Origin: Halalkalicoccus paucihalophilus
Lineage (GTDB): Archaea; Halobacteriota; Halobacteria; Halobacteriales; Halalkalicoccaceae
DNA: 64,000 nt
NCBI RefSeq assembly: GCF_001593955.1
Contig: NZ_LTAZ01000004.1
Span: 310,001-374,000 of the forward strand
Direction of reading: 5' to 3'
The notes beneath the pieces are model-generated. The model searched no databases. It saw only the letters and a list, made by a program, of their open reading frames with translations, and had not been told where the DNA came from. A program made the translations under genes and the position numbers. Shown piece by piece: positions 1 through 64,000 of this stretch (positions are counted from its first letter, which is position 1; each line of letters begins with the position of its first letter).

Positions 1-1
1 G

Positions 2-1330
2 CAGGCCGAGTACGGCGACGACGCCATCGACACCTACGCCATCTCGATGACCGAGGAGCCGAGTCACGTCCTCGAAGTGCTCTTTTTGGCCGAGCAGGCC
101 GGCGTTATCGCCCTGCCCGATCACTCGGGGATCGACATCGTGCCCCTCCTCGAGACCGAGTACGCGCTGTCGGGCGCCCGCCGGATCATGGGTACCCTCT
201 TCGAGAACGAGGCCTACGAACAGGCGCTGGCCGCGCGGGGCGATACCCAGGAGATCATGCTGGGGTACTCCGATTCGAACAAGGAGAACGGCTTTCTGGC
301 CGCGAACTGGTCGCTGTACGATAACCAGCGCCGCCTCGCCGAGATCACCGACGACTTCGACGTGACGATGCGGCTGTTCCACGGGCGCGGCGGGTCGATC
401 TCCAGAGGTGGCGGGCCGATGAACGAGGCGCTGCTCGCACTGCCCAACGAGTCGGTCTCCGGGCAGGTGAAGTTCACCGAGCAGGGCGAGTCGATCGCCG
501 AGAAGTACGCCAACCCCCGGATCGCGGAGCGAAACATCGAACAGATGGTCAACGCGCAGGTGCGCGCACGCCAGCGCGCGCTGCACGAGCCCGAAGAGGA
601 GGTCGAGCAGGAGTGGGTCGAGGCGATGGAGACGATGGCGAGTGCCGCCCGCGAGGAGTACCGCGACCTGCTCGAGAGCGAGGGGTTCGTCCGTTACTTC
701 GAGCAGGCGACCCCAATCACCGTGATCGAGGAACTCAACCTAGGCTCTCGGCCCGCATCCCGAAGCGAGGAGCGCACCGTCGAGGACCTGCGGGCGATCC
801 CGTGGGTGTTCTCGTGGACCCAGTCGCGGTGTATCCTGCCGGGCTGGTACGCGCTCGCGGCCGGAATCGACGCCTACCTAAAGGGTGGGGATTCGGAATC
901 CGCCGAAAAGGCAAGCGGCGACGCCGCGAACCGGGGCGGCGACATCGAGACCCTCCGGGAGATGTACGACGAGTGGCCCTTCTTCCGGACGACGCTCGAT
1001 AACGCCGCGCTGGCGCTCGCCCGAACCGAACCGGAGATCGCCGCCGAGTACGCCGGCCTCGCCGAGTCCTCGCTGCGCGAGACGTTCTTCCCCCGAATCG
1101 AGGGGGAGTACGAACGCGCGGCGGAGCTGGTGACCGAGATCGCGGGCCGCGACTCGCTGGTACGGCGTGACTGGCTCGAGGAGAGCCTCCATCGGCGCAA
1201 TCCCTACGTCGACCCGCTGAACCTGCTGCAGACCCACCTGTTGGGTCAGACCCACCGCACGGACGCCGAGGAACGGACCCTCCGGCTCACGGTGAAGGGG
1301 ATCGCCGCAGGCATGAAGAACACGGGCTAA
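2..1330 (+). CDS. ppc: Phosphoenolpyruvate carboxylase, C-terminal part (5' end outside window)
   Basis: Adds bicarbonate to PEP to make oxaloacetate, an anaplerotic cytoplasmic step. The frame is open from the first bases of the window, so the start codon lies upstream; about 442 residues are present, roughly the C-terminal half of a bacterial-type enzyme. Visible family signatures in order are SMTEEPSHVLEVLFLA, GYSDSNKENG (substrate-loop region), FHGRGGSISRGGGP (the glycine-rich catalytic loop with its essential Arg), QGESIAEKYANP and GSRPASR. The protein ends in the expected region with a short C-terminal KNTG-like tail. The stop codon overlaps by four bases the stop of the convergent gene on the other strand. 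Identification is from motifs I recognise; regulation cannot be judged without the 5' end. Confidence 0.96.
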   Translation, partial: QAEYGDDAIDTYAISMTEEPSHVLEVLFLAEQAGVIALPDHSGIDIVPLLETEYALSGARRIMGTLFENEAYEQALAARGDTQEIMLGYSDSNKENGFLAANWSLYDNQRRLAEITDDFDVTMRLFHGRGGSISRGGGPMNEALLALPNESVSGQVKFTEQGESIAEKYANPRIAERNIEQMVNAQVRARQRALHEPEEEVEQEWVEAMETMASAAREEYRDLLESEGFVRYFEQATPITVIEELNLGSRPASRSEERTVEDLRAIPWVFSWTQSRCILPGWYALAAGIDAYLKGGDSESAEKASGDAANRGGDIETLREMYDEWPFFRTTLDNAALALARTEPEIAAEYAGLAESSLRETFFPRIEGEYERAAELVTEIAGRDSLVRRDWLEESLHRRNPYVDPLNLLQTHLLGQTHRTDAEERTLRLTVKGIAAGMKNTG

Positions 1331-2022
1331 TAGGTCCGACGGAGCCCGTCGAGCCACGGTTCGTTCGCGTTCGTCACCCAGTCGACGAGGCCGACGGCCT
1401 GTCGGATCGTGACGAAGTTGTAGGTTCGGTTCCAGGGGTAATCGATGTCGTAGCCGGCGTTTCCATCGCTCCGATAGAGCGCGGGCAGTCCCTGGTGGAT
1501 CCCCCGTACCTCCTCGAACAGCCGGTGGCGCACGTCCCGGAGCTCGGGGTTTCGAGCGCGCCACTTGCGCTCGTGGAGCCGGTCGAGGATCGCCTGTAGC
1601 GCCGCGTCCCGATCCGATACCCCCTCGGGGAGGAACACGAGCGGTTCGCCGAAGTCGCTCGCGGCGAAGAACACGAGATGGCCGTCGAACCCGTCGTTTC
1701 GATTCCGAAGCACCGCCCGAACCGCATCGTGGTCGAGGGTGGAGCGGTACGACTCGCGCATGTAAAGCGCCCGTTCGAGCAGTTCGCGGTATCGCTCGTC
1801 GGGGTCGCTCGCAGTCGGTTCCGGCGGCGGATCCTCGCAGGCCGGATGGGGCGCGCCGACCGGTTCGCCCTCGAACGGGAGACGCTCGCCGCCACGAGCG
1901 ATCGGCCCGCCTGCGGCCGTCCCCGCCATCATCGAGAGCACGCCGGCGAGCGCGCCGCTCGCCCGGAGAAGACGCCTTCGAGAGCCGTCGATATCGTTCG
2001 AACCGTCGCTGCCCTCGTTCAT
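1327..2022 (-). CDS. Tat-exported hypothetical protein
   Basis: A 231-residue protein of unknown function. The N-terminus carries a twin-arginine signal (SRRRLLRASG followed by an Ala/Gly-rich hydrophobic stretch to about residue 40), so it is predicted to be exported folded. The mature part is acidic and rich in charged residues, without cysteine pairs or enzyme motifs I recognise; it ends in an aromatic segment with WNRTYNF and WVTNANEPW. An AT-rich box (tttagtata on the minus strand, near 2045-2053) lies about 25 nt upstream of the ATG, consistent with a leaderless transcript. It is convergent with ppc and overlaps its stop codon. No functional link to ppc is implied by this arrangement. 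Confidence 0.75.
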   Translation of the reverse strand: MNEGSDGSNDIDGSRRRLLRASGALAGVLSMMAGTAAGGPIARGGERLPFEGEPVGAPHPACEDPPPEPTASDPDERYRELLERALYMRESYRSTLDHDAVRAVLRNRNDGFDGHLVFFAASDFGEPLVFLPEGVSDRDAALQAILDRLHERKWRARNPELRDVRHRLFEEVRGIHQGLPALYRSDGNAGYDIDYPWNRTYNFVTIRQAVGLVDWVTNANEPWLDGLRRTY

Positions 2023-2242
2023 CGGTTCGATGTACGTACCGGTATACTAAACATCCCTGTGATCGAGACGGACCCGCCCTCCACACTCGACCCGCAGGGC
2101 GACGGCTCCGCCCGATCCGCGACTCGGCCACCGGTCCCCCCTTCCCAAGGAATTCCTCAACGACACACCGGCGGCTAGAGCGTTCGGAAGTGTCAGAGAC
2201 ACGGGGACGCGTCGAACCGGGCAGTACGACGCTCCCCACGTG

Positions 2243-2258
2243 GCTGACGTATGTCAGC
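2243..2258. promoter_or_regulatory. Hyphenated palindrome GCTGAC-GTAT-GTCAGC
   Basis: A perfect inverted repeat with 6-bp arms, next to an AT-rich tract (about 2259-2300) and some 180 nt upstream of crtD. Form and place fit a binding site for a dimeric regulator of the carotenoid genes. That role is inference; I know of no regulator with this consensus. Confidence 0.4.
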
Positions 2259-2407
2259 AGATAATATATATCATACTTACATATATTTCTTGTTATTACC
2301 GTACGCGTCGATTCGACGAAAGTACCGGCGATCGACCGGCTCGCTCGCCGCCATCGGTACAGATCCGGGGTAGGGTATCGAATTCCCGTCACGCCGCGTC
2401 ACCCGGA

Positions 2408-2413
2408 TTTATA
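2408..2413 (+). promoter_or_regulatory. TATA box of crtD (leaderless promoter)
   Basis: The hexamer tttata is centred about 26 nt before the crtD ATG, the spacing expected between an archaeal TATA element and the transcription start. The transcript should therefore start at or next to the ATG, which also supports this ATG as the true start. Confidence 0.6.
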
Positions 2414-2436
2414 CCGTCGTCGTCCCGAGTATCGAC

Positions 2437-3918
2437 ATGGAGCTGTCGGAGCAGTCAGTCGTCGTGATCGGGAGCGGGTTCGGCGGCCTGTCTACGGCGT
2501 GCTATCTGGCCGACGCCGGGGCCGACGTGACGGTCGTCGAGAAGAACGAACAGGTCGGTGGGCGCGCGTCTCGATTGGAGACCGACGGCTTTCGTTTCGA
2601 CATGGGGCCGTCGTGGTATCTGATGCCCGACGTGTTCGAGGGATTCTTCGGCGATTTTGGACGTTCACCCGACGACTACTACACGACCGAACAGCTCGAT
2701 CCCCATTATCGGATCTTCTTCAAGGACGGCGACGAGGTCGATATCTCGCCCGATATAGAGGAGACCAAAGAGACCTTCGAAACCTACGAATCGGGCGCGG
2801 GCGAGTCCCTCGAAGAGTACCTCGAAAAGAGCGAGCTCAACTACGAGGTCGGAATGGAGCATTTCGTCTACGAGGACCGTCCTCGCTTCCGTGATTGGGC
2901 CGACCTCAACGTGCTGAAAAACGCTCGCGGGCTCTCGCTTATCGGCTCGATGCAGGACCACGTCGAGGAGTACTTCGAGCACCCGAAACTCCAGCAGATC
3001 ATGCAGTACACCCTCGTGTTTCTGGGCGGATCGCCCAACAACACGCCCGCGCTCTACAACCTGATGAGCCACGTCGACTTCAACCTCGGCGTCCACTATC
3101 CGGACGGAGGGGTGGGCGGCGTCGTCGACGGCATCGCCTCCCTCGGCGAGGAGCTCGGCGTGACCTACCGCACCGACCAGCCCGTGACCGCGATCGAGGG
3201 CCGGGCGGGCGGGTTCAAGGTCGAGGCCCGCGATACGTTCCTCCCCGATCTGGTGGTCTCGGACGCCGACTACGCCCACACCGAACTCGACCTCCTCCCC
3301 CCGGAGAAGCGGGGGTATAGCGAGGAGTACTGGGAATCACGGACCTACGCGCCCTCGGCGTTCCTGCTCTACCTCGGCGTCGAGGGCGACGTGGAGGAAC
3401 TCGCCCATCATACCCTCGTCTTGCCGACCGACTGGGAATCCCATTTCGAGAAGATCTTCGAGGAGCCCGAGTGGCCCGACGACCCCGCGTACTACCTCTG
3501 TGTTCCCTCGAAAACCGACGACTCGGTCGCTCCCGAGGGCCACTCGAACCTCTTTGCGCTCGTCCCCATCGCGCCCGGCCTCGACGACCGGCCCGTGATC
3601 CGTGAGAGCTACCGCGACCTCGTCCTCCGGGACATCGCCGAGCACACCGGCGTCGATCTGAAGGATAGAATCGTCTTCGAGGAGGTCTTCACGATCGACG
3701 ACTTCGCCGAGCGCTACAACAGCATGCGAGGAACGGCCCTCGGGTTGGCCCACACGCTCGATCAGACCGCCGTGTTCCGCCCGCCACACCGCTCGAAGGA
3801 GGTCGACGGGCTCTACTTCACGGGCTCGTACACGACCCCCGGAATCGGGGTACCGATGTGTCTGATCAGCGGCCAACTCACCGCCGAGGCGGTCGCCGCG
3901 GACTACCCGAACCAGTGA
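2437..3918 (+). CDS. crtD: Carotenoid 3,4-desaturase / phytoene desaturase family (bacterioruberin pathway)
   Basis: A 493-residue FAD-dependent carotenoid desaturase. The N-terminal dinucleotide-binding motif IGSGFGGLSTACYLADAGA (about residues 11-29) is followed by an acidic strand end (VVEKNEQVGGRAS) and the CrtI-type FDMGPSWYLMPDVFE segment. The C-terminus has the usual FTGSYTTPGIGVPMCLISG motif. In Haloarcula japonica the equivalent triplet CrtD-LyeJ-CruF converts lycopene to bacterioruberin. The same gene order here (desaturase, UbiA-type elongase, CruF) supports CrtD rather than the phytoene-to-lycopene CrtI, although sequence alone does not fully separate them. The next gene starts inside its stop codon (GTGA), so they are co-translated. 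Confidence 0.88.
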   Translation: MELSEQSVVVIGSGFGGLSTACYLADAGADVTVVEKNEQVGGRASRLETDGFRFDMGPSWYLMPDVFEGFFGDFGRSPDDYYTTEQLDPHYRIFFKDGDEVDISPDIEETKETFETYESGAGESLEEYLEKSELNYEVGMEHFVYEDRPRFRDWADLNVLKNARGLSLIGSMQDHVEEYFEHPKLQQIMQYTLVFLGGSPNNTPALYNLMSHVDFNLGVHYPDGGVGGVVDGIASLGEELGVTYRTDQPVTAIEGRAGGFKVEARDTFLPDLVVSDADYAHTELDLLPPEKRGYSEEYWESRTYAPSAFLLYLGVEGDVEELAHHTLVLPTDWESHFEKIFEEPEWPDDPAYYLCVPSKTDDSVAPEGHSNLFALVPIAPGLDDRPVIRESYRDLVLRDIAEHTGVDLKDRIVFEEVFTIDDFAERYNSMRGTALGLAHTLDQTAVFRPPHRSKEVDGLYFTGSYTTPGIGVPMCLISGQLTAEAVAADYPNQ

Positions 3919-4745
3919 CCCTCCGATATCTGCTTGCGCTCTCTCGGCCGCGCTTCTGGTTCTATCTCGCGGGACCGGTCCTCGTGGGCGCGGTTTTCGG
4001 GGCCGAGCGGGTCAACGAGTTGCTCTCAGTTCCCCTGCTCGCGCTGTTCCTCTACTTCCTCCTGCCCGCGAACGTCTTTCTGTACGGCATCAACGACGTC
4101 TACGACCGGGAGATAGATGCGAAAAACCCCAAAAAGGAGGGTCGCGAGGCGCGCTTCGAGGGCCAGCGGGTCGTCCCAATCGCCGTGGTCGTTTGTGCGC
4201 TCGTCCCGCTCGCGTTCTTCTCCCTGTTCCCGCCGGGCACGTGGGTGTGGCTCGCCGTCTTTCTGCTCCTCGGGGCGGCCTACAGCGCCCCGCCCGCCCG
4301 ATTCAAAACCACACCTCTGCTGGATTCGATCTCGAACGGGCTCTACCTCGCGCCGGGTGCGGCGGCCTACGTCGCGCTCGCGGGGAGCCAGCCGCCCCTG
4401 CTCGCGATCGCCGGCGGGTGGCTCTGGACGATGGGGATGCACACCTTCAGCGCGATTCCCGATATCGGCCCCGACCGCGCGGCCGGAATCGAGACGACAG
4501 CGACCCTGTTGGGCGAGTCCTGGACCTACGCCTACTGTGGGGCCTGCTGGACGCTTTCGGCGCTCTGTTTCGGCGCGCTCGACGGTCGGCTGGGCGCGCT
4601 GTTTCTCGTCTACCCGACGCTCGTTCTCGCCGTCTCACTCACCGAGATCGACGTTTCACGGGCCTACTGGTGGTTTCCCGTTATCAACGTCGTCGTCGGT
4701 GCGCTCTTCACGATGGGTGGGTTGTGGCTGCTGGTCTACCGTTAG
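3915..4745 (+). CDS. lyeJ: Lycopene elongase, UbiA prenyltransferase family
   Basis: A polytopic membrane prenyltransferase of about 276 residues that adds C5 units to lycopene on the way to C50 bacterioruberin. The first aspartate-rich prenyl-diphosphate motif is visible as NDVYDREIDAKNPKK (UbiA NDxxDxxxD), and the second as DIGPDRAAGIETTAT. Between them are hydrophobic helices with the typical YSAPPARFK. I choose the GTG at 3915, which overlaps the crtD TGA in a GTGA; an in-frame ATG at 3858 would add 19 residues inside crtD and looks like read-through of that frame. The role follows from LyeJ of Haloarcula japonica and from the flanking crtD and cruF. Confidence 0.88.
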   Translation: MTLRYLLALSRPRFWFYLAGPVLVGAVFGAERVNELLSVPLLALFLYFLLPANVFLYGINDVYDREIDAKNPKKEGREARFEGQRVVPIAVVVCALVPLAFFSLFPPGTWVWLAVFLLLGAAYSAPPARFKTTPLLDSISNGLYLAPGAAAYVALAGSQPPLLAIAGGWLWTMGMHTFSAIPDIGPDRAAGIETTATLLGESWTYAYCGACWTLSALCFGALDGRLGALFLVYPTLVLAVSLTEIDVSRAYWWFPVINVVVGALFTMGGLWLLVYR

Positions 4746-4798
4746 AGCGTATATTGGTCAGAAACAACGCTAAGATCCTAGTAACTGAAACATGAACT

Positions 4799-5005
4799 AT
4801 GGGCAATACGAAACGGCTCTATCATCGTGTAGATGAGTGGGCACGGAATCTGTCGCGTATTGGCTATGCTGGTCTTGTTGGCGTCGTATCCGTGGTGTCT
4901 GTCCTGCTTGTTGGCGCCCTCTTTGGTGACTCAACGATCATTGAGGCCCTCACAACGGGTTTCACACTGGCTATTCTCTTTTACGCGTTCAATCCCAATC
5001 AGTAA
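4799..5005 (+). CDS. Small membrane protein, AT-richer than its neighbours
   Basis: A 68-residue protein with a charged N-terminus (about residues 1-20) and two hydrophobic segments: roughly residues 22-42 (GYAGLVGVVSVVSVLLVGAL) and 47-63 (ending AILFYAF). No family is recognised. Base and codon use are clearly more AT-rich than in the surrounding carotenoid genes, with codons such as aat, tat and act. It interrupts the otherwise tight lyeJ-cruF pair with gaps of 53 nt before and about 140-185 nt after. Either a lineage-specific insertion or a small membrane partner of the carotenoid enzymes is possible; the composition favours acquisition. Confidence 0.65.
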   Translation: MGNTKRLYHRVDEWARNLSRIGYAGLVGVVSVVSVLLVGALFGDSTIIEALTTGFTLAILFYAFNPNQ

Positions 5006-5190
5006 ATGTGATAGCTATTTCCTTTCGACAGGACGAGTTCATGCCTGGATAGTAAAGGGAACTGCACACACGAACTACCTAACAGGCAATCGGTCCTACA
5101 ACACGTCCGGAGTGAGTTAAGCGGGGAGGAAACGAACGGTGCTAAGTGCCCGCCGTCCGAACGCCTCGATATGACGACGGGTGGCGAGTC

Positions 5191-6021
5191 GTGAGCGAGA
5201 CGGCTGTGGCGACCCAGCGAGCGCGAGTCGAATCGACCCTCGAACGCGTCGTCGAGGAAAACAGGTTTACCATCGCCGTCACCTTTCCGCTGGTCGGGGT
5301 CGCGATGCTACTCGCCGGGCGGGCGGAGCTGATCCCCGCCGAACTCGCCATGAACCCCTACCTGCTGATCGGGGCCAATCTGGTAATGGTCTCGCCGCTC
5401 GTGGCCGGACTCGTCCCGCTGATCGATCGGCGGGCTGCCATCGGCCTCTCCGTGCTCGCGCTCTTTACGTGGGGGATCGAACTGGCGGGCGTCCTCACCG
5501 GGCTTCCCTACGGCGAGTTCTCCTATGGGGTGGAACTCGGCCCGATGCTGTTCGATCTGGTACCCCTCGGCCTTCCAGTCTTCTACTTCCCGATCCTCCT
5601 GAACAGCTACCTGCTCGCGCTGTTGTTCCTCGGTACTCCTTCCTTACTCCGCCGCTTTGTGCTCACCCTCGGGATCGTGCTCGCGCTGGATCTGATCCTC
5701 GATCCCGGCGCGGTCGCGCTCGGCTTCTGGGGGTGGGAGGTGCCCGGAGGGTACTACGGCGTGCCCGCGATCAACTACCTCGGGTGGGCTCTCAGCGGAT
5801 CGGTCGCCATCGCGATCCTCCAGTTCTCGTTCGACCACGAGGCCGTCCTCGCCCGTCTCGAACGGTGTGGCTTCTTCCTCGACGATCTGGTGAGCTTTCT
5901 CGTGCTCTGGGGGCTGATCAACGCCTCCGTCGGCAACTGGATCCCGGTGGCACTGTCGTTGTCGCTTCTGGTGACTCTCCTCGCGAGCGACTGGTTCGAC
6001 TTCAACGTGCTCGGGACCTAA
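5191..6021 (+). CDS. cruF: Bisanhydrobacterioruberin hydratase
   Basis: A membrane protein of about 276 residues with seven or eight hydrophobic helices. It matches the CruF/DUF422 carotenoid hydratase family, with LTGLPYGEFSYGVELGP and WGWEVPGGYYGVPAINYLGW as recognisable conserved segments. It hydrates the C50 backbone to give bacterioruberin. The start is uncertain: an in-frame GTG at 5146 follows a GGGGAGGA sequence at 5122-5129 at rather long spacing, but the protein from GTG 5191 (VSETAVATQRARVE) looks like the family N-terminus. It ends convergently with crtB, overlapping four bases. With crtD, lyeJ and crtB it covers phytoene synthesis and the late bacterioruberin steps. Confidence 0.87.
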   Translation: MSETAVATQRARVESTLERVVEENRFTIAVTFPLVGVAMLLAGRAELIPAELAMNPYLLIGANLVMVSPLVAGLVPLIDRRAAIGLSVLALFTWGIELAGVLTGLPYGEFSYGVELGPMLFDLVPLGLPVFYFPILLNSYLLALLFLGTPSLLRRFVLTLGIVLALDLILDPGAVALGFWGWEVPGGYYGVPAINYLGWALSGSVAIAILQFSFDHEAVLARLERCGFFLDDLVSFLVLWGLINASVGNWIPVALSLSLLVTLLASDWFDFNVLGT

Positions 6022-6977
6022 CGGGTCGGGAGCCGTTCGCCGTGGCGTTCGGTCCGTCGATCCGTCCGGTCGGGAACGGCACTGACTCGGTCGAAGACCG
6101 CCTCGGGGTCGGTGGTCCACTGCCAGTGCCAGCGAACCCGGACGACCAACCAGAGCTTTCTGGCCGTCCCCAGTTCGGGCTCGTTGTTCAACACGTCGTA
6201 TTCGCAGTTGCGGATCAGGCGGTGGTGTTCGGCGTAGAGGACGGCCGCAAGCAGGACGGGAAGCTGGCAGTCCCGCGGGAGGTATTTGATGCCGGCGACG
6301 CCCTCGCGGTACAGCGACTCCGCGCGCGTGAGCTCCGTCTTGACCGCGTGGGCGACGTTCTCGTCCATCTCGAAGCGTTCGATCCGTTCGTCGGAGACGC
6401 CCTCCGCTTCGAGGGTACTCTGGGGCAGGTAGATCCGGTCGCGCTCGATCACGTCCTCGCGGACGTCTCGAACGAAGTTCGTCAACTGGAACGCCTCACC
6501 CAGTGCGGTCGCGTGTGAGAGTGCGGCCTCGGGGTCCTCGGGATCCATAACGGCGGTCATCATCCGCCCGACGGCCGCCGCCGAGCCGTTCATGTACGAT
6601 TCGAGCTCCGCGTAGGTCCCGTACCGGCGTTTCTCGATATCGGTCAGCATGGCGTCGATGAAGACTTCGATGTCCTCGTCGGCGATGTCGTGGCGTTCCT
6701 TGATGGACTGGAACGCCTCGAGAACGGGGCCGTCGGGGTCGGCCCGCCCGAGCGCCTGTTCGCGCAAGGATTCGAGCCGTTGGCGCTGCTCCCCCGGGGG
6801 CACTCCGTCGGCGTCGTCGACGACCTCGTCGGCGACGCGAAAGAACGCGTACAGGACGTACGTCGCCTCCCGAACGCGACCCGGAAGCAGCCGGGTCGCG
6901 TAGTAGAAGGTTCGACCGGTCCGTCGGTGAATCGCCTTACTCTGTTCGATGTGGTCTCTCTCTACCATTTCGGGCAT
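6018..6977 (-). CDS. crtB: Phytoene synthase
   Basis: Head-to-head condensation of two geranylgeranyl diphosphates to phytoene, the first committed carotenoid step. The 319-residue protein has both aspartate-rich substrate/Mg motifs of squalene/phytoene synthases: DEVVD (D50-D54) and the second in NFVRDVREDVIERDRIYLP, followed by YAELESYMNGSAAAVGRMM. A second Met at residue 4 (MVERDHIEQ) is an alternative start. It is transcribed toward crtD-lyeJ-cruF and shares four bases with the end of cruF, so its transcript and that of cruF may overlap at their 3' ends. Confidence 0.93.
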   Translation of the reverse strand: MPEMVERDHIEQSKAIHRRTGRTFYYATRLLPGRVREATYVLYAFFRVADEVVDDADGVPPGEQRQRLESLREQALGRADPDGPVLEAFQSIKERHDIADEDIEVFIDAMLTDIEKRRYGTYAELESYMNGSAAAVGRMMTAVMDPEDPEAALSHATALGEAFQLTNFVRDVREDVIERDRIYLPQSTLEAEGVSDERIERFEMDENVAHAVKTELTRAESLYREGVAGIKYLPRDCQLPVLLAAVLYAEHHRLIRNCEYDVLNNEPELGTARKLWLVVRVRWHWQWTTDPEAVFDRVSAVPDRTDRRTERHGERLPTR

Positions 6978-7042
6978 TGATCCCTGATTCCGCCTAGGGA
7001 CGCCCGATTATTAGTTGTTTGTACCCTCCTACCACCGCTCGA

Positions 7043-8107
7043 TCAGTCGTCGCCCTCCGCTTCGGCGTTTTCGGGCCCTTCCTCTGTCGTCTGGAGGGTG
7101 TCTCGCTCCTCGGCGAACCCTTCGGAACCCTCGATGCGTGCGCGGGCCTCGGCGTCGAACTCCATCTCGACGTCCTGATACCGACTGACCTGCGAGAGTT
7201 CGTGGTGCGATTCGGTCGGGTGGCCGATATACCGCTGTTCGAGGTCGAACTGGGCCTGTTCGTCCTCCTCGGCGAGCTGCTTGAAGTCCTCGTACACCGC
7301 GTGGGCACCCGAGTGCAGCCCGAACAGGGTGATGAAGATGTACTTATAGCCCAGGTCACCCAGCTCCTCGAAGGTCAGCGGGTCCTCCTGATCCGACCAC
7401 GCAAAGGACGAGGAGTAGTTGAACGCGAGGTCCAGATCGGGGTGGGTCTCGTGGATCGTTTCTGCGTACTTCGTCGCGTCCTTCCGGCTCGGATCGGGCA
7501 TCTCGGGCCAGACCAGATCGACCCCACAGTCGGCATACAGCCGACCGCGTTCCAAGTGTTCCTCCCAGTCGCCGTTCGCGGAGCCGTAGGCGTCCGTTCG
7601 GGCGATGACCACGGTGTCCTCGCTCTGTTTTGCGTCGACCGCCGCCGAGAAGCGGGCTTCGGCCTGCTCACGTGAGACTATCTGCTTGCCCGCGATGTGC
7701 CCACAGCGCTTGGGCGTGGTCTGGTCCTCGATGTGGATCGCGGCGACGCCGGCCTTCTCGTACTCGCGCACTGCGCGTCGGACGTTGTGGACGCCGCCAT
7801 ATCCGGTGTCACAGTCCGCGATCACGGGGATAGTGCAGGCGTCGACCATGCGTTCGGCGTTCTCGACCATCTCGGTCATCGAGACCATCTCCAGGTCAGG
7901 GAAGCCGAACTGGCCGAGCACGGTCGAATAGCCGCTCATATAGATCGCGTCGTGACCGGTCATCTCGGCGAGCCGGGCGTCCAGTGCGTGATAGGCGCCG
8001 GGCGCGAAGACGAACTGCTGATCCTCCAGTTGGCGGCGGAACTCTCGTCCCGCCGGGTTGTCGATGTCCCTGAGGGTCGTGTCGGTGTTGCCGATCTTCT
8101 CTATCAT
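7043..8107 (-). CDS. aceA: Isocitrate lyase (glyoxylate bypass)
   Basis: Cleaves isocitrate to glyoxylate and succinate, needed for growth on acetate or other C2 sources. This 354-residue member of the isocitrate lyase/PEP mutase superfamily has the Mg-binding core ([11 protein letters not shown]), the HIEDQ segment and the isocitrate-lyase signature KRCGH with the active-site cysteine, which argues against a PEP mutase or methylisocitrate lyase. The C-terminus is an acidic tail. The ATG overlaps the stop of the preceding mini-gene in an ATGA, so translation is probably coupled. No malate synthase gene lies in the window. Confidence 0.9.
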
Positions 8108-8244
8108 CGCGCTTCCTCCGTGGGGGTCTCGATGAGGTGGCTCCAGACCTCTTCCTCCATGGTCTCGCGGCGGTCTCGCGGGGTGGTCGCGGGGGTCAGT
8201 TGTGGAACGATCGGGACGCCGGTGTTGTCGGTGTCGGTGTACAT
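8104..8244 (-). CDS. Small ORF translationally coupled to isocitrate lyase
   Basis: A 46-codon reading frame from the ATG at 8244 ([15 protein letters not shown]) to a TGA sharing ATGA with the aceA start. The product ends in an acidic, helical-looking segment ([16 protein letters not shown] region) and has no recognised domain. The frame stays open upstream to an ATG at 8316, which would give 70 residues, but that extension is basic and less protein-like. The exact four-base overlap with aceA is the main evidence that it is translated. It could be a small regulator, a leader peptide or simply a coupling cistron. Confidence 0.5.
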
Positions 8245-8316
8245 TGGGTGTCGGTTTCGGGCGGTCTGTGGGCGGTGCGATCGGGCGGCGAATCGCTTTC
8301 GTACACGATTTTTCAC

Positions 8317-8566
8317 GACAATATGGTGGACTCCGAACTGCTACTTAACTATAACGATTAATCATTTTATATAGACAAAGGATCCTCCATGATCGTTAAT
8401 TAATAATATTGGCAGTATATGACACACCGTCGGCGGGGTCGACCGCCACTGCCGTCGTCTCGTACTGTCGGTCATAACTACGTGAATCGACTGTGGAGAC
8501 GGTCGAAAACGTGCTGGTGCCCGTCGAATCATGCCATCGCAGGTCATCCTCCCATGACCGACGGTA
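8317..8566. other. AT-rich intergenic region upstream of the aceA operon
   Basis: About 250 bases separating the aceA operon from the next minus-strand gene. It is markedly AT-rich between about 8330 and 8420, with several TATA-like stretches. A split inverted repeat (TAACGAT at 8352-8358, ATCGTTA at 8392-8398) flanks part of it. This fits a regulated promoter for the glyoxylate bypass; no gene is seen. Confidence 0.5.
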
Positions 8567-9811
8567 TCATTCGCTTCCGTCGAGCAGCGCGTCGGCAAGC
8601 AGCGGGACGAACGTACCGATGTCGGTGACCATTCCTACGGTTTGGGCGCTCCCGCGGTCCTGTAGTTGGGTGACAGTGGCGGGGTTGATGTCGACGCAGA
8701 CGACCCGGGTGGTCGAGGGCAGGCAGTTGCCGACCGCAACCGAATGCAGGAGGGTCGCGAGCATCAACACGAGGTCCGCGTCGTGGGCCTGCTCACGGAT
8801 GGCGTTCTGGGCCGCGATCGAGTCGGTGATAGTATCCGGAAGCGGGCCGTCGTCCCGGATCGAGCCCGCGAGCACGAACGGGACGTCGTTTTCGACACAC
8901 TCGTACATAATTCCCGAGTCGATCTTTCCCTCCGCGACGGCCTCGCTGATCCCGCCCGAGCGGATGATCTCACTGATCGTGTAGATGTGGTGCTTGTGGC
9001 CCTTCCGAGGGTGCTCTAAGGTCTCGACGTCCATCCCCAGTGAAGTACCGTACAGGTCCCGCTCGAGGTCGTGGACCGCGAAGCCGTTGCCCGCGCTGAT
9101 CGCGTCGACGTAGCCCTCGCCGACCAGTCTCGCGAGGTCGTTTCGCGCCCCCGAGTGGATCACGGCGGGGCCGGCGACGACCATCACGTTCCCGCCCCGG
9201 TCTTTGGTTTCGGCGATCGCGTTCGCGACGTTCTCGATCTGCGTGGTCGCGGGGCGCTCGCTGCTGACCCCGCCCTGCATGAAGCCGAACGCCCCCCCGG
9301 CATCGCGTGGACGCTCGGGCGGGTGGACGCGGATGCCGGTGTTGCCCGTGACGACGAGGTCCCCCTTCTCGATCGCGTTGAGCACCTTCGTGTACGCGCG
9401 CGGGCCGTCGTGGTCGCCCCCCTCCGGGTCGACCACCACCGCACAGTCCATCTCGATGCGCTCGACCTCGATCCACTTCCCCTCGTACCTGATTTCAGTC
9501 GGGTGGTTCGTCGTCGAGTAAAAGCCCGCGGGAACGACCCGGTCTGCGGGCGCGGGTTCGATCCCGGCGTCGATCGGGTCCTCGAGGGTCGCGCCGGTCT
9601 GGTTGAGCTGGTGGAGGATCTCGTGAAGCGTCTCCTCCTCCTCGGCGGAGACGCGCATCCGGGCGTAGCTCTCCTCGTGTTTCCGTGTTCCGACGTCGAA
9701 CTCCTCGACGTCGAACCAGCCGTCCATGTCCATGACGATGCCCATACACCGCCCCATCACGCCCGAGTCGATGATGTGCCCCTCCAGTTCGACGGTTCGC
9801 GAGACGCTCAT
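8567..9811 (-). CDS. LOR/SDH-domain protein (TIGR00300), archaeal ornithine cyclodeaminase-like
   Basis: A 414-residue protein of the LOR/SDH bifunctional-enzyme conserved-region family. Recognisable conserved stretches are EGHIIDSGVMGRCMD-like at the N-terminus, GAFGFMQGGVSSERP, VVAGPAVIHSGA, ISAGNGFAVHDLE, and a C-terminal Rossmann-like part ending in VCVDINPATVTQLQDRGS. Members from methanogens (e.g. MMP1218) and the C-terminal domain of cyanobacterial ArgZ/AgrE act as ornithine cyclodeaminases, making proline and ammonia. That activity is the best guess here but rests on family knowledge, not on neighbours. It stands alone, just downstream (same strand) of the Na+/Ca2+ exchanger-like gene. 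Confidence 0.75.
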   Translation of the reverse strand: MSVSRTVELEGHIIDSGVMGRCMGIVMDMDGWFDVEEFDVGTRKHEESYARMRVSAEEEETLHEILHQLNQTGATLEDPIDAGIEPAPADRVVPAGFYSTTNHPTEIRYEGKWIEVERIEMDCAVVVDPEGGDHDGPRAYTKVLNAIEKGDLVVTGNTGIRVHPPERPRDAGGAFGFMQGGVSSERPATTQIENVANAIAETKDRGGNVMVVAGPAVIHSGARNDLARLVGEGYVDAISAGNGFAVHDLERDLYGTSLGMDVETLEHPRKGHKHHIYTISEIIRSGGISEAVAEGKIDSGIMYECVENDVPFVLAGSIRDDGPLPDTITDSIAAQNAIREQAHDADLVLMLATLLHSVAVGNCLPSTTRVVCVDINPATVTQLQDRGSAQTVGMVTDIGTFVPLLADALLDGSE

Positions 9812-9847
9812 ACCGGAGACACAGGCGCTCGGGTGAAAGCCCCTGCG

Positions 9848-10852
9848 CTATACGAGCACGCCGACCAGCCCGACGGTCTCGAAGAGGAGCCAGACCAGAA
9901 AGGCGAGATAGAGTCCCAAAACCACACCCGGCTCCCAGGCAGCAAGCGCGAACTCGGTCCTGAGGAGCGCGAACAGCGCGATGGTCGCGAGCGTGAGGAA
10001 GGCGATCAGCGGGACGGCCACCCCGAAGTCGATCGTCACCGCGCCGGCGACGATCACCCCCGCGGGGACCGCGACCAGGAGGTCGAAGACGTTGCTCCCG
10101 AAGACGTTGGCGATGCTCGTCACGTCGTGGTCGCGTTTGGCGGCCGCGACGCTGACGAAGGCGTCGGGGAGGCTTGTCGCGGCGGCGACAACCGTGAGCC
10201 CCCAGACGAAACTCGGCGTCCCGAAGACGCCGCCGAACCCGATCGCGGCCCGCACCAGCGCCTCGACGCCGACCGTGATGAGCACGAGGCTCGCGAGCAG
10301 GTACGCCCACTGCTTCCTCACACCGACCTCCGAGACGTCGGGCGCGTCGTGTTCGATCGTGTCCTGGTACTGGATGAAGACGTAGAGGAGGTACGTCCCG
10401 ATCGGGATCAGCGCGAGCGTCGGCGTGATGGTTCCCGAGACGCCGTTCTCGACCGGGTAGTAGATCACCGCGAACGAGCACATCAGCAGGAAGACGGCGA
10501 CGGAGATGATGTAGAACTGCGCTTCCTTGTAGACGACGTCACGACCCACGTCCAGGGCCCCCGGGCTGAAGGTCGCCGCCAGCCCCGGGATCACGAAGAC
10601 GTTGAAGATCGCCGACCCGATGATCGCGCCGACGCCGAGTTCGAACTCGCCGTGGATCAGCGGGGCGATCACGGCGGTCATGAGTTCGGGGAAACTGGAA
10701 CCGACCGCGACGACGATCGCCCCCTGAACGATCGCGGGCAGGCCGTAGTACGCCGAGAGCCGGTCGGCGGACGTTTCGAGCCAGCCGCTGGCCCGCCAGA
10801 CGACGGCGGTTCCGAACAGCGCGAGGGCCACGAACCACGCGAGCGTCCACAT
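9848..10852 (-). CDS. Sodium/calcium exchanger family (CaCA) antiporter
   Basis: An integral membrane cation antiporter of 334 residues. The two inverted alpha-repeats that form the ion-binding site are clear: VGSSFPELMTAVIAPL with GAIIGSAIFNVFVIP in the first half, and AATSLPDAFVSVAAAK with NVFGSNVFDLLVAVP in the second, together about ten hydrophobic helices. A longer frame reaches 10939, but the ATG at 10852 (MWTLAWFVALALFG) starts directly with the first helix and is preferred. The ion pair (Ca2+ or other cation against Na+ or H+) cannot be set from sequence. The gene is divergent from the SRAP gene, with about 85 bp between them. Confidence 0.88.
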   Translation of the reverse strand: MWTLAWFVALALFGTAVVWRASGWLETSADRLSAYYGLPAIVQGAIVVAVGSSFPELMTAVIAPLIHGEFELGVGAIIGSAIFNVFVIPGLAATFSPGALDVGRDVVYKEAQFYIISVAVFLLMCSFAVIYYPVENGVSGTITPTLALIPIGTYLLYVFIQYQDTIEHDAPDVSEVGVRKQWAYLLASLVLITVGVEALVRAAIGFGGVFGTPSFVWGLTVVAAATSLPDAFVSVAAAKRDHDVTSIANVFGSNVFDLLVAVPAGVIVAGAVTIDFGVAVPLIAFLTLATIALFALLRTEFALAAWEPGVVLGLYLAFLVWLLFETVGLVGVLV

Positions 10853-10937
10853 CGTCTCCCCGGTTTCGTCCCGCGAGTAAACCGGTGTCGTTGTGTGACG
10901 CCGGGGGCTTATGGTGTCTCGATGCCTCCGTTCACCC

Positions 10938-11606
10938 ATGTGTGGACGCTACGCGCTCTTCGCCCCGCCCGACGAACTCGCCGAACGGTTTTCGGTTCCC
11001 GTTCCCGAAACCTCCCCGACCTACAACGCCGCGCCGAGCCAGCACCTGCCGATCGTCCCCGACGACGCCGAGGAGATCCGCCTCGCGCGCTGGGGACTGA
11101 CCCCCGAATGGGCCGACGAGGAACGCGACCTGATCAACGCCCGCGCCGAGACCATCGAGGAGAAGCCGAGTTTCAGGGACGCCCGGCGGTGTTTGGTCCC
11201 CGCGAACGGCTTCTACGAGTGGGTCGAGGCCGACGGCGGCAAGCGGCCCTACTACGTCACCCGCCGGGACGGCGACCCCTTCGCGATGGCCGGCCTCCGG
11301 ACACGCTGGGAGCCCCCGACGAAACAGACGGGCCTCGATTCGTTCTCGGGAGGCGGTCCCGATTCCGAGGAACCCGCGGCGATCGAGACCTTCGCGGTCG
11401 TCACCACCGAACCCAACGAGGTGGTCGAGAAACTCCACCACCGGATGGCCGTGATCCTCTCCCGCGAGCACGAACGCGAGTGGCTCTCCGGAGAGCCCTT
11501 CTCGCTCGCGCCCGCCGAGGAGTTACGGACGTACCCCGTCTCGACGGCGGTCAACAGCCCCGGAAACGATTCGCCGGAACTCGTTCGGGAGGCCGCGGAT
11601 GTCTGA
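10938..11606 (+). CDS. SRAP/YedK (HMCES) family abasic-site-binding protein
   Basis: The family protects abasic sites in single-stranded DNA by forming a DNA-protein crosslink through the N-terminal cysteine. The start is fixed by that chemistry: the ATG at 10938 gives MCGRYALF with Cys2 exposed after Met removal, so an in-frame start at 10911 should be rejected. Other family motifs are the NARAET segment (Asn/Arg/Glu pocket), CLVPANGFYEW (catalytic Glu) and LHHRMAVIL (catalytic His). Length is 222 residues, normal for YedK. It overlaps the next gene by 8 bp, forming a two-gene unit with a HAD phosphatase. Confidence 0.92.
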   Translation: MCGRYALFAPPDELAERFSVPVPETSPTYNAAPSQHLPIVPDDAEEIRLARWGLTPEWADEERDLINARAETIEEKPSFRDARRCLVPANGFYEWVEADGGKRPYYVTRRDGDPFAMAGLRTRWEPPTKQTGLDSFSGGGPDSEEPAAIETFAVVTTEPNEVVEKLHHRMAVILSREHEREWLSGEPFSLAPAEELRTYPVSTAVNSPGNDSPELVREAADV

Positions 11607-12300
11607 GGCCGAGTACGACGCGGTCGTCTTCGACAACGACGGCGTGCTCGTCGAACGCACTGATAGAGCGGTGCTCCGCGGAGCGATCCGCGAGACCTAC
11701 GACGAGTTCGGCGTCTCGCCCAGCGAGGAGGAGGTAGAAGCGCTGCTCGGGGTCACACGCGAGTCGATCGCCGAACTCACGGCCGAGTACGATCTGAATG
11801 CCGACGACCTCTGGTATCGCCGCGACATGATCACTTCGCGCGCCCAGTGCGAGTCGATCAGAAACGGCGGAAAGCCCCTCTACGGGGACATCGCCGCACT
11901 CGACGAACTCTCGCCCGCGCTGGGCGTCGTCAGCAACAACCAACACCGCACCATCGAGTTCATCCTCGATCACTACGACCTGCACCCCTACTTCGAGACC
12001 CACTACGGTCGCGAGCCCACGCTGGCGGGGATCGACCGGAAGAAGCCGAGTGGCTACTACATCGAGCGCGCGCTTTCGGATCTCGACACCCGGAACGCGC
12101 TCTACGTCGGCGACAGCGGGGTCGACGTGCTGGCGGCAAACGAGGTCGGCCTCGACTGTGCGTTCATCCGCCGCCCGCATCGCGAGGACTACGACCTGCC
12201 CGCCGCGCCGACCTACGAAATCGGAAGTTTAGAAGACCTGCCCGTGATCTGTCGGGGCGACTACGAGGCGTTCCAGCCGGACGCGGGGTCGGCAACGTAG
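11599..12300 (+). CDS. HAD-superfamily hydrolase
   Basis: A 233-residue haloacid-dehalogenase-type phosphatase resembling phosphoglycolate phosphatases. Motif I is VVFDNDGVLVE, with the usual second Asp kept, motif II is GVVSNN, the motif III lysine lies in DRKKPSGYY, and motif IV is YVGDSGVDVLAA. A helical cap lies between motifs I and II. The start overlaps the SRAP gene by 8 bp. Substrate is unknown; because its partner deals with DNA lesions, a nucleotide or phosphoglycolate clean-up role is conceivable but unproven. Confidence 0.85.
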   Translation: MSEAEYDAVVFDNDGVLVERTDRAVLRGAIRETYDEFGVSPSEEEVEALLGVTRESIAELTAEYDLNADDLWYRRDMITSRAQCESIRNGGKPLYGDIAALDELSPALGVVSNNQHRTIEFILDHYDLHPYFETHYGREPTLAGIDRKKPSGYYIERALSDLDTRNALYVGDSGVDVLAANEVGLDCAFIRRPHREDYDLPAAPTYEIGSLEDLPVICRGDYEAFQPDAGSAT

Positions 12301-12362
12301 CCCGCCTTCGTGATCCCGATCACAAGCGAATAGCATACGGTCCCCCCGTTCCGAGCAGAGGT

Positions 12363-13082
12363 ATGCGACTCGCTCGCGCCCTGACCGACGACGGCCCCAA
12401 GGAAGGGGAGTTCGAGGACGGCACGCTCAGTACCGATACCGACGAGTACGAGATCGACCGCGAGGACCTGCTCGCGCCCTGTGTGCCCTCGGCGCTCTAC
12501 TGTGTCGGGCGCAACTACGCCGAGACGCTCGACCAGATGGACTACGAGCGCCCCGAAGAGCCCGACTTCTTCATCAAGCCGCCAGTCTCCGTGATTCCAA
12601 CCGACACGCCGATTCCGTACCCGACGTTCTCCGAGGAGGTCACGTACGCCGGCGAACTCGTCGCCATCATCGGCCAGAAGTGTAAGAACGTCCCGATCGA
12701 GGAGGTCCCCGACGTGGTTCGAGGATATACGATCATGAACGACGTCGACGCGCTGGACCAGCAGGGGCGCACTGCGAGAAAGGCCTTCGACGGGTCGGGC
12801 CCGCTGGGACCGTGGATCGAGACGGACCTCGACCCGCGGGGGATCGACATGCACACCGAGATCGACGGCGAGCGCCGTCAGGAGGCCAACACCGAACTGA
12901 TGCTCTTCGACCCCTACGAGGTCGTCTCCTATCTCTCCGAGCGTTTCACGTTCTCGCCGGGCGACGCGATCGCCTTCGGCAGCCCCGCAAATCCCGGAAC
13001 CATCGAACCCGGAAACGAAATCGAGATCACCTACGAGGGCGTCGGCACGCTCAGAAACGGGGTCGCGCAACCGGACCGGTAG
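12363..13082 (+). CDS. Fumarylacetoacetate hydrolase (FAH) family protein
   Basis: A 239-residue member of the FAH/2-hydroxyhepta-2,4-diene-1,7-dioate isomerase family, which hydrolyses or decarboxylates C-C bonds in oxo-acids. Seen: CVGRNYAETLDQM, FFIKPPVSVI, the metal-binding acidic region EVTYAGELVAIIG, NDVDALDQQ in place of the usual NDVSARD, and DAIAFGSPANPGTIEPG near the C-terminus. The same frame is open far upstream to 11847, but only the ATG at 12363 gives the family N-terminus (MRLARAL). The change of the NDVSAR motif suggests a different substrate from typical FAH members. Confidence 0.86.
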   Translation: MRLARALTDDGPKEGEFEDGTLSTDTDEYEIDREDLLAPCVPSALYCVGRNYAETLDQMDYERPEEPDFFIKPPVSVIPTDTPIPYPTFSEEVTYAGELVAIIGQKCKNVPIEEVPDVVRGYTIMNDVDALDQQGRTARKAFDGSGPLGPWIETDLDPRGIDMHTEIDGERRQEANTELMLFDPYEVVSYLSERFTFSPGDAIAFGSPANPGTIEPGNEIEITYEGVGTLRNGVAQPDR

Positions 13083-13097
13083 GGTCGTTCGACGCCC

Positions 13098-13919
13098 TCA
13101 ACCCTCGACCTCGTCGAGCAGTCCCGACAGGACCTCGTCGAACGCCTCCGGATTGTCCCGGTTGACCAGGTGGGCGGCGTCGCGGATCTCGTAGACGTCA
13201 CAGCCGAGCGCCCGTGCGAGGTCTGCGCTCTGGCGTTTGACCGGCGAAACCTCGTGTTCGCCGTAGACGACGCGGGCGGGTACGGAGAGCCCGTCGAGTT
13301 CGGGCGGGCGGAATCGATAGAGCGCCGCAAACACCTTCTTGAACTCGTCTTCGGGCATCCGATCGACGGTTTCGAGGGCCACGGCCCGGACCTCGGGGTC
13401 GTGGGCGAGCCACGGCCCGCCGTTCAACGGACGAATGGTCGAGAGCAGCGAGCGAAAGGTCGTTCTGCTGCCGGTAAACGAAAGCGAACTCGCCAGCATG
13501 GGAAGCGGCGTGAGCAGGCGTTTCATCGGCCCCGGGATCGACACCGGCGGGAACGTCTGAACCGCGCCCGCGAGCAGGAGTCCACGGACTCGTTCGGGGT
13601 GTCGGGCGGCGTACGACTGGGCGACCATCGACCCGAGCGAGAGCCCACAGATCACGGCCTCGTCGACTTCGAGTTCGGAGAGGAGCGCATCGAGGTCCTC
13701 GGTCAGGAGGCCGATCGAATAGCGACGCGCCTCGGAGGGACCGGTTCGGCCGTGGCCCCGGAGGTCCGGGGTGACGATTCGATACTCCTCGCCGAAGCGT
13801 TCACGCTGGGGATCCCAGCTCTCGGCCGAGAGCCACCCGCCGTGGAGGAACACGAGCGGTGGGCCGGAGCCGTCGTCGTCGTAGGCGAGCCCGATCGTCG
13901 GGGCGTCTGCAGTGGACAC
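13098..13919 (-). CDS. Alpha/beta-fold hydrolase
   Basis: A 273-residue alpha/beta hydrolase. HGGWLSAESW forms the oxyanion-hole region, DLRGHGRTG follows, the nucleophile elbow is GLSLGS (Ser94), an acidic residue follows the VVYGEHE strand, and the catalytic His lies in AAHLVNRDNPEAF near the C-terminus. The triad thus appears complete. Substrate is not predictable. It is convergent with the FAH-family gene and shares only a 15-bp gap with it. Confidence 0.88.
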   Translation of the reverse strand: MSTADAPTIGLAYDDDGSGPPLVFLHGGWLSAESWDPQRERFGEEYRIVTPDLRGHGRTGPSEARRYSIGLLTEDLDALLSELEVDEAVICGLSLGSMVAQSYAARHPERVRGLLLAGAVQTFPPVSIPGPMKRLLTPLPMLASSLSFTGSRTTFRSLLSTIRPLNGGPWLAHDPEVRAVALETVDRMPEDEFKKVFAALYRFRPPELDGLSVPARVVYGEHEVSPVKRQSADLARALGCDVYEIRDAAHLVNRDNPEAFDEVLSGLLDEVEG

Positions 13920-14016
13920 GGCCGATCTACGGGACGAACACCCCTGAATCGTTCGCTTGCCACGCCACCTCCTCTAGAAACATTCATAAAATAATTAGTT
14001 TATATTTATTAATCTC

Positions 14017-14035
14017 AAAACTAGAAAAGAGTTTT
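14017..14035 (+). promoter_or_regulatory. Small hairpin in the 5' leader of the subtilase gene
   Basis: AAAACT (14017-14022) and AGTTTT (14030-14035) can pair around a 7-nt loop. The hairpin lies between an AT-rich promoter-like tract (about 13985-14012) and the ATG at 14067, so the transcript probably has a 5' leader. Its function is unknown. Confidence 0.3.
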
Positions 14036-14066
14036 CGTTTCACATGTTCTCCTATCGACTGAAATA

Positions 14067-15404
14067 ATGATAAACGAGAACACGACCCGAAGACGACTCC
14101 TCCGCGGGATCGCCGCGGCGGGACTGACAGTGGGAACGGTCGGGACGGCGAGCGCCGATTCCGTGGAGACGTATATCGTGACCGGTGGATCGCGGAATCG
14201 AATCGAGAACGCCGAGTTCTCGGTGACGCGGGAGCTCGCGGGCGGCTCGGTACTGATCGTTTCGGGACCGGCGGGTTCGGCGGACGAACTCGGTTCGGTC
14301 GGCGGCGTCAGCGGCGTGACGCCGAACTTCGAGGTCGAGTTCTCTGAACCGGTTGAAACCGCGCCGCAGACGACCGAGGACGCCGCCTTCACCGATCTCC
14401 AGTGGGACAAGGAGATCACCGACACGTTCGCGGCCCACGACTACGCCACCGGCGAGGGCTCCAGGATCGTCATCGCCGACACCGGCGTCGACGGCACCCA
14501 CCCTGATCTCGCGGGGAACTTCAACGAGGAGCTGAGCGTCTCGTTCGTCAACGGCGGCGAGGAAGGCCCCCACATCGGCGATAGCGGCGACCACGGCACC
14601 CACGTCGCCGGAACTGCGGCGGCGACCGGCGACGTCGGCGTCACCGGTACCGCCCCGAACGCCGAACTCGTTTCTGTTAGGGTCCTCGGACCCGATAGCA
14701 GCACCTTCGCCGATGTCCTCGCCGGGGCGGACTACGCGGCGGAGATCGGGGCCGACGCCGCGAACTTCAGCCTCGGTGCGGGGCCGTTCCCGCCGCAAGC
14801 CAACAGCGACGGGCTTCGTGTCGCGATCCAGCGGGTGATGCAGGACGCCGTCCGGCGCGGAACCGTCCAGACGGTCTCCTCGGGCAACGCCGAGACGAAC
14901 CTCCAGCAGGGCCAGTCGTGTACAACGTTCGTAGAAGAAAACGAGGACGGCGAGGAAGTGGAGGTGGAGACCTGCGACAACTGGCACTATCTCCCTGGCA
15001 CCGTCCAGGGTGTGATGACGGTCTCGGCGACGACACCGAACGATGAACTCGCGTTCTACTCGAACTACGGAACGAACGCGATCGAGGTCGGCGCACCCGG
15101 CGGCGGGTACGAAACGCTGGAGGAGACGCTCGATCCCGATGCTGACGTCGAGTGGCCGTATCCGACGAATCTCATCTACTCGACGGAACCCGACGAGACC
15201 TATGGCTGGAAGGCCGGCACCTCGATGGCCGCCCCGCAGGTCGCCGGGCTCGTCGGCCTCGTCCGCGAACTCGCTCCCGACATGAACGCGAACCGGGTCG
15301 AGAGCGCCGTCGCCCACGGCGCCGAACTTGTCAACGGGCGATCCGGTCCCGAGTTCGGTGCGGGCCGGATCAACGTCCTGAACACCGTCGAACGGGTCCG
15401 ATAG
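14067..15404 (+). CDS. Exported subtilisin-like serine protease (halolysin type)
   Basis: A 445-residue extracellular subtilase. The N-terminus is a Tat signal (TTRRRLLRGIAAAGLTVG, cleavage near ASA-DS at about residue 30). A propeptide of about 80 residues follows, then the catalytic domain with Asp138 (IADTGVDGTHPDL), His176 (DHGTHVAGT), the oxyanion Asn in VSSGNAE and Ser386 (GTSMAAPQVAG). There is no C-terminal extension, unlike classical halolysins, so it is a minimal form. An acidic cysteine-containing insertion (CTTFVEENEDGEEVEVETC) could form a disulfide loop. The AT-rich leader suggests its own regulated promoter. Confidence 0.92.
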   Translation: MINENTTRRRLLRGIAAAGLTVGTVGTASADSVETYIVTGGSRNRIENAEFSVTRELAGGSVLIVSGPAGSADELGSVGGVSGVTPNFEVEFSEPVETAPQTTEDAAFTDLQWDKEITDTFAAHDYATGEGSRIVIADTGVDGTHPDLAGNFNEELSVSFVNGGEEGPHIGDSGDHGTHVAGTAAATGDVGVTGTAPNAELVSVRVLGPDSSTFADVLAGADYAAEIGADAANFSLGAGPFPPQANSDGLRVAIQRVMQDAVRRGTVQTVSSGNAETNLQQGQSCTTFVEENEDGEEVEVETCDNWHYLPGTVQGVMTVSATTPNDELAFYSNYGTNAIEVGAPGGGYETLEETLDPDADVEWPYPTNLIYSTEPDETYGWKAGTSMAAPQVAGLVGLVRELAPDMNANRVESAVAHGAELVNGRSGPEFGAGRINVLNTVERVR

Positions 15405-15923
15405 TCACTCGAACAGTTCGTCGTGGCGTTCGGCGAGGTCCGTATAGGCACCCGAGGAGTGTTCTTCGAAGATCTCCTCGGGGTCGATCGTCGTCTCCGA
15501 AAGCGGCGTCACCTCCGCGGGCACCCCCCGAACGAACGATTTTTCGGGGATCTCGTAGCCCTCCGGTACGGTGGTTCCGCTGGCAACGATGCTACCGGCC
15601 CCGACGGTGACGTGGGAGTTGATCGAGGCGTTGAATCCCACGAGCGCGCCGTCCTCGACCGTCGCGTCGTTCAACACCGCCCCGTGGCCGATCATGACCC
15701 GGTCGCCGAGGGTGGAGGAGTGGATCGTCGCGTTGTCCCCGACGTGTGACCGTTCCCCGACGCTCACGGGACCGATATCGCCCCGGAGGACCGCCCCCGG
15801 CCAGACGCTCGCGTCCGCGGCGACTCGCACGTCGCCCACGAGCGTCGACTCGCGGCTGACGCGGGCCGACCCATCGATTTCCGGCTCTTCTCCCTCGAAC
15901 GCGTAGCTTCGTTCCCTGGACAT
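15405..15923 (-). CDS. Gamma-carbonic anhydrase-like hexapeptide-repeat protein, altered metal site
   Basis: A 172-residue left-handed beta-helix protein of the gamma-class carbonic anhydrase/YrdA family. The start is the ATG at 15923 (MSRERSYAF); an upstream Met at 15950 is less likely. The repeats run from about residue 18 to 130. Of the three zinc ligands of the family, His68 (ATIHSS) and His80 (MIGHGA) are present, but the third, five residues after the second, is Asn85 (AVLND) where YrdA-type proteins have His. Carbonic anhydrase activity is therefore doubtful, and an acyltransferase or structural role is possible. It is convergent with the subtilase gene, with stop codons abutting. Confidence 0.85.
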   Translation of the reverse strand: MSRERSYAFEGEEPEIDGSARVSRESTLVGDVRVAADASVWPGAVLRGDIGPVSVGERSHVGDNATIHSSTLGDRVMIGHGAVLNDATVEDGALVGFNASINSHVTVGAGSIVASGTTVPEGYEIPEKSFVRGVPAEVTPLSETTIDPEEIFEEHSSGAYTDLAERHDELFE

Positions 15924-16059
15924 ATGTGTGCTAACAACGAACATATACAAAACGGTTCCCGTCGTCTCCTTCGCCGAACCCGGCTAGGTGGTGTGCCAGC
16001 ACGGACCGCTAAGCAACGGGTTCGCAACCCTTTCGGTCGCCGTCCGACCACCTCGGGTA

Positions 16060-17250
16060 ATGAGTTACAGAATCGGCCTCGTCGGCAAGCCCTCGGTAGG
16101 CAAGTCGACCTTCTTCAACGCCGCGACCATGAACGACGTCCCCGAGGGAGCCTACCCCTTCACGACCATCGACCCGAGCGTGGGCGAGGCGTACGTCCGT
16201 GTCGAGTGTGCCGCCCCCGAGTTCGACCACGCGTGTACCCCCGAGACGGGCTTCTGCCGGGACGAGGTTCGGTTCGTCCCGACGAAACTCGTCGACGTCG
16301 CTGGCTTGATCCCCGGTGCCCACGAGGGCAACGGGCTCGGAAACCAGTTCCTGACCGACCTCAACGAGACGGACGTGCTGGTCCACGTCGTCGACTTCTC
16401 GGGGACGACCGACGCCGAGGGCGAACCCACCGAGGGCCACGATCCGCGCGACGACATCGACTTCCTAGAGACCGAACTCGACATGTGGTACCTCGAAATC
16501 CTCGAGAAGGGTATCGAGAAGTTCTCAAACCGGTACGCGGGCAAGGAGGCGGCCATCGAGGTCGAACTCGCCGAACAGATGAGCGCCTTCCGGACGAACA
16601 AGGACGAGATCAAACGGCTGATCCTCCGGCTCGACATCGGCTTCGACCCCATCGAGTGGGATCCCGACGATCGCGAAGCGCTCGCCCGCGAGATCCGAAC
16701 GGAGACGAAGCCCATGGTGATCGCGGCCAACAAGATGGACACCCCGAAAGCCCGGGAGAACTACGAGGCGATCACGTCGGATCCCGACTACGAGCACCTG
16801 ACGATCGTCCCCGCGAGCGCCCACGCCGAGAAGGCGCTGAAACGCGCCGACGAGCAGGGTGCGGTCGACTACCGGCCCGGCGACGGCGACTTCGAGATCC
16901 AGGGAGAGCTCTCGGCCGATCAGGAGGCGGGACTGAGCCAGATACAGGAGTTCGTCCACGAGTTCGAGGGCACGGGCGTCCAGCGCGCCCTGGAGACCGC
17001 GTTGTTCGAGGAACTCGACGCCATCGCGGTGTTTCCGGGCTCGGCGAACGGTGAACCCGAGGACGGGACGTTCATGCGCGACTGTTTCGTCCTGCCCGAG
17101 GGTTCGACCACCGAGGACTTCGCCTATTTCCTGCACTCCGATATCGGCGAGGGGCTGCTCCACGGGATCGACTGCCGGAGCAACCGACAGGTCGGTTCGA
17201 GCCACGAACTCGAACACCGCGACGTTATCGAGATCGTTTCGACGAACTGA
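16060..17250 (+). CDS. ychF: Obg-like GTPase/ATPase of the YchF family
   Basis: A 396-residue translation-associated P-loop NTPase. The Walker A/G1 motif is GKPSVGKST (residues 9-17), switch I has YPFTTIDPSVG, G3 is DVAGLIPGAHEGNGLGNQF, G4 is NKMD, and the C-terminal TGS-like domain ends with FVLPEGSTTEDFAYFLHSD. The YchF group often prefers ATP to GTP. The ATG at 16060 (MSYRIGLVG) places the P-loop at the usual distance; the frame is open from 15988, but that segment is not protein-like. The NKMD-type G4 motif is kept. It probably acts at the ribosome, as in other organisms. Confidence 0.93.
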   Translation: MSYRIGLVGKPSVGKSTFFNAATMNDVPEGAYPFTTIDPSVGEAYVRVECAAPEFDHACTPETGFCRDEVRFVPTKLVDVAGLIPGAHEGNGLGNQFLTDLNETDVLVHVVDFSGTTDAEGEPTEGHDPRDDIDFLETELDMWYLEILEKGIEKFSNRYAGKEAAIEVELAEQMSAFRTNKDEIKRLILRLDIGFDPIEWDPDDREALAREIRTETKPMVIAANKMDTPKARENYEAITSDPDYEHLTIVPASAHAEKALKRADEQGAVDYRPGDGDFEIQGELSADQEAGLSQIQEFVHEFEGTGVQRALETALFEELDAIAVFPGSANGEPEDGTFMRDCFVLPEGSTTEDFAYFLHSDIGEGLLHGIDCRSNRQVGSSHELEHRDVIEIVSTN

Positions 17251-17293
17251 CCGAACGAAAACGACTATGTGGTCCGCTACCGTAGATCACAGT

Positions 17294-17446
17294 ATGGCGA
17301 GTGCACGAACCGACTCGCGGTGTCTGAGCTGCGGCTTTACCGCCGCCTCGGGGGGCGAGGAGTGGGCCGAAGTCGAGGTACCGAAACTCGGGCGGCTCAC
17401 CCAGTGTCCCGAGTGCAACAGCACGAACGTCACCAGCGGACGCTAA
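17294..17446 (+). CDS. Small CPxCG-type zinc-finger protein
   Basis: A 50-residue protein with two cysteine pairs, CLSCG (residues 10-14) and CPECN about 24 residues later, which together should bind one zinc ion. Such single-domain zinc-ribbon 'micro-proteins' are frequent in haloarchaea, several with regulatory phenotypes, but this one is not identified. The ATG at 17294 is preferred; an in-frame ATG at 17267 would add nine residues. It follows ychF by 43 bp and ends by overlapping the convergent propeller gene by four bases. Confidence 0.7.
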   Translation: MASARTDSRCLSCGFTAASGGEEWAEVEVPKLGRLTQCPECNSTNVTSGR

Positions 17447-18897
17447 TCCCGTTCGAGGACCGTTCCGCCCTCGCCGACCGCCACGGAAACCCCACCGATG
17501 GCGATCCCGTGGATGTCCGCCTCCGTCGGCGAATCGACGCGCTCCCAGTCCCCCTCTCGGTTCTCGTAGATCGCCCCGCCCGCGCCGGCCGCGAGCCACT
17601 CCTTATCGCCGACCGCGAGCCCCGAGAGCGCGGCCTCGGCGACGCGGACCGGCGTCCAGACGCTCCCGTCGAAGCGCTGGACGACCCCGGAACCGTTCGC
17701 GACGGCGACGATCTCGTCGGTGACCGCGAGCGCGTCGAACCCGCTCGCGTCCTCGATTCCGACCTGCTCGAACTCTTCCCCTTGAAGCCGGTAGACACCG
17801 GCGTTGGTGTCACAGCAGTAGCCGAGCGAGTCGTCGACGAACTCGATGGCGCTCATCGAGGAGCCGCTGCCCGGTTTGACGGGGTCGTTCCACTCGATCT
17901 CGGACCCGTCGTAGCTACCCAGCAGGACCTGGCCCGACCCGTTGACGAGCGCGAGGCGCTCGCCGCCGGCCGCCCCGGCGACCGCGAGGTCGGCCCAGTT
18001 ATCGGTGATCCCCTCGGGCGCCGAGTGATCCGTATGACGGTCCGCCTCGGGATCGTAGCGCCCGAGGACGCCGCCGTCGCCCGCGATCCAGACCGCTCCG
18101 CCGTCGGCGGTCGGGTCGACCCCACGGAGCGTCTCCGAGGCGGCCCCCGGACCGCTCTCGAGTGCGAGCTCCCACCCGTCTACCGGATCGCGTGCGAGCA
18201 GGACGCCGTTCGTTCCGACCGCGTACGCGCTCTCGCCCGCCACGACGGCGTCTAATAGCGTCTCCTCGGTCGGAGAGTCGATCCCGGTCCATTCGTCCGA
18301 TCCCTCGTCCTGCAGGTCCCCGTCGGCGGGTTCGTCGTCCGTAGCGCCCGCCGGCGTCGGTTCGTCCCCGGCACCTTCGCCGGACGGGTCGGGTGCGGTC
18401 TCCGGGCTCCCCTCGTTCGCTGATCCGGTTTCGGTCCCGGCGGTCGCAGACCCCCCCGCGCCCGTCGCTCCCGGCGTTTCCCCGTCGTTCTCGCTGGTGT
18501 CAGCCACGTCTGCGGCGGTCGATCCGTGATCCCCGGCGTCCGCCGTCTCTCCGGGCCGTGACGGTCCTCGGTCGCGCGTTGCGGTTCCGTCGTCGGGGTC
18601 TACAGATTTCCTCTCGGAGACGGATTCGGAGACGGCCGACCGTTCCGAACCGGCCGCTTCGCCCGTTGTGCCGTCCGTCTCGACCGGCTCCGGAGTCTTC
18701 CCGTTGCGGGTCAGGTAGAGGTAGACCGGTGGGAGGACGTAGACTGCGATGGCTAGGACGACGAATCCCCGGTGGACGAACGTCAACAGCCCGAAGGCGG
18801 TCAGGGCGGTCGCGGTGATGGTGTGGATACCGGTGTGGGCGTACTCGCGGTAGAACGTGAGAAATCCCTCGTCGCCACCCTCGGCGGCCGTACTCAT
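17443..18897 (-). CDS. Membrane-anchored beta-propeller protein with long acidic linker
   Basis: A 484-residue protein in three parts. Residues 1-70 hold two hydrophobic helices (GIHTITATALTAFGLLTFV and FVVLAIAVYVLPPVYLYL). Residues about 75-205 form a low-complexity Gly/Ser/Thr/Asp/Glu linker. Residues about 210-484 hold repeated blades with motifs such as VVAGESAYAVGTNGVLL, WIAGDGGVLGRY and IAIGGVSVAVGEGGTVLE, as in Ycf48/BNR-type propellers. The likely topology is an anchored sensor or scaffold, but which side of the membrane it faces is not decided by the sequence. I take the ATG at 18897 rather than the upstream Met at 18954. Function unknown. Confidence 0.75.
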   Translation of the reverse strand: MSTAAEGGDEGFLTFYREYAHTGIHTITATALTAFGLLTFVHRGFVVLAIAVYVLPPVYLYLTRNGKTPEPVETDGTTGEAAGSERSAVSESVSERKSVDPDDGTATRDRGPSRPGETADAGDHGSTAADVADTSENDGETPGATGAGGSATAGTETGSANEGSPETAPDPSGEGAGDEPTPAGATDDEPADGDLQDEGSDEWTGIDSPTEETLLDAVVAGESAYAVGTNGVLLARDPVDGWELALESGPGAASETLRGVDPTADGGAVWIAGDGGVLGRYDPEADRHTDHSAPEGITDNWADLAVAGAAGGERLALVNGSGQVLLGSYDGSEIEWNDPVKPGSGSSMSAIEFVDDSLGYCCDTNAGVYRLQGEEFEQVGIEDASGFDALAVTDEIVAVANGSGVVQRFDGSVWTPVRVAEAALSGLAVGDKEWLAAGAGGAIYENREGDWERVDSPTEADIHGIAIGGVSVAVGEGGTVLERD

Positions 18898-18985
18898 TGT
18901 CGGCGCTACTCGCGCGACGCCGATGAGGCTTTCCGTTGCACCGCCCGACCACAAGACATAGCCCCCCGCCGGGCCACCACTTCAC

Positions 18986-19480
18986 ATGGACCTCGTTGCC
19001 CGCGACATCATGACGACCGACGTCGAGACCGCCCACCCCGACGACGAGGTCGGCGACGTGCTCGAACGCCTCGCGAAGGCGGATTTCAACGGCTTTCCGA
19101 TCGTCGAGGGCGATCGAGTGGTCGGGATCGTCACGCAGGGCGACCTCGTGCGGCTCTTTCGCAAGAAGGACCGGCTGGTCTGGATCCCTATCGGAGTGCC
19201 GCCGTTCAGCGAGACGCTGCCCTATGCGGTGGACTTCTCGCTCGACGAACTGGATCTGGGCATCGACTTCGTGAAGAACGCCCGCAAGGACGTCCGTGAG
19301 ATCATGACCCGCGACGTGGTCACCGTCGAGGCCGACGCCGGGGTCGGCGAGGTGCTCTCGATCCTCGCGGGCGAGGAGCGCGACATCAACCGCGTGCCGG
19401 TCCTCGAAAACGGTCGACTGGTCGGGATCATCACCCGCGAGGACCTCCTGCAGGCGCTGCGGACGGAACTGGACCCCTGA
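18986..19480 (+). CDS. Two-CBS-domain protein
   Basis: A 164-residue protein made of a CBS-domain pair: domain 1 about residues 7-62 (DIMTTDVETAHPDDEVGDV ... VVGIVTQGDLVRLF), domain 2 about residues 103-160 (EIMTRDVVTVEADAGVGEV ... LVGIITREDLLQALR). A roughly 40-residue linker lies between them. CBS pairs bind adenosine ligands (AMP, ATP, SAM) and regulate partners. No fused effector domain is present, so the partner is unknown. The gene stands between the divergent propeller gene and a membrane protein gene 23 bp downstream. Confidence 0.88.
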   Translation: MDLVARDIMTTDVETAHPDDEVGDVLERLAKADFNGFPIVEGDRVVGIVTQGDLVRLFRKKDRLVWIPIGVPPFSETLPYAVDFSLDELDLGIDFVKNARKDVREIMTRDVVTVEADAGVGEVLSILAGEERDINRVPVLENGRLVGIITREDLLQALRTELDP

Positions 19481-19503
19481 GAGCGGAAGGTTCTCTACGC
19501 TGG

Positions 19504-20172
19504 GTGATCAATCGGACAGTTGACTGGGGAACGATGTTCGAACTATGGGGGATCACGGTGACGGGGGGAACGGTAGTGCTCGCGCTCGTGCTCGTGGCGA
19601 TCGTCGCGCGAACCGCATGGGAGCGGCCGCTGGCAATTCTCGCCGTCGGCGGGTTGATCGGGGCCGTCCACGCCGTCGCCTACTGGACGGCGTACCTCGA
19701 CGCCGCCGCACTCGCGAGCGTGCGCGAAACGGCCGTCGATGTGTCAGTAGGAGCGTTTTTCGCCGTCGCCGGTGCGATCGACGCCGTATTCGCCGCGGTC
19801 GGACGAGCGATCGCGTGGGCGATCGATACGCTTGCGGGCATCTCGATGCCCGAGACGTCCGTTTCGGTTCTCGAGTTCGGGACCTTCCTGCTGGCGATCG
19901 TGGTCGTCAGTGCGCTCGTCTGTGGGGCGCTGATCCGGATCGCTCGGTGGACGACGGGAACGCCGATCGGCGAGTGGCTCGCCGGTTTCGGCGTCGTCTT
20001 CGGTGCGATCGGGATCCTCTGGACGTTGCTGCCGGTCCCGGTCGGCGAACTGACCGCGATTCACGCGCTGTTGGTCGCCGTTGCGCTGATCGCGGGCGTC
20101 GCTATCGTCGCCGTCGCAGTCCGGATCCCGACGCCAGCGCTACGAAAACGCGTGCGCGCCGGTGACCGGTGA
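19504..20172 (+). CDS. Hypothetical polytopic membrane protein
   Basis: A 222-residue protein with five or six predicted transmembrane helices, including TVVLALVLVAIVARTAW, FLLAIVVVSALVCGALIRI, GFGVVFGAIGILWTLL and a C-terminal AVALIAGVAIVAVAV. No conserved motif or family is recognised. The frame starts at a GTG (19504); an ATG at 19534 (MFELWGITVTGG) is equally plausible. It follows the CBS protein gene closely, so the two may be co-transcribed, and the CBS protein could regulate it, but that is only a guess from proximity. Confidence 0.65.
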   Translation: MINRTVDWGTMFELWGITVTGGTVVLALVLVAIVARTAWERPLAILAVGGLIGAVHAVAYWTAYLDAAALASVRETAVDVSVGAFFAVAGAIDAVFAAVGRAIAWAIDTLAGISMPETSVSVLEFGTFLLAIVVVSALVCGALIRIARWTTGTPIGEWLAGFGVVFGAIGILWTLLPVPVGELTAIHALLVAVALIAGVAIVAVAVRIPTPALRKRVRAGDR

Positions 20173-20217
20173 CGTGAGAGACGCACGCGTTATCCCCCTC
20201 GATGCCTATGTTCCGGT

Positions 20218-20937
20218 ATGACCTCGTTGCCGGCTCTCGACGCAGATATCGGGGAGATCGCTGCTCGACGCGACGACCTCGTGGCGGCGGTTCGCGACCA
20301 CGCGGGGCAGGTCGCCTACCAGCTCGCCCGGCTGCAGGGCGGCGATTACGGCCAGCGGTCCTTTGCCACCTCGCGCGGCGAGTGGACCGTCAAGTACGAG
20401 GCCGGCGACCTGCAGTACCTCCGATACGACCCGACTTCCGGCTCGGAGACCTACGTCGTCTCGACGAAACAGCCGCCCGATCCCGAGGCGCTCGCGGAGG
20501 CCCTCTCGAATTACGGGGCCTTCGTCGAGGCGTACAACGAGTACGTCCGCTCGCTCGACGGCGTCCTCGACGGCGTGGAGACGTCGTTCCCGGCCGTGGA
20601 GACGACCGACGACGTGGTCGCCCAGCGGGATCGGGTCCTCGACCGGATCCGAAAGGTCTGTGATCGGATCGCGGGCGAACTCCACCGCTACGAGGGCGGC
20701 GACTACGGGACGTTCACGACGCGGGTGTCGGGGACGCGCTGGGAGCTGAAGTGGGAGGGCGATACGACCTCCTACCTCCGAATCGGCGGCTCGGGCGGCG
20801 TCTACCTGCTCTCGCAGTACGAACCGCCCTCGGCGACCGACATCCGCGAACACACCCCCGCGTTTGGCGGGTTCGTCGAGGCGTACAACGATCACGTCGA
20901 GGAGGTCGAAAGCGACCTCCGACGGGTCTCGTTGTGA
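20218..20937 (+). CDS. Hypothetical protein built from two tandem copies of one domain
   Basis: A 239-residue acidic, soluble-looking protein. Residues about 17-114 and 135-236 are diverged copies of the same unit: both run from a helical RRDDLV/QRDRVL start, through GGDYG (41-45 and 160-164), an aromatic strand region (EWTVKY / RWELKW), then YLR and a FVEAYN motif (102-107 and 219-224). I do not recognise the domain. Internal duplication suggests a pseudo-symmetric fold that may mimic a homodimer. A gap of only 45 bp from the upstream membrane protein suggests co-transcription. Confidence 0.7.
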   Translation: MTSLPALDADIGEIAARRDDLVAAVRDHAGQVAYQLARLQGGDYGQRSFATSRGEWTVKYEAGDLQYLRYDPTSGSETYVVSTKQPPDPEALAEALSNYGAFVEAYNEYVRSLDGVLDGVETSFPAVETTDDVVAQRDRVLDRIRKVCDRIAGELHRYEGGDYGTFTTRVSGTRWELKWEGDTTSYLRIGGSGGVYLLSQYEPPSATDIREHTPAFGGFVEAYNDHVEEVESDLRRVSL

Positions 20938-20953
20938 GCGCCGGTATGATCGA

Positions 20954-20970
20954 TATTAGGAATCCTAATA
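20954..20970. promoter_or_regulatory. Perfect palindrome TATTAGGA-A-TCCTAATA
   Basis: Eight-base arms around a single central A. The half-site TTAGG/CCTAA resembles those of DtxR/IdeR-family metal repressors; haloarchaea carry several such regulators. It sits about 25 bp upstream of a TATA-like box, where a repressor would block or an activator assist pre-initiation complex assembly. Metal regulation is inferred from the half-site only. Confidence 0.5.
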
Positions 20971-20994
20971 CGTCTATATCATACACCGGATAGG

Positions 20995-21000
20995 TTTATA
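20995..21000 (+). promoter_or_regulatory. TATA-like box without an annotated gene downstream
   Basis: tttata preceded by gg, in an otherwise mixed context, with the palindrome just upstream. Transcription would start near 21020-21027. The first ATG (21019) is at or slightly upstream of that point, and the next (21024) meets a stop after two codons, so the product may be a non-coding RNA. Confidence 0.4.
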
Positions 21001-21245
21001 CGAGTGGATTCGAGACTCATGGCATGGTATGATAGAACAACACACACGAACGGCGCTTGGAGAACAGTAGAGGCCGCGATCCGAACCCCACCTGCCATGT
21101 GAATCCTCGGCATTGGCCGCCACCGGCGGAGCCGTTCCGCGGCGGCCGGAGCTACCGTGTATCGAAACGCCAGGAGAGACTTTTCCGCCAGTGACGACCG
21201 TCACGGAGACGGAGTCGGCATCGGTACGGCTCTATTTGGTCTCGC

Positions 21246-22214
21246 TCATCGAGCCGGTGTCGAGGACACCCGGTCACCGATTCCGGGCGTGGGTGGCGAC
21301 GTTCGCTTGTGGGCGGAGGCCACACAGTGGTGGCCGTACTCCTCGACGGCGTCGACCCTGACATCGAGTTCAGCGGCGACCGTTTCGGGGTGTTCGTCCC
21401 GGTCGACGAGACGTAACAGGATCCGATCGATCACGTCGTAGGTCGCACCGAGGTCCTCTTCGTCGGTCTGGCCCACCCAGAACCCCGCGGTCGGATCCTT
21501 TTCGATGATCCGTTTGGGTACGCCGACGCGCGGCGCGAGCGCCCGTATCTCGGTCTTGTAGAGGTCGCCGAGCGGGAACAGGTCGGCCCCGCCGTCGCCG
21601 TACTTCGTGAAGTACCCGAGCAGGAGTTCCGAGCGGTTCGCCGTTCCGAGCACGAGCGCCGAGCGCGTGTTCGCGGCGTAGTACGCACAGACCATTCGCA
21701 ACCGCGCGACGACGTTCCCGGTCACGTCTTGGTCGGCCGTCGACCCCAACGTCGATGCGACCCGCTCCTCGAAGCGGTCGAGGAGTCCCCGAAGCTGGAT
21801 CTCCCGGTGCTCGATTCCCAACCCCGTCGCGATCGTCCGGGCGTCGCTCGTGTCCGGATACTCGGTCTTGTGGCAGGGGAGCCCCAAAGCCAGTACTCGG
21901 TCGGGTTCGAGCGCCGCCGCGGCGACGGCTGCCGTCACCGTCGAGTCGATACCGCCGCTCATCGGGACGACGACGCCCTCCGCATCCGCCTCCTCGACAC
22001 ACTGACGAACGAACGAGACGACCTCCGCTCGAACCCGCTCGGCCTCGATGGGGTCCGTCAGAAACCCCTCCTCGTGGCGATCAGTTCCTAATCGATCGTT
22101 CGTCGTATATATCTCCGAGATACCGTTGATACGTTCTCTTTTCACGATATTCTCGTTCTTTCGGAGGAATATAAGAACAGTCCTTAAACAAACGAAGGAC
22201 ATATAGAAATCCAC
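21246..22214 (-). CDS. nadE: NH3-dependent NAD+ synthetase
   Basis: Last step of NAD synthesis: adenylation and amidation of nicotinate adenine dinucleotide. The ATP-pyrophosphatase P-loop is VVPMSGGIDSTVTAA. Other family segments are LGTANRSELLLGYFTKYGDGGADLFPLGDLYKTE, here split over the deamido-NAD site, and EKDPTAGFWVGQTDEEDLGATYDVID. The N-terminus is unclear: the frame begins at 22214, but the first 45 or so residues come from AT-rich, promoter-like DNA and no Met exists after residue 5. A GTG near 22145 or another non-ATG start closer to EEGFLTDPIEAERV is likely. No glutaminase domain is fused, so free ammonia is the nitrogen donor. Confidence 0.88.
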   Translation of the reverse strand: MDFYMSFVCLRTVLIFLRKNENIVKRERINGISEIYTTNDRLGTDRHEEGFLTDPIEAERVRAEVVSFVRQCVEEADAEGVVVPMSGGIDSTVTAAVAAAALEPDRVLALGLPCHKTEYPDTSDARTIATGLGIEHREIQLRGLLDRFEERVASTLGSTADQDVTGNVVARLRMVCAYYAANTRSALVLGTANRSELLLGYFTKYGDGGADLFPLGDLYKTEIRALAPRVGVPKRIIEKDPTAGFWVGQTDEEDLGATYDVIDRILLRLVDRDEHPETVAAELDVRVDAVEEYGHHCVASAHKRTSPPTPGIGDRVSSTPAR

Positions 22215-22245
22215 GAACGTCCGTGTGCGTCGGGTACCGGAAGTG

Positions 22246-22440
22246 TTACTCGCGTCGAGTGGTGTGGGCGGGCGAGACGGATTCGTTTTCGGCGTCCATC
22301 AGGCAGACGAGCCGTCGGCGACAGCCGGTATCGAACGTGGCTGGCGCGCCGGCGTCGGCGTCCCGGATATCGTCCGCGGGGGTGGTGATCGATGGTGATT
22401 CGGTCGTGGCTGGCTGGGATTGTGGGTACGTGCTACTCAT
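22246..22440 (-). CDS. Possible small protein, unknown
   Basis: A 64-codon frame with haloarchaeal-like GC-rich third positions and an acidic product (ITTPADDIRDADAGAP, then CRRRLVCLMDAENE). No domain is recognised and no clear ribosome-binding site precedes its ATG. The opposite strand also has a short ORF here (22223-22459), but its product is Arg/Ser-rich and looks like a shadow. Support is codon use only. Confidence 0.35.
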   Translation of the reverse strand: MSSTYPQSQPATTESPSITTPADDIRDADAGAPATFDTGCRRRLVCLMDAENESVSPAHTTRRE

Positions 22441-22663
22441 GTGCTGTCGGCTTCCGTAGTCGAGAAACGATGCTATCGGGGCGAGAATCAGTCGTGTACA
22501 CGTACTACCGACATCTGTATCTCACCCGAGAGCACGAACTATAATGAATGTTCGGGTAGGTTCGGTTGTTGCCGTCGGAATCCTCTCACCCGTTTGGCTG
22601 TGGTCGACGGGCGGTTCGCCAGAGGGCGAGTCGGGCCGGGCGTTCGGTCGCTCGGAACCGCGA

Positions 22664-23761
22664 TCAGCGTCGGGATCGTTCGGGGAGTTCGACTCGACTG
22701 GGGGTCTCGACGGCGGACGCGTCGTTCGCGGGCGTGATCTCCCGGTAGAGGGTTTCAAGGAGGTCGATCGTGTGGTGGATCGAGTATCGCTCGACGGCCG
22801 AGCGCGTTCGTTTCTCGGAATCGAGACACGTCTCGACGGCCTCGATCATCGACGCCATGTCCCCCGGCTCGAAGCGTTCACCGTTCTCGGGGCCGATAGT
22901 CCGATCGAACGGCGGGGCGTCGACCGCGGCGACGGGCGTCCCACAGGCGTTCGCTTCGAGCGTCGAGAGCCCGAGCGTGTCCGCAGTCGAGGCGGTGACG
23001 AAGGTGTCGATCGAACTGTAGAACGTCGGGAGCCGTTCGCGCGGGAGGAATCCACGGATAGCGACGTTCTCGGGTGCTTCGCGTTCGAGGCGGTCGCGAA
23101 ACGGTCCCTCACCGACGATACGAAACTCGTACTCCGGTAGCCGCTCGGCCAGTCGGAGGATCTCCTCGACGTTCTTCTCCATACTGAGCCGACCGCTGTA
23201 GCCGATCACCGTCCGGTCCGAGAACCGCTCTTTCGCCGTTGGCTGGAAGAAGTCCATGTCGATGCCGACCGGGAGTTCGACGTGCTCGACGTCGCGATCG
23301 ATCCGCGAGGTCGAGGCGGTCACGGCGTCGAAACTCCGCAGGAAGGCGTTCTCAAGCGGGACGTAGGCCTTCCCCAACACTCGCGCCAGCGTGTCGGATC
23401 CGACGCTCTGATGGAAGTACTCCTCGAGGGGGGTATGGTGGGTGTAGACCGTCGGGAGGTCGTGTTTTCGCGCGTAATACCGGCCCAACATCCCGACCGG
23501 GGCCGGACCATGACAGTGGACGAGGTCGAGTTCCGGCAGGGTCGAGGGCCGTCTGAACAGCGGGATCCGATAGCCGCCGTAAAACGGGTTCGGCAGCGAG
23601 GCGACGGGGAGCTCCCGCTCGTCCGGTTCGTACTCGCCGTCGGGGTAGACGACGTACACCTCGTGGCCGGCGTGCTCCAGTCGCTCGCGCCAGAGCTGGA
23701 TGGTGTAGGTCACGCCGTCGATCTCGGGGAAGTAGCTGTCGGTGAAAAATCCGATCCGCAC
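22664..23761 (-). CDS. GT4-type glycosyltransferase
   Basis: A 365-residue GT-B fold glycosyltransferase of family 4. It begins MRIGFFTDSYFPEIDGVTYTI, the classic N-terminal G-rich/acceptor loop. The nucleotide-sugar side has GYSGRLSMEKNVEEILRLAE, RIVGEGPFRDRLE and the EX7E-type motif TADTLGLSTLEANACGTPV. A GTG start directly follows the TGA of the preceding glycosyltransferase gene with no gap, so the two are one operon. The N-terminal half resembles diacylglycerol/phosphatidylinositol glycosyltransferases; acceptor and sugar are unknown. The region suggests a lipid-linked or cell-surface glycan. Confidence 0.9.
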   Translation of the reverse strand: MRIGFFTDSYFPEIDGVTYTIQLWRERLEHAGHEVYVVYPDGEYEPDERELPVASLPNPFYGGYRIPLFRRPSTLPELDLVHCHGPAPVGMLGRYYARKHDLPTVYTHHTPLEEYFHQSVGSDTLARVLGKAYVPLENAFLRSFDAVTASTSRIDRDVEHVELPVGIDMDFFQPTAKERFSDRTVIGYSGRLSMEKNVEEILRLAERLPEYEFRIVGEGPFRDRLEREAPENVAIRGFLPRERLPTFYSSIDTFVTASTADTLGLSTLEANACGTPVAAVDAPPFDRTIGPENGERFEPGDMASMIEAVETCLDSEKRTRSAVERYSIHHTIDLLETLYREITPANDASAVETPSRVELPERSRR

Positions 23762-24733
23762 TCAGATCACCTCCTCGTACAGCTCTCGGAGCTGATCGGC
23801 CGTATTCGAGAGGGCGAAGCGCTCGCTGGTTCGGACCGCATTGGTTCCGAGTCGCTCTCTGTGTTCGGGGCGTTTCAACGCTTCGAGTTCGTCCTCGAAC
23901 GACCCCGTCGACTTGAGACAGTCGTGGCCGTCCTCCAGCCACGAAAACGTCTCGATGTCCCGGACGACCACGGGGTGGCCGGTGCTCATCGCCTCCAGCA
24001 GCGCGATCCCCTCGTTCTCCTCGTGGGTCGGGAAGAAGAAGACGTCGCCGGCGGCGTACGCGCCCCGGATGTCGTCGACAAAGCCCGTAAACGTACAGTT
24101 TTCGGGCGACTTGTCGATCAGCCGCTTGGTCTCACGTCCTTTCAGCGAGCGGTCGAGGGGGCCGAACCACGCGAACTCCAGTTCGGGCATCCGACGAGCC
24201 GTCTCGACGAAGGTTTCGAGCCCCTTTCGTTTCAGGACGTGTCCGACGGCGAAGACGACGGGTGGATCCAAATCGTAGCGCTCGCGGTACTCCGATTCAA
24301 GCGCCTCGAACCCTTCGAGCTTCTCCCGATCGACGCCGTTCGAGATCACGGTCGTCGGCGTGTCGGTGTACTCCCGTATCAGTCGGCGGTTGTACTCCGA
24401 GGGACAGACCAGCGCGTCGGCGAGCCCGTAGGCCCACCGGAGATACGGTTTGAGGGGTTTTGCGAGGGCGTTCGTAAAGCGAAAGCTGTCGCCGAAGTCC
24501 TCGGCGGTCACGTGGGTGTGGGCGATCACCGGCACGCCGTGGTCACGAGCCCGCCTCGCGTACCAGACCGATCGTGGTCCCATGAGATTGAGGTGCAGCA
24601 CGTCCGAGTCGAGCGACGGGGCCGTCGCCGGATCGACTCCGACCCGACGAAGCATCTTTCGCTGGTGTCTGACCGACTCGCGGATCCCGCCAGTGACGTG
24701 GTCCTCGAACTCGAAGTAGTGACTGACGTTCAT
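23762..24733 (-). CDS. GT4-type glycosyltransferase
   Basis: A 323-residue family 4 glycosyltransferase, upstream partner of the previous one. Seen: MNVSHYFEFEDHVTGGIRESV at the N-terminus, CPSEYNRRLIREY and ISNGVDREKLEGF in the linker, FAVGHVLKRKGLETFVE, and THEENEGIALLEAMSTGHPVVVRD carrying the EX7E motif. A second Met 12 bases upstream is an alternative start. It abuts the next gene (TGA then GTG). Together they probably add successive sugars. Confidence 0.9.
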   Translation of the reverse strand: MNVSHYFEFEDHVTGGIRESVRHQRKMLRRVGVDPATAPSLDSDVLHLNLMGPRSVWYARRARDHGVPVIAHTHVTAEDFGDSFRFTNALAKPLKPYLRWAYGLADALVCPSEYNRRLIREYTDTPTTVISNGVDREKLEGFEALESEYRERYDLDPPVVFAVGHVLKRKGLETFVETARRMPELEFAWFGPLDRSLKGRETKRLIDKSPENCTFTGFVDDIRGAYAAGDVFFFPTHEENEGIALLEAMSTGHPVVVRDIETFSWLEDGHDCLKSTGSFEDELEALKRPEHRERLGTNAVRTSERFALSNTADQLRELYEEVI

Positions 24734-24887
24734 CCCGGTTCCCACTAGCTGATTCGAAAGCGACAGTATGAATCTTTCAGTATCACCTCACCGATCGCCG
24801 TTCTCGACCGTCTCGTCCTCCCCGATCTCGCATCGTCAACAGATAGTATCAATTCTTTGCTTGGACCGGACTACTCGGTTCGGAGGC

Positions 24888-25742
24888 TCACTCGAGTTCG
24901 AGCCACGGCACCTCGATCAGCGCCGGAATCGGCGTCTCGATGTGGTGTTCCCAGACGCCTTCCTCGCCGAAGGCCTCGCCGTGATCCGCGGTGACGACGA
25001 CTCGGCCGTCGAGGTTGTCCACGAGATCGGCGACCGATTCGAGCGCGATCCGGAGGTTCTCCTCGTAGAGTTCCATCGCCGCCTCGCGGGTTCCGTTTCG
25101 TACCAGATCGGCGGGGTCGAGTTCGAGCCACAGTCCCGCCTTCTGGGCGAGTTTGCTCCCGTCGAGGGCGCTCTCGACCTTCGGGCGGACGGCGTCGCTC
25201 ACCGACGACAGTGCGCCCCCGCCGTCGGCGCTCGCCTCCCGGCCCTGTCGGTCGATCCCCTTGCGGATCTGCTTTAACTTCTGGCCCTTCCCGCGCCCGA
25301 GATACGGGGCGTGGGGCTGCATGTAGTGCAGTACCGTTCGCTCCGCGTCCTCGACGGCTTCGGGGTGCTCGCGAAACGACGCGGCGAGGCTCTCGGGGGG
25401 AACCGTGCCCAACTCGTCGTCCCAGCCGTGTTTCCAGACGTCGAACACCTCGCTGATGTGGTCGGCGGCGGCCCACTCGTAGTCGCAACTGGCCCCCCAC
25501 TTGAGTTCGTTCAGCGGGATGCCGAGGCTGTTGATGAAGGGGTTGCCCGAGAAGTACGCGATGTCGTGCTGGCCGGTGAAGGTCCGGTAGGCCCACTCGG
25601 GCGTCGAGGAGCCGTTGCTCCGGCGCTTCTCGAGCGTGCCGTCGAGGTACTCGTCGTAGACCTCGCTGAAGACGTCGTACCGGCATGCATCGAGCACCAC
25701 ACAGTAGTCCCAGTCGGATTCGAGAAATCGGTGGTCCTCCAT
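24888..25742 (-). CDS. Alkaline-phosphatase/sulfatase-superfamily protein (short form)
   Basis: A 284-residue protein with the superfamily's metal-binding ends: DYCVVLDACRYDVF near residue 15 and VVVTADHGEAFGEEG near residue 260. It lacks the CxPxR formylglycine motif of true sulfatases. Proteins of this short type are common in haloarchaeal glycan loci and probably act on phosphate or sulfate esters, or transfer phospho-groups, but none is characterised to my knowledge. The ATG at 25742 (MEDHRFLESDWD) is clear; the long open frame upstream is an Arg-rich shadow of the neighbouring gene. It lies 79 bp downstream of the larger superfamily member. Confidence 0.8.
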   Translation of the reverse strand: MEDHRFLESDWDYCVVLDACRYDVFSEVYDEYLDGTLEKRRSNGSSTPEWAYRTFTGQHDIAYFSGNPFINSLGIPLNELKWGASCDYEWAAADHISEVFDVWKHGWDDELGTVPPESLAASFREHPEAVEDAERTVLHYMQPHAPYLGRGKGQKLKQIRKGIDRQGREASADGGGALSSVSDAVRPKVESALDGSKLAQKAGLWLELDPADLVRNGTREAAMELYEENLRIALESVADLVDNLDGRVVVTADHGEAFGEEGVWEHHIETPIPALIEVPWLELE

Positions 25743-25821
25743 TAGTTGCCGTCGATTCCCGTCATGAGCATGTATTCCTATTGGTTTCGACCCGATCGGA
25801 GCGAAATCGTTTTCGAGTTTT

Positions 25822-27378
25822 TCACTCCAGATACCCCAGTTCTCGCAGGCGGTCTTTCGTCTCCGCGTCGGCCTCGTCGAGGACGTCGCTCGCGCCCGCC
25901 TCCGCGGGCGTGGTCCACGCCCCGCCGACCTCGCCCTCGAACCGGGTGAGTGCCCGTTCGGCGGCCGCGACCCGCTCGTCTTCCTCGGGTCCGAGCGTCG
26001 AGTCCTCCTCGGGATCGTCGTCGAGGCGGTAGCCCTCATCGGGGATGCGGTCGGCCCGGACGTACTTTGCGTCCTCGCTGCGTGCGGCGCGCATCCGGGC
26101 GTATGCCCGATGATCCTCGGGAAGGGTGATCCCGGCCTCGCTCGCCTTCTCCTCCAGATGGTGGAGTTCGATCACCGGCTGGGCGTACTCGACGAAGGCG
26201 TAGTCCTCGTCGTCGCCCTCCCCGCCTAGTACCGCGCGCTGGCCGACATCGGGGTCAGTGGCACGGTCGAACGCCCGGTACTCGCCCGAGACGAGCGAGC
26301 GGGTGGGATCGAACCCGACCGCGCCCGGAACCGCCTCGGCCTCGACCGAGAGCGAATCGAGGGTGGTGTGATACAGATCGAGTAGTTCGACGAGGTCCTC
26401 GTTTCGCCCCGGTTCGATCTCCGGATGTTTCACGAGTAGCGGGACGTTGATGAGTTCGTCGTAGAGGGCGAACTCGTGGCCGTAGAGGTCGTGTTCGCCG
26501 TGGAGTTCGCCGTGATCGGCACAGACGATCACCGTGGTATCCTCCCACCGGCACGTCTCGTGCAGCCACCTGAACAGCCGGCCGAGTTCGGCGTCCATGT
26601 GGGCGATCTCGGCGTCGTACAGCCCACGAATGGCCTCCCACTCCTCGGCGTCGATGTCGCGCGCCCCGGAGTTGTACTCCTTCGAATTCTGGCACACCGC
26701 CGAGGGATCGACGCCCGGCGCGAACTCCTCGCGGTACTCCTCCGGGGGGTAGTACGGCAGGTGGGCATCCATCAGGTTGACGAACGCGAACCACCCTTCC
26801 TCGCTCTCGCTGCCCTCGATAAAGGACCGCGTCCGGTCGATTACTGCTGGTGTTTTCGAGTCCGCTCCCTCGCCGCTTGCGAGTTTGGCGTGGGCCTGGG
26901 CACCCAGCCTGACGAGCCGGGTCGCGATCTCGTTGAGCCGATCGTTGTCGTTGACGAGGCGCCACGCCCGCGCGAGCGGCCCTGAGAGCAGGTCCTGGGG
27001 CAGGACTTCGAAGAACGAGTCCTGCTCGTCGAACCCACGCGTGAGTTCGGTGTAGGGCGTGATCCAGGCGTTCGAGGAGTAACACGCCGTATCGTAGCCC
27101 GCCGCCGAGAGTACGGACGCGAGCGTCGGGGCGTCCTCCAGATACGGGCTCTCCTGATCCGCGCCGTGCTGGCTCGGATAGAGTCCGGTGAACATCGAGG
27201 CGTGCACGGGCAGCGTCCACGGGGCGGGCGCGACGGCCGACTCGAAGACGACCGCCTCCTCGGCGAGCGCGTTCAGTTCGGGGGTCGTCGGGCGGTCGTA
27301 GCCGTAGGGCGTGAGGCGGTCCTTTCGAACCGTATCCAGAACGACCATGAGGACGTTGGATGGCTGGTGGCGGCCCAT
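25822..27378 (-). CDS. Sulfatase-like protein with Thr at the nucleophile position
   Basis: A 518-residue member of the alkaline phosphatase/sulfatase superfamily. Metal-site motifs are VLDTVRKDRLTPYGYDR (residues 13-29) and VIVCADHGELHGEHDLYGHEF. At the place of the sulfatase C/S-x-P-x-R motif it has APWTLPVHASMFTGLYPSQHG, i.e. Thr55 as the likely nucleophile and His in place of Arg. A formylglycine cannot be made from Thr, so a classical sulfatase is excluded; phosphodiester or phosphotransfer chemistry, as in Thr-nucleophile members such as LTA synthase, is more likely. It is divergent from a flippase-like gene and upstream of the second superfamily member. Confidence 0.82.
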   Translation of the reverse strand: MGRHQPSNVLMVVLDTVRKDRLTPYGYDRPTTPELNALAEEAVVFESAVAPAPWTLPVHASMFTGLYPSQHGADQESPYLEDAPTLASVLSAAGYDTACYSSNAWITPYTELTRGFDEQDSFFEVLPQDLLSGPLARAWRLVNDNDRLNEIATRLVRLGAQAHAKLASGEGADSKTPAVIDRTRSFIEGSESEEGWFAFVNLMDAHLPYYPPEEYREEFAPGVDPSAVCQNSKEYNSGARDIDAEEWEAIRGLYDAEIAHMDAELGRLFRWLHETCRWEDTTVIVCADHGELHGEHDLYGHEFALYDELINVPLLVKHPEIEPGRNEDLVELLDLYHTTLDSLSVEAEAVPGAVGFDPTRSLVSGEYRAFDRATDPDVGQRAVLGGEGDDEDYAFVEYAQPVIELHHLEEKASEAGITLPEDHRAYARMRAARSEDAKYVRADRIPDEGYRLDDDPEEDSTLGPEEDERVAAAERALTRFEGEVGGAWTTPAEAGASDVLDEADAETKDRLRELGYLE

Positions 27379-27491
27379 TTCCCCGTCACTCGGTGGTCCG
27401 CGCCGATAAATCGGTCGACATCCGGTCGTGACTGGACCGGGACGCGAGTCGAGATCAGACGTTTCAAGACGGACTCACACCTCCCTCGGGT

Positions 27492-28511
27492 ATGAACGGT
27501 CGAAACTGGCGGGCGCTGATCGTCGGTTTTGCGGGAGCGATCGCCCTCTTCGTCGGCCTGTTCTTCCTCGTCGGCGCGGGCGACGTCCTCGATTCGCTCG
27601 CTCACGCCGACCCGACGCTCGTCGCGGCGACGCTCGCCGTTGCCCTCCTGTGGCTCGGTGCGTGGGCCCTCGTGCTCCGAACCGTCCTCGAAACGCTCGC
27701 TATCGAGATCCCGGTCGTGCGGGCGTTCTTCGTCTACGCCAGCGCCGTCTTCGCGAACAACGTCACGCCGTTCGGGCAGGCCGGCGGCGAGCCGATCGCG
27801 GCGCTGCTCATCTCGAAGGTTTCCGATGCCCGCTACGAGACCGGACTGGCCGGGATCGCGACCGTGGACGTGCTCAACGTCGTTTCGTCGCTCTCGCTGA
27901 TCCTCGTTGGCGTCGGCTACTACGCGACGACCGCGATCATCGGCGAGCGCCTCCAGACCGCGGTCGCGTCGGCACTCGCGATCGTCGTCGCCGTCGGGCT
28001 CCTCATGTATCTCGCCTGGCAGTACCAGGAGACGCTCATCGAGTCCGTCTCGTCGGGCGTCGCGGACACGGTCGCCCGGCTTCCGATCGGGGGATCCGAC
28101 CCCGAGACGATCGCCGAGGACCTCTCGCAGCGGCTGGACCGGTTTTTCGATCACATCGAGCGGATGACGACCCAACGGCGCCGGCTGGCCGTCGCGTTCG
28201 GCCTGTCGTTGCTCGGCTGGCTCTTTCAGGTCGTTGCGCTGTCGACCGCGTTCGCGGCCATCGGCTACAGCGTTCCGATCTACGTCGCGCTGTTCGTGAT
28301 CCCGCTCGGCAACCTCGCCGGGGCAGCCCCGCTGCCGGGCGGGTTGGGCGGGATCGAGGCGGCCTTCGTCGGCCTGTTGGTCCCGACGACGGGGCTCCCG
28401 GCCGCGACCGTCACCGCCGCGGTCCTGATCTATCGGGGGACGATCTACTGGCTGCCGGTGCTGATCGGCGGAAGCTCGATGGCGGCCTTCGGTGCCCGCA
28501 CGGTGGCCTGA
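27492..28511 (+). CDS. YbhN/UPF0104 flippase-like membrane protein
   Basis: A 339-residue membrane protein with about eight helices of the lysylphosphatidylglycerol synthase transmembrane (UPF0104) family. Family features include FFVYASAVFANNVTPFGQAGGEPIAALLI near residue 75-105 and AAPLPGGLGGIEAAFVGLL near residue 275. The same domain forms the C-terminus of haloarchaeal AglD. In MprF this domain moves lipids across the membrane; a role in moving glycan lipids is suggested by the nearby glycosyltransferases but not shown. Divergent from the sulfatase-like gene with about 110 bp between. Confidence 0.85.
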   Translation: MNGRNWRALIVGFAGAIALFVGLFFLVGAGDVLDSLAHADPTLVAATLAVALLWLGAWALVLRTVLETLAIEIPVVRAFFVYASAVFANNVTPFGQAGGEPIAALLISKVSDARYETGLAGIATVDVLNVVSSLSLILVGVGYYATTAIIGERLQTAVASALAIVVAVGLLMYLAWQYQETLIESVSSGVADTVARLPIGGSDPETIAEDLSQRLDRFFDHIERMTTQRRRLAVAFGLSLLGWLFQVVALSTAFAAIGYSVPIYVALFVIPLGNLAGAAPLPGGLGGIEAAFVGLLVPTTGLPAATVTAAVLIYRGTIYWLPVLIGGSSMAAFGARTVA

Positions 28512-28571
28512 GCGGTCGGCGGACCGCCGAGAGACAAGGCTTAACCCCGCTTCCGCGATACTGTCTCGCCA

Positions 28572-29120
28572 GTGTACCCGTTCCCGTTACAACTCGACCG
28601 GACCCCGACGGAGGTTGAGGCGCTGCTCACCTCCGAGTTCGCACTGGCCGTGCTGTTGGCTATCGCCATCCTCGAGGGGGCGATGATGCTCCGGTTCATG
28701 CCGAGTGAACTCGTCGTTCCGACCGCTATCCTGCTGATCGGCTCGTCGATCTCGGAGGTGATCACGATCGTTCTTGTGACGGTCGTCGGGACCACGATCG
28801 GCCAGTTCGTCCTCTTCTCGCTCGTCCGGCGCGGCGGTCGGAACTACATCCTTCGGAAGCGCTGGTTCCCCATCAGCGAGTCCCGCCTCGACCGGATCGA
28901 CGGCTGGTTCGAACGCTGGGGGCCGGTCGCCGTCCCGGTGAGCAACACGATGCTGTTCGTCCGCGGCCTGCTCACCGTCCCCGCCGGCCTCTCGGACATG
29001 GACGGTCGGGTGTTCGTCGTCCTCTCGGCGCTGGGGTCGCTCTCCTTTCAGTCGATCCTCGCGGCGCTGTACCTGCTGGTCGATTACCAGTTCGTCCTCG
29101 ATAACTACCTGCTCGTCTGA
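28572..29120 (+). CDS. DedA/VTT-domain membrane protein
   Basis: A 182-residue DedA-family protein starting at a GTG. It shows the family's N-terminal helix with an acidic residue (AILEGAMMLRFMPSE, corresponding to the E...PGE-like motif), a GTTIGQFVLFSLVRRGGR region (G-x3-G, as in 'G.(I)G..) and FVRGLLTVPAGLSDM for the conserved F..R(x)-(P)AG segment. DedA proteins have been linked to undecaprenyl-phosphate and phosphatidylethanolamine flipping. This one starts 60 bp after the YbhN-type gene, so two putative lipid-flipping proteins are probably co-expressed. Confidence 0.82.
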   Translation: MYPFPLQLDRTPTEVEALLTSEFALAVLLAIAILEGAMMLRFMPSELVVPTAILLIGSSISEVITIVLVTVVGTTIGQFVLFSLVRRGGRNYILRKRWFPISESRLDRIDGWFERWGPVAVPVSNTMLFVRGLLTVPAGLSDMDGRVFVVLSALGSLSFQSILAALYLLVDYQFVLDNYLLV

Positions 29121-29250
29121 GGAGTTCCCCGATACGAGAAACGGTCGAGCGAAAACGAACGGCTCCGTTGAATTCCTAGTCGTTCACCGCTTCTACGAGT
29201 GCGATAGCCGGTAGGTAGTTGGTGCGAATCTACCGCTGTATGGAAGCGCT

Positions 29251-29580
29251 TCACTCCGAAGGATCACAGAGTGCAACACGGGCCATATCTTTAGAGATAC
29301 TAATTATCACGACTTCCAATCCGTATTGAGTTGCAATTTTACGAATGGATTCCGGGGCATGATTCGGGTCAGCGTCTACAGCACCGCCGCTAAATGATAG
29401 GGTATCGAGAATCCTCGCCCAAAGCGGCTGATTCTCGCGTTTTAGACCACCTTCACGCGCAATCTCTCCTTCGATCCACTCCCCTGATAAACCCGGAACA
29501 GGGGTCTCTCCACTTTCGAACTTGAACCCAGAGTAGTCCGCTTCTCGGAGTTCCTGTTTCACCGATTCCCAATCGGTCAT
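29251..29580 (-). CDS. Hypothetical AT-richer small protein
   Basis: A 109-residue protein with no recognised domain. It is acidic, starts with MTDWESVKQELREADYSG and ends with a predicted beta-alpha-beta-like part (LEVVIISISKDMARVALCD). The gene and its flanks (about 29240-29690) are visibly more AT-rich than the neighbours, with many aat, tta and ata-type codons, suggesting recent acquisition. There are no mobile-element remnants or repeats I can see at its borders. Confidence 0.6.
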   Translation of the reverse strand: MTDWESVKQELREADYSGFKFESGETPVPGLSGEWIEGEIAREGGLKRENQPLWARILDTLSFSGGAVDADPNHAPESIRKIATQYGLEVVIISISKDMARVALCDPSE

Positions 29581-29706
29581 TCATCATCTAATCGAACAAC
29601 ACCGACGATAAGCATTCCTCCTTTATCTACCGATTCCTCGCTCCGTCCTAGTAGTAGCCGGGATTTCAACGGGCTAAACGGATCTACTTTTGAACGCTGC
29701 TCCGGG

Positions 29707-31140
29707 CTATCGCTCCCGGTAGACCGGCAGGCGCGCCCTGACCCCCGCATCCCGGAGCTGCCAGGCGACCTCGGTCCCGACCCACGCGAGCGCCGTCAGG
29801 ATCCCGACGCCGATGGCCGCGAAGTGGGCCGTCCCCATCCACACCGGACTGATGAAGAGGATCGCGTTGTGGATCCGGTGGGGCAACAGGGATTCGACGA
29901 ACGTGCCGATCTCGTCGAAGAGCCCGACGATCACGCCAAGCGGATCGAACCCGCTCTCGCTCCCGGCGCTTCCGCTCTCGGTGTCTTCGTCGGGCGTTCG
30001 GGAGTTGAGTCCGAGCTGCTGGGCGCTCTCGCCACCCTCGCTCTCATCGCCGCTTTCGAGTCGCTCAGCCTCGTAGGGCATCGTCGAGCCGACCTCCCAG
30101 ACGATCTCGCCGTCTGGGTTTACCTCTATGACGCGATTGCCGTGGCTATCGGTAATGAGCGTGTTGCCGTTGGGCAGTCGATCCGCATCGCGAGGCCACT
30201 GTATCTGCTCGTCGGACCACGTCCACGTCTGGGTCCACTCGCCGTTCTCACGCTGGAACTCTTCAACGTTGCCGTTTTCTGAATCGGCGACGACGATCGC
30301 GGGGCCGCCTTGGTCGGTAGGGATGTAATCGGGGTTATGCTGCTGGTACAGCGGATCGGTGTCGTCCTGCGTACCAAGCGTCCACTCCTCTTGTAGTCCC
30401 TCGTCGGGATCGATGAAAACGACCTGGTTCTGATTGCGCATGCTGACCATAATATTGCCGTCCATCGGATCGCCCTCGCTTTCGATGTACTCGACGTCGT
30501 TGATATGTGTCCAGTCACCGGGATACGGTCCCCCACCCTCGACGGGGTAGTCGGCTTGGGCGTCCCAGGTCCACTCTTTCATTCCCGTTTCAGTGTTCAG
30601 GATGAACACCTCGTCCGCATGGATATCCGCAACAATAAAGCGGTTCTCGTCGAGCCGGTCGACGTCGTGCCACTCGGCGGCGATCTCCTGGGGCTCGTAG
30701 CGTTCGACGAGCACCTCAGTCTCGCCGGTCTCGAGGTCGGTACGTTCGATGACGTTCTTCGAACACGGCGGCGAGCCACAGGTCGGTCCCTCGCTATGGA
30801 TGGTGTCGGTCGCCGCGTACTCGACGGTCAGCGGTTCACCCTCCACGGGGTCGACATCGAAGTATTTGGTGCGCTCGTTCTCGTAATAGAGGATGCTTCC
30901 GTCAGGCTCATAGGCGGTGATCGTTCCGGCCCGTCCCGACTCGGTGATGACCGTGTGGCCGTTGCTTTCGGGTGCGGTCGGCACGTCCTCCTCGGTCGCC
31001 GTCGAGAGCCCGCCCGCGGTCGCGCCGCTGACGAGGACGGCGACCGAGAGGACGATGAGCGCCGCAAAGAGGATCCGGACCCGGTTGCGCGAGACGGCCG
31101 ACCGCGCGCGTTCGAGTCCGGTGGGTGATCGCTCGCTCAC
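29707..31140 (-). CDS. Arylsulfotransferase (ASST)-like membrane beta-propeller
   Basis: A 477-residue protein with an N-terminal helix (about 24-45, ILFAALIVLSVAVLVSG), a central WD/NHL-like propeller (about 60-345), a short acidic linker, and two C-terminal hydrophobic segments (ILFISPVWMGTAHFAAIGVG and following). Blade motifs include WHDVDRLDENRFIVADI, WTHINDVEYIE, QHNPDYIP and LPNGNTLITDSHGNRVIEV, matching the arylsulfotransferase-type propellers common in haloarchaea. Catalytic His residues of bacterial ASST may correspond to the H in WTHINDVEY and QQHNPD, but I cannot align them. CGSPPC (about 120) could form a disulfide. A role in modifying surface glycans fits the region. Confidence 0.72.
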   Translation of the reverse strand: MSERSPTGLERARSAVSRNRVRILFAALIVLSVAVLVSGATAGGLSTATEEDVPTAPESNGHTVITESGRAGTITAYEPDGSILYYENERTKYFDVDPVEGEPLTVEYAATDTIHSEGPTCGSPPCSKNVIERTDLETGETEVLVERYEPQEIAAEWHDVDRLDENRFIVADIHADEVFILNTETGMKEWTWDAQADYPVEGGGPYPGDWTHINDVEYIESEGDPMDGNIMVSMRNQNQVVFIDPDEGLQEEWTLGTQDDTDPLYQQHNPDYIPTDQGGPAIVVADSENGNVEEFQRENGEWTQTWTWSDEQIQWPRDADRLPNGNTLITDSHGNRVIEVNPDGEIVWEVGSTMPYEAERLESGDESEGGESAQQLGLNSRTPDEDTESGSAGSESGFDPLGVIVGLFDEIGTFVESLLPHRIHNAILFISPVWMGTAHFAAIGVGILTALAWVGTEVAWQLRDAGVRARLPVYRER

Positions 31141-31292
31141 GGTCCTTCACGCGTCGTGTCCGGGTCGCTCCCCTGTCCAGTTACCATGGCTCGTTGTTAG
31201 GGGTCGTGACAATATGGCTTTTCATTTACCGAGTCACCTCGCTGGGAGACCATCGAACGCCCTTTGAGTCTCTGCCGTCATGATCCGGGCGA

Positions 31293-32378
31293 ATGGTAAC
31301 TCTAGAGGTCGGCGCCAGACTCGTCGCTGGAATTGGTCTCATCCTCGCGAACGCGTTTTTCGTCGCCATCGAGTTCGCGCTAACCCGCGCCCGGCAGTTC
31401 AGCGAAGAGGAGTTCATCGGTGATAACCCCGCCTTGGAACGTGCTTGGGAAATGACCGATAACCTCGAACTGTACTTGACGACCTGTCAGGTCGGGATCA
31501 CGGCCTCGAGCATCGCGGTCGGAATCGTCGCCGAACCCGCGCTGGCCGCGCTCTTCGAACCGCTGTTCGAGGGGACCCTGTTGGCGTCAGTCGGATCGGC
31601 CGCGATTCTCTCGTTTCTGATCATCAACCTCGTCCACCTGACCCACGGCGAACAGACCCCGACGTATCTGGGCGTCGAGCGCTCACGGTGGGTCTGTCGG
31701 TACGGGGCGACCCCCCTGTACTGGTTTCACTGGCTGATCTCCCCGCTGATCACGCTCGGCGACTGGGTGGCAAAGGGGACCCTCAAACTGTTCGGCATCG
31801 AGATGACCGGCGCGTGGCTCGAGACCGAACAGGACCGCATCGAGAGCCGGGCCGACCTGCGCAACCGGCTGCGTTCGCTGCTCGCGGAGGGTGACCTTGA
31901 CGACGAGCGCTACGAGGAGGTACTGAGCGCGCTCGCGGCCGGTCGGATGACCGTTGGTGACATCATGGTCGATCGGGAGGACGTCGTCTTCCTCTCGACG
32001 GAACTGCCCCTTGCGGAGAACCTCGAACGCCTCTCGGGGTCGCTGCACAACCGCTATCCGCTGATCGGCGAGGACCCCGACGACTTCCGCGGGATCGTCT
32101 ACGTCTCGGCGGCTCTCGACGAGATCGACGCTCTCCAGACAGGGGAAACGAGCCTCGAGGAGATCGCCGCCGCGCCGCTGACCGTCCCCGAGGAGACGAG
32201 CGTCAGCGACGTCATCGACCGGTTCCAGGAGGCGAGCCAGGAACTCGCGCTCGTTCGCTCCGCCGACGGCGATCTCGTCGGGCTGGTGACCGCCACGGAC
32301 GCGATGGAGGCCGTCGTCGGCGAACTCGAGGACCCGCTCGACGAGCTCGACGAGACCACCGCCGCCTCGGCGGCGTGA
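31293..32378 (+). CDS. CNNM/DUF21 transmembrane protein with CBS domains
   Basis: A 361-residue protein. Residues 1-170 form a DUF21 (CNNM) transmembrane module with four helices and the motifs ANAFFVAIEFALTRAR, LTTCQVGITASSIAVG and LVHLTHGEQTPTYLG, the last a variant of the usual VFGEL/P-region. Residues about 225-345 form a CBS pair (MTVGDIMVDREDVVFL; LVGLVTATDAMEAVVGEL). The HlyC/CorC C-terminal domain is absent. Homologues export Mg2+ or related cations under control of ATP binding to the CBS pair. An acidic Asp/Glu-rich tail ends the protein. Confidence 0.87.
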   Translation: MVTLEVGARLVAGIGLILANAFFVAIEFALTRARQFSEEEFIGDNPALERAWEMTDNLELYLTTCQVGITASSIAVGIVAEPALAALFEPLFEGTLLASVGSAAILSFLIINLVHLTHGEQTPTYLGVERSRWVCRYGATPLYWFHWLISPLITLGDWVAKGTLKLFGIEMTGAWLETEQDRIESRADLRNRLRSLLAEGDLDDERYEEVLSALAAGRMTVGDIMVDREDVVFLSTELPLAENLERLSGSLHNRYPLIGEDPDDFRGIVYVSAALDEIDALQTGETSLEEIAAAPLTVPEETSVSDVIDRFQEASQELALVRSADGDLVGLVTATDAMEAVVGELEDPLDELDETTAASAA

Positions 32379-32387
32379 ACCGTCGGC

Positions 32388-32801
32388 TCAGAGGACGAGC
32401 ATGGGCGGGTCGGCGAGCCGGATCACGCGGTCGGTGACGCTACCCAGCAACGCCTCCTGAAGCCGACCGCGATCGCGCTTTCGCATGATGATCAGGTCGG
32501 CGTCGTGGGCGTCGGCGTACGCCACGACCTCCTCGTCGGGAACGCCCTGTATGACCTCCGTTTCGACCGCGATCGAGCGCTCGCGCGCCCGGTCGGCGAA
32601 GCGCTCGACCGCGTCGGTCGCCTCGCTCTCCAGGGTGTCGATCACCTCGCCGCCGAGGTTCGTCACGCTGTCGCGGTTGGTGTCGGCGACCGAGAGGACC
32701 ATCACTGTCGCGCCGTGGTGTTCGGCCAGCGCGTAGATCGGCTCGTACCCCTCGTCTGGCGATGCGTCCTCGGCGACGGGAAGCAGGATGCGCTCGTACA
32801 T
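32388..32801 (-). CDS. Universal stress protein (UspA family)
   Basis: A 137-residue single Usp domain. It begins MYERILLPVAEDASPDEGY and has VMVLSVADTNRDS and ADLIIMRKRDRGRLQEALLG. The ATP-binding motif G-x2-G-x9-GS is incomplete: the first Gly is Lys/Arg here (RKRDRG...LLGSVTDRVIR), so nucleotide binding may be weakened. It is convergent with the CNNM gene, with a 9-bp gap. Its stress role is known only for the family. Confidence 0.88.
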   Translation of the reverse strand: MYERILLPVAEDASPDEGYEPIYALAEHHGATVMVLSVADTNRDSVTNLGGEVIDTLESEATDAVERFADRARERSIAVETEVIQGVPDEEVVAYADAHDADLIIMRKRDRGRLQEALLGSVTDRVIRLADPPMLVL

Positions 32802-33092
32802 CGGTCGTCATTGTCGTCGGAGATGTATAGGCTTGGGTTCGGGGTGAGTAGTGAAGACGGACGAGTCCATCGGGAGTACACGCGATCGCGTTTCGTGGCG
32901 TGACGTCTTCTGAGAGAATGCGGCCTCGGCACTCATAGGGTTCCTCATCGCGCGCTGCCTAGACGCGCTCGGGCGGGGTGCTCGTCATCGGCCGGGTTCG
33001 AGTTCCCGCGGCGGAACAAAGAGGGTTCCCCCTCCGATCCCATTTCCCGATAGGCGATAGGGATATTTCCGTTGGGCACCCACGTGGTGCCG
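32802..33092. other. Intergenic region without a convincing gene
   Basis: About 290 bases of divergent spacing between the Usp and HTH-10 genes. It contains short GC-rich hairpins (for example GGAAC-7nt-GTTCC at 33013-33029) and a stretch near 32985-33015 that superficially resembles a tRNA T-arm but does not fold into a cloverleaf. Probably promoters for both genes. Confidence 0.4.
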
Positions 33093-33743
33093 ATGAGTAC
33101 CGTCATCGAGTTCACCGTCCCCGCGAGTTCCTGTGCGCTCGGCCGGTCGCTCGGCAACGACCCCGCCGCGCTCCTCGAGCTCGACCGGGTCGTCCCGACG
33201 GACGACACCGTCATGCCGTTCTTCTGGGTGTGGAACCTCGATCCAGAGGTGTTCGCCGCGGCCGCCGAGACCGAAGCGGCGATCGAGAAGCTCACAGTCG
33301 TCGATCGGGTCGAGGAGGGAACCCTCTTTGCCGCACGGTGGAACCGCGAATCCGCCGGGACGCTCTTTGCCATCGTCCGAAGCGAGGGAACGCTGCTCGA
33401 GGCGCGAGCGACGTGTGAAGAGTGGTATTTCGAGGTCCGCTTTGCCGACCGGGCGGCCACCGCCGAGTTTCGAACGTTCTGCCGGGAACGGGACGTCCCG
33501 CTCGTCCTCCACCGGCTCTCGACGTCGTGTTCTCCCGAACCCGAGCGCTACGGGCTCACCGCCGAACAGCGCGAGGCGCTCGCGGTCGCCTATCGACGGG
33601 GCTACTTCGAGGAGCCTCGTGGCGCGACGCTGGGCGACATCGCCGAGGAACTCGGCATCTCCGCGCGGGCGGTCGCGGGCCGACTCAGACGCGGCCAGGC
33701 CACGCTGCTCGAACACGCCGGGCTGACGGCGTTTCCGGCGTGA
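33093..33743 (+). CDS. HTH-10 (bacterio-opsin-activator type) transcriptional regulator
   Basis: A 216-residue haloarchaeal regulator. The C-terminal HTH-10 domain is clear: YGLTAEQREALAVAYRRGYFEEPRGATLGDIAEELGISARAVAGRLRRG (given here as a region, residues about 155-205). The N-terminal part resembles the sensor domain of Bat-like proteins (IEFTVPASSCALGRSL, WNLDPEVF). The ATG at 33093 follows the first Met at 33072 by 21 bases and gives the family start MSTVIEF. Target genes are unknown; the carotenoid genes in this window are classical Bat-family targets in Halobacterium, but no direct link is visible. Confidence 0.87.
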   Translation: MSTVIEFTVPASSCALGRSLGNDPAALLELDRVVPTDDTVMPFFWVWNLDPEVFAAAAETEAAIEKLTVVDRVEEGTLFAARWNRESAGTLFAIVRSEGTLLEARATCEEWYFEVRFADRAATAEFRTFCRERDVPLVLHRLSTSCSPEPERYGLTAEQREALAVAYRRGYFEEPRGATLGDIAEELGISARAVAGRLRRGQATLLEHAGLTAFPA

Positions 33744-33932
33744 GTATATAACTCTCTTCAGGGATGAACGGATAGACCGATATCCCGAGAACCGCTACAC
33801 TCGGTTGCGGCCCGACGAAGCCCTCGAGAAACCGCCCCGTACGTTCGTCGGATTCGTGTATGGGTGTGTGTGTCACCGCCGCCCGAACCCGAACGTGATG
33901 TCAGAGGCACCGACCGGGTTCATCCACCTTCC

Positions 33933-34964
33933 CTACTGTTCGACCCGTTCGCGGACAGCCGCCACCACGAGCGGGAGGGTGATCGTCGCGTCGGCGTACA
34001 CCGACGCGTTCTCGCCCGCCTTCTCGATTTTTCCCCACGAGCGCGCCTCGTCGAGCGTCGCCCCCGATAGCCCGCCGGTCTGGGGCGGGTCCATCGTCAA
34101 CTGAACCGCATAGTCGTAGGCCGTCGGCGTCACGAGCATCGTCTGGAGGACGTAGTTCTTCGGGACGCCCCCGCCGACGACGAACGCCCCCGCCCTGTCG
34201 GCGTGGTAGGCCAGATCGTTCAAATGGGTCATATCCGAGAGGGCGTCGAGCGAGAACGCCGAGGTCTGGGAGAACATCCACGACTGGAGCCCGAGTACCG
34301 AGTCCTGGATCGCCGGACAGTAGATCGGGACGTCCTCCTCGTAGGCCGCCGCGGCGATCCCGGGGTCCTCGTCGATCCCCTTCGTACTGTTCACCTCGGC
34401 GGTCGCGCGCCCGAGTTCGGCGGTGAGTTCCCGGATCGAGACGGTCCCCTCGAACGCCGGAAACACTTCCTCGCGGAGGTGGGTCTCCAGCAGTGTGAAG
34501 TGTTCCTGGGGTAGGTAGACGTTGTAGATCCGGTCGACCCACTCGTCCCGGAGGGCCTCGTCGTGGTCGCGCTCGGTCCTCTCCTCGTGTTCCCCGTCTT
34601 CGTGCGGGTCGTGTGGTCCGGTGCGACCGTGGTGGTGTTTGCCGCCGATCCCCTCGATGGTGTCGTGCGTCAGGTTCGCGCCCGTCGTCACCAGCGCGTC
34701 GATGTAGCCGTCGCGGATCAGGTCGACGACGAGCTGGCGCATACCCGTGGGGACCATCGCGCCCGCGAGCCCGAAGAAGACGCTGACGTCTTCGTCGCCG
34801 AACATCCGCTCGGTGATCCCGACCGCCCGGTTGAGATCGGTCGCGCCGATGCCCGCGTTGCCGTACTCGGCGGCGAGTTCGCCGACGCTCATCCCCGCGT
34901 GAACGCTCGTGTGCTCGATCGGGTCGGGTGAGAACTCCTCGCGAGGTGGGGTTTCGTCGGTCAT
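33933..34964 (-). CDS. dys: Deoxyhypusine synthase
   Basis: Transfers an aminobutyl group to a specific lysine of aIF5A. The 343-residue protein shows LAGAMVPTGMRQLVVDLI, LVTTGANLTHDTIEG, STKGIDEDPGIAAAAYEEDVPIY, VVGGGVPKNYVLQ and the active-site lysine in SWGKIEKAG (Lys312, equivalent to Lys329 of the human enzyme). Residues about 109-140 form an unusual His/Asp/Glu-rich insertion (KHHHGRTGPHDPHEDGEHEE) in a loop where many archaeal homologues have a short turn. The target aIF5A and an agmatinase-like gene lie 2 kb away on the same strand. Confidence 0.93.
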   Translation of the reverse strand: MTDETPPREEFSPDPIEHTSVHAGMSVGELAAEYGNAGIGATDLNRAVGITERMFGDEDVSVFFGLAGAMVPTGMRQLVVDLIRDGYIDALVTTGANLTHDTIEGIGGKHHHGRTGPHDPHEDGEHEERTERDHDEALRDEWVDRIYNVYLPQEHFTLLETHLREEVFPAFEGTVSIRELTAELGRATAEVNSTKGIDEDPGIAAAAYEEDVPIYCPAIQDSVLGLQSWMFSQTSAFSLDALSDMTHLNDLAYHADRAGAFVVGGGVPKNYVLQTMLVTPTAYDYAVQLTMDPPQTGGLSGATLDEARSWGKIEKAGENASVYADATITLPLVVAAVRERVEQ

Positions 34965-35332
34965 GACACACCTGTGTCCGGGAGCGGTTTCAAGCGTTCG
35001 ATAAACTCGGATGGGAAAGGGGAGAGTAGCCAGGGAACGGACCCGTCGGATGGGACGGGTCGTTTCCTCGGTTCGTTCGCCGGGATCGGGCTCTGCCAGG
35101 ATGCCCCGGTCGTCGGGCGAACGAAGGTCCGATGTGTGCTGTCGACCGATCGTACTCCGCCGTTCGGGTCAGGGGGACCCAGACGGGGAATACACTACAG
35201 CCTCCTCGCCGATAGCCTATTACTATCCACCAATTAAATACAGAAAGTTTGGTGGAGATTTTATCTCGGAGCGGGTTAGTGACCCATTTATCGTCCCGAA
35301 CACCGACGATTTTTGAAGTTCTCTCGTATGGA
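34965..35332. other. Intergenic region with two hairpins upstream of dys
   Basis: About 370 bases with no supported gene. One perfect 8-bp hairpin (GACCCGTC at 35040-35047, GACGGGTC at 35054-35061, 6-nt loop) and a second (TCCACCAA at 35226-35233, TTGGTGGA at 35249-35256) are present. The right part (about 35215-35330) is conspicuously AT-rich. It should contain the dys promoter and the 3' end of the nif3 transcript; a small RNA is possible. Confidence 0.45.
35226..35256. repeat. Inverted repeat, 8-bp arms, in AT-rich DNA
   Basis: TCCACCAA and TTGGTGGA separated by 15 AT-rich bases, some 75 nt beyond the nif3 stop codon. It could act as a transcription end signal for the minus-strand nif3 gene or as an operator. 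The surrounding DNA is far more AT-rich than the flanking genes. Confidence 0.4.
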
Positions 35333-36094
35333 CTAAATCCCGGTCGGCGCGCCGATCCACGTCGTTTCGAGCCCCCAGTCGTCGGCGAGCGATTGAAGCG
35401 ACCGCACACCGAACGTCTCGGTCGCGTAGTGGCCCGCGAGGACGACCGTGATTCCCGCTTCCTTGGCCTCGTGGTACACCTGCTGTTTCCCTTCGCCGGT
35501 CACGAACGCGTCCGCACCCGACTCGATGGCCTCGGAGAGCCAGTCGGATCCGCTTCCGGTGACGATCGCCACCTCCTCGATCTCGTCGGGACCGAACTCC
35601 AGCACCCGGACCTCCTCGGTGCCGGTATCGAGATCCGAGAGCCCGGCTTCGAGTCCCTCCACGTCGTACGTCGAGGACGCACGCCCGGCCAGACCGATCG
35701 TCTCGCCGCCGAGCGAGCCGAACGGCTCGCGGGCCTTGAGTCCGAGGCGGTCGGCGACCCCGGCGGCGTTTCCGAGTTCGGGATGGGAGTCGAGCGGGAG
35801 ATGCGAGACGTACAGCGCGAGGTCGTTCTCGATCAGCGCGGCGATCCGGTCGTAGGTCCGGCCCGTCACCCGCTCTATGCCGCCCCACGAGAGGCCGTGA
35901 TGGACGCAGAGGACGTCCGCGCCCGCCTCGGCGGCTCGCTCGATGGTCTCTGCGGCGGCGTCGACCGCGAACGCGGCGCGCTCGATTTCCCCCCCACCGC
36001 CGACCTGTAACCCGTTCGCACTGGCATCGATCCCGGCGAAGTCGTCGGTTCGGAGCCGCTCGTCGTAGCGCTCACACAGTTCCGACTGTTGCAT
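35333..36094 (-). CDS. Nif3-like dinuclear metal-centre hexameric protein
   Basis: A 253-residue Nif3/DUF34 family protein. The metal ligands are seen in DVLCVHHGLSWGG (HH pair), ALYVSHLPLDSHPELGNAAG (H and D) and near the C-terminus in VLAGHYATETFGVRSLQ (H and E). YqfO/GTP-cyclohydrolase-like or metal-trafficking functions have been proposed for the family; none is firmly established. The ATG at 36094 (MQQSELCERYD) is preferred to 36109. It is divergent from the basic micropeptide gene. Confidence 0.9.
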   Translation of the reverse strand: MQQSELCERYDERLRTDDFAGIDASANGLQVGGGGEIERAAFAVDAAAETIERAAEAGADVLCVHHGLSWGGIERVTGRTYDRIAALIENDLALYVSHLPLDSHPELGNAAGVADRLGLKAREPFGSLGGETIGLAGRASSTYDVEGLEAGLSDLDTGTEEVRVLEFGPDEIEEVAIVTGSGSDWLSEAIESGADAFVTGEGKQQVYHEAKEAGITVVLAGHYATETFGVRSLQSLADDWGLETTWIGAPTGI

Positions 36095-36173
36095 GGCGGG
36101 GAATTCCATCGCTATCGTTAAGAACGTGTGTCCGTGAGCTCACAGTGCGGTTCGTGAACGTACTCGATCCAAC

Positions 36174-36181
36174 GAGGTGAT
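36174..36181 (+). promoter_or_regulatory. Strong Shine-Dalgarno sequence gaggtgat
   Basis: Eight bases complementary to the 3' end of archaeal 16S rRNA (AUCACCUC), five bases before the ATG at 36187. Many haloarchaeal genes lack any such signal, so a perfect one before a 37-codon frame is good evidence of translation. Confidence 0.6.
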
Positions 36182-36186
36182 GACAG

Positions 36187-36300
36187 ATGGGCAAGCTTCG
36201 GAAAGCCATGCGGACATGGCGACGACTGCCGCGCAGCGTCAGACGACGCATAAAGAGCAAAGCACGGCGGCTCGTCCGACGAAACGGCTCCTCGAAGTGA
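36187..36300 (+). CDS. Extremely basic 37-residue micropeptide
   Basis: A short frame with 17 Lys/Arg among 37 residues (12 Arg, 5 Lys) and no acidic residue, in a genome whose proteins are otherwise acidic. It begins MGKLRKAMRTWRRLPRSV and ends RRNGSSK. It is preceded by a near-perfect Shine-Dalgarno sequence (36174-36181) at good spacing. It resembles in character, but not in sequence, tiny ribosomal proteins such as eL41. It lies between nif3 (divergent) and the agmatinase gene (convergent), inside the aIF5A-modification neighbourhood. An RNA- or ribosome-binding role is inference from charge. A second frame (ATG 36180 to 36347) overlaps it but has no space for its ribosome-binding site. 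Confidence 0.55.
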   Translation: MGKLRKAMRTWRRLPRSVRRRIKSKARRLVRRNGSSK

Positions 36301-36324
36301 TCTCGGACGATCGACGGCGTTCTT

Positions 36325-37164
36325 TTATCGACTCCCAGTTCGGGTAGCCGCACGCTCATAAACGAACTCCCTGAGCAGTTTTCCGCCGAGCGCCGCGGCC
36401 TGTCCGTCGTCGCGGTCGTTGACCTCGACCACGTCGAACCCCACACAGGAGGGCGCGACCGCCCGGACGACATCGCGCATCTCGCGGGGGGTCAGCCCGA
36501 ACGGCTCCATGGTTCCCGTTCCGGGGGCGAAACCGGGATCCGCACCGTCGATATCGACGCTCAGATACGTCGTGTTCCCCGCAAACGGATCGCGCTCCCC
36601 CTCGGCGACCGCCCGGAGCCATGCACCTGTATCCTCGGGCGGGACGACGGTGACGTCGCCTTCTGCGGCACGCGCCCACTCCGCTTCGCTACCGGTTCGC
36701 GCACCGACGACGATCGCCTCCGCGGCGGTTTCGAGGACGCGCTGGGTCACGCAGGCGTGGGACCACTCGTCGCCGTCGTACTCCTCGCGCAGGTCGAGGT
36801 GGGCGTCGATCGTGACGAACAGGTCGGGGTCGGTCGCCCGGACGCCGGCGGCGCTGACGGTGTGTTCGCCACCCAGAAGGAGGGGGACGGCGTCGTCCCA
36901 GACGACGTCGCGAAGCACGCCCGAGAGGTGCTTGACGTACTCGGGGACGTCGTTCCACGCGTGAACGTCGCCGTAGTCGTGAACAGAGAGGTCCGAGAAT
37001 CGGCGATCGGTTCGTCCGTCGTAGTCGTCGAACGTTTCGGCGAACTTCCTGATCCGGTCGGGCCCGAAGCGAGTGCCGGGCTGAAAGCTCGTCGAGACGT
37101 CGAGCGGCGCGCCGACGACCACGTAGTTCGCCTCCGAACGCGGTGCCGACGCGCCGGGGAACAT
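36325..37164 (-). CDS. speB: Agmatinase/ureohydrolase family protein
   Basis: A 279-residue arginase-fold enzyme; agmatinases split agmatine into putrescine and urea. All six manganese ligands are visible: His101 (GGEHTV), Asp120, His122 and Asp124 (IDAHLDLR), and Asp204 and Asp206 (SVDIDGADP). In Haloferax volcanii an agmatinase gene adjacent to aIF5A is needed for (deoxy)hypusine formation, probably acting after transfer of an agmatine-derived group. The same adjacency here (start codon touches the aIF5A stop at 37164) supports that role. Free polyamine synthesis is the alternative. Confidence 0.9.
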   Translation of the reverse strand: MFPGASAPRSEANYVVVGAPLDVSTSFQPGTRFGPDRIRKFAETFDDYDGRTDRRFSDLSVHDYGDVHAWNDVPEYVKHLSGVLRDVVWDDAVPLLLGGEHTVSAAGVRATDPDLFVTIDAHLDLREEYDGDEWSHACVTQRVLETAAEAIVVGARTGSEAEWARAAEGDVTVVPPEDTGAWLRAVAEGERDPFAGNTTYLSVDIDGADPGFAPGTGTMEPFGLTPREMRDVVRAVAPSCVGFDVVEVNDRDDGQAAALGGKLLREFVYERAATRTGSR

Positions 37165-37541
37165 CAGACGATCTTTCGCTGGCCTTCCATTTCGAGGTAC
37201 TCGATGCTGTCCTCGGGCGAGAGGTCCGCGTCGTTGGGTGTGCTGATCGTGATGGTTTCGTAGGTATCGAGGTCCATCACCTGCGCGACGGTGTCGCTCT
37301 CGACGCTGATGACCTGGCCCTGCTTTCGCTCGATTATCGGGACTCTGATCTTCGCGTCGACGGGCTGGGAGAAGCTGCGCTTCTTGCCGTCGAAGACGCC
37401 CTTGCCCTCGACGCGGGCCTTTGCGCTGCCGTGTTTGCCCGGTTTCGCAGTGCTGTAGTGGGTGATCTTACACGCCGCCTCGTCCATCATGACGTAGCCG
37501 CCCTCCTGCAGATCGCGGACCTGCTTTTGCTGCGTTACCAT
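37164..37541 (-). CDS. eif5a: Translation factor aIF5A
   Basis: A 125-residue factor that relieves ribosome stalling, with an N-terminal SH3-like domain and a C-terminal OB domain. The hypusination loop is [14 protein letters not shown] with the modified lysine expected at Lys36 (PGKHG). The C-terminal half has [20 protein letters not shown] and ends in acidic [15 protein letters not shown]. It is the first gene of a two-gene operon: the agmatinase start overlaps its stop by one base. The modifying enzyme deoxyhypusine synthase lies about 2.2 kb downstream on the same strand. Confidence 0.96.
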
Positions 37542-37585
37542 AGGCTTCGGTATCCACGGTAGCTGTATAAGTGGTTTGGAACACG

Positions 37586-38656
37586 CTACTCGTGGAGCTC
37601 GATCACACGCCCGACCCGGTCGAGACCCTCCTTCAAGGCCTCGGTTTCGAGGCCGAATCCGATCCGGAAATAGCCTTCGAACCCGAAGAACTCCCCCGGC
37701 GCGAGCACGACGCTTTCGGCCTCGACGACCGCCCGGCAGAACCCCTTCCCGGAGCCGAACGCCTCGGGGATGGTCACGAACCCGTTGACTCCCACTGGAT
37801 CATGCCACGACAGGCCGTGTTCCGTGATCCACTCCGCGACCCGGTCGTGATGCTCGCGGGCCAACTCGCGGTTTGCCGCGAGGATCTCGTCTTCCTGCTC
37901 GCCGAGCGCCTGTCTGGCGACGTGCTGGCCGAAAACGGAGGGCGAGATCGTGGTATAGTCCTTCCAGCGGACCGCACCCTCGATTACCTCCTCGGGCCCG
38001 GCGATCCAGCCGAAACGCAGTCCGGCCAGCCCGTAGGCCTTCGTCAGGCTCGTCGTGCTGATCCCGTACTCGCCGAGCGACGCGACGGGAGGAAGGGGGT
38101 CCTCCGCGAGCAGTCGGTAGACCTCGTCACACAGCAGATAGGCGTCGTTTTCCTCGGCCAACTCGTACAGCGCCCGTACCGTTTCCTCTGAGTGGTATTT
38201 CCCTGTGGGGTTGTTCGGGTTGTTGAGCACGAGCAGGCGGGTTTCGGGTTCGATCGCGTCCTCTACGGCATCGAGGTCGAGCTCCCAGTCGGGCACCGAG
38301 AGGCTCACTTTCGAAACGTCGCAGATCGACTCGGGGACCGCAGAAAGCGCCTGATAGGTCGGCGTGACGACCACTGCGTGATCATCGGGGTCGAGCAGCG
38401 ACCGAAAGACGAGGTAGTTCGCCTCCTGCGTGCCGCAGGTAAAGCAGACCTCCTCGGTCGAGCGGTCGTAGCGCTCGCCGACTTCGGCGCGAAAGTCGGG
38501 ATCGCCGTCCGTGGGGATGACGTAGCCCAGTTCGCCGGGATCGGTGTCGAACCGATCCGCATCCAGACTGCGGATCCCGCTCTCGGCGAGCATGATATCG
38601 GCGTCGTGTTCGTACTCGTCGAACCAGCGTTCGAGCCCGAAGGAAGCGATCTCCAT
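37586..38656 (-). CDS. Class I/II pyridoxal-phosphate aminotransferase
   Basis: A 356-residue fold-type I PLP enzyme. Seen: [14 protein letters not shown] (phosphate-binding region), [12 protein letters not shown] (Asn contacting PLP), [10 protein letters not shown] (Asp for the pyridine N), [18 protein letters not shown] with the Schiff-base lysine, and the C-terminal Arg in YFRIGFGLE that binds the substrate carboxylate. It is most like broad-specificity aspartate-type or putative capreomycidine-synthase-like aminotransferases annotated in haloarchaea; the amino donor is not predictable. Confidence 0.87.
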
Positions 38657-38693
38657 ACAACGGCTACGCCGGAGTGGTTATCAACCCTGCCGA

Positions 38694-39089
38694 TTATCGT
38701 CGATCCATTCCGACAAGTTCGGGGGCGCATACCTCGAACCCGAATCGCTCGTAGAACTCCGGAACGTTCGCGATCAGGTTGACGTAGGCCGTCTCGGGGG
38801 CGTGCTCGTCGAGATACGCGAGCAGTTCTTCCATCAGTCGCCGGCCGAGACCTTCGCCCTGTTGGTCGGGGTGGACCGCGATATCGACGATCTGGTAGAC
38901 GGTCGCTCCGTCGCCGACGATCCGTCCCATCGCGACCGCCTCGCTCCCGTCGCGGATCGTCACCGCGAACAGCTCGTCACCCAGTCCGCGCTCGGCCGCC
39001 GCCTCGGTGTGGGGATTCAGCCCCGCGGCCCGGCGAAGCGAGACGAACTCCGCGGGCGTGGGCGGTTCGGTTTCGATCTCGTAGCTCAC
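38694..39089 (-). CDS. GNAT-family N-acetyltransferase
   Basis: A 131-residue GNAT protein starting at GTG 39089 (VSYEIETEPPTPAEF). The acetyl-CoA-binding motif is IAVHPDQQGEGLGRRLMEELLAYL (Q/R-x2-G-x-G/A), followed by the C-terminal YERFGFEVCAP. The frame is open to 39215, but that extension is Arg/Ser-rich and unlikely. Substrate unknown. It lies 30 bp downstream of the UbiB-like kinase gene. Confidence 0.85.
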   Translation of the reverse strand: MSYEIETEPPTPAEFVSLRRAAGLNPHTEAAAERGLGDELFAVTIRDGSEAVAMGRIVGDGATVYQIVDIAVHPDQQGEGLGRRLMEELLAYLDEHAPETAYVNLIANVPEFYERFGFEVCAPELVGMDRR

Positions 39090-39120
39090 GGCTGAACGAA
39101 GGATGGGTGGGACATGACGA

Positions 39121-40785
39121 TTACTCCTCACGGCGTTGGCGCATGCTCTGGCGGGTGAACTGCGGCCGGGCGCGGATCCCCTTGCGGCGCTTTTTGAACG
39201 ACCGGTACAGTACATATATGATGAACACGGAGATCAGTGCAGGGACGAGCGCGGGCTGCCACGCCCGGAACGCGTAGATGATGGAGGTCGAAATCAGCGT
39301 CACCGAGAGCAGTAGTCCATAGATCAGCCGCTTTGCGAACCGGTCGAAGACGTTGTTGGGGTCCTCGATGTCGACGTTGACCGCGACGTTCCCGCGTTCG
39401 AGTTTCGTCAGCGTGCGGTCCGCGGTCTGGGGCAGGCGGATCGACGCCCGCGTCGAGTCCCACAGCTCCCGGCCGGTCTCCTCTGCGACCTGTTTTGCCG
39501 TCTCCTCGCGATAGCCCTCCTCCGTGAGGTACTCCGTCGCCGTCTCGATGAAGTCGAAATCGGGATCGAGCGTGACACACACGCCCTCGACGACCGTCGC
39601 GACGCGAAGGACCAACGCGAGGTTCGAGGGCAGGCGGAGGGGGAACTCGTAGATGGTGTTCTCGATCTGGCTGATGATCTGGTTGACGCGGTACTGCTCG
39701 ATCTCCTCGCCGCGGACGTCAGCGATCGCCAGTTCCATCACGTCGCCCATCACCTGCCGGTCGGCCTCCGGAGAGAGGGTCCCCATCTCGATCAGGGTGT
39801 CCAGAATGGCGTCGATGTCCTGGTTCGCGACCGCGATGTAGAACTCGACGATCTTGTGCTGAATGAACGAATCGACTCGCCCGCTCATCCCGAAGTCGTA
39901 GAAGACGATCGCCCCGTCCTCCCGGACCGCGAGATTGCCCGGGTGGGGGTCGGCGTGGAAGACCCCGTCGTCGACGATCATCTGGAGGTACGTCCGTTGC
40001 AGAGTCTCTGCGAGTTCGTGGCGGTCGATCCCCTTTTCGTCGAGTTCGCGGACGTTGCTGATCTTCGTCCCGCCGATGTACTCCATCGTGAGCACGCGGC
40101 CCGTCGAGTGACTCTCGACGATCTCGGGGATCCGAACCCGGTCGTTATCCGCGAAGTTCCCGCGGATCTCCCGGAGCATGTCGGCCTCCCTCGAATAGTC
40201 CATCTCCTCGCGGATCGTCTTCGCGAACTCGTCGGAGAGGTTCTCGAGCGAGAACGCCTGAGCGTCCTGGACGAACCGAAGCAGGAGGGGAAGGGAGAAC
40301 TTGATCACCCGCAGGTCGGCCTCGATCAGCGACTCGATGTCGGGTCGCCGGACCTTCACCGCCACGAGCCGATCGTCGATATAGGCCCGGTAGACCTGTC
40401 CGAGACTCGCACCGCTGATCGCGTCGCGGTTGAACTCCTCGAAGCGTTCCTCGACGGGGCCCAGATCCTCCTCGAGGACGACCCTCGCGTCCTCCCACTC
40501 GGCGGGCGGGACCTCGTCCTGTAGTTTCGAGAGTTCGTCGATGTAGGCGGGCGGGAGGACGTCCGGGCGCGTCGAGAGCAGTTGGCCGAGCTTGATGAAC
40601 GTCGGCCCGAGAGTGAGAAGCGACTCCAGCAGCCGGTTTGCGCGCTCTCGCTGGGTCTCGACGTCGACCTGCCGTCCGGGACCGAAGAACACGAACCGGT
40701 GACGATCACGCGTGTACGCCCACAGCAACGGCAGAAACTGCCAGGCGACGACGAAGAATCGCCGGTACGCACGGAGCCGTACCAT
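39121..40785 (-). CDS. ABC1/UbiB-family atypical kinase
   Basis: A 554-residue ABC1/ADCK/UbiB protein. Family elements: LGPTFIKLGQLLSTRPDVLPP (the KxGQ motif), SLGQVYRA (the A-rich/G loop variant), VAVKVRRPDIE (ATP-site Lys), DGVFHADPHPGNLAV (catalytic-loop-like) and VFYDFGMSG (DFG). Two C-terminal hydrophobic helices (about 488-530) anchor it in the membrane. Relatives support quinone synthesis; in haloarchaea menaquinone or isoprenoid lipid homeostasis would be the counterpart. It is just downstream of the Hsp20 gene. Confidence 0.9.
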   Translation of the reverse strand: MVRLRAYRRFFVVAWQFLPLLWAYTRDRHRFVFFGPGRQVDVETQRERANRLLESLLTLGPTFIKLGQLLSTRPDVLPPAYIDELSKLQDEVPPAEWEDARVVLEEDLGPVEERFEEFNRDAISGASLGQVYRAYIDDRLVAVKVRRPDIESLIEADLRVIKFSLPLLLRFVQDAQAFSLENLSDEFAKTIREEMDYSREADMLREIRGNFADNDRVRIPEIVESHSTGRVLTMEYIGGTKISNVRELDEKGIDRHELAETLQRTYLQMIVDDGVFHADPHPGNLAVREDGAIVFYDFGMSGRVDSFIQHKIVEFYIAVANQDIDAILDTLIEMGTLSPEADRQVMGDVMELAIADVRGEEIEQYRVNQIISQIENTIYEFPLRLPSNLALVLRVATVVEGVCVTLDPDFDFIETATEYLTEEGYREETAKQVAEETGRELWDSTRASIRLPQTADRTLTKLERGNVAVNVDIEDPNNVFDRFAKRLIYGLLLSVTLISTSIIYAFRAWQPALVPALISVFIIYVLYRSFKKRRKGIRARPQFTRQSMRQRREE

Positions 40786-40791
40786 CCCCGC

Positions 40792-41148
40792 CTAGGCGTC
40801 CTCGATCGGGATGGTCGTCTCTCCGGCCGGCTCGCGACGGGGAACGTAGAGTTCGAGGACGCCCTGTTCGAGCGTCGCGTGGGACTCCTCGCCGATCGCG
40901 TCCGGGGGCAGCGGGAGTTCGAGGTCCAAAAACAGCGGGCGATCCTCTCGGAGGTACTCGAAGCCCTGTGGAGCGTCCTTCTCGCGGCGCGCTTCGATCC
41001 GCACGCGGCTGTCCTCGGCGGTGATGTCGGTGGTCTCGCCCGTCGCACCCGGGAGGTCGATCACCACTAGATACTCCTCGTCGCGGTCGAGCAGATCCGC
41101 GAAGACCGCCTCGGGCAACTCTCGCAGTGCCTCGCGCAGGGCTGACAT
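40792..41148 (-). CDS. Hsp20-family small heat-shock-like protein
   Basis: A 118-residue alpha-crystallin-type protein. It begins MSALREALRELPEAVFADLL, and the alpha-crystallin core spans about residues 28-112: YLVVIDLPGA, SRVRIEARREKDAP, FLDLELPLPPDAI, and the typical C-terminal LEQGVLELYVPR. The C-terminal IxI motif is replaced by TTIPIEDA, which contains an I-P-I. The N-terminal arm is short. The longer frame to 41283 is not supported. Six bases separate it from the UbiB-like kinase start. Confidence 0.83.
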   Translation of the reverse strand: MSALREALRELPEAVFADLLDRDEEYLVVIDLPGATGETTDITAEDSRVRIEARREKDAPQGFEYLREDRPLFLDLELPLPPDAIGEESHATLEQGVLELYVPRREPAGETTIPIEDA

Positions 41149-41186
41149 ATCCCCGACTAGGGTTGCGGGGGCGAAAAAGCCCGCGG

Positions 41187-41957
41187 TCATGCGACGAGGA
41201 CGAGCAGACAGACGCCCCCAGCGAGCAGCCCCGGAACGAGATACAGCCCGCCGCGAGCTAGCGTGCGAAGCCCCGTCGCCCACGGGGAGCGATCCGCGAT
41301 CAGGAACACCGGGGCGTCGGTCCCGTACCCGACCACGGCGTTGACGCTGCCCGCCCGTCCCGGTCCGGATCGCGCTTCTCCGAGGACGTACGCCTCGCCG
41401 CCCGGTCGAAGTCGTCGTTCGATGTAGCGGCGATCCGACCCCATCGGAAGCGAGAACGGTCCCAGGTCGAGCCGGGAGTTCTCACACGAGACGCCGGCGT
41501 TGTCCTCGATGTACGCCTGTACCCGCTCAGGTGGAGTGCTCCCGCCGTCGACCTCGATCCGTTCCGTATCCGCGACGAGGCGCACGTCGGCCATCCGGGG
41601 GCCGACGAGCACGCTCCCCGAGTCGTCAGCGAGCAGGAACGGGACCGACTGGACGGCTGAATCGATCTCGTTCCACAAACCCCCGTACTGACCGGACTCG
41701 TACTCCTCGACGACGGTTTCACAGACGAGACACGCCTCGCCGGTAACGAGTCCCGAGAGGGTCCGGTCGGCGGGTCGTCCCGTCCCGTGGAGTTCGATCA
41801 CTCCCTCCGCATCGGTGAGCAGGTTGCTCACCCGCCCGGTAGGCGTCGAAAACACCCGGTAGGCGGTGTGGAACTCGCGGCCGGCGACGAGGGCCGATCC
41901 CAGAGCGACGAGCCCGCCCAGCCCGATCACGAGGAGGACGAACGGCGAGGAAATCAC
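41187..41957 (-). CDS. GIDE-like membrane protein
   Basis: A 256-residue protein with one hydrophobic helix at each end (about 4-25 and 232-255) and a soluble middle. The middle resembles the GIDE/BAM domain of the mitochondrial ubiquitin ligase MULAN: ACLVCETVVEEYE near residue 75, VPFLLADDSGSVLVGP near 105, and ERRLRPGGEAYVLGEARSG near 185. No RING finger is present. Bacterial and archaeal GIDE proteins are known from genomes but not functionally. Topology like that of MULAN suggests the domain lies between two membrane anchors. Confidence 0.65.
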   Translation of the reverse strand: MISSPFVLLVIGLGGLVALGSALVAGREFHTAYRVFSTPTGRVSNLLTDAEGVIELHGTGRPADRTLSGLVTGEACLVCETVVEEYESGQYGGLWNEIDSAVQSVPFLLADDSGSVLVGPRMADVRLVADTERIEVDGGSTPPERVQAYIEDNAGVSCENSRLDLGPFSLPMGSDRRYIERRLRPGGEAYVLGEARSGPGRAGSVNAVVGYGTDAPVFLIADRSPWATGLRTLARGGLYLVPGLLAGGVCLLVLVA

Positions 41958-42035
41958 TACGAACTAGCATCTATACTCGTGAAATAAACGTACCGGCGAC
42001 GGGGGCTTTTATTCCCGGGCCTGTAACCCACCCGT

Positions 42036-43250
42036 ATGAGCCACGACGACCTCCAGCGCTCGGGATTCAAAGAGCGCACACGGATCGACGCGGCCCGCGA
42101 GCGCCTGCTCGATCGGGTCACGCCGCACGACCGGACCGAACGGGTCTCGCTTGCGCGCGCGGACGGCCGGACGCTCGCGAACCGCGTGGACGCTCCGAAC
42201 CCGGTGCCGGGCTACGACCGGGCGGCGATGGACGGCTACGCGGTGCGCGCCGAGGACACCTTCGGGGCGAGCGATCGCTCGCCGAACCTCCTGCGGACTG
42301 GCGAGGACATCGGACCCGAGACGGCAGTTCGGGTCCACACGGGAAGCGAACTGCCCGAAGGTGCCGACGCGGTCGTGATGATCGAGCAAGTCGGCGAGCG
42401 GGGCGGGGAGTTGGAGGTGGGCGACGCCGTCGCCGAGGGCGAGAACGTCGGGCCGGTAGGGGAAGACGTCGCGGCGGGTCAGACGCTCTACGAGCCGGGC
42501 CACCGGGTCCGGCCCTCCGATCTCGGCCTGCTGAAGTCGGTGGGACTGACCGAACTCGAAGTCCACGAGCGGCTGACAGTCTCGGTGATCCCGACCGGCG
42601 AGGAACTCGTCCAATCCGATCCCGCCCCCGGGGAAGTGATCGAGACCAACGGCCTGACGGTCTCGCGGCTCGCGGATCGCTGGGGGGCTCGCCCCACCTA
42701 CCGGGATATCGTCACCGACGACCACGAGGCCTTACGGGCGGCGATCCAGCGTGACCTGACCAAGGACCTGATCGTCACGACGGGTGGGTCCTCGGTCGGG
42801 GAACGCGACCTCATCCCCGAGGTCGTCGACGACATCGGCGAGGTGCTCGTCCACGGCGTCGCGCTGAAGCCGGGCCACCCGGTCGCGTTGGGTGTCGTCG
42901 AGGACACTCCCGTCTTGATGCTGCCGGGCTACCCCGTCGCCTGTATCGTCAACGCGGTGCAGTTCCTCCGGCCCGCGCTGAAACGCGCCGGCGGGATGCC
43001 CTGCGAGGACCACCCGACCACCGAGGCGACCCTCGAACGTAAGATCCGAAGCGAACCCGGGATCCGGACGTTCGCGCGGGTGAAACTCGATCGAGGGGAC
43101 GAGACGACCGCCCGCCCTACCCGCGTCAGCGGCTCCGGAGTGCTTTCGAGCGTGGCGCTCGCGGACGGCTGGGTGGTCGTCCCCGAGGACCGCGAGGGGA
43201 TCGCCGAGGGCGAAACTGTCGCCGTCGAGAACTGGGAGTGGTCGCCATGA
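42036..43250 (+). CDS. moeA: Molybdopterin molybdotransferase MoeA (first copy)
   Basis: Inserts molybdate into adenylated molybdopterin. The 404-residue protein has the MoeA hallmarks: PVPGYDRAAMDGYAVRAEDTF (about 56-76), GSELPEGADAVVMIEQV, SVIPTGEELVQ, the MPT-binding TTGGSSVGERDLIPE, and GVALKPGHPVALGVV with LPGYPVACIV. Length and domain order are normal. Its stop overlaps an ATG of a 27-codon frame (ATGA), after which a second, longer MoeA follows, so the three form one translational unit. Confidence 0.93.
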   Translation: MSHDDLQRSGFKERTRIDAARERLLDRVTPHDRTERVSLARADGRTLANRVDAPNPVPGYDRAAMDGYAVRAEDTFGASDRSPNLLRTGEDIGPETAVRVHTGSELPEGADAVVMIEQVGERGGELEVGDAVAEGENVGPVGEDVAAGQTLYEPGHRVRPSDLGLLKSVGLTELEVHERLTVSVIPTGEELVQSDPAPGEVIETNGLTVSRLADRWGARPTYRDIVTDDHEALRAAIQRDLTKDLIVTTGGSSVGERDLIPEVVDDIGEVLVHGVALKPGHPVALGVVEDTPVLMLPGYPVACIVNAVQFLRPALKRAGGMPCEDHPTTEATLERKIRSEPGIRTFARVKLDRGDETTARPTRVSGSGVLSSVALADGWVVVPEDREGIAEGETVAVENWEWSP

Positions 43251-43330
43251 GTTCCGTCGGACGACTCGCTCACGACGTTCGCGAGGCTGCGACCGACGTA
43301 CTCACGCTCGCACCGGAGGTACTCGCATGA
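43247..43330 (+). CDS. Micro-ORF bridging two moeA genes
   Basis: A 27-residue frame, MSSVGRLAHDVREAATDV and so on to a final Ala, lying exactly between the two moeA genes. Its ATG overlaps the first moeA stop (ATGA) and its TGA overlaps the second moeA start (ATGA). The peptide could form one amphipathic helix. It could instead be a non-functional frame that merely carries ribosomes to the second moeA, whose own Shine-Dalgarno (ggaggt, 43315-43320) lies inside it. Double overlap is the evidence for translation. Confidence 0.45.
   Translation: MSSVGRLAHDVREAATDVLTLAPEVLA
43315..43320 (+). promoter_or_regulatory. Shine-Dalgarno ggaggt of the second moeA
   Basis: A strong ribosome-binding sequence six bases before the ATG at 43327, inside the preceding micro-ORF. 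It fixes the start of the second MoeA. Confidence 0.6.
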
Positions 43331-45201
43331 GCAGTCGAAAGGAGTTTCGCGATCTCGTTCCGCCGGAGGAAGCCCACGAGGCGATCGAATCGCTCGGTCT
43401 CGGTGGTGACACCGAGGAAGTCCCGTTGCGCGAGGCGCGCCGACGCGTGCTCGCCGAGCGGGTCGACGCCACCCTCGACGTGCCGGGGTTCGACCGCGCG
43501 AGCATGGACGGCTACGCCGTGCGCGCCCGGGACACCTTCGGCGCCGGCGAGGCCGACCCCGCATTCCTCGAACTCGCCGGGGCGGTCCATGCCGGCGAGG
43601 AACCGGACGTCCGCATCGAGGAGGGCACGGCGGCCGAGATCTCGACCGGTGCGGTGATGCCCGAGGGTGCGGACGCCGTGGTGATGGTCGAACGGACCGA
43701 CGAACGGGACGGTGGCGAGGCGGTCGAGATCCGCACGTCGCTCGCGCCGGGCGATCACGTCATGCTCGCCGGGGCCGACGTCGCCGCCGGCGAGCGCGCA
43801 CTCGGGCCCGGCATCCGACTGACATCGAGGGAAATCGGCCTGCTGTCGGCGCTGGGCGTCGATGAGGTACCCGTACGTGCGAAACCGCGCGTCGGGATCG
43901 TCTCGACGGGCGACGAGCTCGTCCGGCCCGGCGAGGAACTCCACAGCGAACGCGGGCAGATCTACGACGTCAACAGCTATACGATCGCGACCGCGGTCGA
44001 GGAGGCGGGCGGCGAAGCCGTCCTGTATCCCCACGCGGGCGACGATTACGACGAGATGGAGCGGATCCTCACGGAGGCCGCCGCGGAGTGTGACCTTGTG
44101 CTCTCGTCGGGCTCGACGTCGGCCAGCGCCGTTGACGTGATCTACCGTGTGATCGAAGAACGGGGCGAACTCCTGCTGCACGGCGTGGCGATCAAGCCCG
44201 GCAAACCCATGTTGGTCGGCGAGTTCCCCGACTCCGCATACGTCGGGCTGCCGGGCTACCCCGTCTCGGCGCTCATGATCTTCCGGCATTTCGTCGCGGG
44301 CGCGATCCGCCGTGCCGCGGGCGTCCCCGAACCGCCCACGGCGACCGTGGGGGCCGAGATGGCCATCGAGGAGCGCTACGGGGAGGGCCGAACCCGGCTG
44401 ATGCCGGTCGGCCTCGTCGGGAACGGTGGGCGCCCCCTCGCGTATCCCGTCGATAAGGGCTCGGGCGCGACCACCAGCCTCGTCGAGGCAGACGGGATCG
44501 TCGAGGTCGACCCCGACACGGCCTACCTCGGCGCGGGCGAATCCGTCACGGTGACGCTCTTCTCGCCGGACGTGCGTCCACCCACGATATTCGGGGTCGG
44601 CGAGGACGACCCCCTCCTTTCGATCCTCCTCGACGACCTCGATCGGCCGCGATACCTCGCTATCGGCGCGCGTCAGGGCCGACGACGACTCGCTCAGGGC
44701 GTGCCCGACTTCGCCGTCGTCACCGGGGAGGGTGGTGACACCGAGGCGACCGAACTCGGCGACTGGACCCGTGAGTGGGGGCTCGTCGTCCCGGCGGGCA
44801 ACCCCGAGGGGATCGAGGGGCTCACGGACCTCGTCGATCGCGATCTGCGATTCGTCAACCGGCCGACCGACTCGGGGCTCAGAACGGCCCTTTCGGAGGC
44901 GCTCGACGCGCTCGCCGATTCGCGCGGGGAGTCCCGAACCGAGCTGATCGAACTGATCGACGGGTTCGAACTCGCCGCCCGCGCACTAGAGAGTCCCGCA
45001 CGCAAGGTCGCCGACGGAAGCGCGGACGCGGGGCTCGGACTGCGCGCGACAGCCGAAAAACTCGATCTGGGATTCGTTTCGTTGGACGAGCAACGGGTAC
45101 GCGTGCTCGCGAACGCCGATAGACTCGAAAAACCGGGCGTCGAGGCGCTCCGGGAAGCACTCGAGAACGCCCCGGTAGAGCTACCGGGTGTCGGGCGCTG
45201 A
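43327..45201 (+). CDS. MoeA fused to a periplasmic-binding-protein-like (LysR substrate-type) domain
   Basis: A 624-residue protein. Residues 1-405 form a complete MoeA (DVPGFDRASMDGYAVRARDTF, GAVMPEGADAVVMVE, LSSGSTSASAVDVIYR in place of the usual TTGGVSVG, AIKPGKPMLVGEF, LPGYPVSALMI). Residues about 410-624 form a PBP-like ligand-binding domain (LLSILLDDLDRPRYLAIGARQG, FAVVTGEGG, VNRPTDSGLRTALSEAL). Such MoeA-PBP fusions are common in archaea and may sense or supply oxyanion or pterin ligand. The altered MPT motif suggests a function distinct from the first copy, for example tungsten versus molybdenum. Its 3' end overlaps the convergent HAD gene by 21 bp. Confidence 0.88.
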   Translation: MSSRKEFRDLVPPEEAHEAIESLGLGGDTEEVPLREARRRVLAERVDATLDVPGFDRASMDGYAVRARDTFGAGEADPAFLELAGAVHAGEEPDVRIEEGTAAEISTGAVMPEGADAVVMVERTDERDGGEAVEIRTSLAPGDHVMLAGADVAAGERALGPGIRLTSREIGLLSALGVDEVPVRAKPRVGIVSTGDELVRPGEELHSERGQIYDVNSYTIATAVEEAGGEAVLYPHAGDDYDEMERILTEAAAECDLVLSSGSTSASAVDVIYRVIEERGELLLHGVAIKPGKPMLVGEFPDSAYVGLPGYPVSALMIFRHFVAGAIRRAAGVPEPPTATVGAEMAIEERYGEGRTRLMPVGLVGNGGRPLAYPVDKGSGATTSLVEADGIVEVDPDTAYLGAGESVTVTLFSPDVRPPTIFGVGEDDPLLSILLDDLDRPRYLAIGARQGRRRLAQGVPDFAVVTGEGGDTEATELGDWTREWGLVVPAGNPEGIEGLTDLVDRDLRFVNRPTDSGLRTALSEALDALADSRGESRTELIELIDGFELAARALESPARKVADGSADAGLGLRATAEKLDLGFVSLDEQRVRVLANADRLEKPGVEALREALENAPVELPGVGR

Positions 45202-45837
45202 GAGTTCGAGTTCCGAGAAGTTCCGCACGCGGTGGTTGCCCAGCACGCAGACGCCGCGACTCTCCGCACCGTGGCGTTCGACGTGGATCGCGTCGAGCCC
45301 GGCGTTCCACGCTGCGCCCACGTCGTTCGCGCCGTCGCCCGCGAGCACGCCCCGGCCGGAGGCGCCGAGGTCCCCCATGGCCCGCTCGACGGGCGTGGGA
45401 TCGGGTTTCCAGCCCAACTCGTCCGAACAACAGACCACCGTATCGAACCAGTCGGCGATGTCGAGGCGTTCAAGGACGGGCTCGGTGAGAAATGGCTGGC
45501 AGTGGGTGACCAGCCCGACGGGCGCGTCGAGGTCCGCGACGAACGCCGCGTCCTCGTAGAGTGCCGTCGCCTCGACGCGCTCTGCGGGCTCCTCAACCGC
45601 GTCGAAGGCGGCCCAGAACGGCTCGCTGTCGAGGCCCAGCGCGGCGATCTGTGACTCCCGGTCGGCACCCAGACCGTACCAGAGTCCCCGGGCGTCCGTA
45701 TCCGAGAACTCCCGCCCGAGGCGCTCGCCCACGCGGTCGAACGTCTCGCGGACGTAGGACCACTCGACATCGACGAGCGTGCCGTCCAGATCGAGCAACC
45801 AGAAGTCGTAGTCGGAGTCGGGCGCGCTACCGATCAT
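45181..45837 (-). CDS. HAD-superfamily hydrolase
   Basis: A 218-residue haloacid-dehalogenase-like phosphatase. Motif I is WLLDLDGTLVDVEW, motif II is GLVTHCQPF (Thr), the lysine lies in ELGWKPDPTPVERAM, and motif IV is VLAGDGANDVGAAWNAG. An alpha-helical cap lies between motifs I and II. It overlaps the end of the MoeA-PBP gene on the other strand by 21 bp. Substrate is unknown; phosphoglycolate is the usual annotation guess. Confidence 0.86.
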   Translation of the reverse strand: MIGSAPDSDYDFWLLDLDGTLVDVEWSYVRETFDRVGERLGREFSDTDARGLWYGLGADRESQIAALGLDSEPFWAAFDAVEEPAERVEATALYEDAAFVADLDAPVGLVTHCQPFLTEPVLERLDIADWFDTVVCCSDELGWKPDPTPVERAMGDLGASGRGVLAGDGANDVGAAWNAGLDAIHVERHGAESRGVCVLGNHRVRNFSELELSAPDTR

Positions 45838-45897
45838 CGAGGGGAGTACCTACGCCCTCACGACCATATCAGCGTATCGCCTGTGACTGCGTGGCGC

Positions 45898-46269
45898 TCA
45901 CTCCTCGGGTTCGACCTCGATCGAACTCCCGAAGTACTTGTTCAGCACCTCGCTTCCGTCCTCGGCGTTGAAGAGGTCCAGATCCGACGCGATCGCCGCC
46001 TTGAGTGCGGCGTACTCCGCCTCCGTGGTTTCGAACCGGCGGTACTCGACGCCCTCGACCGGGACGCCGAGGGTCTCCTCCGCGAGCGAGCGCATGTGCC
46101 CCGGCGCGTTCAGTTCGCCACGCCAGAGGTTGTCACGGAAGAAGAGCCACTCGTCCTCGCCGGGCGGGGCGGCCTCCTTCGAGAGCGTCGTCTCGAAGGT
46201 CGCCGGATCGACCCGTACTCCCGATCCGGGATCGAGGCGAAACCGCACCGAGAAGACGTAGCGTGCCAT
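45898..46269 (-). CDS. LWR-salt-type haloarchaeal conserved protein
   Basis: A 123-residue protein of unknown function. The ATG at 46269 (MARYVFSVRFRLDPG) overlaps by one base the TGA of the pterin dehydratase gene upstream (TGATG), indicating coupling. It contains FFRDNLWRGELNAPG, matching the LWR signature of a small family largely confined to halophilic archaea. The predicted fold is alpha/beta, with an acidic C-terminus (SSIEVEPEE). The long frame extending to 46740 is a shadow of the upstream gene. Confidence 0.7.
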   Translation of the reverse strand: MARYVFSVRFRLDPGSGVRVDPATFETTLSKEAAPPGEDEWLFFRDNLWRGELNAPGHMRSLAEETLGVPVEGVEYRRFETTEAEYAALKAAIASDLDLFNAEDGSEVLNKYFGSSIEVEPEE

Positions 46270-46544
46270 CAGGCCCCGTCGTTGACCCGCTTCGCCATCT
46301 CGATGTCCTGTTCGGTGATCCCACCTTCCTCGTGGCTCGTAAAGCGGACCTCGACCTGCTGGTAGCCGACGATCATCTCCGGGTGGTGGAACTCCTCTTC
46401 CGCGAGTTCGCCGACCTCGCGGGCGAACTCGATCCCGTCGAGGTAGTCGTCGAACTCGAAGGTGCGGGCGATTTCCTCGCCGTCGCGCTCCCAGTCTTCG
46501 GCGAGCCGTGACTGGATCTCCTCGTCGTCGAGTAGTTCTGCCAT
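46269..46544 (-). CDS. Pterin-4a-carbinolamine dehydratase
   Basis: A 91-residue PCD/DCoH protein. The active-site signature EEEFHHPEMIVGYQQVEVRFTSHEEGGIT (region about 48-75) contains the catalytic His-His pair and the third His. The family recycles 4a-hydroxytetrahydropterins or, in many prokaryotes, has a structural or molybdopterin-related role; the MoeA genes a short distance away make the latter possible. Start ATG 46544 (MAELLDDEEI). It follows hemA on the minus strand, with 38 bp between. Confidence 0.88.
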   Translation of the reverse strand: MAELLDDEEIQSRLAEDWERDGEEIARTFEFDDYLDGIEFAREVGELAEEEFHHPEMIVGYQQVEVRFTSHEEGGITEQDIEMAKRVNDGA

Positions 46545-46582
46545 ACCGGATCGAGAACGCGCGAGCGGATAAAAGTCGGGCC

Positions 46583-47902
46583 TCAATCGTCGTCGAGTCG
46601 GGCGGCGATTCCGGGGGGCATCTCGCTTCCCTCCTCGGGGTCGATCCCGTTCGGCGGTCCCGACGGGCCGCCGTCGGTGGGGTCGAACAACTGCATCGCG
46701 GTGTTGATCGTCTCCCAGTCGTCCTCGGCGGCGGCCTCACGGAGGCTCCGTGTGGGTTCGGCGAGCAACTGGCCGACGAGGGCGTCGGCCATCGCCTCGA
46801 TGGTCTCTCGCTGCTCGTCGGTCACCCCCCCTTGTGCGTCGAGTTTCGCCAGCGCCGTCGATAACTCCGCACGCTTCGTCCGTTCGGCGCCCTCGTACAT
46901 CCCGCCGATCGCGTCGTCCGCCTGCTTTCGCTTGAACTGCGTCAGCAGGTGCTCGAGCTCTCGGTCGATCATCGCCTCGACCCGCGAGGCCGCCACGGCG
47001 CGCTTAGTCTCGGTCCGCTCGGTGACCGTCCGGAGGTCGTCTAAGTCGTGGACCGTGACCGATTCGAGTGCGTCCGTTGCGGGGTCGATATCGCGCGGCT
47101 TCGCCAGATCGACGACACAGGTCCCCGGATCGAACGCCCCGGCATCGACCACCGGTTCGTCGCTGCCGGTCGCGGCGATCACCACGTCCGAGTCGGCGAC
47201 CACCTCGGCGAGCGCCTCGAGCGAGCGGGCCTCGGCATCGACCGGGAGGTCCTCCGCGACGCGTGTCGCCCGCGAGCGCGTCCGGTTGGCGACGACGAGT
47301 TTCGAGAGGTCGTGGCGCGAGAGCGCCTGTGCGGCGAGGGTCCCCATTTCGCCGGCCCCGATCACGAGCGCGTTCGCACCGTCGACCCCGCGCTCGCTCG
47401 CGATCAGCGAGACGGCGGCGCTGCCGAGGGAAACGACGCCCTCGTTGATCGCCGTCTCCGTTCGAGCCCGCTCGCCGACGTGGATCGCCTTCAACAGGGC
47501 GTCGTCGAGTATCTCGCCGAGCGCACCGATCCCGCGGGCGTCGGCGTAGGCCTCCTTGACCTGGCCGATGATCTGGTCCTCGCCCACCACGAGCGATTCG
47601 AGGCCGGCGGCTACCCGCAGGAGATGCTCCAAACTGTTCTCGTGATCGGACCAGATCTCGGAGTCGGTCGGGAGTTCCTCGACCCACGGGTCGAGCGCGG
47701 CCCGTCCGGTCGCCGGATCGGTCGTGACGACGTACGCTTCGGCGCGATTGCACGTCTGGAGGGCGAAGGCCTCACACACCCCCTCGCGACTCAGGAGGTC
47801 CTCGACGAGTCCCTTCTGGTCGAGTGTACAGGCGGCGTCGATCTCGTCGACGGAGGCGGTCCTATGGCTGATCCGGACGCCCGTGATGACACCGGCACTC
47901 AC
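46583..47902 (-). CDS. hemA: Glutamyl-tRNA reductase
   Basis: First committed step of C5 tetrapyrrole synthesis: reduces Glu-tRNA to glutamate-1-semialdehyde. The 439-residue protein has the catalytic Cys51 in ALQTCNRAEAY, the GLESLVVGEDQIIGQVKEAY region, an NADPH-binding LVIGAGEMGTLAAQAL and the C-terminal dimerisation domain, followed by a proline/glycine/acid-rich tail. It overlaps the end of the precorrin-2 dehydrogenase gene by four bases (47899-47902), so both are translated from one transcript together with the sirohaem decarboxylase gene. Confidence 0.95.
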   Translation of the reverse strand: MSAGVITGVRISHRTASVDEIDAACTLDQKGLVEDLLSREGVCEAFALQTCNRAEAYVVTTDPATGRAALDPWVEELPTDSEIWSDHENSLEHLLRVAAGLESLVVGEDQIIGQVKEAYADARGIGALGEILDDALLKAIHVGERARTETAINEGVVSLGSAAVSLIASERGVDGANALVIGAGEMGTLAAQALSRHDLSKLVVANRTRSRATRVAEDLPVDAEARSLEALAEVVADSDVVIAATGSDEPVVDAGAFDPGTCVVDLAKPRDIDPATDALESVTVHDLDDLRTVTERTETKRAVAASRVEAMIDRELEHLLTQFKRKQADDAIGGMYEGAERTKRAELSTALAKLDAQGGVTDEQRETIEAMADALVGQLLAEPTRSLREAAAEDDWETINTAMQLFDPTDGGPSGPPNGIDPEEGSEMPPGIAARLDDD

Positions 47903-48543
47903 GGCGATTCACCCCCCATATCGACACTGTCGATCACGTCTGCAACCACTTGCGGGCGCTTCGTGTCGCCCCTACGTAAATCCTTCCAAACCGCCGACGA
48001 GGAGACCACCGCCCTGAGTGCCTTCCGTCGGTCCGCGGCCGGTCGCTCCGCGAGTTCCTCGCGCAACTCGGCAGTCAATTCGGCCATCCGGCCCGCACCC
48101 GCGAGTTCGGGTTCGATTCGTTTCCTGAGTTCCCGACTCAGCGCCGGACTCCGCCCGCCAGTCGAGACCGAGACTACTACCGGGCCGTCCCGAACTGTCG
48201 CGGGGACGACGACGCTGCCGGGCTCCCGGGAGCCGTGTGTGTCGGCGCGGTTGACCAACACCCCCCGCTCGCGCGCCTCACGCTCGATCGCGGCGTTCAG
48301 TTTCCGGTCGTCGGTCGCCGCGACGACCAGCCCCGGCCGCGCGCGCTCGAACCAGCCCGGAACATCCTCGGGGGCCGGTGCCGCGCGAACGAGTTCGCTC
48401 CCGTCGAACTCCCCCGTGAAGTCGGGACTCACGACGATGGTCCGGGCCTCCCGCGAGAACCGCCGGGCCTTTCGGGCACCGACGCGCCCGCCACCGAAGA
48501 CCAGTACGGTCCGGCCGGTGAAGTCGTGAAGCAGCGGAATCAT
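47899..48543 (-). CDS. Precorrin-2 dehydrogenase / sirohydrochlorin ferrochelatase (Met8p type)
   Basis: A 214-residue protein equivalent to the N-terminal part of CysG. It oxidises precorrin-2 to sirohydrochlorin and may insert iron. The NAD-binding motif is VLVFGGGRVGARKARRF, and VVAATDDRKLNAAIEREA and VVSVSTGGRSPALSRELR are family segments. The methyltransferase half of CysG is absent, as usual in archaea. It overlaps hemA by four bases and lies just after the AhbAB gene, giving the order sirohaem decarboxylase, dehydrogenase, hemA. Confidence 0.92.
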   Translation of the reverse strand: MIPLLHDFTGRTVLVFGGGRVGARKARRFSREARTIVVSPDFTGEFDGSELVRAAPAPEDVPGWFERARPGLVVAATDDRKLNAAIEREARERGVLVNRADTHGSREPGSVVVPATVRDGPVVVSVSTGGRSPALSRELRKRIEPELAGAGRMAELTAELREELAERPAADRRKALRAVVSSSAVWKDLRRGDTKRPQVVADVIDSVDMGGESP

Positions 48544-48550
48544 AGTGCCC

Positions 48551-49615
48551 TCATTCGGTGTTGGCCTCGGCGCGTTCCTCCAATCTGATGCCCGTCTTCT
48601 TCAGGATGCGCGTCGAGAATAGCGTGTCCCAATCGTCCTCGCCCACGTCCCAGAACTCGCTCATTCGGTCGCGGACCCGCTCGATGCGGTCCTCGCTTTC
48701 GGCCTCGCTGCGTCCGTGGGTCATCGCGAAGAAGTTGTACGGCCAGACGCCCTCGTGACGCGGGCGCTCGTAACAGTGCGTGACGAAGGATAAGGAAGCG
48801 ATTGCGGGGCCGACCTCGCCCACGAGGTCGTCGGGGACGTCCCAGACGGTCATCCCGTTTTCCGTGTAGCCGAGCGCGTAGTGGTTCGGGATTACCCCCA
48901 CGCGCCTGATCTTCCCCTCCTGGTCGAACCGCTTGATCGTCTCACGGACCCAGTCGGGATCCATACTGAGCTCCGCGGCGATCGCCTCGTAGGGGTCGGC
49001 GACGATCGGAAAGCCGTCCTGAATAGCGAGTACGAGGTCGCGCTCGGCTGGCGAAAGCGTCCCGCGGTCCGTCGGCTCCACGTCGGGGCCGAGATTCGAG
49101 AGATCGATATCGCCCTCCGGGATCGGCCCGTCGAGCATGAACTTCGCCTCGACGCGGAACTCCCGTTGCTTGGGTAGGTTGTAGGTCTCCTGTCCCGTTT
49201 CCTCCTCGATCTCCGAGAGGACCTCCTCGACACGCGATTCGTCGGCCACCGAGACGACGAACCACATGTTGAGATGGGGGTGCTCGCGCTCGTAGTTGTG
49301 TGCGACCTCCCGATGGGTGTTGACGGCTTCGGCGACCTCCTCGAAGCGCTCCTCGGGGGCGTGCATCGCTACAAGCGTCGCCGTCCCGCCGATCTCTTGG
49401 GCGTCGACGAGCGCGCCGAACCTGGTGAGGACACCCGCCTCGTCCAGTCGTTGGACGCGTTCGAGAAGTCCCTCGCCGCCGATCCCGACGCCCCGATCCG
49501 ACAGCGCCGCCGCCGCCCGCTCGAAGGGGCGTTCACAGACCGGAAACCCGCCCTGAAAGGCGTTTATCAGGGCGCGGTCGACGCGATCGAGCTCCTCGAC
49601 CTTGGCCCGAGTCAT
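48551..49615 (-). CDS. ahbAB: Sirohaem decarboxylase, AhbA-AhbB fusion
   Basis: A 354-residue protein of two Lrp/AsnC-like modules in one chain: the first about residues 1-170 (winged helix then VAMHAPEERFEEVAEAV ... HLNMWFVVSV), the second about 185-340 (LSPAERDLVLAIQDGFPIV ... VTHCYERPRHEGVWPYNFFAM). The YERxxHxxxxYNxF-type segments are the haem-pathway signature that separates AhbA/AhbB from transcription factors. In the alternative (sirohaem-dependent) haem pathway AhbA and AhbB are usually separate subunits; here they are fused. Operon context with the Met8p-type enzyme and hemA confirms the role. Confidence 0.9.
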   Translation of the reverse strand: MTRAKVEELDRVDRALINAFQGGFPVCERPFERAAAALSDRGVGIGGEGLLERVQRLDEAGVLTRFGALVDAQEIGGTATLVAMHAPEERFEEVAEAVNTHREVAHNYEREHPHLNMWFVVSVADESRVEEVLSEIEEETGQETYNLPKQREFRVEAKFMLDGPIPEGDIDLSNLGPDVEPTDRGTLSPAERDLVLAIQDGFPIVADPYEAIAAELSMDPDWVRETIKRFDQEGKIRRVGVIPNHYALGYTENGMTVWDVPDDLVGEVGPAIASLSFVTHCYERPRHEGVWPYNFFAMTHGRSEAESEDRIERVRDRMSEFWDVGEDDWDTLFSTRILKKTGIRLEERAEANTE

Positions 49616-49663
49616 ACGCGACGCTCGGGGTTCCGGTGTGATAAGCGTCGCGCTCGCGTCTCG

Positions 49664-50065
49664 CTACTCCTCGACGCCGGTGACCCGAAAGCCCGCCTCG
49701 CGGATCGACTCGAGGATCCCCTCGTGGTCGGCCGACGCCTCGTAGTAGAAGACGATGTCGAAGGTGCCCTCGCGCAGGAGCTGTTGGCATTCCCAGACGA
49801 ACCCGTCGTCCTCCAGAGCAAGTCCCTGGTGTTGGTTCGACGAGAAGTCCGTATCGTTCGTCCCCGAATAGACGTAGGTATCGGTCGGGTCGTAGCCCGC
49901 CCCCTCGGCGATAATCTCGCCGATATCGACCGTCGCCTGGTGCATCTCGATGTCCTCGTCGCTCCCCAGGTCGGTGTGGACGATCGCTCCTACTAGCTCG
50001 ATCTCGCCGGGTTCGAGGAGCCGTTTCGTTCGCTCGTAGAGGTCGTCGTCGAGTGTCTCGCTCAT
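49664..50065 (-). CDS. Conserved haloarchaeal protein (DUF5778-like)
   Basis: A 133-residue acidic protein. No catalytic motif is seen; IEMHQATVDIGEIIAEGAGY and a segment with WECQQLLREG suggest a mixed alpha/beta fold, with a C-terminal FYYEASADHEGILESI. I believe it belongs to a family restricted to haloarchaea (DUF5778), but this is recall without comparison. It precedes the sirohaem genes by 48 bp on the same strand, so it may be part of that operon. Confidence 0.65.
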   Translation of the reverse strand: MSETLDDDLYERTKRLLEPGEIELVGAIVHTDLGSDEDIEMHQATVDIGEIIAEGAGYDPTDTYVYSGTNDTDFSSNQHQGLALEDDGFVWECQQLLREGTFDIVFYYEASADHEGILESIREAGFRVTGVEE

Positions 50066-50178
50066 AGGGTCGGTGGGCGCGCCGGCCCTATACCGTTCAC
50101 GATACGCACGGCTCTCGTGGGTGAAAATAACAGAACGTGATTCACGGGCGGATGCCCCGAACGATCGGTTCGACCCGA

Positions 50179-50373
50179 TTACAGTCGCTGCAGGTTGACT
50201 GCGCGCGGGCCCTTGTCGGCCTGCTCGATGTCGAATTCGACTTCCTGCCCTTCTTCGAGGTCGGGGCCGCCGACGTCCTCCATGTGGAAGAAGACGTCCT
50301 CCTCGGAATCCTCGCTGTCGATAAAGCCGTAACCACCGGTGTCGTTGAAGAAATCAACCGTACCTTTCGCCAT
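50179..50373 (-). CDS. cspA: Cold-shock-domain protein
   Basis: A 64-residue nucleic-acid-binding protein of the CspA family. RNP1 is GGYGFIDS (residues about 14-21) and RNP2 is DVFFHMEDV (about 28-36). The start MAKGTVDFFNDTG is at 50373, as expected for the family; the frame extends further upstream only by chance. It is a single cistron with a short leader and stands divergent from the prenyltransferase gene. Confidence 0.95.
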   Translation of the reverse strand: MAKGTVDFFNDTGGYGFIDSEDSEEDVFFHMEDVGGPDLEEGQEVEFDIEQADKGPRAVNLQRL

Positions 50374-50466
50374 TGCAATTCCCTCTTCGACACCCACCCT
50401 TAAAAATGTGCGCACGGATCGACCGGGCACAAGGCTCATTGCACCGGGTGGCGTCGGCGGATGTAG

Positions 50467-51360
50467 ATGGCATCGCTCGCACGCTCGCTTGGTTCACGCG
50501 TGTACGAGAACCTCCTCCTGCGCGAGATCGACGACGGACCCACCCACGTCGCCGTCATTCAGGACGGCAATCGACGGTACGCCCGCAAACAGGGCGCCGA
50601 AATCTCCGACGGGCATCGTGCGGGCGCGCGGACCACCGAACGGGTGCTCAACTGGTGTGAGGAGCTCGGCATCGAGGAGCTCACGCTGTATGCGTTCTCG
50701 ACGGAGAACTTAGAACGCCCCCGAGGGGAGCGAGAAGCGCTGTATGACTTGCTCTGTGAGAAACTCCGGGAGTTCGCGGACGCCGAACGCGTCCACGACG
50801 GCGGGGTGCGGATCCGCGCGATCGGCGACCTCTCCCTGCTCCCCGAACGCGTCCGCGAGGCCGCCCGGTACGCCGAGGAACGCACCCGGGAGTACGATAC
50901 CTTCGTCCTCAACATCGCGCTGGCATACGGCGGTCGAGCCGAACTGCTGGGTGTTGCCCGCGACGTCGCCCGCGCGGTCGAGGCGGGCGAACTACAACCG
51001 GGGGAGATCGACGCGAAAACGATCGACTGTCAGCTCTACGACGACGAGCTCCGGGACGTCGACCTGATCATCCGCACCGGCGGGGACGAGCGGACCTCGA
51101 ACTTCCTGCCGTGGCACGCAAACGGCAACGAGGCTGCCGTATTCTTCTGTGCACCCTACTGGCCCGAGTTCTCGAAAGTCGACTTCCTCAGAGCCGTCCG
51201 AACCTACCAGTACCGAGAGGCCTCCTGGCAGCGGACGCGAATCCGGCGTGCGCTGGCGCTTGTGGGCGCGCTCTCGGACGTCGACCTGCCGAAGGCCCGC
51301 GACGTGCTCGACGGCGAAGGAGAGACCACACGGGAACCCACGACACCGATCGAACAGTAG
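50467..51360 (+). CDS. uppS: Cis-prenyltransferase (UppS family), catalytic-type paralogue
   Basis: Makes long cis-polyprenyl (dolichyl-type) diphosphate carriers for glycosylation. The 297-residue protein keeps the catalytic P-loop-like motif VAVIQDGNRRYARK with Asp33 and the downstream YAFSTENLERP and LNIALAYGGRAEL motifs. The C-terminal IPP-binding motif is IRTGGDERTSNFLPW, but the following segment (WHANGNEAAVFFCAPYWPEF) differs from the canonical WQxAYAExYFxxxxWPxF and carries a two-residue insertion. Its convergent neighbour (51372-51980) is a second family member that lacks the DGN motif. The two probably work together. Confidence 0.92.
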   Translation: MASLARSLGSRVYENLLLREIDDGPTHVAVIQDGNRRYARKQGAEISDGHRAGARTTERVLNWCEELGIEELTLYAFSTENLERPRGEREALYDLLCEKLREFADAERVHDGGVRIRAIGDLSLLPERVREAARYAEERTREYDTFVLNIALAYGGRAELLGVARDVARAVEAGELQPGEIDAKTIDCQLYDDELRDVDLIIRTGGDERTSNFLPWHANGNEAAVFFCAPYWPEFSKVDFLRAVRTYQYREASWQRTRIRRALALVGALSDVDLPKARDVLDGEGETTREPTTPIEQ

Positions 51361-51371
51361 CTCCCGGCCAC

Positions 51372-51980
51372 CTACCGTCCGAATCGCCTGCTTCGTTTCT
51401 TGTAATCGAGGACGGCCCGCAGGTAGTCCCGTTTGCGGAAGTCCCGCCAGTTGACGTCGGTGAAGTAGAGTTCGGCGTAGACCGACTGCCAGATCATGAA
51501 ATCCGAGAGCCGTTCCGCCCCGGTTTTGATCAGCAGATCGGGCTCGTCCGGGAAGACCAGTTGGGACTCGATGTCCTCGTCGCGGATGCCGTCGGGGTCG
51601 CGCTCGCCGCGTTCGACCTCACGGGCGAGTCCGCGCACCGCGCGGGCGAACTCGCGTTTCCCGCCCAGCCCGATCCCGACGCTGATCGGAGCATCCACCC
51701 GCCGGGTGTCGTCCGGTCCGCGGACGTCGACGGGCCGAGGGGCGTCGACCCCTTCGAGTTCGCTCACGAGCGTGGGTGCGGCCGCCGGGTCGAGCACGCT
51801 CACGTAGACGGTCACGCGGTCGGCCTCGTACTCGAAAGCCCATTCGAGGACGTCCTCGAGGGTCTCGTAGGCACCGCGTTCGAGGAGGTCGCGCTCGGTG
51901 ATCACGATGGCGACGTGGCTCGGCGGCGTGCCGTCGTGACGCCGAACGCGGGCGGCGAGATACCGGTCGTACAGGCCCAC
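51372..51980 (-). CDS. Cis-prenyltransferase paralogue lacking the catalytic DGN motif
   Basis: A 202-residue UppS-family protein starting at GTG 51980 (VGLYDRYLAARV). At the catalytic position the sequence is HVAIVITERDLLERG: the Asp of DGN is Thr28, so it should be inactive alone. In contrast its C-terminus has the canonical pattern LLIKTGAERLSDFMIWQSVYAELYFTDVNW (region about 155-185). In eukaryotes and in Archaeoglobus a similar pairing of active and inactive chains forms a heteromeric cis-prenyltransferase. Here the C-terminal motif is better kept in the 'inactive' chain than in its neighbour, which is the mirror of the usual subunit division. Adjacent, convergent genes. Confidence 0.85.
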   Translation of the reverse strand: MGLYDRYLAARVRRHDGTPPSHVAIVITERDLLERGAYETLEDVLEWAFEYEADRVTVYVSVLDPAAAPTLVSELEGVDAPRPVDVRGPDDTRRVDAPISVGIGLGGKREFARAVRGLAREVERGERDPDGIRDEDIESQLVFPDEPDLLIKTGAERLSDFMIWQSVYAELYFTDVNWRDFRKRDYLRAVLDYKKRSRRFGR

Positions 51981-52133
51981 ACACGTGCTCTCGCCGGTGG
52001 CCCCGTAAGTCTCACGACCCACGACCCGGATTCGAGGTCGGATCCGCCGTCTCCGCTCCTCGCCGGAACGCCCGACCCCGCGTTTCGAACCATATCCGAT
52101 AGTATAAGTGTTCAACCCCGAAACCGAACCGGT

Positions 52134-53441
52134 GTGACCGGCCGAGTCCGGCGTGCAGGCGCGTTCGCGTTCGTGGGCAGCCTCTCGCTCGCTGCGCCGT
52201 TTCTCGGCCCCGCCGCGTTCGTCCCCTTCGCCACGGTCGGCCTGCTTGCCGCCCTCGTCATCGACGGCGGCCCCGTCTTCGACCTCTTTGCGCGCCCCGG
52301 CGACCACGAGGACCACACCCTCTACGGGCTCGCGGGCTTCTCGCTGGCCGCGACCGGCCTCGCCTTGCTCGTGATCGTCGGCTTCCCCCCGGAGCTGTTC
52401 GCCGGAACCGTCTGCCTGCTCGCCGGCGGTAACCTCCTCCAGCAGACGGTTGTAGCCCGCCGTACCGACGATCTGGCGTCCGCCGTCGGCTTCGTCGCCG
52501 GCGGTTTCCTCGCCGGGACCGCCGCCCAGTTGCTCGTCACCCCCTTCTCGCTCGGCGTCGCGCCCGCATCGGCGGCGTTTCTCGCGGCCTGTGGTGCGCT
52601 TATCGGTTCACTGCTCCGGAGCGTCCTCTACCAGCGCGACGATCCACTGGTACTCCTCAGCGTGGGGCTCGTACTGTGGGTGATCGCGGACCTCGGCATC
52701 GAGACCACACCGACAGAGATCGCCCTCGCCATCGCGGTGACGGCACTATTGGGCTACGTCTCGTACGCGCTCGGGACCGCCTCCGTCCCCGGAATGGTCA
52801 CCGGGATGTTGCTCGGGCTCGTCACCATCGTCCTCGGGGGCTACGCGTGGTTCGTCCTCCTGATCGCGTTTTTCGCGATCGGCGGGCTCTCCTCGAAGTT
52901 CCGCTACGACCGGAAACGCGCCCGAGGAGTCGCCGAGGACAACGACGGCGCACGCGGCAGTGGCAACGTGCTGGGCAACTCCGCGGTCGCGCTCGTCGCA
53001 GTGCTCGGGTACGCCGCGACGCCCGATCCGCTTTCGGTCCCGCCGGGCGTCTTCTTCTTCGCCTTCGCGGGGTCGATCGCGACGGCGATGGCCGACACCC
53101 TCTCCAGCGAGATCGGCGGTGTCTACGACGGCCCTCGGCTCGTCACGACGGGCGAGCGGGTCCCGCCCGGCACCGACGGTGCGGTGACGTGGCAGGGCGA
53201 ACTCGCGGGGTTCGTCGGCGCGATCGCGGTCGCCGGGCCGGCGTTCGTCCTGTTCGACGTGATCTCCCCACTTGGGGCGGCGTTGATCGCCACCGGCGGG
53301 GTCGCGGGGATGACCGCCGACAGCCTGTTGGGTGCGACCGTCGAAAACCGCTGGCTCGACAATCAGGGCGTGAACTTCCTCGCGACGCTTGTTGGAGCGC
53401 TCGTCGCCGTCGCACTCGCGGCGCTCGCCGGGCTGTTCTAA
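52134..53441 (+). CDS. DUF92/TMEM19 family membrane protein (VTE6-like)
   Basis: A 435-residue integral membrane protein with about ten helices. The N-terminal half contains hydrophobic helices without motif; the C-terminal half matches DUF92, with GGLSSKFRYDRKRARGVAEDN, GNVLGNSAVALVAVLG, GSIATAMADTLSSEIGGVYDG, and GAVTWQGELAGFVGA. Arabidopsis VTE6, a phytyl-phosphate kinase, belongs to this family. Start is a GTG (VTGRVRRAG) about 150 bp divergent from the second prenyltransferase paralogue. A kinase for a polyprenyl or geranylgeranyl phosphate fits the neighbourhood but is inference. Confidence 0.8.
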   Translation: MTGRVRRAGAFAFVGSLSLAAPFLGPAAFVPFATVGLLAALVIDGGPVFDLFARPGDHEDHTLYGLAGFSLAATGLALLVIVGFPPELFAGTVCLLAGGNLLQQTVVARRTDDLASAVGFVAGGFLAGTAAQLLVTPFSLGVAPASAAFLAACGALIGSLLRSVLYQRDDPLVLLSVGLVLWVIADLGIETTPTEIALAIAVTALLGYVSYALGTASVPGMVTGMLLGLVTIVLGGYAWFVLLIAFFAIGGLSSKFRYDRKRARGVAEDNDGARGSGNVLGNSAVALVAVLGYAATPDPLSVPPGVFFFAFAGSIATAMADTLSSEIGGVYDGPRLVTTGERVPPGTDGAVTWQGELAGFVGAIAVAGPAFVLFDVISPLGAALIATGGVAGMTADSLLGATVENRWLDNQGVNFLATLVGALVAVALAALAGLF

Positions 53442-53448
53442 GGCCGGT

Positions 53449-54738
53449 CTACGCGGGCCCGACCAGTTCCTCGAAGGTGCGGATCCGAACGCTGGTGGGC
53501 CGTTTCGTGTACTGTCCTCGTTCGCGTGTAATCACCTGCGAGACGCCGCGCTGGGCGGCGATATCCAGAACTCGCTGGCTCAACTCGCCGTCGATAACGA
53601 GTGCGTATGGCGGTTCCTCGGCCTCGCGGATCGTCTCGAACGCATCTTCGGCGGGTGCGCTCGCCATCTCGTGGAACTCGCCATCGAGGACTCGAACCGT
53701 TCCGGTCCCCTTGCCGATGGTCGCCTCGGCGTGTTCGCGCAGACTCGCCGGCTCCTCGCTCGCCTCCGTTCGATTCCCGTCGTCCGGCGACACATCCGCG
53801 TCGGGATCCGTCGGCTCGGCGGGTGTCTCGGGCGATTTGGTCGTCTCGGTCGTCTCGATCGCCGACTCGCCGTCGGGAGCGGGCCGGGCGCTGCCATCGG
53901 TCGCGGCGACGAACCGCCGCGTGCCGGTCTCGGAGAGCGCCTCGTAGGAGACCTTCTCGCGCAGCGCGTTGAACACCTCCTCGCGGGAGAGTTCCTCGAC
54001 AGAGCGGCCCGCGGGGGCGAAGGCGACGGAGTCGATCTCGCCGACCTGCTCTAGCTCCTTCATGATGAGTTCGCCGCCGCGATCCCCGTCGAGGAAGGCC
54101 GTCGTCGTGCGCTCCTTGGTGAGTTCGGCCACCGCCTCGGGAACGTTCGTCCCCTCGACGGCGACGGCGTTCTTGATCCCGTATTTCAACAGCTGAAGCA
54201 CGTCCGAGCGCCCCTCGACGACGATGATCGCGTCGCCGTCGGCTACGCGAGGCCCGGCAGGATAGCCCTCGTATTCGGTGATGTCCTCGATTCGGATGCT
54301 CTCTCTGACCCGATCGAGAAGTTCGTCGCTCGAGAGCACCGTCTCGTCGAACGCCGTCGAGAGCAGCTCTCGCGCCCGTCTGACGACCTCGCGGCGCGAG
54401 GCCGCACGGGTGTCCTCTATCCGGCTCACCTCGATGGTCGCCCGGCAGGGGCCGACCCGGTCGATGGTTTCGAGCGCCGCCGCGAGCACGGCGGTCTCGA
54501 CTTTGTCCATGCTGCTCGCGACGGTTATCGTCCCGGCGGACTGGCCGCGCTGGCTCGCGATTTCGACGTCGATCCGCCCGACCTTCGAGGACTGCTGGAG
54601 GTCGTGGATCTCGAGGTCGTCGCCCAGAAGTCCCTCGGTCTGGCCGAAGACCGCGCCGACGACGTCACTCCGCTCGACCACCCCGTCGGCCGTGATGTCC
54701 GCGTGAATGAGGTATTTCGCAGTATCGTTGAGTGTCAT
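53449..54738 (-). CDS. dnaG: Archaeal DnaG-like protein (TOPRIM)
   Basis: A 429-residue archaeal DnaG, a TOPRIM protein linked to both primer synthesis and the exosome. The TOPRIM acidic motifs are IIVVEGRSDVLQLLKYG and TTAFLDGDRGGELI. An N-terminal domain (about 1-150) precedes it. Between about residues 290 and 340 there is an acidic, Thr/Ser/Pro-rich linker (ETTETTKSPETPAEPTD) and then a conserved C-terminal domain with LDGEFHEMASAPAEDAFETI. It ends convergent with the DUF92 gene. No other exosome gene lies in the window. Confidence 0.93.
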   Translation of the reverse strand: MTLNDTAKYLIHADITADGVVERSDVVGAVFGQTEGLLGDDLEIHDLQQSSKVGRIDVEIASQRGQSAGTITVASSMDKVETAVLAAALETIDRVGPCRATIEVSRIEDTRAASRREVVRRARELLSTAFDETVLSSDELLDRVRESIRIEDITEYEGYPAGPRVADGDAIIVVEGRSDVLQLLKYGIKNAVAVEGTNVPEAVAELTKERTTTAFLDGDRGGELIMKELEQVGEIDSVAFAPAGRSVEELSREEVFNALREKVSYEALSETGTRRFVAATDGSARPAPDGESAIETTETTKSPETPAEPTDPDADVSPDDGNRTEASEEPASLREHAEATIGKGTGTVRVLDGEFHEMASAPAEDAFETIREAEEPPYALVIDGELSQRVLDIAAQRGVSQVITRERGQYTKRPTSVRIRTFEELVGPA

Positions 54739-54852
54739 TGGTAACTGTCATGAACGCCTCCATGACGCCGTCTAGTTCGCGCCCGACGGGGAAAATAATT
54801 GCCGTCTGTCGCCGACGGAACTACTATAGACGGCGACACGAAGCGATCACAC

Positions 54853-55200
54853 ATGGGTATCGACGAAGCCGACATCAGTCCCGAACGGTTCCTCGAGGAC
54901 GTCGAGATGCGAATCGGCGAGATCCGTTCCGCAGAGCGGTTTCCCGAGGCCAGAAAGGACGTCTACAAGCTGACGGTCGATTTCGGCTCCGAAACCAGAC
55001 GGTCGGCGGCGGGGCTGACCGACCTGTACGACCCCGACGACCTCGTCGGCAGGCAGGTCGTCGCCGTCGTGAACCTCGGAACCGTCACCATCGCGGGCTT
55101 CGAAAGCGAGTGTCTCGTGACCGGGGTGGACACGGGAGGTGGCGAGGTCGTCCACCTCCAGCCCGAACGCGAGGTCGAAAACGGAAGCCGGGTGTACTGA
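54853..55200 (+). CDS. tRNA-binding (EMAP/CsaA-like) domain protein
   Basis: A 115-residue single-domain OB-fold protein of the tRNA-binding family found in CsaA and the C-terminus of MetRS. Family parts are RIGEIRSAERFPEARKDVYKLTVDFG, LVGRQVVAVVNLG and GFESECLVTGVDTGGGEVV. The ATG at 54853 follows the usual MGIDEADISPERFLED start; an ATG at 54799 is unlikely. It stands alone between dnaG (divergent) and a short minus-strand gene. Confidence 0.88.
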   Translation: MGIDEADISPERFLEDVEMRIGEIRSAERFPEARKDVYKLTVDFGSETRRSAAGLTDLYDPDDLVGRQVVAVVNLGTVTIAGFESECLVTGVDTGGGEVVHLQPEREVENGSRVY

Positions 55201-55232
55201 ACCGCCGGGACCGAGGTCGATGCGACGGGTGC

Positions 55233-55478
55233 CTATGGGATTTCGCCTCGGTACTCCGCGAAGGTCGATTCGATGGTCCCCTCGGCATCCTCGCGGCTCG
55301 TCTCGCCAAAGCGGTACTCCCCGATCGGGACGCTCTCGACGTGGGTGATCGCCGCCGGGTCGTCGGCCAGAAAGAAGCTGACGGTGTGTGCCCCATACCA
55401 GACGGCCATCACCCGTCGGTCACCGCTGAAGGTGACGTAGTGGGCCTCCTCGAGCGCTTCGCTGAGTGGGATCGTCAT
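55233..55478 (-). CDS. Hypothetical small protein
   Basis: An 81-residue acidic protein with no recognised domain. It has an N-terminal helix (SEALEEAHYVTF) followed by short strands (VMAVWYGAHTVSFFLADD). The codon use is typical of the genome and the gene fits the space between its two neighbours, ending 33 bp from the tRNA-binding protein gene, so it is probably real. Confidence 0.6.
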   Translation of the reverse strand: MTIPLSEALEEAHYVTFSGDRRVMAVWYGAHTVSFFLADDPAAITHVESVPIGEYRFGETSREDAEGTIESTFAEYRGEIP

Positions 55479-55558
55479 GTACCCGACGGTCGGCCCGACC
55501 CGTGTTAGTTCTGGTCCTATCCGACAGCCCTTAGCCCCTCACGGGCACACCGGCGTGT

Positions 55559-56449
55559 ATGCAGACGCACATCGTGCCGGTCGGCTTCGACTACGATCGG
55601 CTGATCGCGCCGCTGGTGCGCGATCAACTCGACGTCGACCGCGTGGTCCTCATCGAGGGGGCGGTCGGGAGCGAGGCCAACGTCGAGTACTCGCGGGACC
55701 TCTCGCGGAAACTCGAGACGGACTTTCGCAACCTGCTGGGGGCCGATACCGAACGCCTCGTGCTCGCGGACGTCTACGACTACGACGCGGCCTTCGAGCA
55801 GGCCTACCGACTGATCGACGCAGAACTCGACGCCGGCAACGAGGTCTGGGTCAACGTCAGCGCGATGCCTCGGACCGTGAGTTTCGCGGTCGCGACCGCC
55901 GCCAACTCGCTGATGGTCGAACGCGAGGACGACCGCCGGAAGGTCCACACCTACTACACCGCCCCCGAGAAGTACCTCGAGACCGAACTCGCCGAGGAGC
56001 TCCGCCGGGAGGTCGGCCTACTGGAGGACCTCGATTCGGGCGAGGTCGACCCCGAACGGATCGCCGAGCGCCTCGAATCGGTCCGCGGACTGCTCAGCGA
56101 GTTCGACGAGCGGGGCACCACCATCGGCGCGAAGGAGATCGACGGCGGCCATATCGTCGAACTACCGATCGCCTCCTTTTCGAACGTCAAACCGTTCGAG
56201 GAACTCATCCTGTTCAAACTCGGCGAGGACGGCGTCTTCGAGAGCGTCAGCGAACTCGCCGAGGCCCTCGCCGACGAACTCGACGAGGAGTACACCGACA
56301 GCTTCCGTTCGAAGGTCATCTACAACGTCGACCGTCTCGGCCCGAGCGGAAAGGGCTACGTCGAACGCGAGGAACACGGCAAGTCCTACCGGACCCGGCT
56401 CTCGCGCATCGGCGAACTCTGGGTCCGGGCCCACACCAGCGCCGAGTGA
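55559..56449 (+). CDS. CARF-like/wHTH regulator (HFX_2341-like, DUF6293)
   Basis: A 296-residue protein with a Rossmann-like N-terminal domain (about 1-130: IVPVGFDYDRLIAPLV, RVVLIEGAVGSEANVEY, VWVNVSAMPRTVSFAVATAAN) and a C-terminal winged-helix-like part (about 205-290). The first domain resembles the CARF fold of CRISPR-associated Csa3, including the strand-loop (VNVSxxPRT) that binds cyclic oligoadenylate in that family. I recall haloarchaeal homologues named HFX_2341-type regulators. No CRISPR genes are in the window, so a ligand other than cyclic oligoadenylate may apply. The gene starts in a short divergent region. Confidence 0.75.
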   Translation: MQTHIVPVGFDYDRLIAPLVRDQLDVDRVVLIEGAVGSEANVEYSRDLSRKLETDFRNLLGADTERLVLADVYDYDAAFEQAYRLIDAELDAGNEVWVNVSAMPRTVSFAVATAANSLMVEREDDRRKVHTYYTAPEKYLETELAEELRREVGLLEDLDSGEVDPERIAERLESVRGLLSEFDERGTTIGAKEIDGGHIVELPIASFSNVKPFEELILFKLGEDGVFESVSELAEALADELDEEYTDSFRSKVIYNVDRLGPSGKGYVEREEHGKSYRTRLSRIGELWVRAHTSAE

Positions 56450-56451
56450 GT

Positions 56452-57117
56452 TCACTCGGCCGCCGCCTTCTCAGCGCGCGTCGAGAGCGCGAAAAAGGTA
56501 ATCCAGATCGTGAGCATCGTCGCGCCCAGCGCGGCGACCCGAAACGCCGTCGTGTTGCCCGCCATCGGGACGGCCGTCGGGTCGGAAAAGGGCAGGACCG
56601 TGTGGTGTGGCTCACCGAAGATCGGGACGAAGTAATCCACCGTGAGGTCGAAGGAGTACCACGCGAGCGCGGCGGCGATCGCCGGGATCGAGAAGTCGCT
56701 GTAGCGCTGGATCAGAAAGGCCTGGGCGACCATCCCGAGGTGGCTGACCAACAGGAAGGCATACATCGGGGGTGCGGTCCCCGCGAGGAAAGCGTCGTTG
56801 AAGACGACGAGGACGAACGGCGTCCACAGCCCGAGTTTGACGTTGCCGAAGAAGGCGAGCATGTCCACGAGTTCGTTCCCCCGGTCGAGCTTCCAGAGCG
56901 CGAGGCTCGCCGCGATGAAGAGGGTGGCAAGCGGGCTGTCGGGCACCCACGGCCAGATGGCGAGGGGCGTCCCCGAGAACTGGAAGCGGTAGTACCAGAA
57001 GCCGAAGGCGGTCCCTACGAGGTTGATCGCGACGATGGCCCACGCGTAACGAAGCGCGAGGTCCTCCAGCCGGCGGGGAAGCGGCGCGAGCCACGCGGGG
57101 AGTGTCGGCCCGGTCAT
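56452..57117 (-). CDS. DUF1405-family membrane protein
   Basis: A 221-residue membrane protein with about six helices, resembling Bacillus YpjA (DUF1405): NLVGTAFGFWYYRFQFSGTPLAIWPWVPDSP, ALWKLDRGN and GNVKLGLWTPFVL are recognisable segments, and HLGMVAQAFLI is present. Function unknown. Start is the ATG at 57117. The stop overlaps nothing but lies two bases from the CARF-like gene stop, a convergent arrangement. Confidence 0.8.
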   Translation of the reverse strand: MTGPTLPAWLAPLPRRLEDLALRYAWAIVAINLVGTAFGFWYYRFQFSGTPLAIWPWVPDSPLATLFIAASLALWKLDRGNELVDMLAFFGNVKLGLWTPFVLVVFNDAFLAGTAPPMYAFLLVSHLGMVAQAFLIQRYSDFSIPAIAAALAWYSFDLTVDYFVPIFGEPHHTVLPFSDPTAVPMAGNTTAFRVAALGATMLTIWITFFALSTRAEKAAAE

Positions 57118-57204
57118 TATCCCGAAGGGTGATTGAGTGAACCAAAGACCTGCCGGTTCCCCGCGACCCATACCGATTTAGGCGACGACGGCCGACGAAC
57201 GCTC

Positions 57205-58275
57205 ATGGACCGAGAGACGCTCGTCATGACCCCCGGGCCGACCGCACTCCCCGAGGAGGTCCGCGAAGCGATGGCCCGCCCGATAGAGAACCCCGACATC
57301 GAACCGGCGTTCACCGAGTTCTACCGCGACCTGCTTGGAAAGCTCGCCGACGTCTACGACACAGACGACGACCTCGTGGTGCTGGCGGGCGAGGGGATGG
57401 TCGGGTTGGAGGCGAGCGTCGCCTCCCTGATCGAGCGGGGCGATACCGTCCTCTGTCTCGCCAACGGGATCTACGGGGCGGGCTTTGCGGACCTCGCCGA
57501 ACTCCACGGCGGCGAGCCCGTGCTCCACGAGGTCCCGCCCACGGAGGGGTTCGATCCCGAGGCGGTACGAGAGACGGTCGAGGAACACGATCCCGGCGTG
57601 GCGACGATGGTCCACTGTGAGACGCCAACCGGCGTCCTGAACGGTCTCGACGGGGTTCTCGAAATTCTCGACGAGGCGGGCGTGCTCACGATCTGTGATG
57701 CGGTCTCCTCGTTGGGCGGCGTCGAGGTGCCGACCGAATTCATAGATATCTGTCTCGGGGCGTCCCAGAAGTGTTTCAGCGCGCCGCCCGGACTGGCGAC
57801 GCTGTCGGTGAGCGAGGCGGCGTGGGAGCGGATCGAGCGCGTCGAGCAGTGCTCGTTCTATCTGAACCTCGAACCGTGGCGCGACCTCGACTTCGAGGAG
57901 CCGCCCGCCGCCTTCCCCTACACCCACTCGGTGTCGGACCTGTACGCGCTCGATGCGGCGCTCGATCGCCTGCTGGAGGAGGGCATTGAAGACGTCTTCG
58001 AGCGCCACGAGCGGGCGGCCGAACGCTGTCGGGAGCGCGGGCGTGCCCTCGGACTGGAGCCATTCGCACCGGCATCGGCTTCGTCGACCGTCACCGCCTT
58101 CTCGGTCGAGGACGCGACCGATCTCCAGCGGCGGGTCGCCGAGGAGGGCGTCGTCCTCGCGACCGGCCTGGGAGAGTACTCGGAGACGATCCTCCGGGTC
58201 GGTCACATGGGCTACAACGCCGACATCGAGCGGGTCGATCGGGCGATGGACGCGCTCGCCACTGTCCTCGACTGA
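57205..58275 (+). CDS. Class V aminotransferase (alanine-glyoxylate / serine-pyruvate type)
   Basis: A 356-residue PLP enzyme. Seen: MTPGPTALPEEVREAM at the N-terminus, VLAGEGMVGLEASVASL, HCETPTGVLNGLDGV, CDAVSSLGGVEV (Asp for PLP nitrogen), and LGASQKCFSAPPGLA with the Schiff-base Lys. The C-terminal EYSETILRVGHMGYN carries the substrate Arg. In haloarchaea such enzymes are annotated as alanine-glyoxylate aminotransferases, which would connect to isocitrate-lyase-derived glyoxylate, though that is inference. Start ATG 57205. Confidence 0.9.
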   Translation: MDRETLVMTPGPTALPEEVREAMARPIENPDIEPAFTEFYRDLLGKLADVYDTDDDLVVLAGEGMVGLEASVASLIERGDTVLCLANGIYGAGFADLAELHGGEPVLHEVPPTEGFDPEAVRETVEEHDPGVATMVHCETPTGVLNGLDGVLEILDEAGVLTICDAVSSLGGVEVPTEFIDICLGASQKCFSAPPGLATLSVSEAAWERIERVEQCSFYLNLEPWRDLDFEEPPAAFPYTHSVSDLYALDAALDRLLEEGIEDVFERHERAAERCRERGRALGLEPFAPASASSTVTAFSVEDATDLQRRVAEEGVVLATGLGEYSETILRVGHMGYNADIERVDRAMDALATVLD

Positions 58276-58322
58276 TCTCGGGACGGCAGAACTGATATAT
58301 CGGATCGCGGTGAGTAGAACGT

Positions 58323-58505
58323 ATGTCGACGGGTCGAGAGTCGAAACCGACGGACGAGGAGTCCGATGCGAACCTCGGGTCCGGGCTGGCGATCGGTATC
58401 GGGCTCGGGGTTGCGATCGGAATCGCGACGGACGACCTCGCGCTGTGGCTCCCGATGGGGGTCGCACTCGGGGTCGCCGTCGGGGTGGGCATGGGGACCC
58501 GGTAG
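58323..58505 (+). CDS. Small glycine-zipper-like membrane protein
   Basis: A 60-residue protein with an acidic, polar N-terminus (about 1-20) and a glycine-rich hydrophobic hairpin: GSGLAIGIGLGVAIGIA and WLPMGVALGVAVGVGMG. GxxxG patterns suggest tight helix packing or oligomerisation. It has a typical codon use and sits between two solid genes (47 and 60 bp gaps). Function unknown. Confidence 0.6.
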   Translation: MSTGRESKPTDEESDANLGSGLAIGIGLGVAIGIATDDLALWLPMGVALGVAVGVGMGTR

Positions 58506-58565
58506 CGAAGCGGCGACGCATGGCACACCGACACGTATTACCCGCGTCCGTCCCACCGTCCCGAC

Positions 58566-59474
58566 ATGGCCGCGGAGACCGACATCGAGGAGCTAAAGCG
58601 GGGAACCGATCTCGTCAAGCGCGGGTTCGCACGGATGCAGAAGGGCGGCGTCATCATGGACGTCGTCAACGCCGAGCAGGCCCGTGTCGCAGAGGAGGCC
58701 GGCGCGGTCGCGGTGATGGCGCTGGAGGCCGTCCCCGCCGACATCCGCAAGCGCGGTGGGGTCGCCCGGATGGCCGATCCCGCCGACGTCTCTGAGATCG
58801 TCGAGAGCGTCTCGATTCCGGTGATGGGAAAATCCCGCATCGGCCACACCAAGGAGGCCCAGATCCTCGAAGCGGTGGGTGTCGACATGATCGACGAGTC
58901 TGAGGTCCTCACTCCCGCCGACGACGCCTACCACATCGACAAGCGCGACTTCACCGCGCCGTTCGTCTGCGGGGCGCGCGATCTGGGCGAAGCTCTCAGG
59001 AGGATAGAGGAGGGCGCGGCGATGATCCGCACGAAGGGCGAGGCCGGGACCGGCGACGTCAACCAGGCCGTCCACCACCAGCGCCGGATCAAGGGGGCGA
59101 TCCGCAAGTTGGAGGGAATGACCTACGAGGAGCGCGAGGCGTTCGCCCGCGAGATCGAGGCGCCGGCCCATCTGGTCCACGAGACCGCCGACGCCGGCCG
59201 CCTCCCCGTGGTGAACTTCGCGGCGGGCGGGATCGCGACGCCCGCCGACGCCGCACTGATGATGCACCACGGCTGTGACGGTATCTTCGTCGGCAGCGGC
59301 ATCTTCGGCGCCGAGAACCCCGAGGCGATGGCCGACGCCATCGTCGCCGCGACGACCAACTGGGACAGTCCTGACAAACTCGCCGAGATCGCCTCGAACG
59401 TCGGCAAGAGCATGAAGGGCGACGCGAACGTCGACCTCCCCGAGGACGAAAAGATGCAGGGCCGGGGCGTCTAA
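58566..59474 (+). CDS. pdxS: Pyridoxal 5'-phosphate synthase, lyase subunit
   Basis: PdxS makes PLP from ribose 5-phosphate, glyceraldehyde 3-phosphate and ammonia with PdxT. The 302-residue beta/alpha-barrel has [14 protein letters not shown], the active-site lysine region [39 protein letters not shown] and the [17 protein letters not shown] phosphate-binding end. No pdxT gene is in the window. It may support the several PLP enzymes of this region, but no co-transcription is visible; it lies alone. Confidence 0.96.
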
Positions 59475-59506
59475 ACGAGCTGACGCCGTTTTCGATCGGC
59501 TCGAAC

Positions 59507-60709
59507 TCAGAGCACCCCGAACCCGAACAGCGGCCCGAAAACGGCGTGGAGGGCGATTCCGACGGCCAGCGCGGGGACCGTCGTGTAGATCGAGGCGACG
59601 ATCGCCGCGGTCTTGTCCATCGCGATCAGCGGGAACAGCGCGTCGCCGTCCTGGCTGATGGCGTTCGCCGTGAGCGCCGAGAAGGGGATCGCGCCCTCGG
59701 CGTAGACGCCCGCGAGGACGATCTGGGGACCACAGCCCGGAATCAGCCCGACGAGCGCCCCGCCGACCGGCGCGAGCAGCCCTGCCGCGGCCGCGGCGGC
59801 CGCGATATCGACGTTCCCGAACAGGACGACGTACTCGTAGAGCAGGTAGCCCGCGATCACCCAGACCGTGACGAAACTCGTCTCCATCGCCGCGTGCTGG
59901 AAGGTGTCGTAGGCGCTTTCGAAGGATTCGCGGACGTGACCGACCCCGCCCTCGCCGATGTACCGCCGACCGATCGCGTAGAGGTATATCGAGAGGACCG
60001 ACCCGACGATCCCGGCGACGGTAAAGACCCCCGCAAAGGTGGGCGCGACGGTCATCGCCACGTCGGGTGCGCCCCGCAGGAGGTAGACGGTGCCGGCGAC
60101 CAACGCCACGAGCGCGGTGGCCCACCACGCGACGTGGGCCCCGTGGCTGAGCCACGTCATGACTCCCGTCTCCCGACTTTTCCCGTGGTCGTGGCTACAC
60201 GCGACGCCGTCGTACTCGTGGCCCGGGTTAGCCGCGGGGTTCGCGCGGGCCATCGTCCCGCCGTCGGTGGCGGTCGTGCGGAGTCGCGCGACCGCGCGGT
60301 CGATTCGCCCGACACCGAGGCCGAACCGGTCGATCGCGTACCCCGAGACGATCGCTGCGACAAAGGAGATCCCATACGCATAGAGCGCGGCCTCGGGCGC
60401 GAGCGCGAGGAGGACGAACGCCGAGTCGCCGGCGGTGGCGATCAGTGTCGCGACGACGGTCCCGAAACTGACGCGCCCGCGGACGTACAGCGGCATCATC
60501 ACAATTGCGCCGCCACAGCCCGGCGTCAGTCCCAACAGTGAGCCGATCAGCGGCTGGGCGCGCTCGTTGCGTTCGAGGCGCTCGACGAGGCGACCGCCGG
60601 TCCGGTACTGCACGTAGCTGAACACCACCACCGTGATCGCGACGAACGCGCTCACCTGAACGAACCCGTCGCGAACCGACCCGACGAGGATCTCGATCGG
60701 TTCAGACAT
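59507..60709 (-). CDS. Putative heavy-metal/manganese transporter (ArsP_2 family)
   Basis: A 400-residue membrane protein with about ten helices of the ten-TM putative metal-exporter family. It has two homologous halves: LLGLTPGCGGAIVMMPL near residue 60 and LVGLIPGCGPQIVLAGV near residue 345, each with a PGCG motif whose Cys may ligate metal, and a cytoplasmic His-containing loop (CSHDHGKSRE). Start ATG 60709 is preferred to a GTG at 60718. Its promoter region contains a perfect TTAGA-N4-TCTAA palindrome, as expected for a DtxR/MntR-type metal regulator, so export induced by metal excess is plausible. Confidence 0.8.
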   Translation of the reverse strand: MSEPIEILVGSVRDGFVQVSAFVAITVVVFSYVQYRTGGRLVERLERNERAQPLIGSLLGLTPGCGGAIVMMPLYVRGRVSFGTVVATLIATAGDSAFVLLALAPEAALYAYGISFVAAIVSGYAIDRFGLGVGRIDRAVARLRTTATDGGTMARANPAANPGHEYDGVACSHDHGKSRETGVMTWLSHGAHVAWWATALVALVAGTVYLLRGAPDVAMTVAPTFAGVFTVAGIVGSVLSIYLYAIGRRYIGEGGVGHVRESFESAYDTFQHAAMETSFVTVWVIAGYLLYEYVVLFGNVDIAAAAAAAGLLAPVGGALVGLIPGCGPQIVLAGVYAEGAIPFSALTANAISQDGDALFPLIAMDKTAAIVASIYTTVPALAVGIALHAVFGPLFGFGVL

Positions 60710-60746
60710 ACGACTCACGCCCCTCGTTCGAGGCTCCGCCAGACGG

Positions 60747-60762
60747 ATTAGACATCTCTAAT
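60747..60762. promoter_or_regulatory. Palindrome ATTAGA-CATC-TCTAAT at the metal transporter promoter
   Basis: Six-base perfect arms around CATC, 38-53 nt upstream of the transporter ATG, at or next to the core promoter. The TTAG/CTAA half-sites are like those of DtxR/MntR/SirR regulators. Its position fits repression. A related palindrome with TTAGG/CCTAA half-sites lies at 20954-20970. Confidence 0.5.
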
Positions 60763-60854
60763 TCTCTATTTAGCATGGGGGAATTTATACGTTACGTCGC
60801 GACTCGTGTTTCGGGACGGCCGGTCGACGGGACTCGGGGAATCGTCTCGGGGTT

Positions 60855-60860
60855 TTTATA
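60855..60860 (+). promoter_or_regulatory. TATA box of the Gfo/Idh/MocA gene
   Basis: tttata, preceded by ggtt, centred about 25 nt upstream of the ATG at 60882: a leaderless arrangement. Confidence 0.55.
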
Positions 60861-60881
60861 CCGACCGCACAACCGTCCGGC

Positions 60882-61856
60882 ATGGAGTTCGGAGTCCTGA
60901 GTACGGCGGGTATCGCACGGAAGGCGTTCCTCCCGGCGGTGGAGGCAAGCGAGCATACGGTCGGGGCGATCGCCTCGCGCGACGGCGAGCGAGCGCGAAA
61001 CGTCGCCGAGGAGTACGCGATTCCGCGCCACTACGGGAGCTACGAGGCGCTGTTAGGTGACGAAGGGATCGACGCGGTCTACGTCCCGCTTCCCAACGGG
61101 CTGCACGGCGAGTGGACCCGCAAGGCCGCGGACGCCGACCTCGACGTACTCTGTGAGAAGCCCCTCGCCGCGGACGCCGAGGCGGCCCGCGGGGTCGTCG
61201 AGCACTGCCGCGAGCGGGGCGTGACGCTGATGGAGGGCTTTATGTACCGGTATCACCCCCGCACCGAGCGCGCGGTCGAACTCGCCCGTGGGGAACTCAA
61301 GGGCGTTCACTCGGTGTCGGCGACGTTCAAGTTCCCGCTTTCGGATCCCGAGGACGTGCGTCTCTCGCCGGAGTTGGCCGGCGGGAGCCTAATGGACGTG
61401 GGCTGTTATGCGGTCTCCGTGGCGCGGCTCTTCCTCGGAGACCCCGAGAGAGCCTTCGCGAGCGTCCACGACTCGCGGGGAGCCGGCGTGGACACCGATC
61501 TCGCAGGAGTATTGGAGTTCGAGGGCGGCGCTTCGGCCCGGATCGCCTCGGGGTTCGACTCACAGCTCGTCCAGCGCTACCGCGTCGAAGGGGAAAACGG
61601 CTGGATCGAGGTCGAGGACGCCTTCGACGCGCCGACCGACGAACTCACCGAACTCACGTATCGAGTCGACGGCCGCGAGGGGATCGAGACCTTCGACCCG
61701 GTCGATCAGTTCCGCCTCGAGGTCGAGAGTTTCGCCTCGGCGGTCGAGTCGGGCGAGTCCCCGCAGACCGACGGCGCGGAGGCGGTCGCAAACATGGAGG
61801 CCATCGACGCGCTCGCCGAGAGCGCCGAGCGGGGCGAAGTCGTTACCCTCGACTGA
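60882..61856 (+). CDS. Gfo/Idh/MocA-family oxidoreductase
   Basis: A 324-residue NAD(P)-dependent sugar dehydrogenase-type protein. The N-terminal Rossmann domain has MEFGVLSTAGIARKAFLPAVEA, YVPLPNGLHGEW and the family motif CEKPLAADAE (EKP, with the catalytic Lys). The C-terminal domain has EGFMYRYHPRTER and GGSLMDVGCYAVSVARLFLG, as in xylose/glucose-type dehydrogenases and haloarchaeal XDH. The cofactor preference is not clear from the loop sequence. Its own leaderless promoter precedes it, divergent from the metal transporter. Confidence 0.88.
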   Translation: MEFGVLSTAGIARKAFLPAVEASEHTVGAIASRDGERARNVAEEYAIPRHYGSYEALLGDEGIDAVYVPLPNGLHGEWTRKAADADLDVLCEKPLAADAEAARGVVEHCRERGVTLMEGFMYRYHPRTERAVELARGELKGVHSVSATFKFPLSDPEDVRLSPELAGGSLMDVGCYAVSVARLFLGDPERAFASVHDSRGAGVDTDLAGVLEFEGGASARIASGFDSQLVQRYRVEGENGWIEVEDAFDAPTDELTELTYRVDGREGIETFDPVDQFRLEVESFASAVESGESPQTDGAEAVANMEAIDALAESAERGEVVTLD

Positions 61857-61862
61857 CCGCTC

Positions 61863-62738
61863 TCAGAACAGTTCCGCACCGTGTCCGACCTGCGTCTGGT
61901 AGGCGCGGGCCTCGATCCCCTCCTCGGCGAAGCGATCGAGCATCGCGCTCGCGATCCGCTTTCGTCGGTTCCCGTCGCAGGCCGCAACGATCGCCGGGCC
62001 CGCGCCGCTGACCGTGACGCCGGTCGCGCCCGCTTCGAGGGCGGTCTCGCGCACGTCGGCGTAGCCGTCGATGAGTTCGGCGCGCGCGGGCGTAACGATC
62101 CCGTTCTCCATTCCCCGACCGACCAGCGTGGGGTCGTCCCGGAACATCCCGGCGACGAGCGTCGCCGCCCGGCCGACGCACTCGACGACCTCCGAGACCG
62201 GCGCCGAGCGCGGGACGACCCGCCGGGCGTCACGGGTCGAGATCACGATCTCGGGCAGACAGACCACCAGCGGGATCGAGGCGTCGACCTGCGTGACCCC
62301 CTCGGGGGTGGCGATCGTAAACCCGCCCATGATCGCGGGCGCGACGTTGTCGGAGTGGGCCTCGCCCGAGACCAGCGCCTCGCCCTCGGCGGCGTAGGGC
62401 ACCAGTTCCTCCCGGCTGTGTCCCAGATCGTACGCCGCGTTGATCCCGACGGCGACGGCGGCGGCGCTGGCCGCAGACGAACCGAGCCCCGATGAGGGTC
62501 GGACCCCCTTGTCGATCTCGATCCGTGCGGGCGAGTCCAGTGCCTTCGCGACCGCTCCCGCGACGTTCTTCTCGGGGTTCTCGGGGATGAATTCGCTGCC
62601 CGCGCCGGACATCTCGATCGTCGTTTCCGCGGCGGGTTCGACCCGGACGACGTCGGCGGGCTGCGAGAGGGCCGCACCGAAGACGTCGAAGCCGCTGCCG
62701 AGGTTCGCGCTCGTCGCGGGGGCCCGCACGGTGACCAT
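61863..62738 (-). CDS. thrB: Homoserine kinase
   Basis: Phosphorylates homoserine in threonine synthesis. The 291-residue GHMP kinase has MVTVRAPATSANLGSGFDVFG at the N-terminus, the ATP-binding PSSGLGSSAASAAA and the C-terminal ATGVTVSGAGPAIVAACD. Length and motifs are normal. It is convergent with the Gfo/Idh/MocA gene (6-bp gap). No other threonine gene is in the window. Confidence 0.95.
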   Translation of the reverse strand: MVTVRAPATSANLGSGFDVFGAALSQPADVVRVEPAAETTIEMSGAGSEFIPENPEKNVAGAVAKALDSPARIEIDKGVRPSSGLGSSAASAAAVAVGINAAYDLGHSREELVPYAAEGEALVSGEAHSDNVAPAIMGGFTIATPEGVTQVDASIPLVVCLPEIVISTRDARRVVPRSAPVSEVVECVGRAATLVAGMFRDDPTLVGRGMENGIVTPARAELIDGYADVRETALEAGATGVTVSGAGPAIVAACDGNRRKRIASAMLDRFAEEGIEARAYQTQVGHGAELF

Positions 62739-62783
62739 GCCCCTCGTTCCCGGAGGGCGGGCAAAAAGGTAGCGTCTCCGCGC

Positions 62784-63374
62784 CTACGCGTCGCCTTCCT
62801 CGCGCACGCCCGGCGCGCTCCCTACGTCCACGTCCTCGGGTTCCTCGCCCCCGCCGACACCGACCTCGCCGCGTTCGTCCTCAACGTAGAGGTCGTCGGC
62901 GAACCCGCTCTCGGCGTGAGGATGCTCGGGATCGTCGAGCTTTTCGAGGGTCGCGGGTGCCTCGGGGATTCCCCCCTCGGGCCGAAATGCGCCGAGAGGA
63001 TCGTCGATAGTGATGTCGTAACGCTCGAAGAAGTTGGCGTACCGTTCGTAGTGTTTTTCCAGTTCCTCGACCGGGATCTCCATCATCTCGGTCCAGCCGT
63101 GGTTGTAGAAGTCGAAGTTAGCCTGGATGTGGGTGATCTCGCGCGCGCTCGCCTCGTCGAAGTCCTCCTCGAGCGCGCGCAGGTAGGTGTCCATCGTCGC
63201 GTCGAAGAAGGCGTCGAGGTGCTCGCGGCGCTCCTCCCGACGGCTCTCCTCGGCCTTTCCGAGGAAGATCCGCGTGTGCATCTTGACCAGTCCGTACGTG
63301 GCAACGGTGCTGACGCCGGGGGTCGACAGCGCCTTTTTCGCGGCCCAGTGGCGCGGGTTCTGTCGGATCTTCAT
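62784..63374 (-). CDS. Conserved haloarchaeal protein of unknown function
   Basis: A 196-residue, largely helical, acidic protein. It starts with a basic stretch MKIRQNPRHWAAKKALSTPG, then a long charged helical region (EESRREERREHLDAFFDATMDTYL and so on), a FYNHGWTEMMEIP motif near residue 90, and an acidic disordered tail (VGVGGGEEPEDVDVG). I recall such proteins as a family found only in haloarchaea but cannot name a function. It is upstream of thrB on the same strand. Confidence 0.7.
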   Translation of the reverse strand: MKIRQNPRHWAAKKALSTPGVSTVATYGLVKMHTRIFLGKAEESRREERREHLDAFFDATMDTYLRALEEDFDEASAREITHIQANFDFYNHGWTEMMEIPVEELEKHYERYANFFERYDITIDDPLGAFRPEGGIPEAPATLEKLDDPEHPHAESGFADDLYVEDERGEVGVGGGEEPEDVDVGSAPGVREEGDA

Positions 63375-63466
63375 GGACGGGGGTTGGGACGCGAATACCT
63401 TGAACGTCCCGCTGACGGCCGTCCGAATAGCAACCGACTTTACCCCTCGTGTCGAATCCCCTCGAC

Positions 63467-64000
63467 ATGACCCAGTCGTACGTGATCATCGGCGATGGGA
63501 TCTCGGGCAGTTCCGCCGCCGAGACCCTCCGGGAAAAAGACCCCGACGCGGAGATCACGGTCGTAACCGACGAGGGCGAACCGCTCTATAACCGTATCCT
63601 CATCAAGGAGTTCGCCAAGGGCAAACTCCCCGAAGCCCCGATCTCGATCCACGACGAGAGCTGGTACGAGGACCGCGACATCACCCTCTCGCTCAACACC
63701 CACGTCACGCACATCGACCCCGAAGCCCACGTCGTCCACACCCACGAGGGCGACGACCTCGGGTACGACAAACTGCTGATCGCGACCGGCGGCACTCCGA
63801 CCCAACTGCCCGTCGAGAACAGCGACGCGGAGGGGATCCACCACTTCTGGACGTTCCAAGACGCTCGAAAAATCGAGGAGGACGCGAGCAATGCCGAGAA
63901 GGGCGTCGCCGTCGGCGCGGGCCTGCTTGGCATCGATCTGGCAGCGATCTGCGGGGCACAGGATGTCGCGGGCAAGTATCTGATGCGTGGCAACCGCTGG
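63467..64000 (+). CDS. FAD-dependent NAD(P)H oxidoreductase, N-terminal part (3' end outside window)
   Basis: The first 178 residues of a pyridine-nucleotide-disulfide-type flavoprotein. It begins MTQSYVIIGDGISGSSAAETL (FAD-binding GxGxxG/A), continues with YNRILIKEFAKGKL, and has LLIATGGTPTQLP, typical of NirB, rubredoxin reductase and ferredoxin reductase-like enzymes. The second dinucleotide motif is VAVGAGLLGIDLAAICG. The frame runs off the right end of the window. Substrate or electron acceptor cannot be set from this part. Confidence 0.88.
   Translation, partial: MTQSYVIIGDGISGSSAAETLREKDPDAEITVVTDEGEPLYNRILIKEFAKGKLPEAPISIHDESWYEDRDITLSLNTHVTHIDPEAHVVHTHEGDDLGYDKLLIATGGTPTQLPVENSDAEGIHHFWTFQDARKIEEDASNAEKGVAVGAGLLGIDLAAICGAQDVAGKYLMRGNRW

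Follow-up and report, generated by a model that had tools for sequence, protein, structure and literature searches.

A conserved, strongly basic micropeptide gene of haloarchaea at the NIF3 and agmatinase-aIF5A locus, possibly encoding an accessory RNA- or ribosome-binding peptide

Accessory ribosomal peptides of the bacterial bTHX/PSRP4 type are about 25-30 residues long and very basic, start with MGK, are patchily distributed and have no core role. In haloarchaea, which combine a molar-KCl cytoplasm with an acidic proteome, a conserved protein that is so basic is expected mainly among RNA-bound proteins. Small basic peptides acting, or proposed to act, in transcription have been described in Halobacterium salinarum; these are Brb (55 aa, pI 11.4), which acts on bop, and Bp2 (33 aa, pI 12), and the Brb/Bp peptides are encoded together with a zinc-finger gene (PMC3184054). 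The clustering of the aIF5A and agmatinase genes is also already known, and Haloferax cannot do without its agmatinase gene (PMC5178350). Here, we analyze a micropeptide gene encoded at the corresponding locus of Halalkalicoccus paucihalophilus, no description of which was found in a limited literature search.

The gene (36,187-36,300, + strand) comprises 37 codons from the ATG at 36,187 and a TGA ending at 36,300, and encodes MGKLRKAMRTWRRLPRSVRRRIKSKARRLVRRNGSSK, a product with 12 arginines and 5 lysines, i.e. 17 basic residues, and no aspartate or glutamate. The Shine-Dalgarno (SD) sequence gaggtgat (GAGGTGAT; 36,174-36,181, + strand) is separated from the start codon by a 5-nucleotide spacer, and an SD-like site is found in 33 of the 46 distinct members of the family to which the peptide belongs. 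The acid-free, Arg/Lys-rich frame and its SD had been proposed in a sequence-only reading of this DNA and are both confirmed at these positions. The window (the whole analyzed stretch of 64,000 nucleotides) has 110 ATG-started open reading frames (ORFs) of 25-60 aa; none but this one reaches 40% Arg and Lys, and just one other has an SD-like site. Third codon positions are less GC-rich in the micropeptide family (GC3 0.66) than in the neighboring genes of the window (0.82-0.90). Arginine usage (36,187-36,297 and the family) also differs, with CGA accounting for 35% of the Arg codons in the family vs 17% in the NIF3, agmatinase and aIF5A genes of the same loci; the codon for R12 is CGA in 32 of 44 members and CGC in none.

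Searches with tblastn identified the micropeptide in two other species of the genus, with 92% and 86% identity. Altogether, the family was detected in 48 of 394 Halobacteriales genomes (12%), at 49 loci that span 16 genera and 6 families, with products of 30-42 residues; single-sequence and profile searches returned the same 48 genomes, weak additional matches with E-values above 1e-4 being left out. Carriers known by name include Halomarina halobia, Halomarina oriensis and several Halobacteriales MAGs. Beyond Halobacteriales, no relatives were found in the other lineages sampled, and 295 genomes of the phylum gave marginal matches only (E about 0.006), which are taken as chance; collections of viral contigs, phages and plasmids contain no match to the family, and a viral or plasmid origin is rejected. 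All members align from their initiator Met onward, and the family follows the pattern M[GS]KxxKAxxxWRRLPRxxxRRIxxK, in which M1, K3, W11, P15 and I22 are invariant and A7, R12, R13 and L14 nearly so.

The substitution pattern is that of a protein-coding gene under selection. In pooled close pairs, pN is 0.038 and pS 0.197 (ratio 0.19), so that synonymous substitutions are about five times as frequent as amino-acid replacements, and among congeners the pattern is reversed in the two alternative frames. All 49 members keep the micropeptide frame open, whereas the other two frames contain stops in 24 and 29. The overlapping 56-aa frame at 36,177-36,347 was considered as a rival and rejected: its counterpart is stopped in one congener (G005) and in 29 of the 49 members, which, together with the reversed substitution pattern, implies that it is not the conserved frame. 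A lack of conservation of the frame in close relatives, or conservation of the overlapping frame in its place, had been named beforehand as grounds for refutation; with the frame kept across 16 genera, and with the SD and the synteny holding as well, the proposal of a real gene is strongly supported, and we conclude from the alignments that the frame is a genuine, selected, haloarchaea-restricted gene with its own SD.

Comparison of this family with databases of known proteins yielded no assignment. No family in Pfam, NCBIfam or PADLOC scores above its curated cut-off or otherwise gives a convincing E-value, no member matches ribosomal Pfam models at E-values up to 10, and PDB sequences include no relative, with no match to any chain of a solved ribosome. 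Like eL41, the micropeptide is tiny, Arg/Lys-rich and, by prediction, helical, but the family differs in its Leu-Pro break, invariant W11 and patchy haloarchaeal range. Homology with eL41 (PF05162) was rejected, given an hhalign probability of 1% with the yeast sequence and no eL41 chain among the PDB matches. The earlier description of the peptide as a product of the eL41 kind that lacks the eL41 sequence holds as regards the absence of homology, the likeness being one of size, composition and predicted helicity. A scan of 21 haloarchaeal genomes gave no eL41 over the Pfam cut-off, a weak negative, as the control Methanocaldococcus also falls below it. The small, basic eL39 shares an MGKxxKA start with the micropeptide, but the alignment extends over just 8 residues at the N terminus (hhalign probability 3.7%), and homology was likewise rejected. 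The bTHX/PSRP4 peptides resemble the micropeptide in size, basicity, MGK start and patchiness, differing in being bacterial rather than archaeal. Finally, the haloarchaeal CPXCG zinc-finger micro-proteins carry two C(P)XCG motifs, whereas none of the 46 distinct members contains cysteine.

The genomic neighborhood is as the sequence-only reading had it, each neighbor being supported by a Pfam match. The micropeptide gene diverges from a NIF3/DUF34 gene (35,333-36,109; PF01784, E=2e-58) and converges with a gene of the agmatinase/arginase family (36,325-37,164; PF00491, E=2e-56), which is followed by the aIF5A gene (37,164-37,541; PF21485, E=2e-15); all three are located on the - strand, opposite to the micropeptide, and deoxyhypusine synthase (PF01916) is encoded beyond NIF3. 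The micropeptide gene is therefore inserted counter to the direction of the aIF5A-agmatinase-NIF3 row. In 44 of the 49 loci, it lies directly beside NIF3 (divergent, with starts 54-205 bases apart) and/or the 3' end of agmatinase-aIF5A (converging). Any link to hypusination is positional, and the NIF3-agmatinase linkage occurs without the micropeptide in a sampled subset of genomes. In one locus (L096), a gene for an IS605-type OrfB/TnpB-like protein (PF01385, PF07282) is inserted between the micropeptide and agmatinase genes, both of which are intact.

The exceptions to this synteny comprise solo copies in genomes G325 and G328, a pair in G340 adjoining 3' fragments of agmatinase, and G083, in which 1 kb separates the gene from NIF3. 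The copies at L108, L109 and L110 are relocated. Those at L108 and L109 (G340) lie next to a 3' agmatinase fragment, as expected had a small part of the locus been copied elsewhere. The solo copy L112 (G325) retains a cgttaag block resembling the NIF3 promoter with no NIF3 nearby, which suggests an origin at the canonical locus.

Of the genomes searched, 88% lack the family, and almost all of these possess NIF3. In congeners that lack the micropeptide (G002, G003, G004 and G006) and in a sister genus, the gap between NIF3 and agmatinase is -16 to 24 bases, compared with about 220 where the micropeptide is present. Another 40 NIF3 loci, taken from genomes with no match, showed no diverged micropeptide copy; in those that extended to agmatinase, NIF3 and agmatinase are 37 bases to more than 1 kb apart, and the long gaps hold unrelated genes. 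Conversely, every listed genome carries the micropeptide in several genera (g27, 9/9; g38, 5/5; g71, 5/5; g43, 4/4; g21, 3/3). This combination of genus-wide retention and genus-wide absence indicates that the micropeptide is selected in some lineages and dispensable elsewhere. The agmatinase tree mainly tracks the group codes, with carriers and non-carriers interleaved and at least 8 changes. Because position and orientation are the same in six families, the comparison suggests an old gene that was lost many times. Transfer of the whole locus is a possible alternative to many losses, a case in point being the agmatinase of L052, the sole f8 carrier, which groups with f17.

Several non-coding elements accompany the gene. 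A block around cgttaagaacgtgtg (36,116-36,131) is identical in the alignment of three congeners, and a promoter role is inferred for it: read on the - strand, it resembles a TATA box for NIF3. The start of NIF3 itself may be the second Met codon (the ATG ending at 36,094) instead of that at 36,109, with cttaac about 26 bases before 36,094, as in a leaderless transcript. The motif GTTAAG is repeatedly present upstream of the micropeptide in many members of the family. Past the stop codon, a T-rich stretch, gatcgacggcgttcttttat (36,309-36,329, + strand), is partially conserved in the alignment of three congeners and is a possible candidate terminator common to the micropeptide and the converging agmatinase gene. 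In many members, a short GC hairpin lies between the TATA-like block on the NIF3 side and the SD (36,120-36,186 here; leaders of L036, L045, L095 and others), with stems that differ in sequence between genera. These hairpins are mildly stable (mean z -0.70, compared with about 0 in control stretches), and the element could be part of a leader RNA or an operator, its place in the transcript being unclear. A structured RNA was rejected as a reading of the region, given no Rfam match and the just mild stability of the leader hairpins.

AlphaFold2, run with the 46-member alignment, predicts a helix at residues 3-13, a break at L14-P15 and a second helix at residues 16-35 (mean pLDDT 81.5). The pTM is 0.38, so the packing of the helices is uncertain. 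The codons for the first helix and L14, with invariant K3 and W11, occupy 36,187-36,228 (+ strand), and those for P15 and the second helix, with invariant P15 and I22, 36,229-36,291 (+ strand). Hydrophobic columns at positions 4, 7, 8, 11, 14, 18, 22, 26, 29 and 30 have the spacing of a textbook amphipathic helix, and the mean hydrophobic moment of residues 2-30 is 0.63, compared with 0.25 in shuffled sequences. All members carry a net charge of +11 to +18; acidic residues occur in few of them, mostly in C-terminal tails. In a high-KCl cytoplasm, such a charge points to RNA, most likely ribosomal, as the partner. Judging by composition and predicted shape, we tentatively favor, at somewhat less than an even chance, an accessory, non-essential, ribosomal protein-like micropeptide that binds RNA or the ribosome. 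Its fold would consist of a short helix, the Leu-Pro break and a longer helix; the hydrophobic stripe (F/L4, A7, M8, W11, L14, T/V18, I22, A26, L29, V30) would pack the helices together or onto a partner, and the Arg/Lys faces would bind structured RNA. The likeliest partner would be rRNA; the peptide would then resemble eL41 or bTHX in kind and may stabilize or tune ribosomes in some haloarchaeal lineages. Presence in just 12% of the genomes and loss within the genus argue against a core ribosomal role, and the preference for CGA at position 12, together with the GC3 of 0.66, is unlike a highly expressed ribosomal protein. Counting against the ribosomal reading, the Trp and the hydrophobic stripe would also suit a membrane or protein partner.

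Among the other functions considered, a Brb-like micropeptide that binds DNA or a transcription complex, regulating, for example, the adjacent NIF3 or aIF5A-agmatinase genes, seems unlikely on balance. Like the micropeptide, Brb and Bp2 are haloarchaeal, small and strongly basic (compared by description only), so they provide a precedent for such peptides in transcription (PMC3184054), and the micropeptide gene shares a promoter region with the divergent NIF3; however, no zinc-finger or Bat partner was identified among the adjacent genes, and the relocated copies in G325 and G340 are distant from intact NIF3 and agmatinase. It is distinctly doubtful that the gene stays in the aIF5A-agmatinase locus because its product acts together with hypusinated aIF5A on the ribosome, as a hitherto undescribed accessory ribosomal protein or translation factor specific to haloarchaea. 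We give a similarly small chance to a membrane-active amphipathic cationic helix that targets the anionic membrane of archaea and serves either as a regulator or, once secreted, in the manner of an antimicrobial peptide: the helical hydrophobic moment is very high and continuous and the Trp is conserved, but no signal peptide is visible, the SD-led gene sits in a conserved housekeeping locus, charge covers most of the helix and leaves a thin hydrophobic face, and high salt would screen charge-driven membrane binding.

A derived RelE-like helical hairpin that has no catalytic sheet but still docks at the ribosomal A site is highly improbable. Eight of the 46 members match the RelE-like phrog_1213 (E 0.0024-0.07), the individually examined ones in register with the N-terminal hairpin (profile positions 9-39 of 88), and hhalign with haloarchaeal RelE/ParE pairs residues 6-30 with the same hairpin, which has a similar helix, L[PD], helix arrangement and hydrophobic spacing. 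This similarity is a weak lead that falls short of significance (hhalign probability 7.9%, p=0.004), Pfam yields no RelE/ParE match, and a generic helix-LP-helix suffices as an explanation; the micropeptide also differs from RelE/ParE in having no catalytic beta-sheet, as the ORF stops after residue 37 and all members have 30-42 residues. A chance ORF or non-coding sequence, conceivable for so short a frame in a GC-rich genome that abounds in Arg-rich shadow frames, is ruled out, decisively by the preservation of frame, start, SD and invariant residues in 16 genera, and also by the in-frame selection.

The micropeptide adds a clean, alignable family of 30-42 residues to a size class overlooked by gene finders and family libraries. 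Its natural presence and absence within one genus, at an otherwise unchanged locus, offers an easy direct test, and the gene draws attention to one more component at the locus for hypusination, a pathway that takes an unusual form in haloarchaea and in which agmatinase is essential (PMC5178350).
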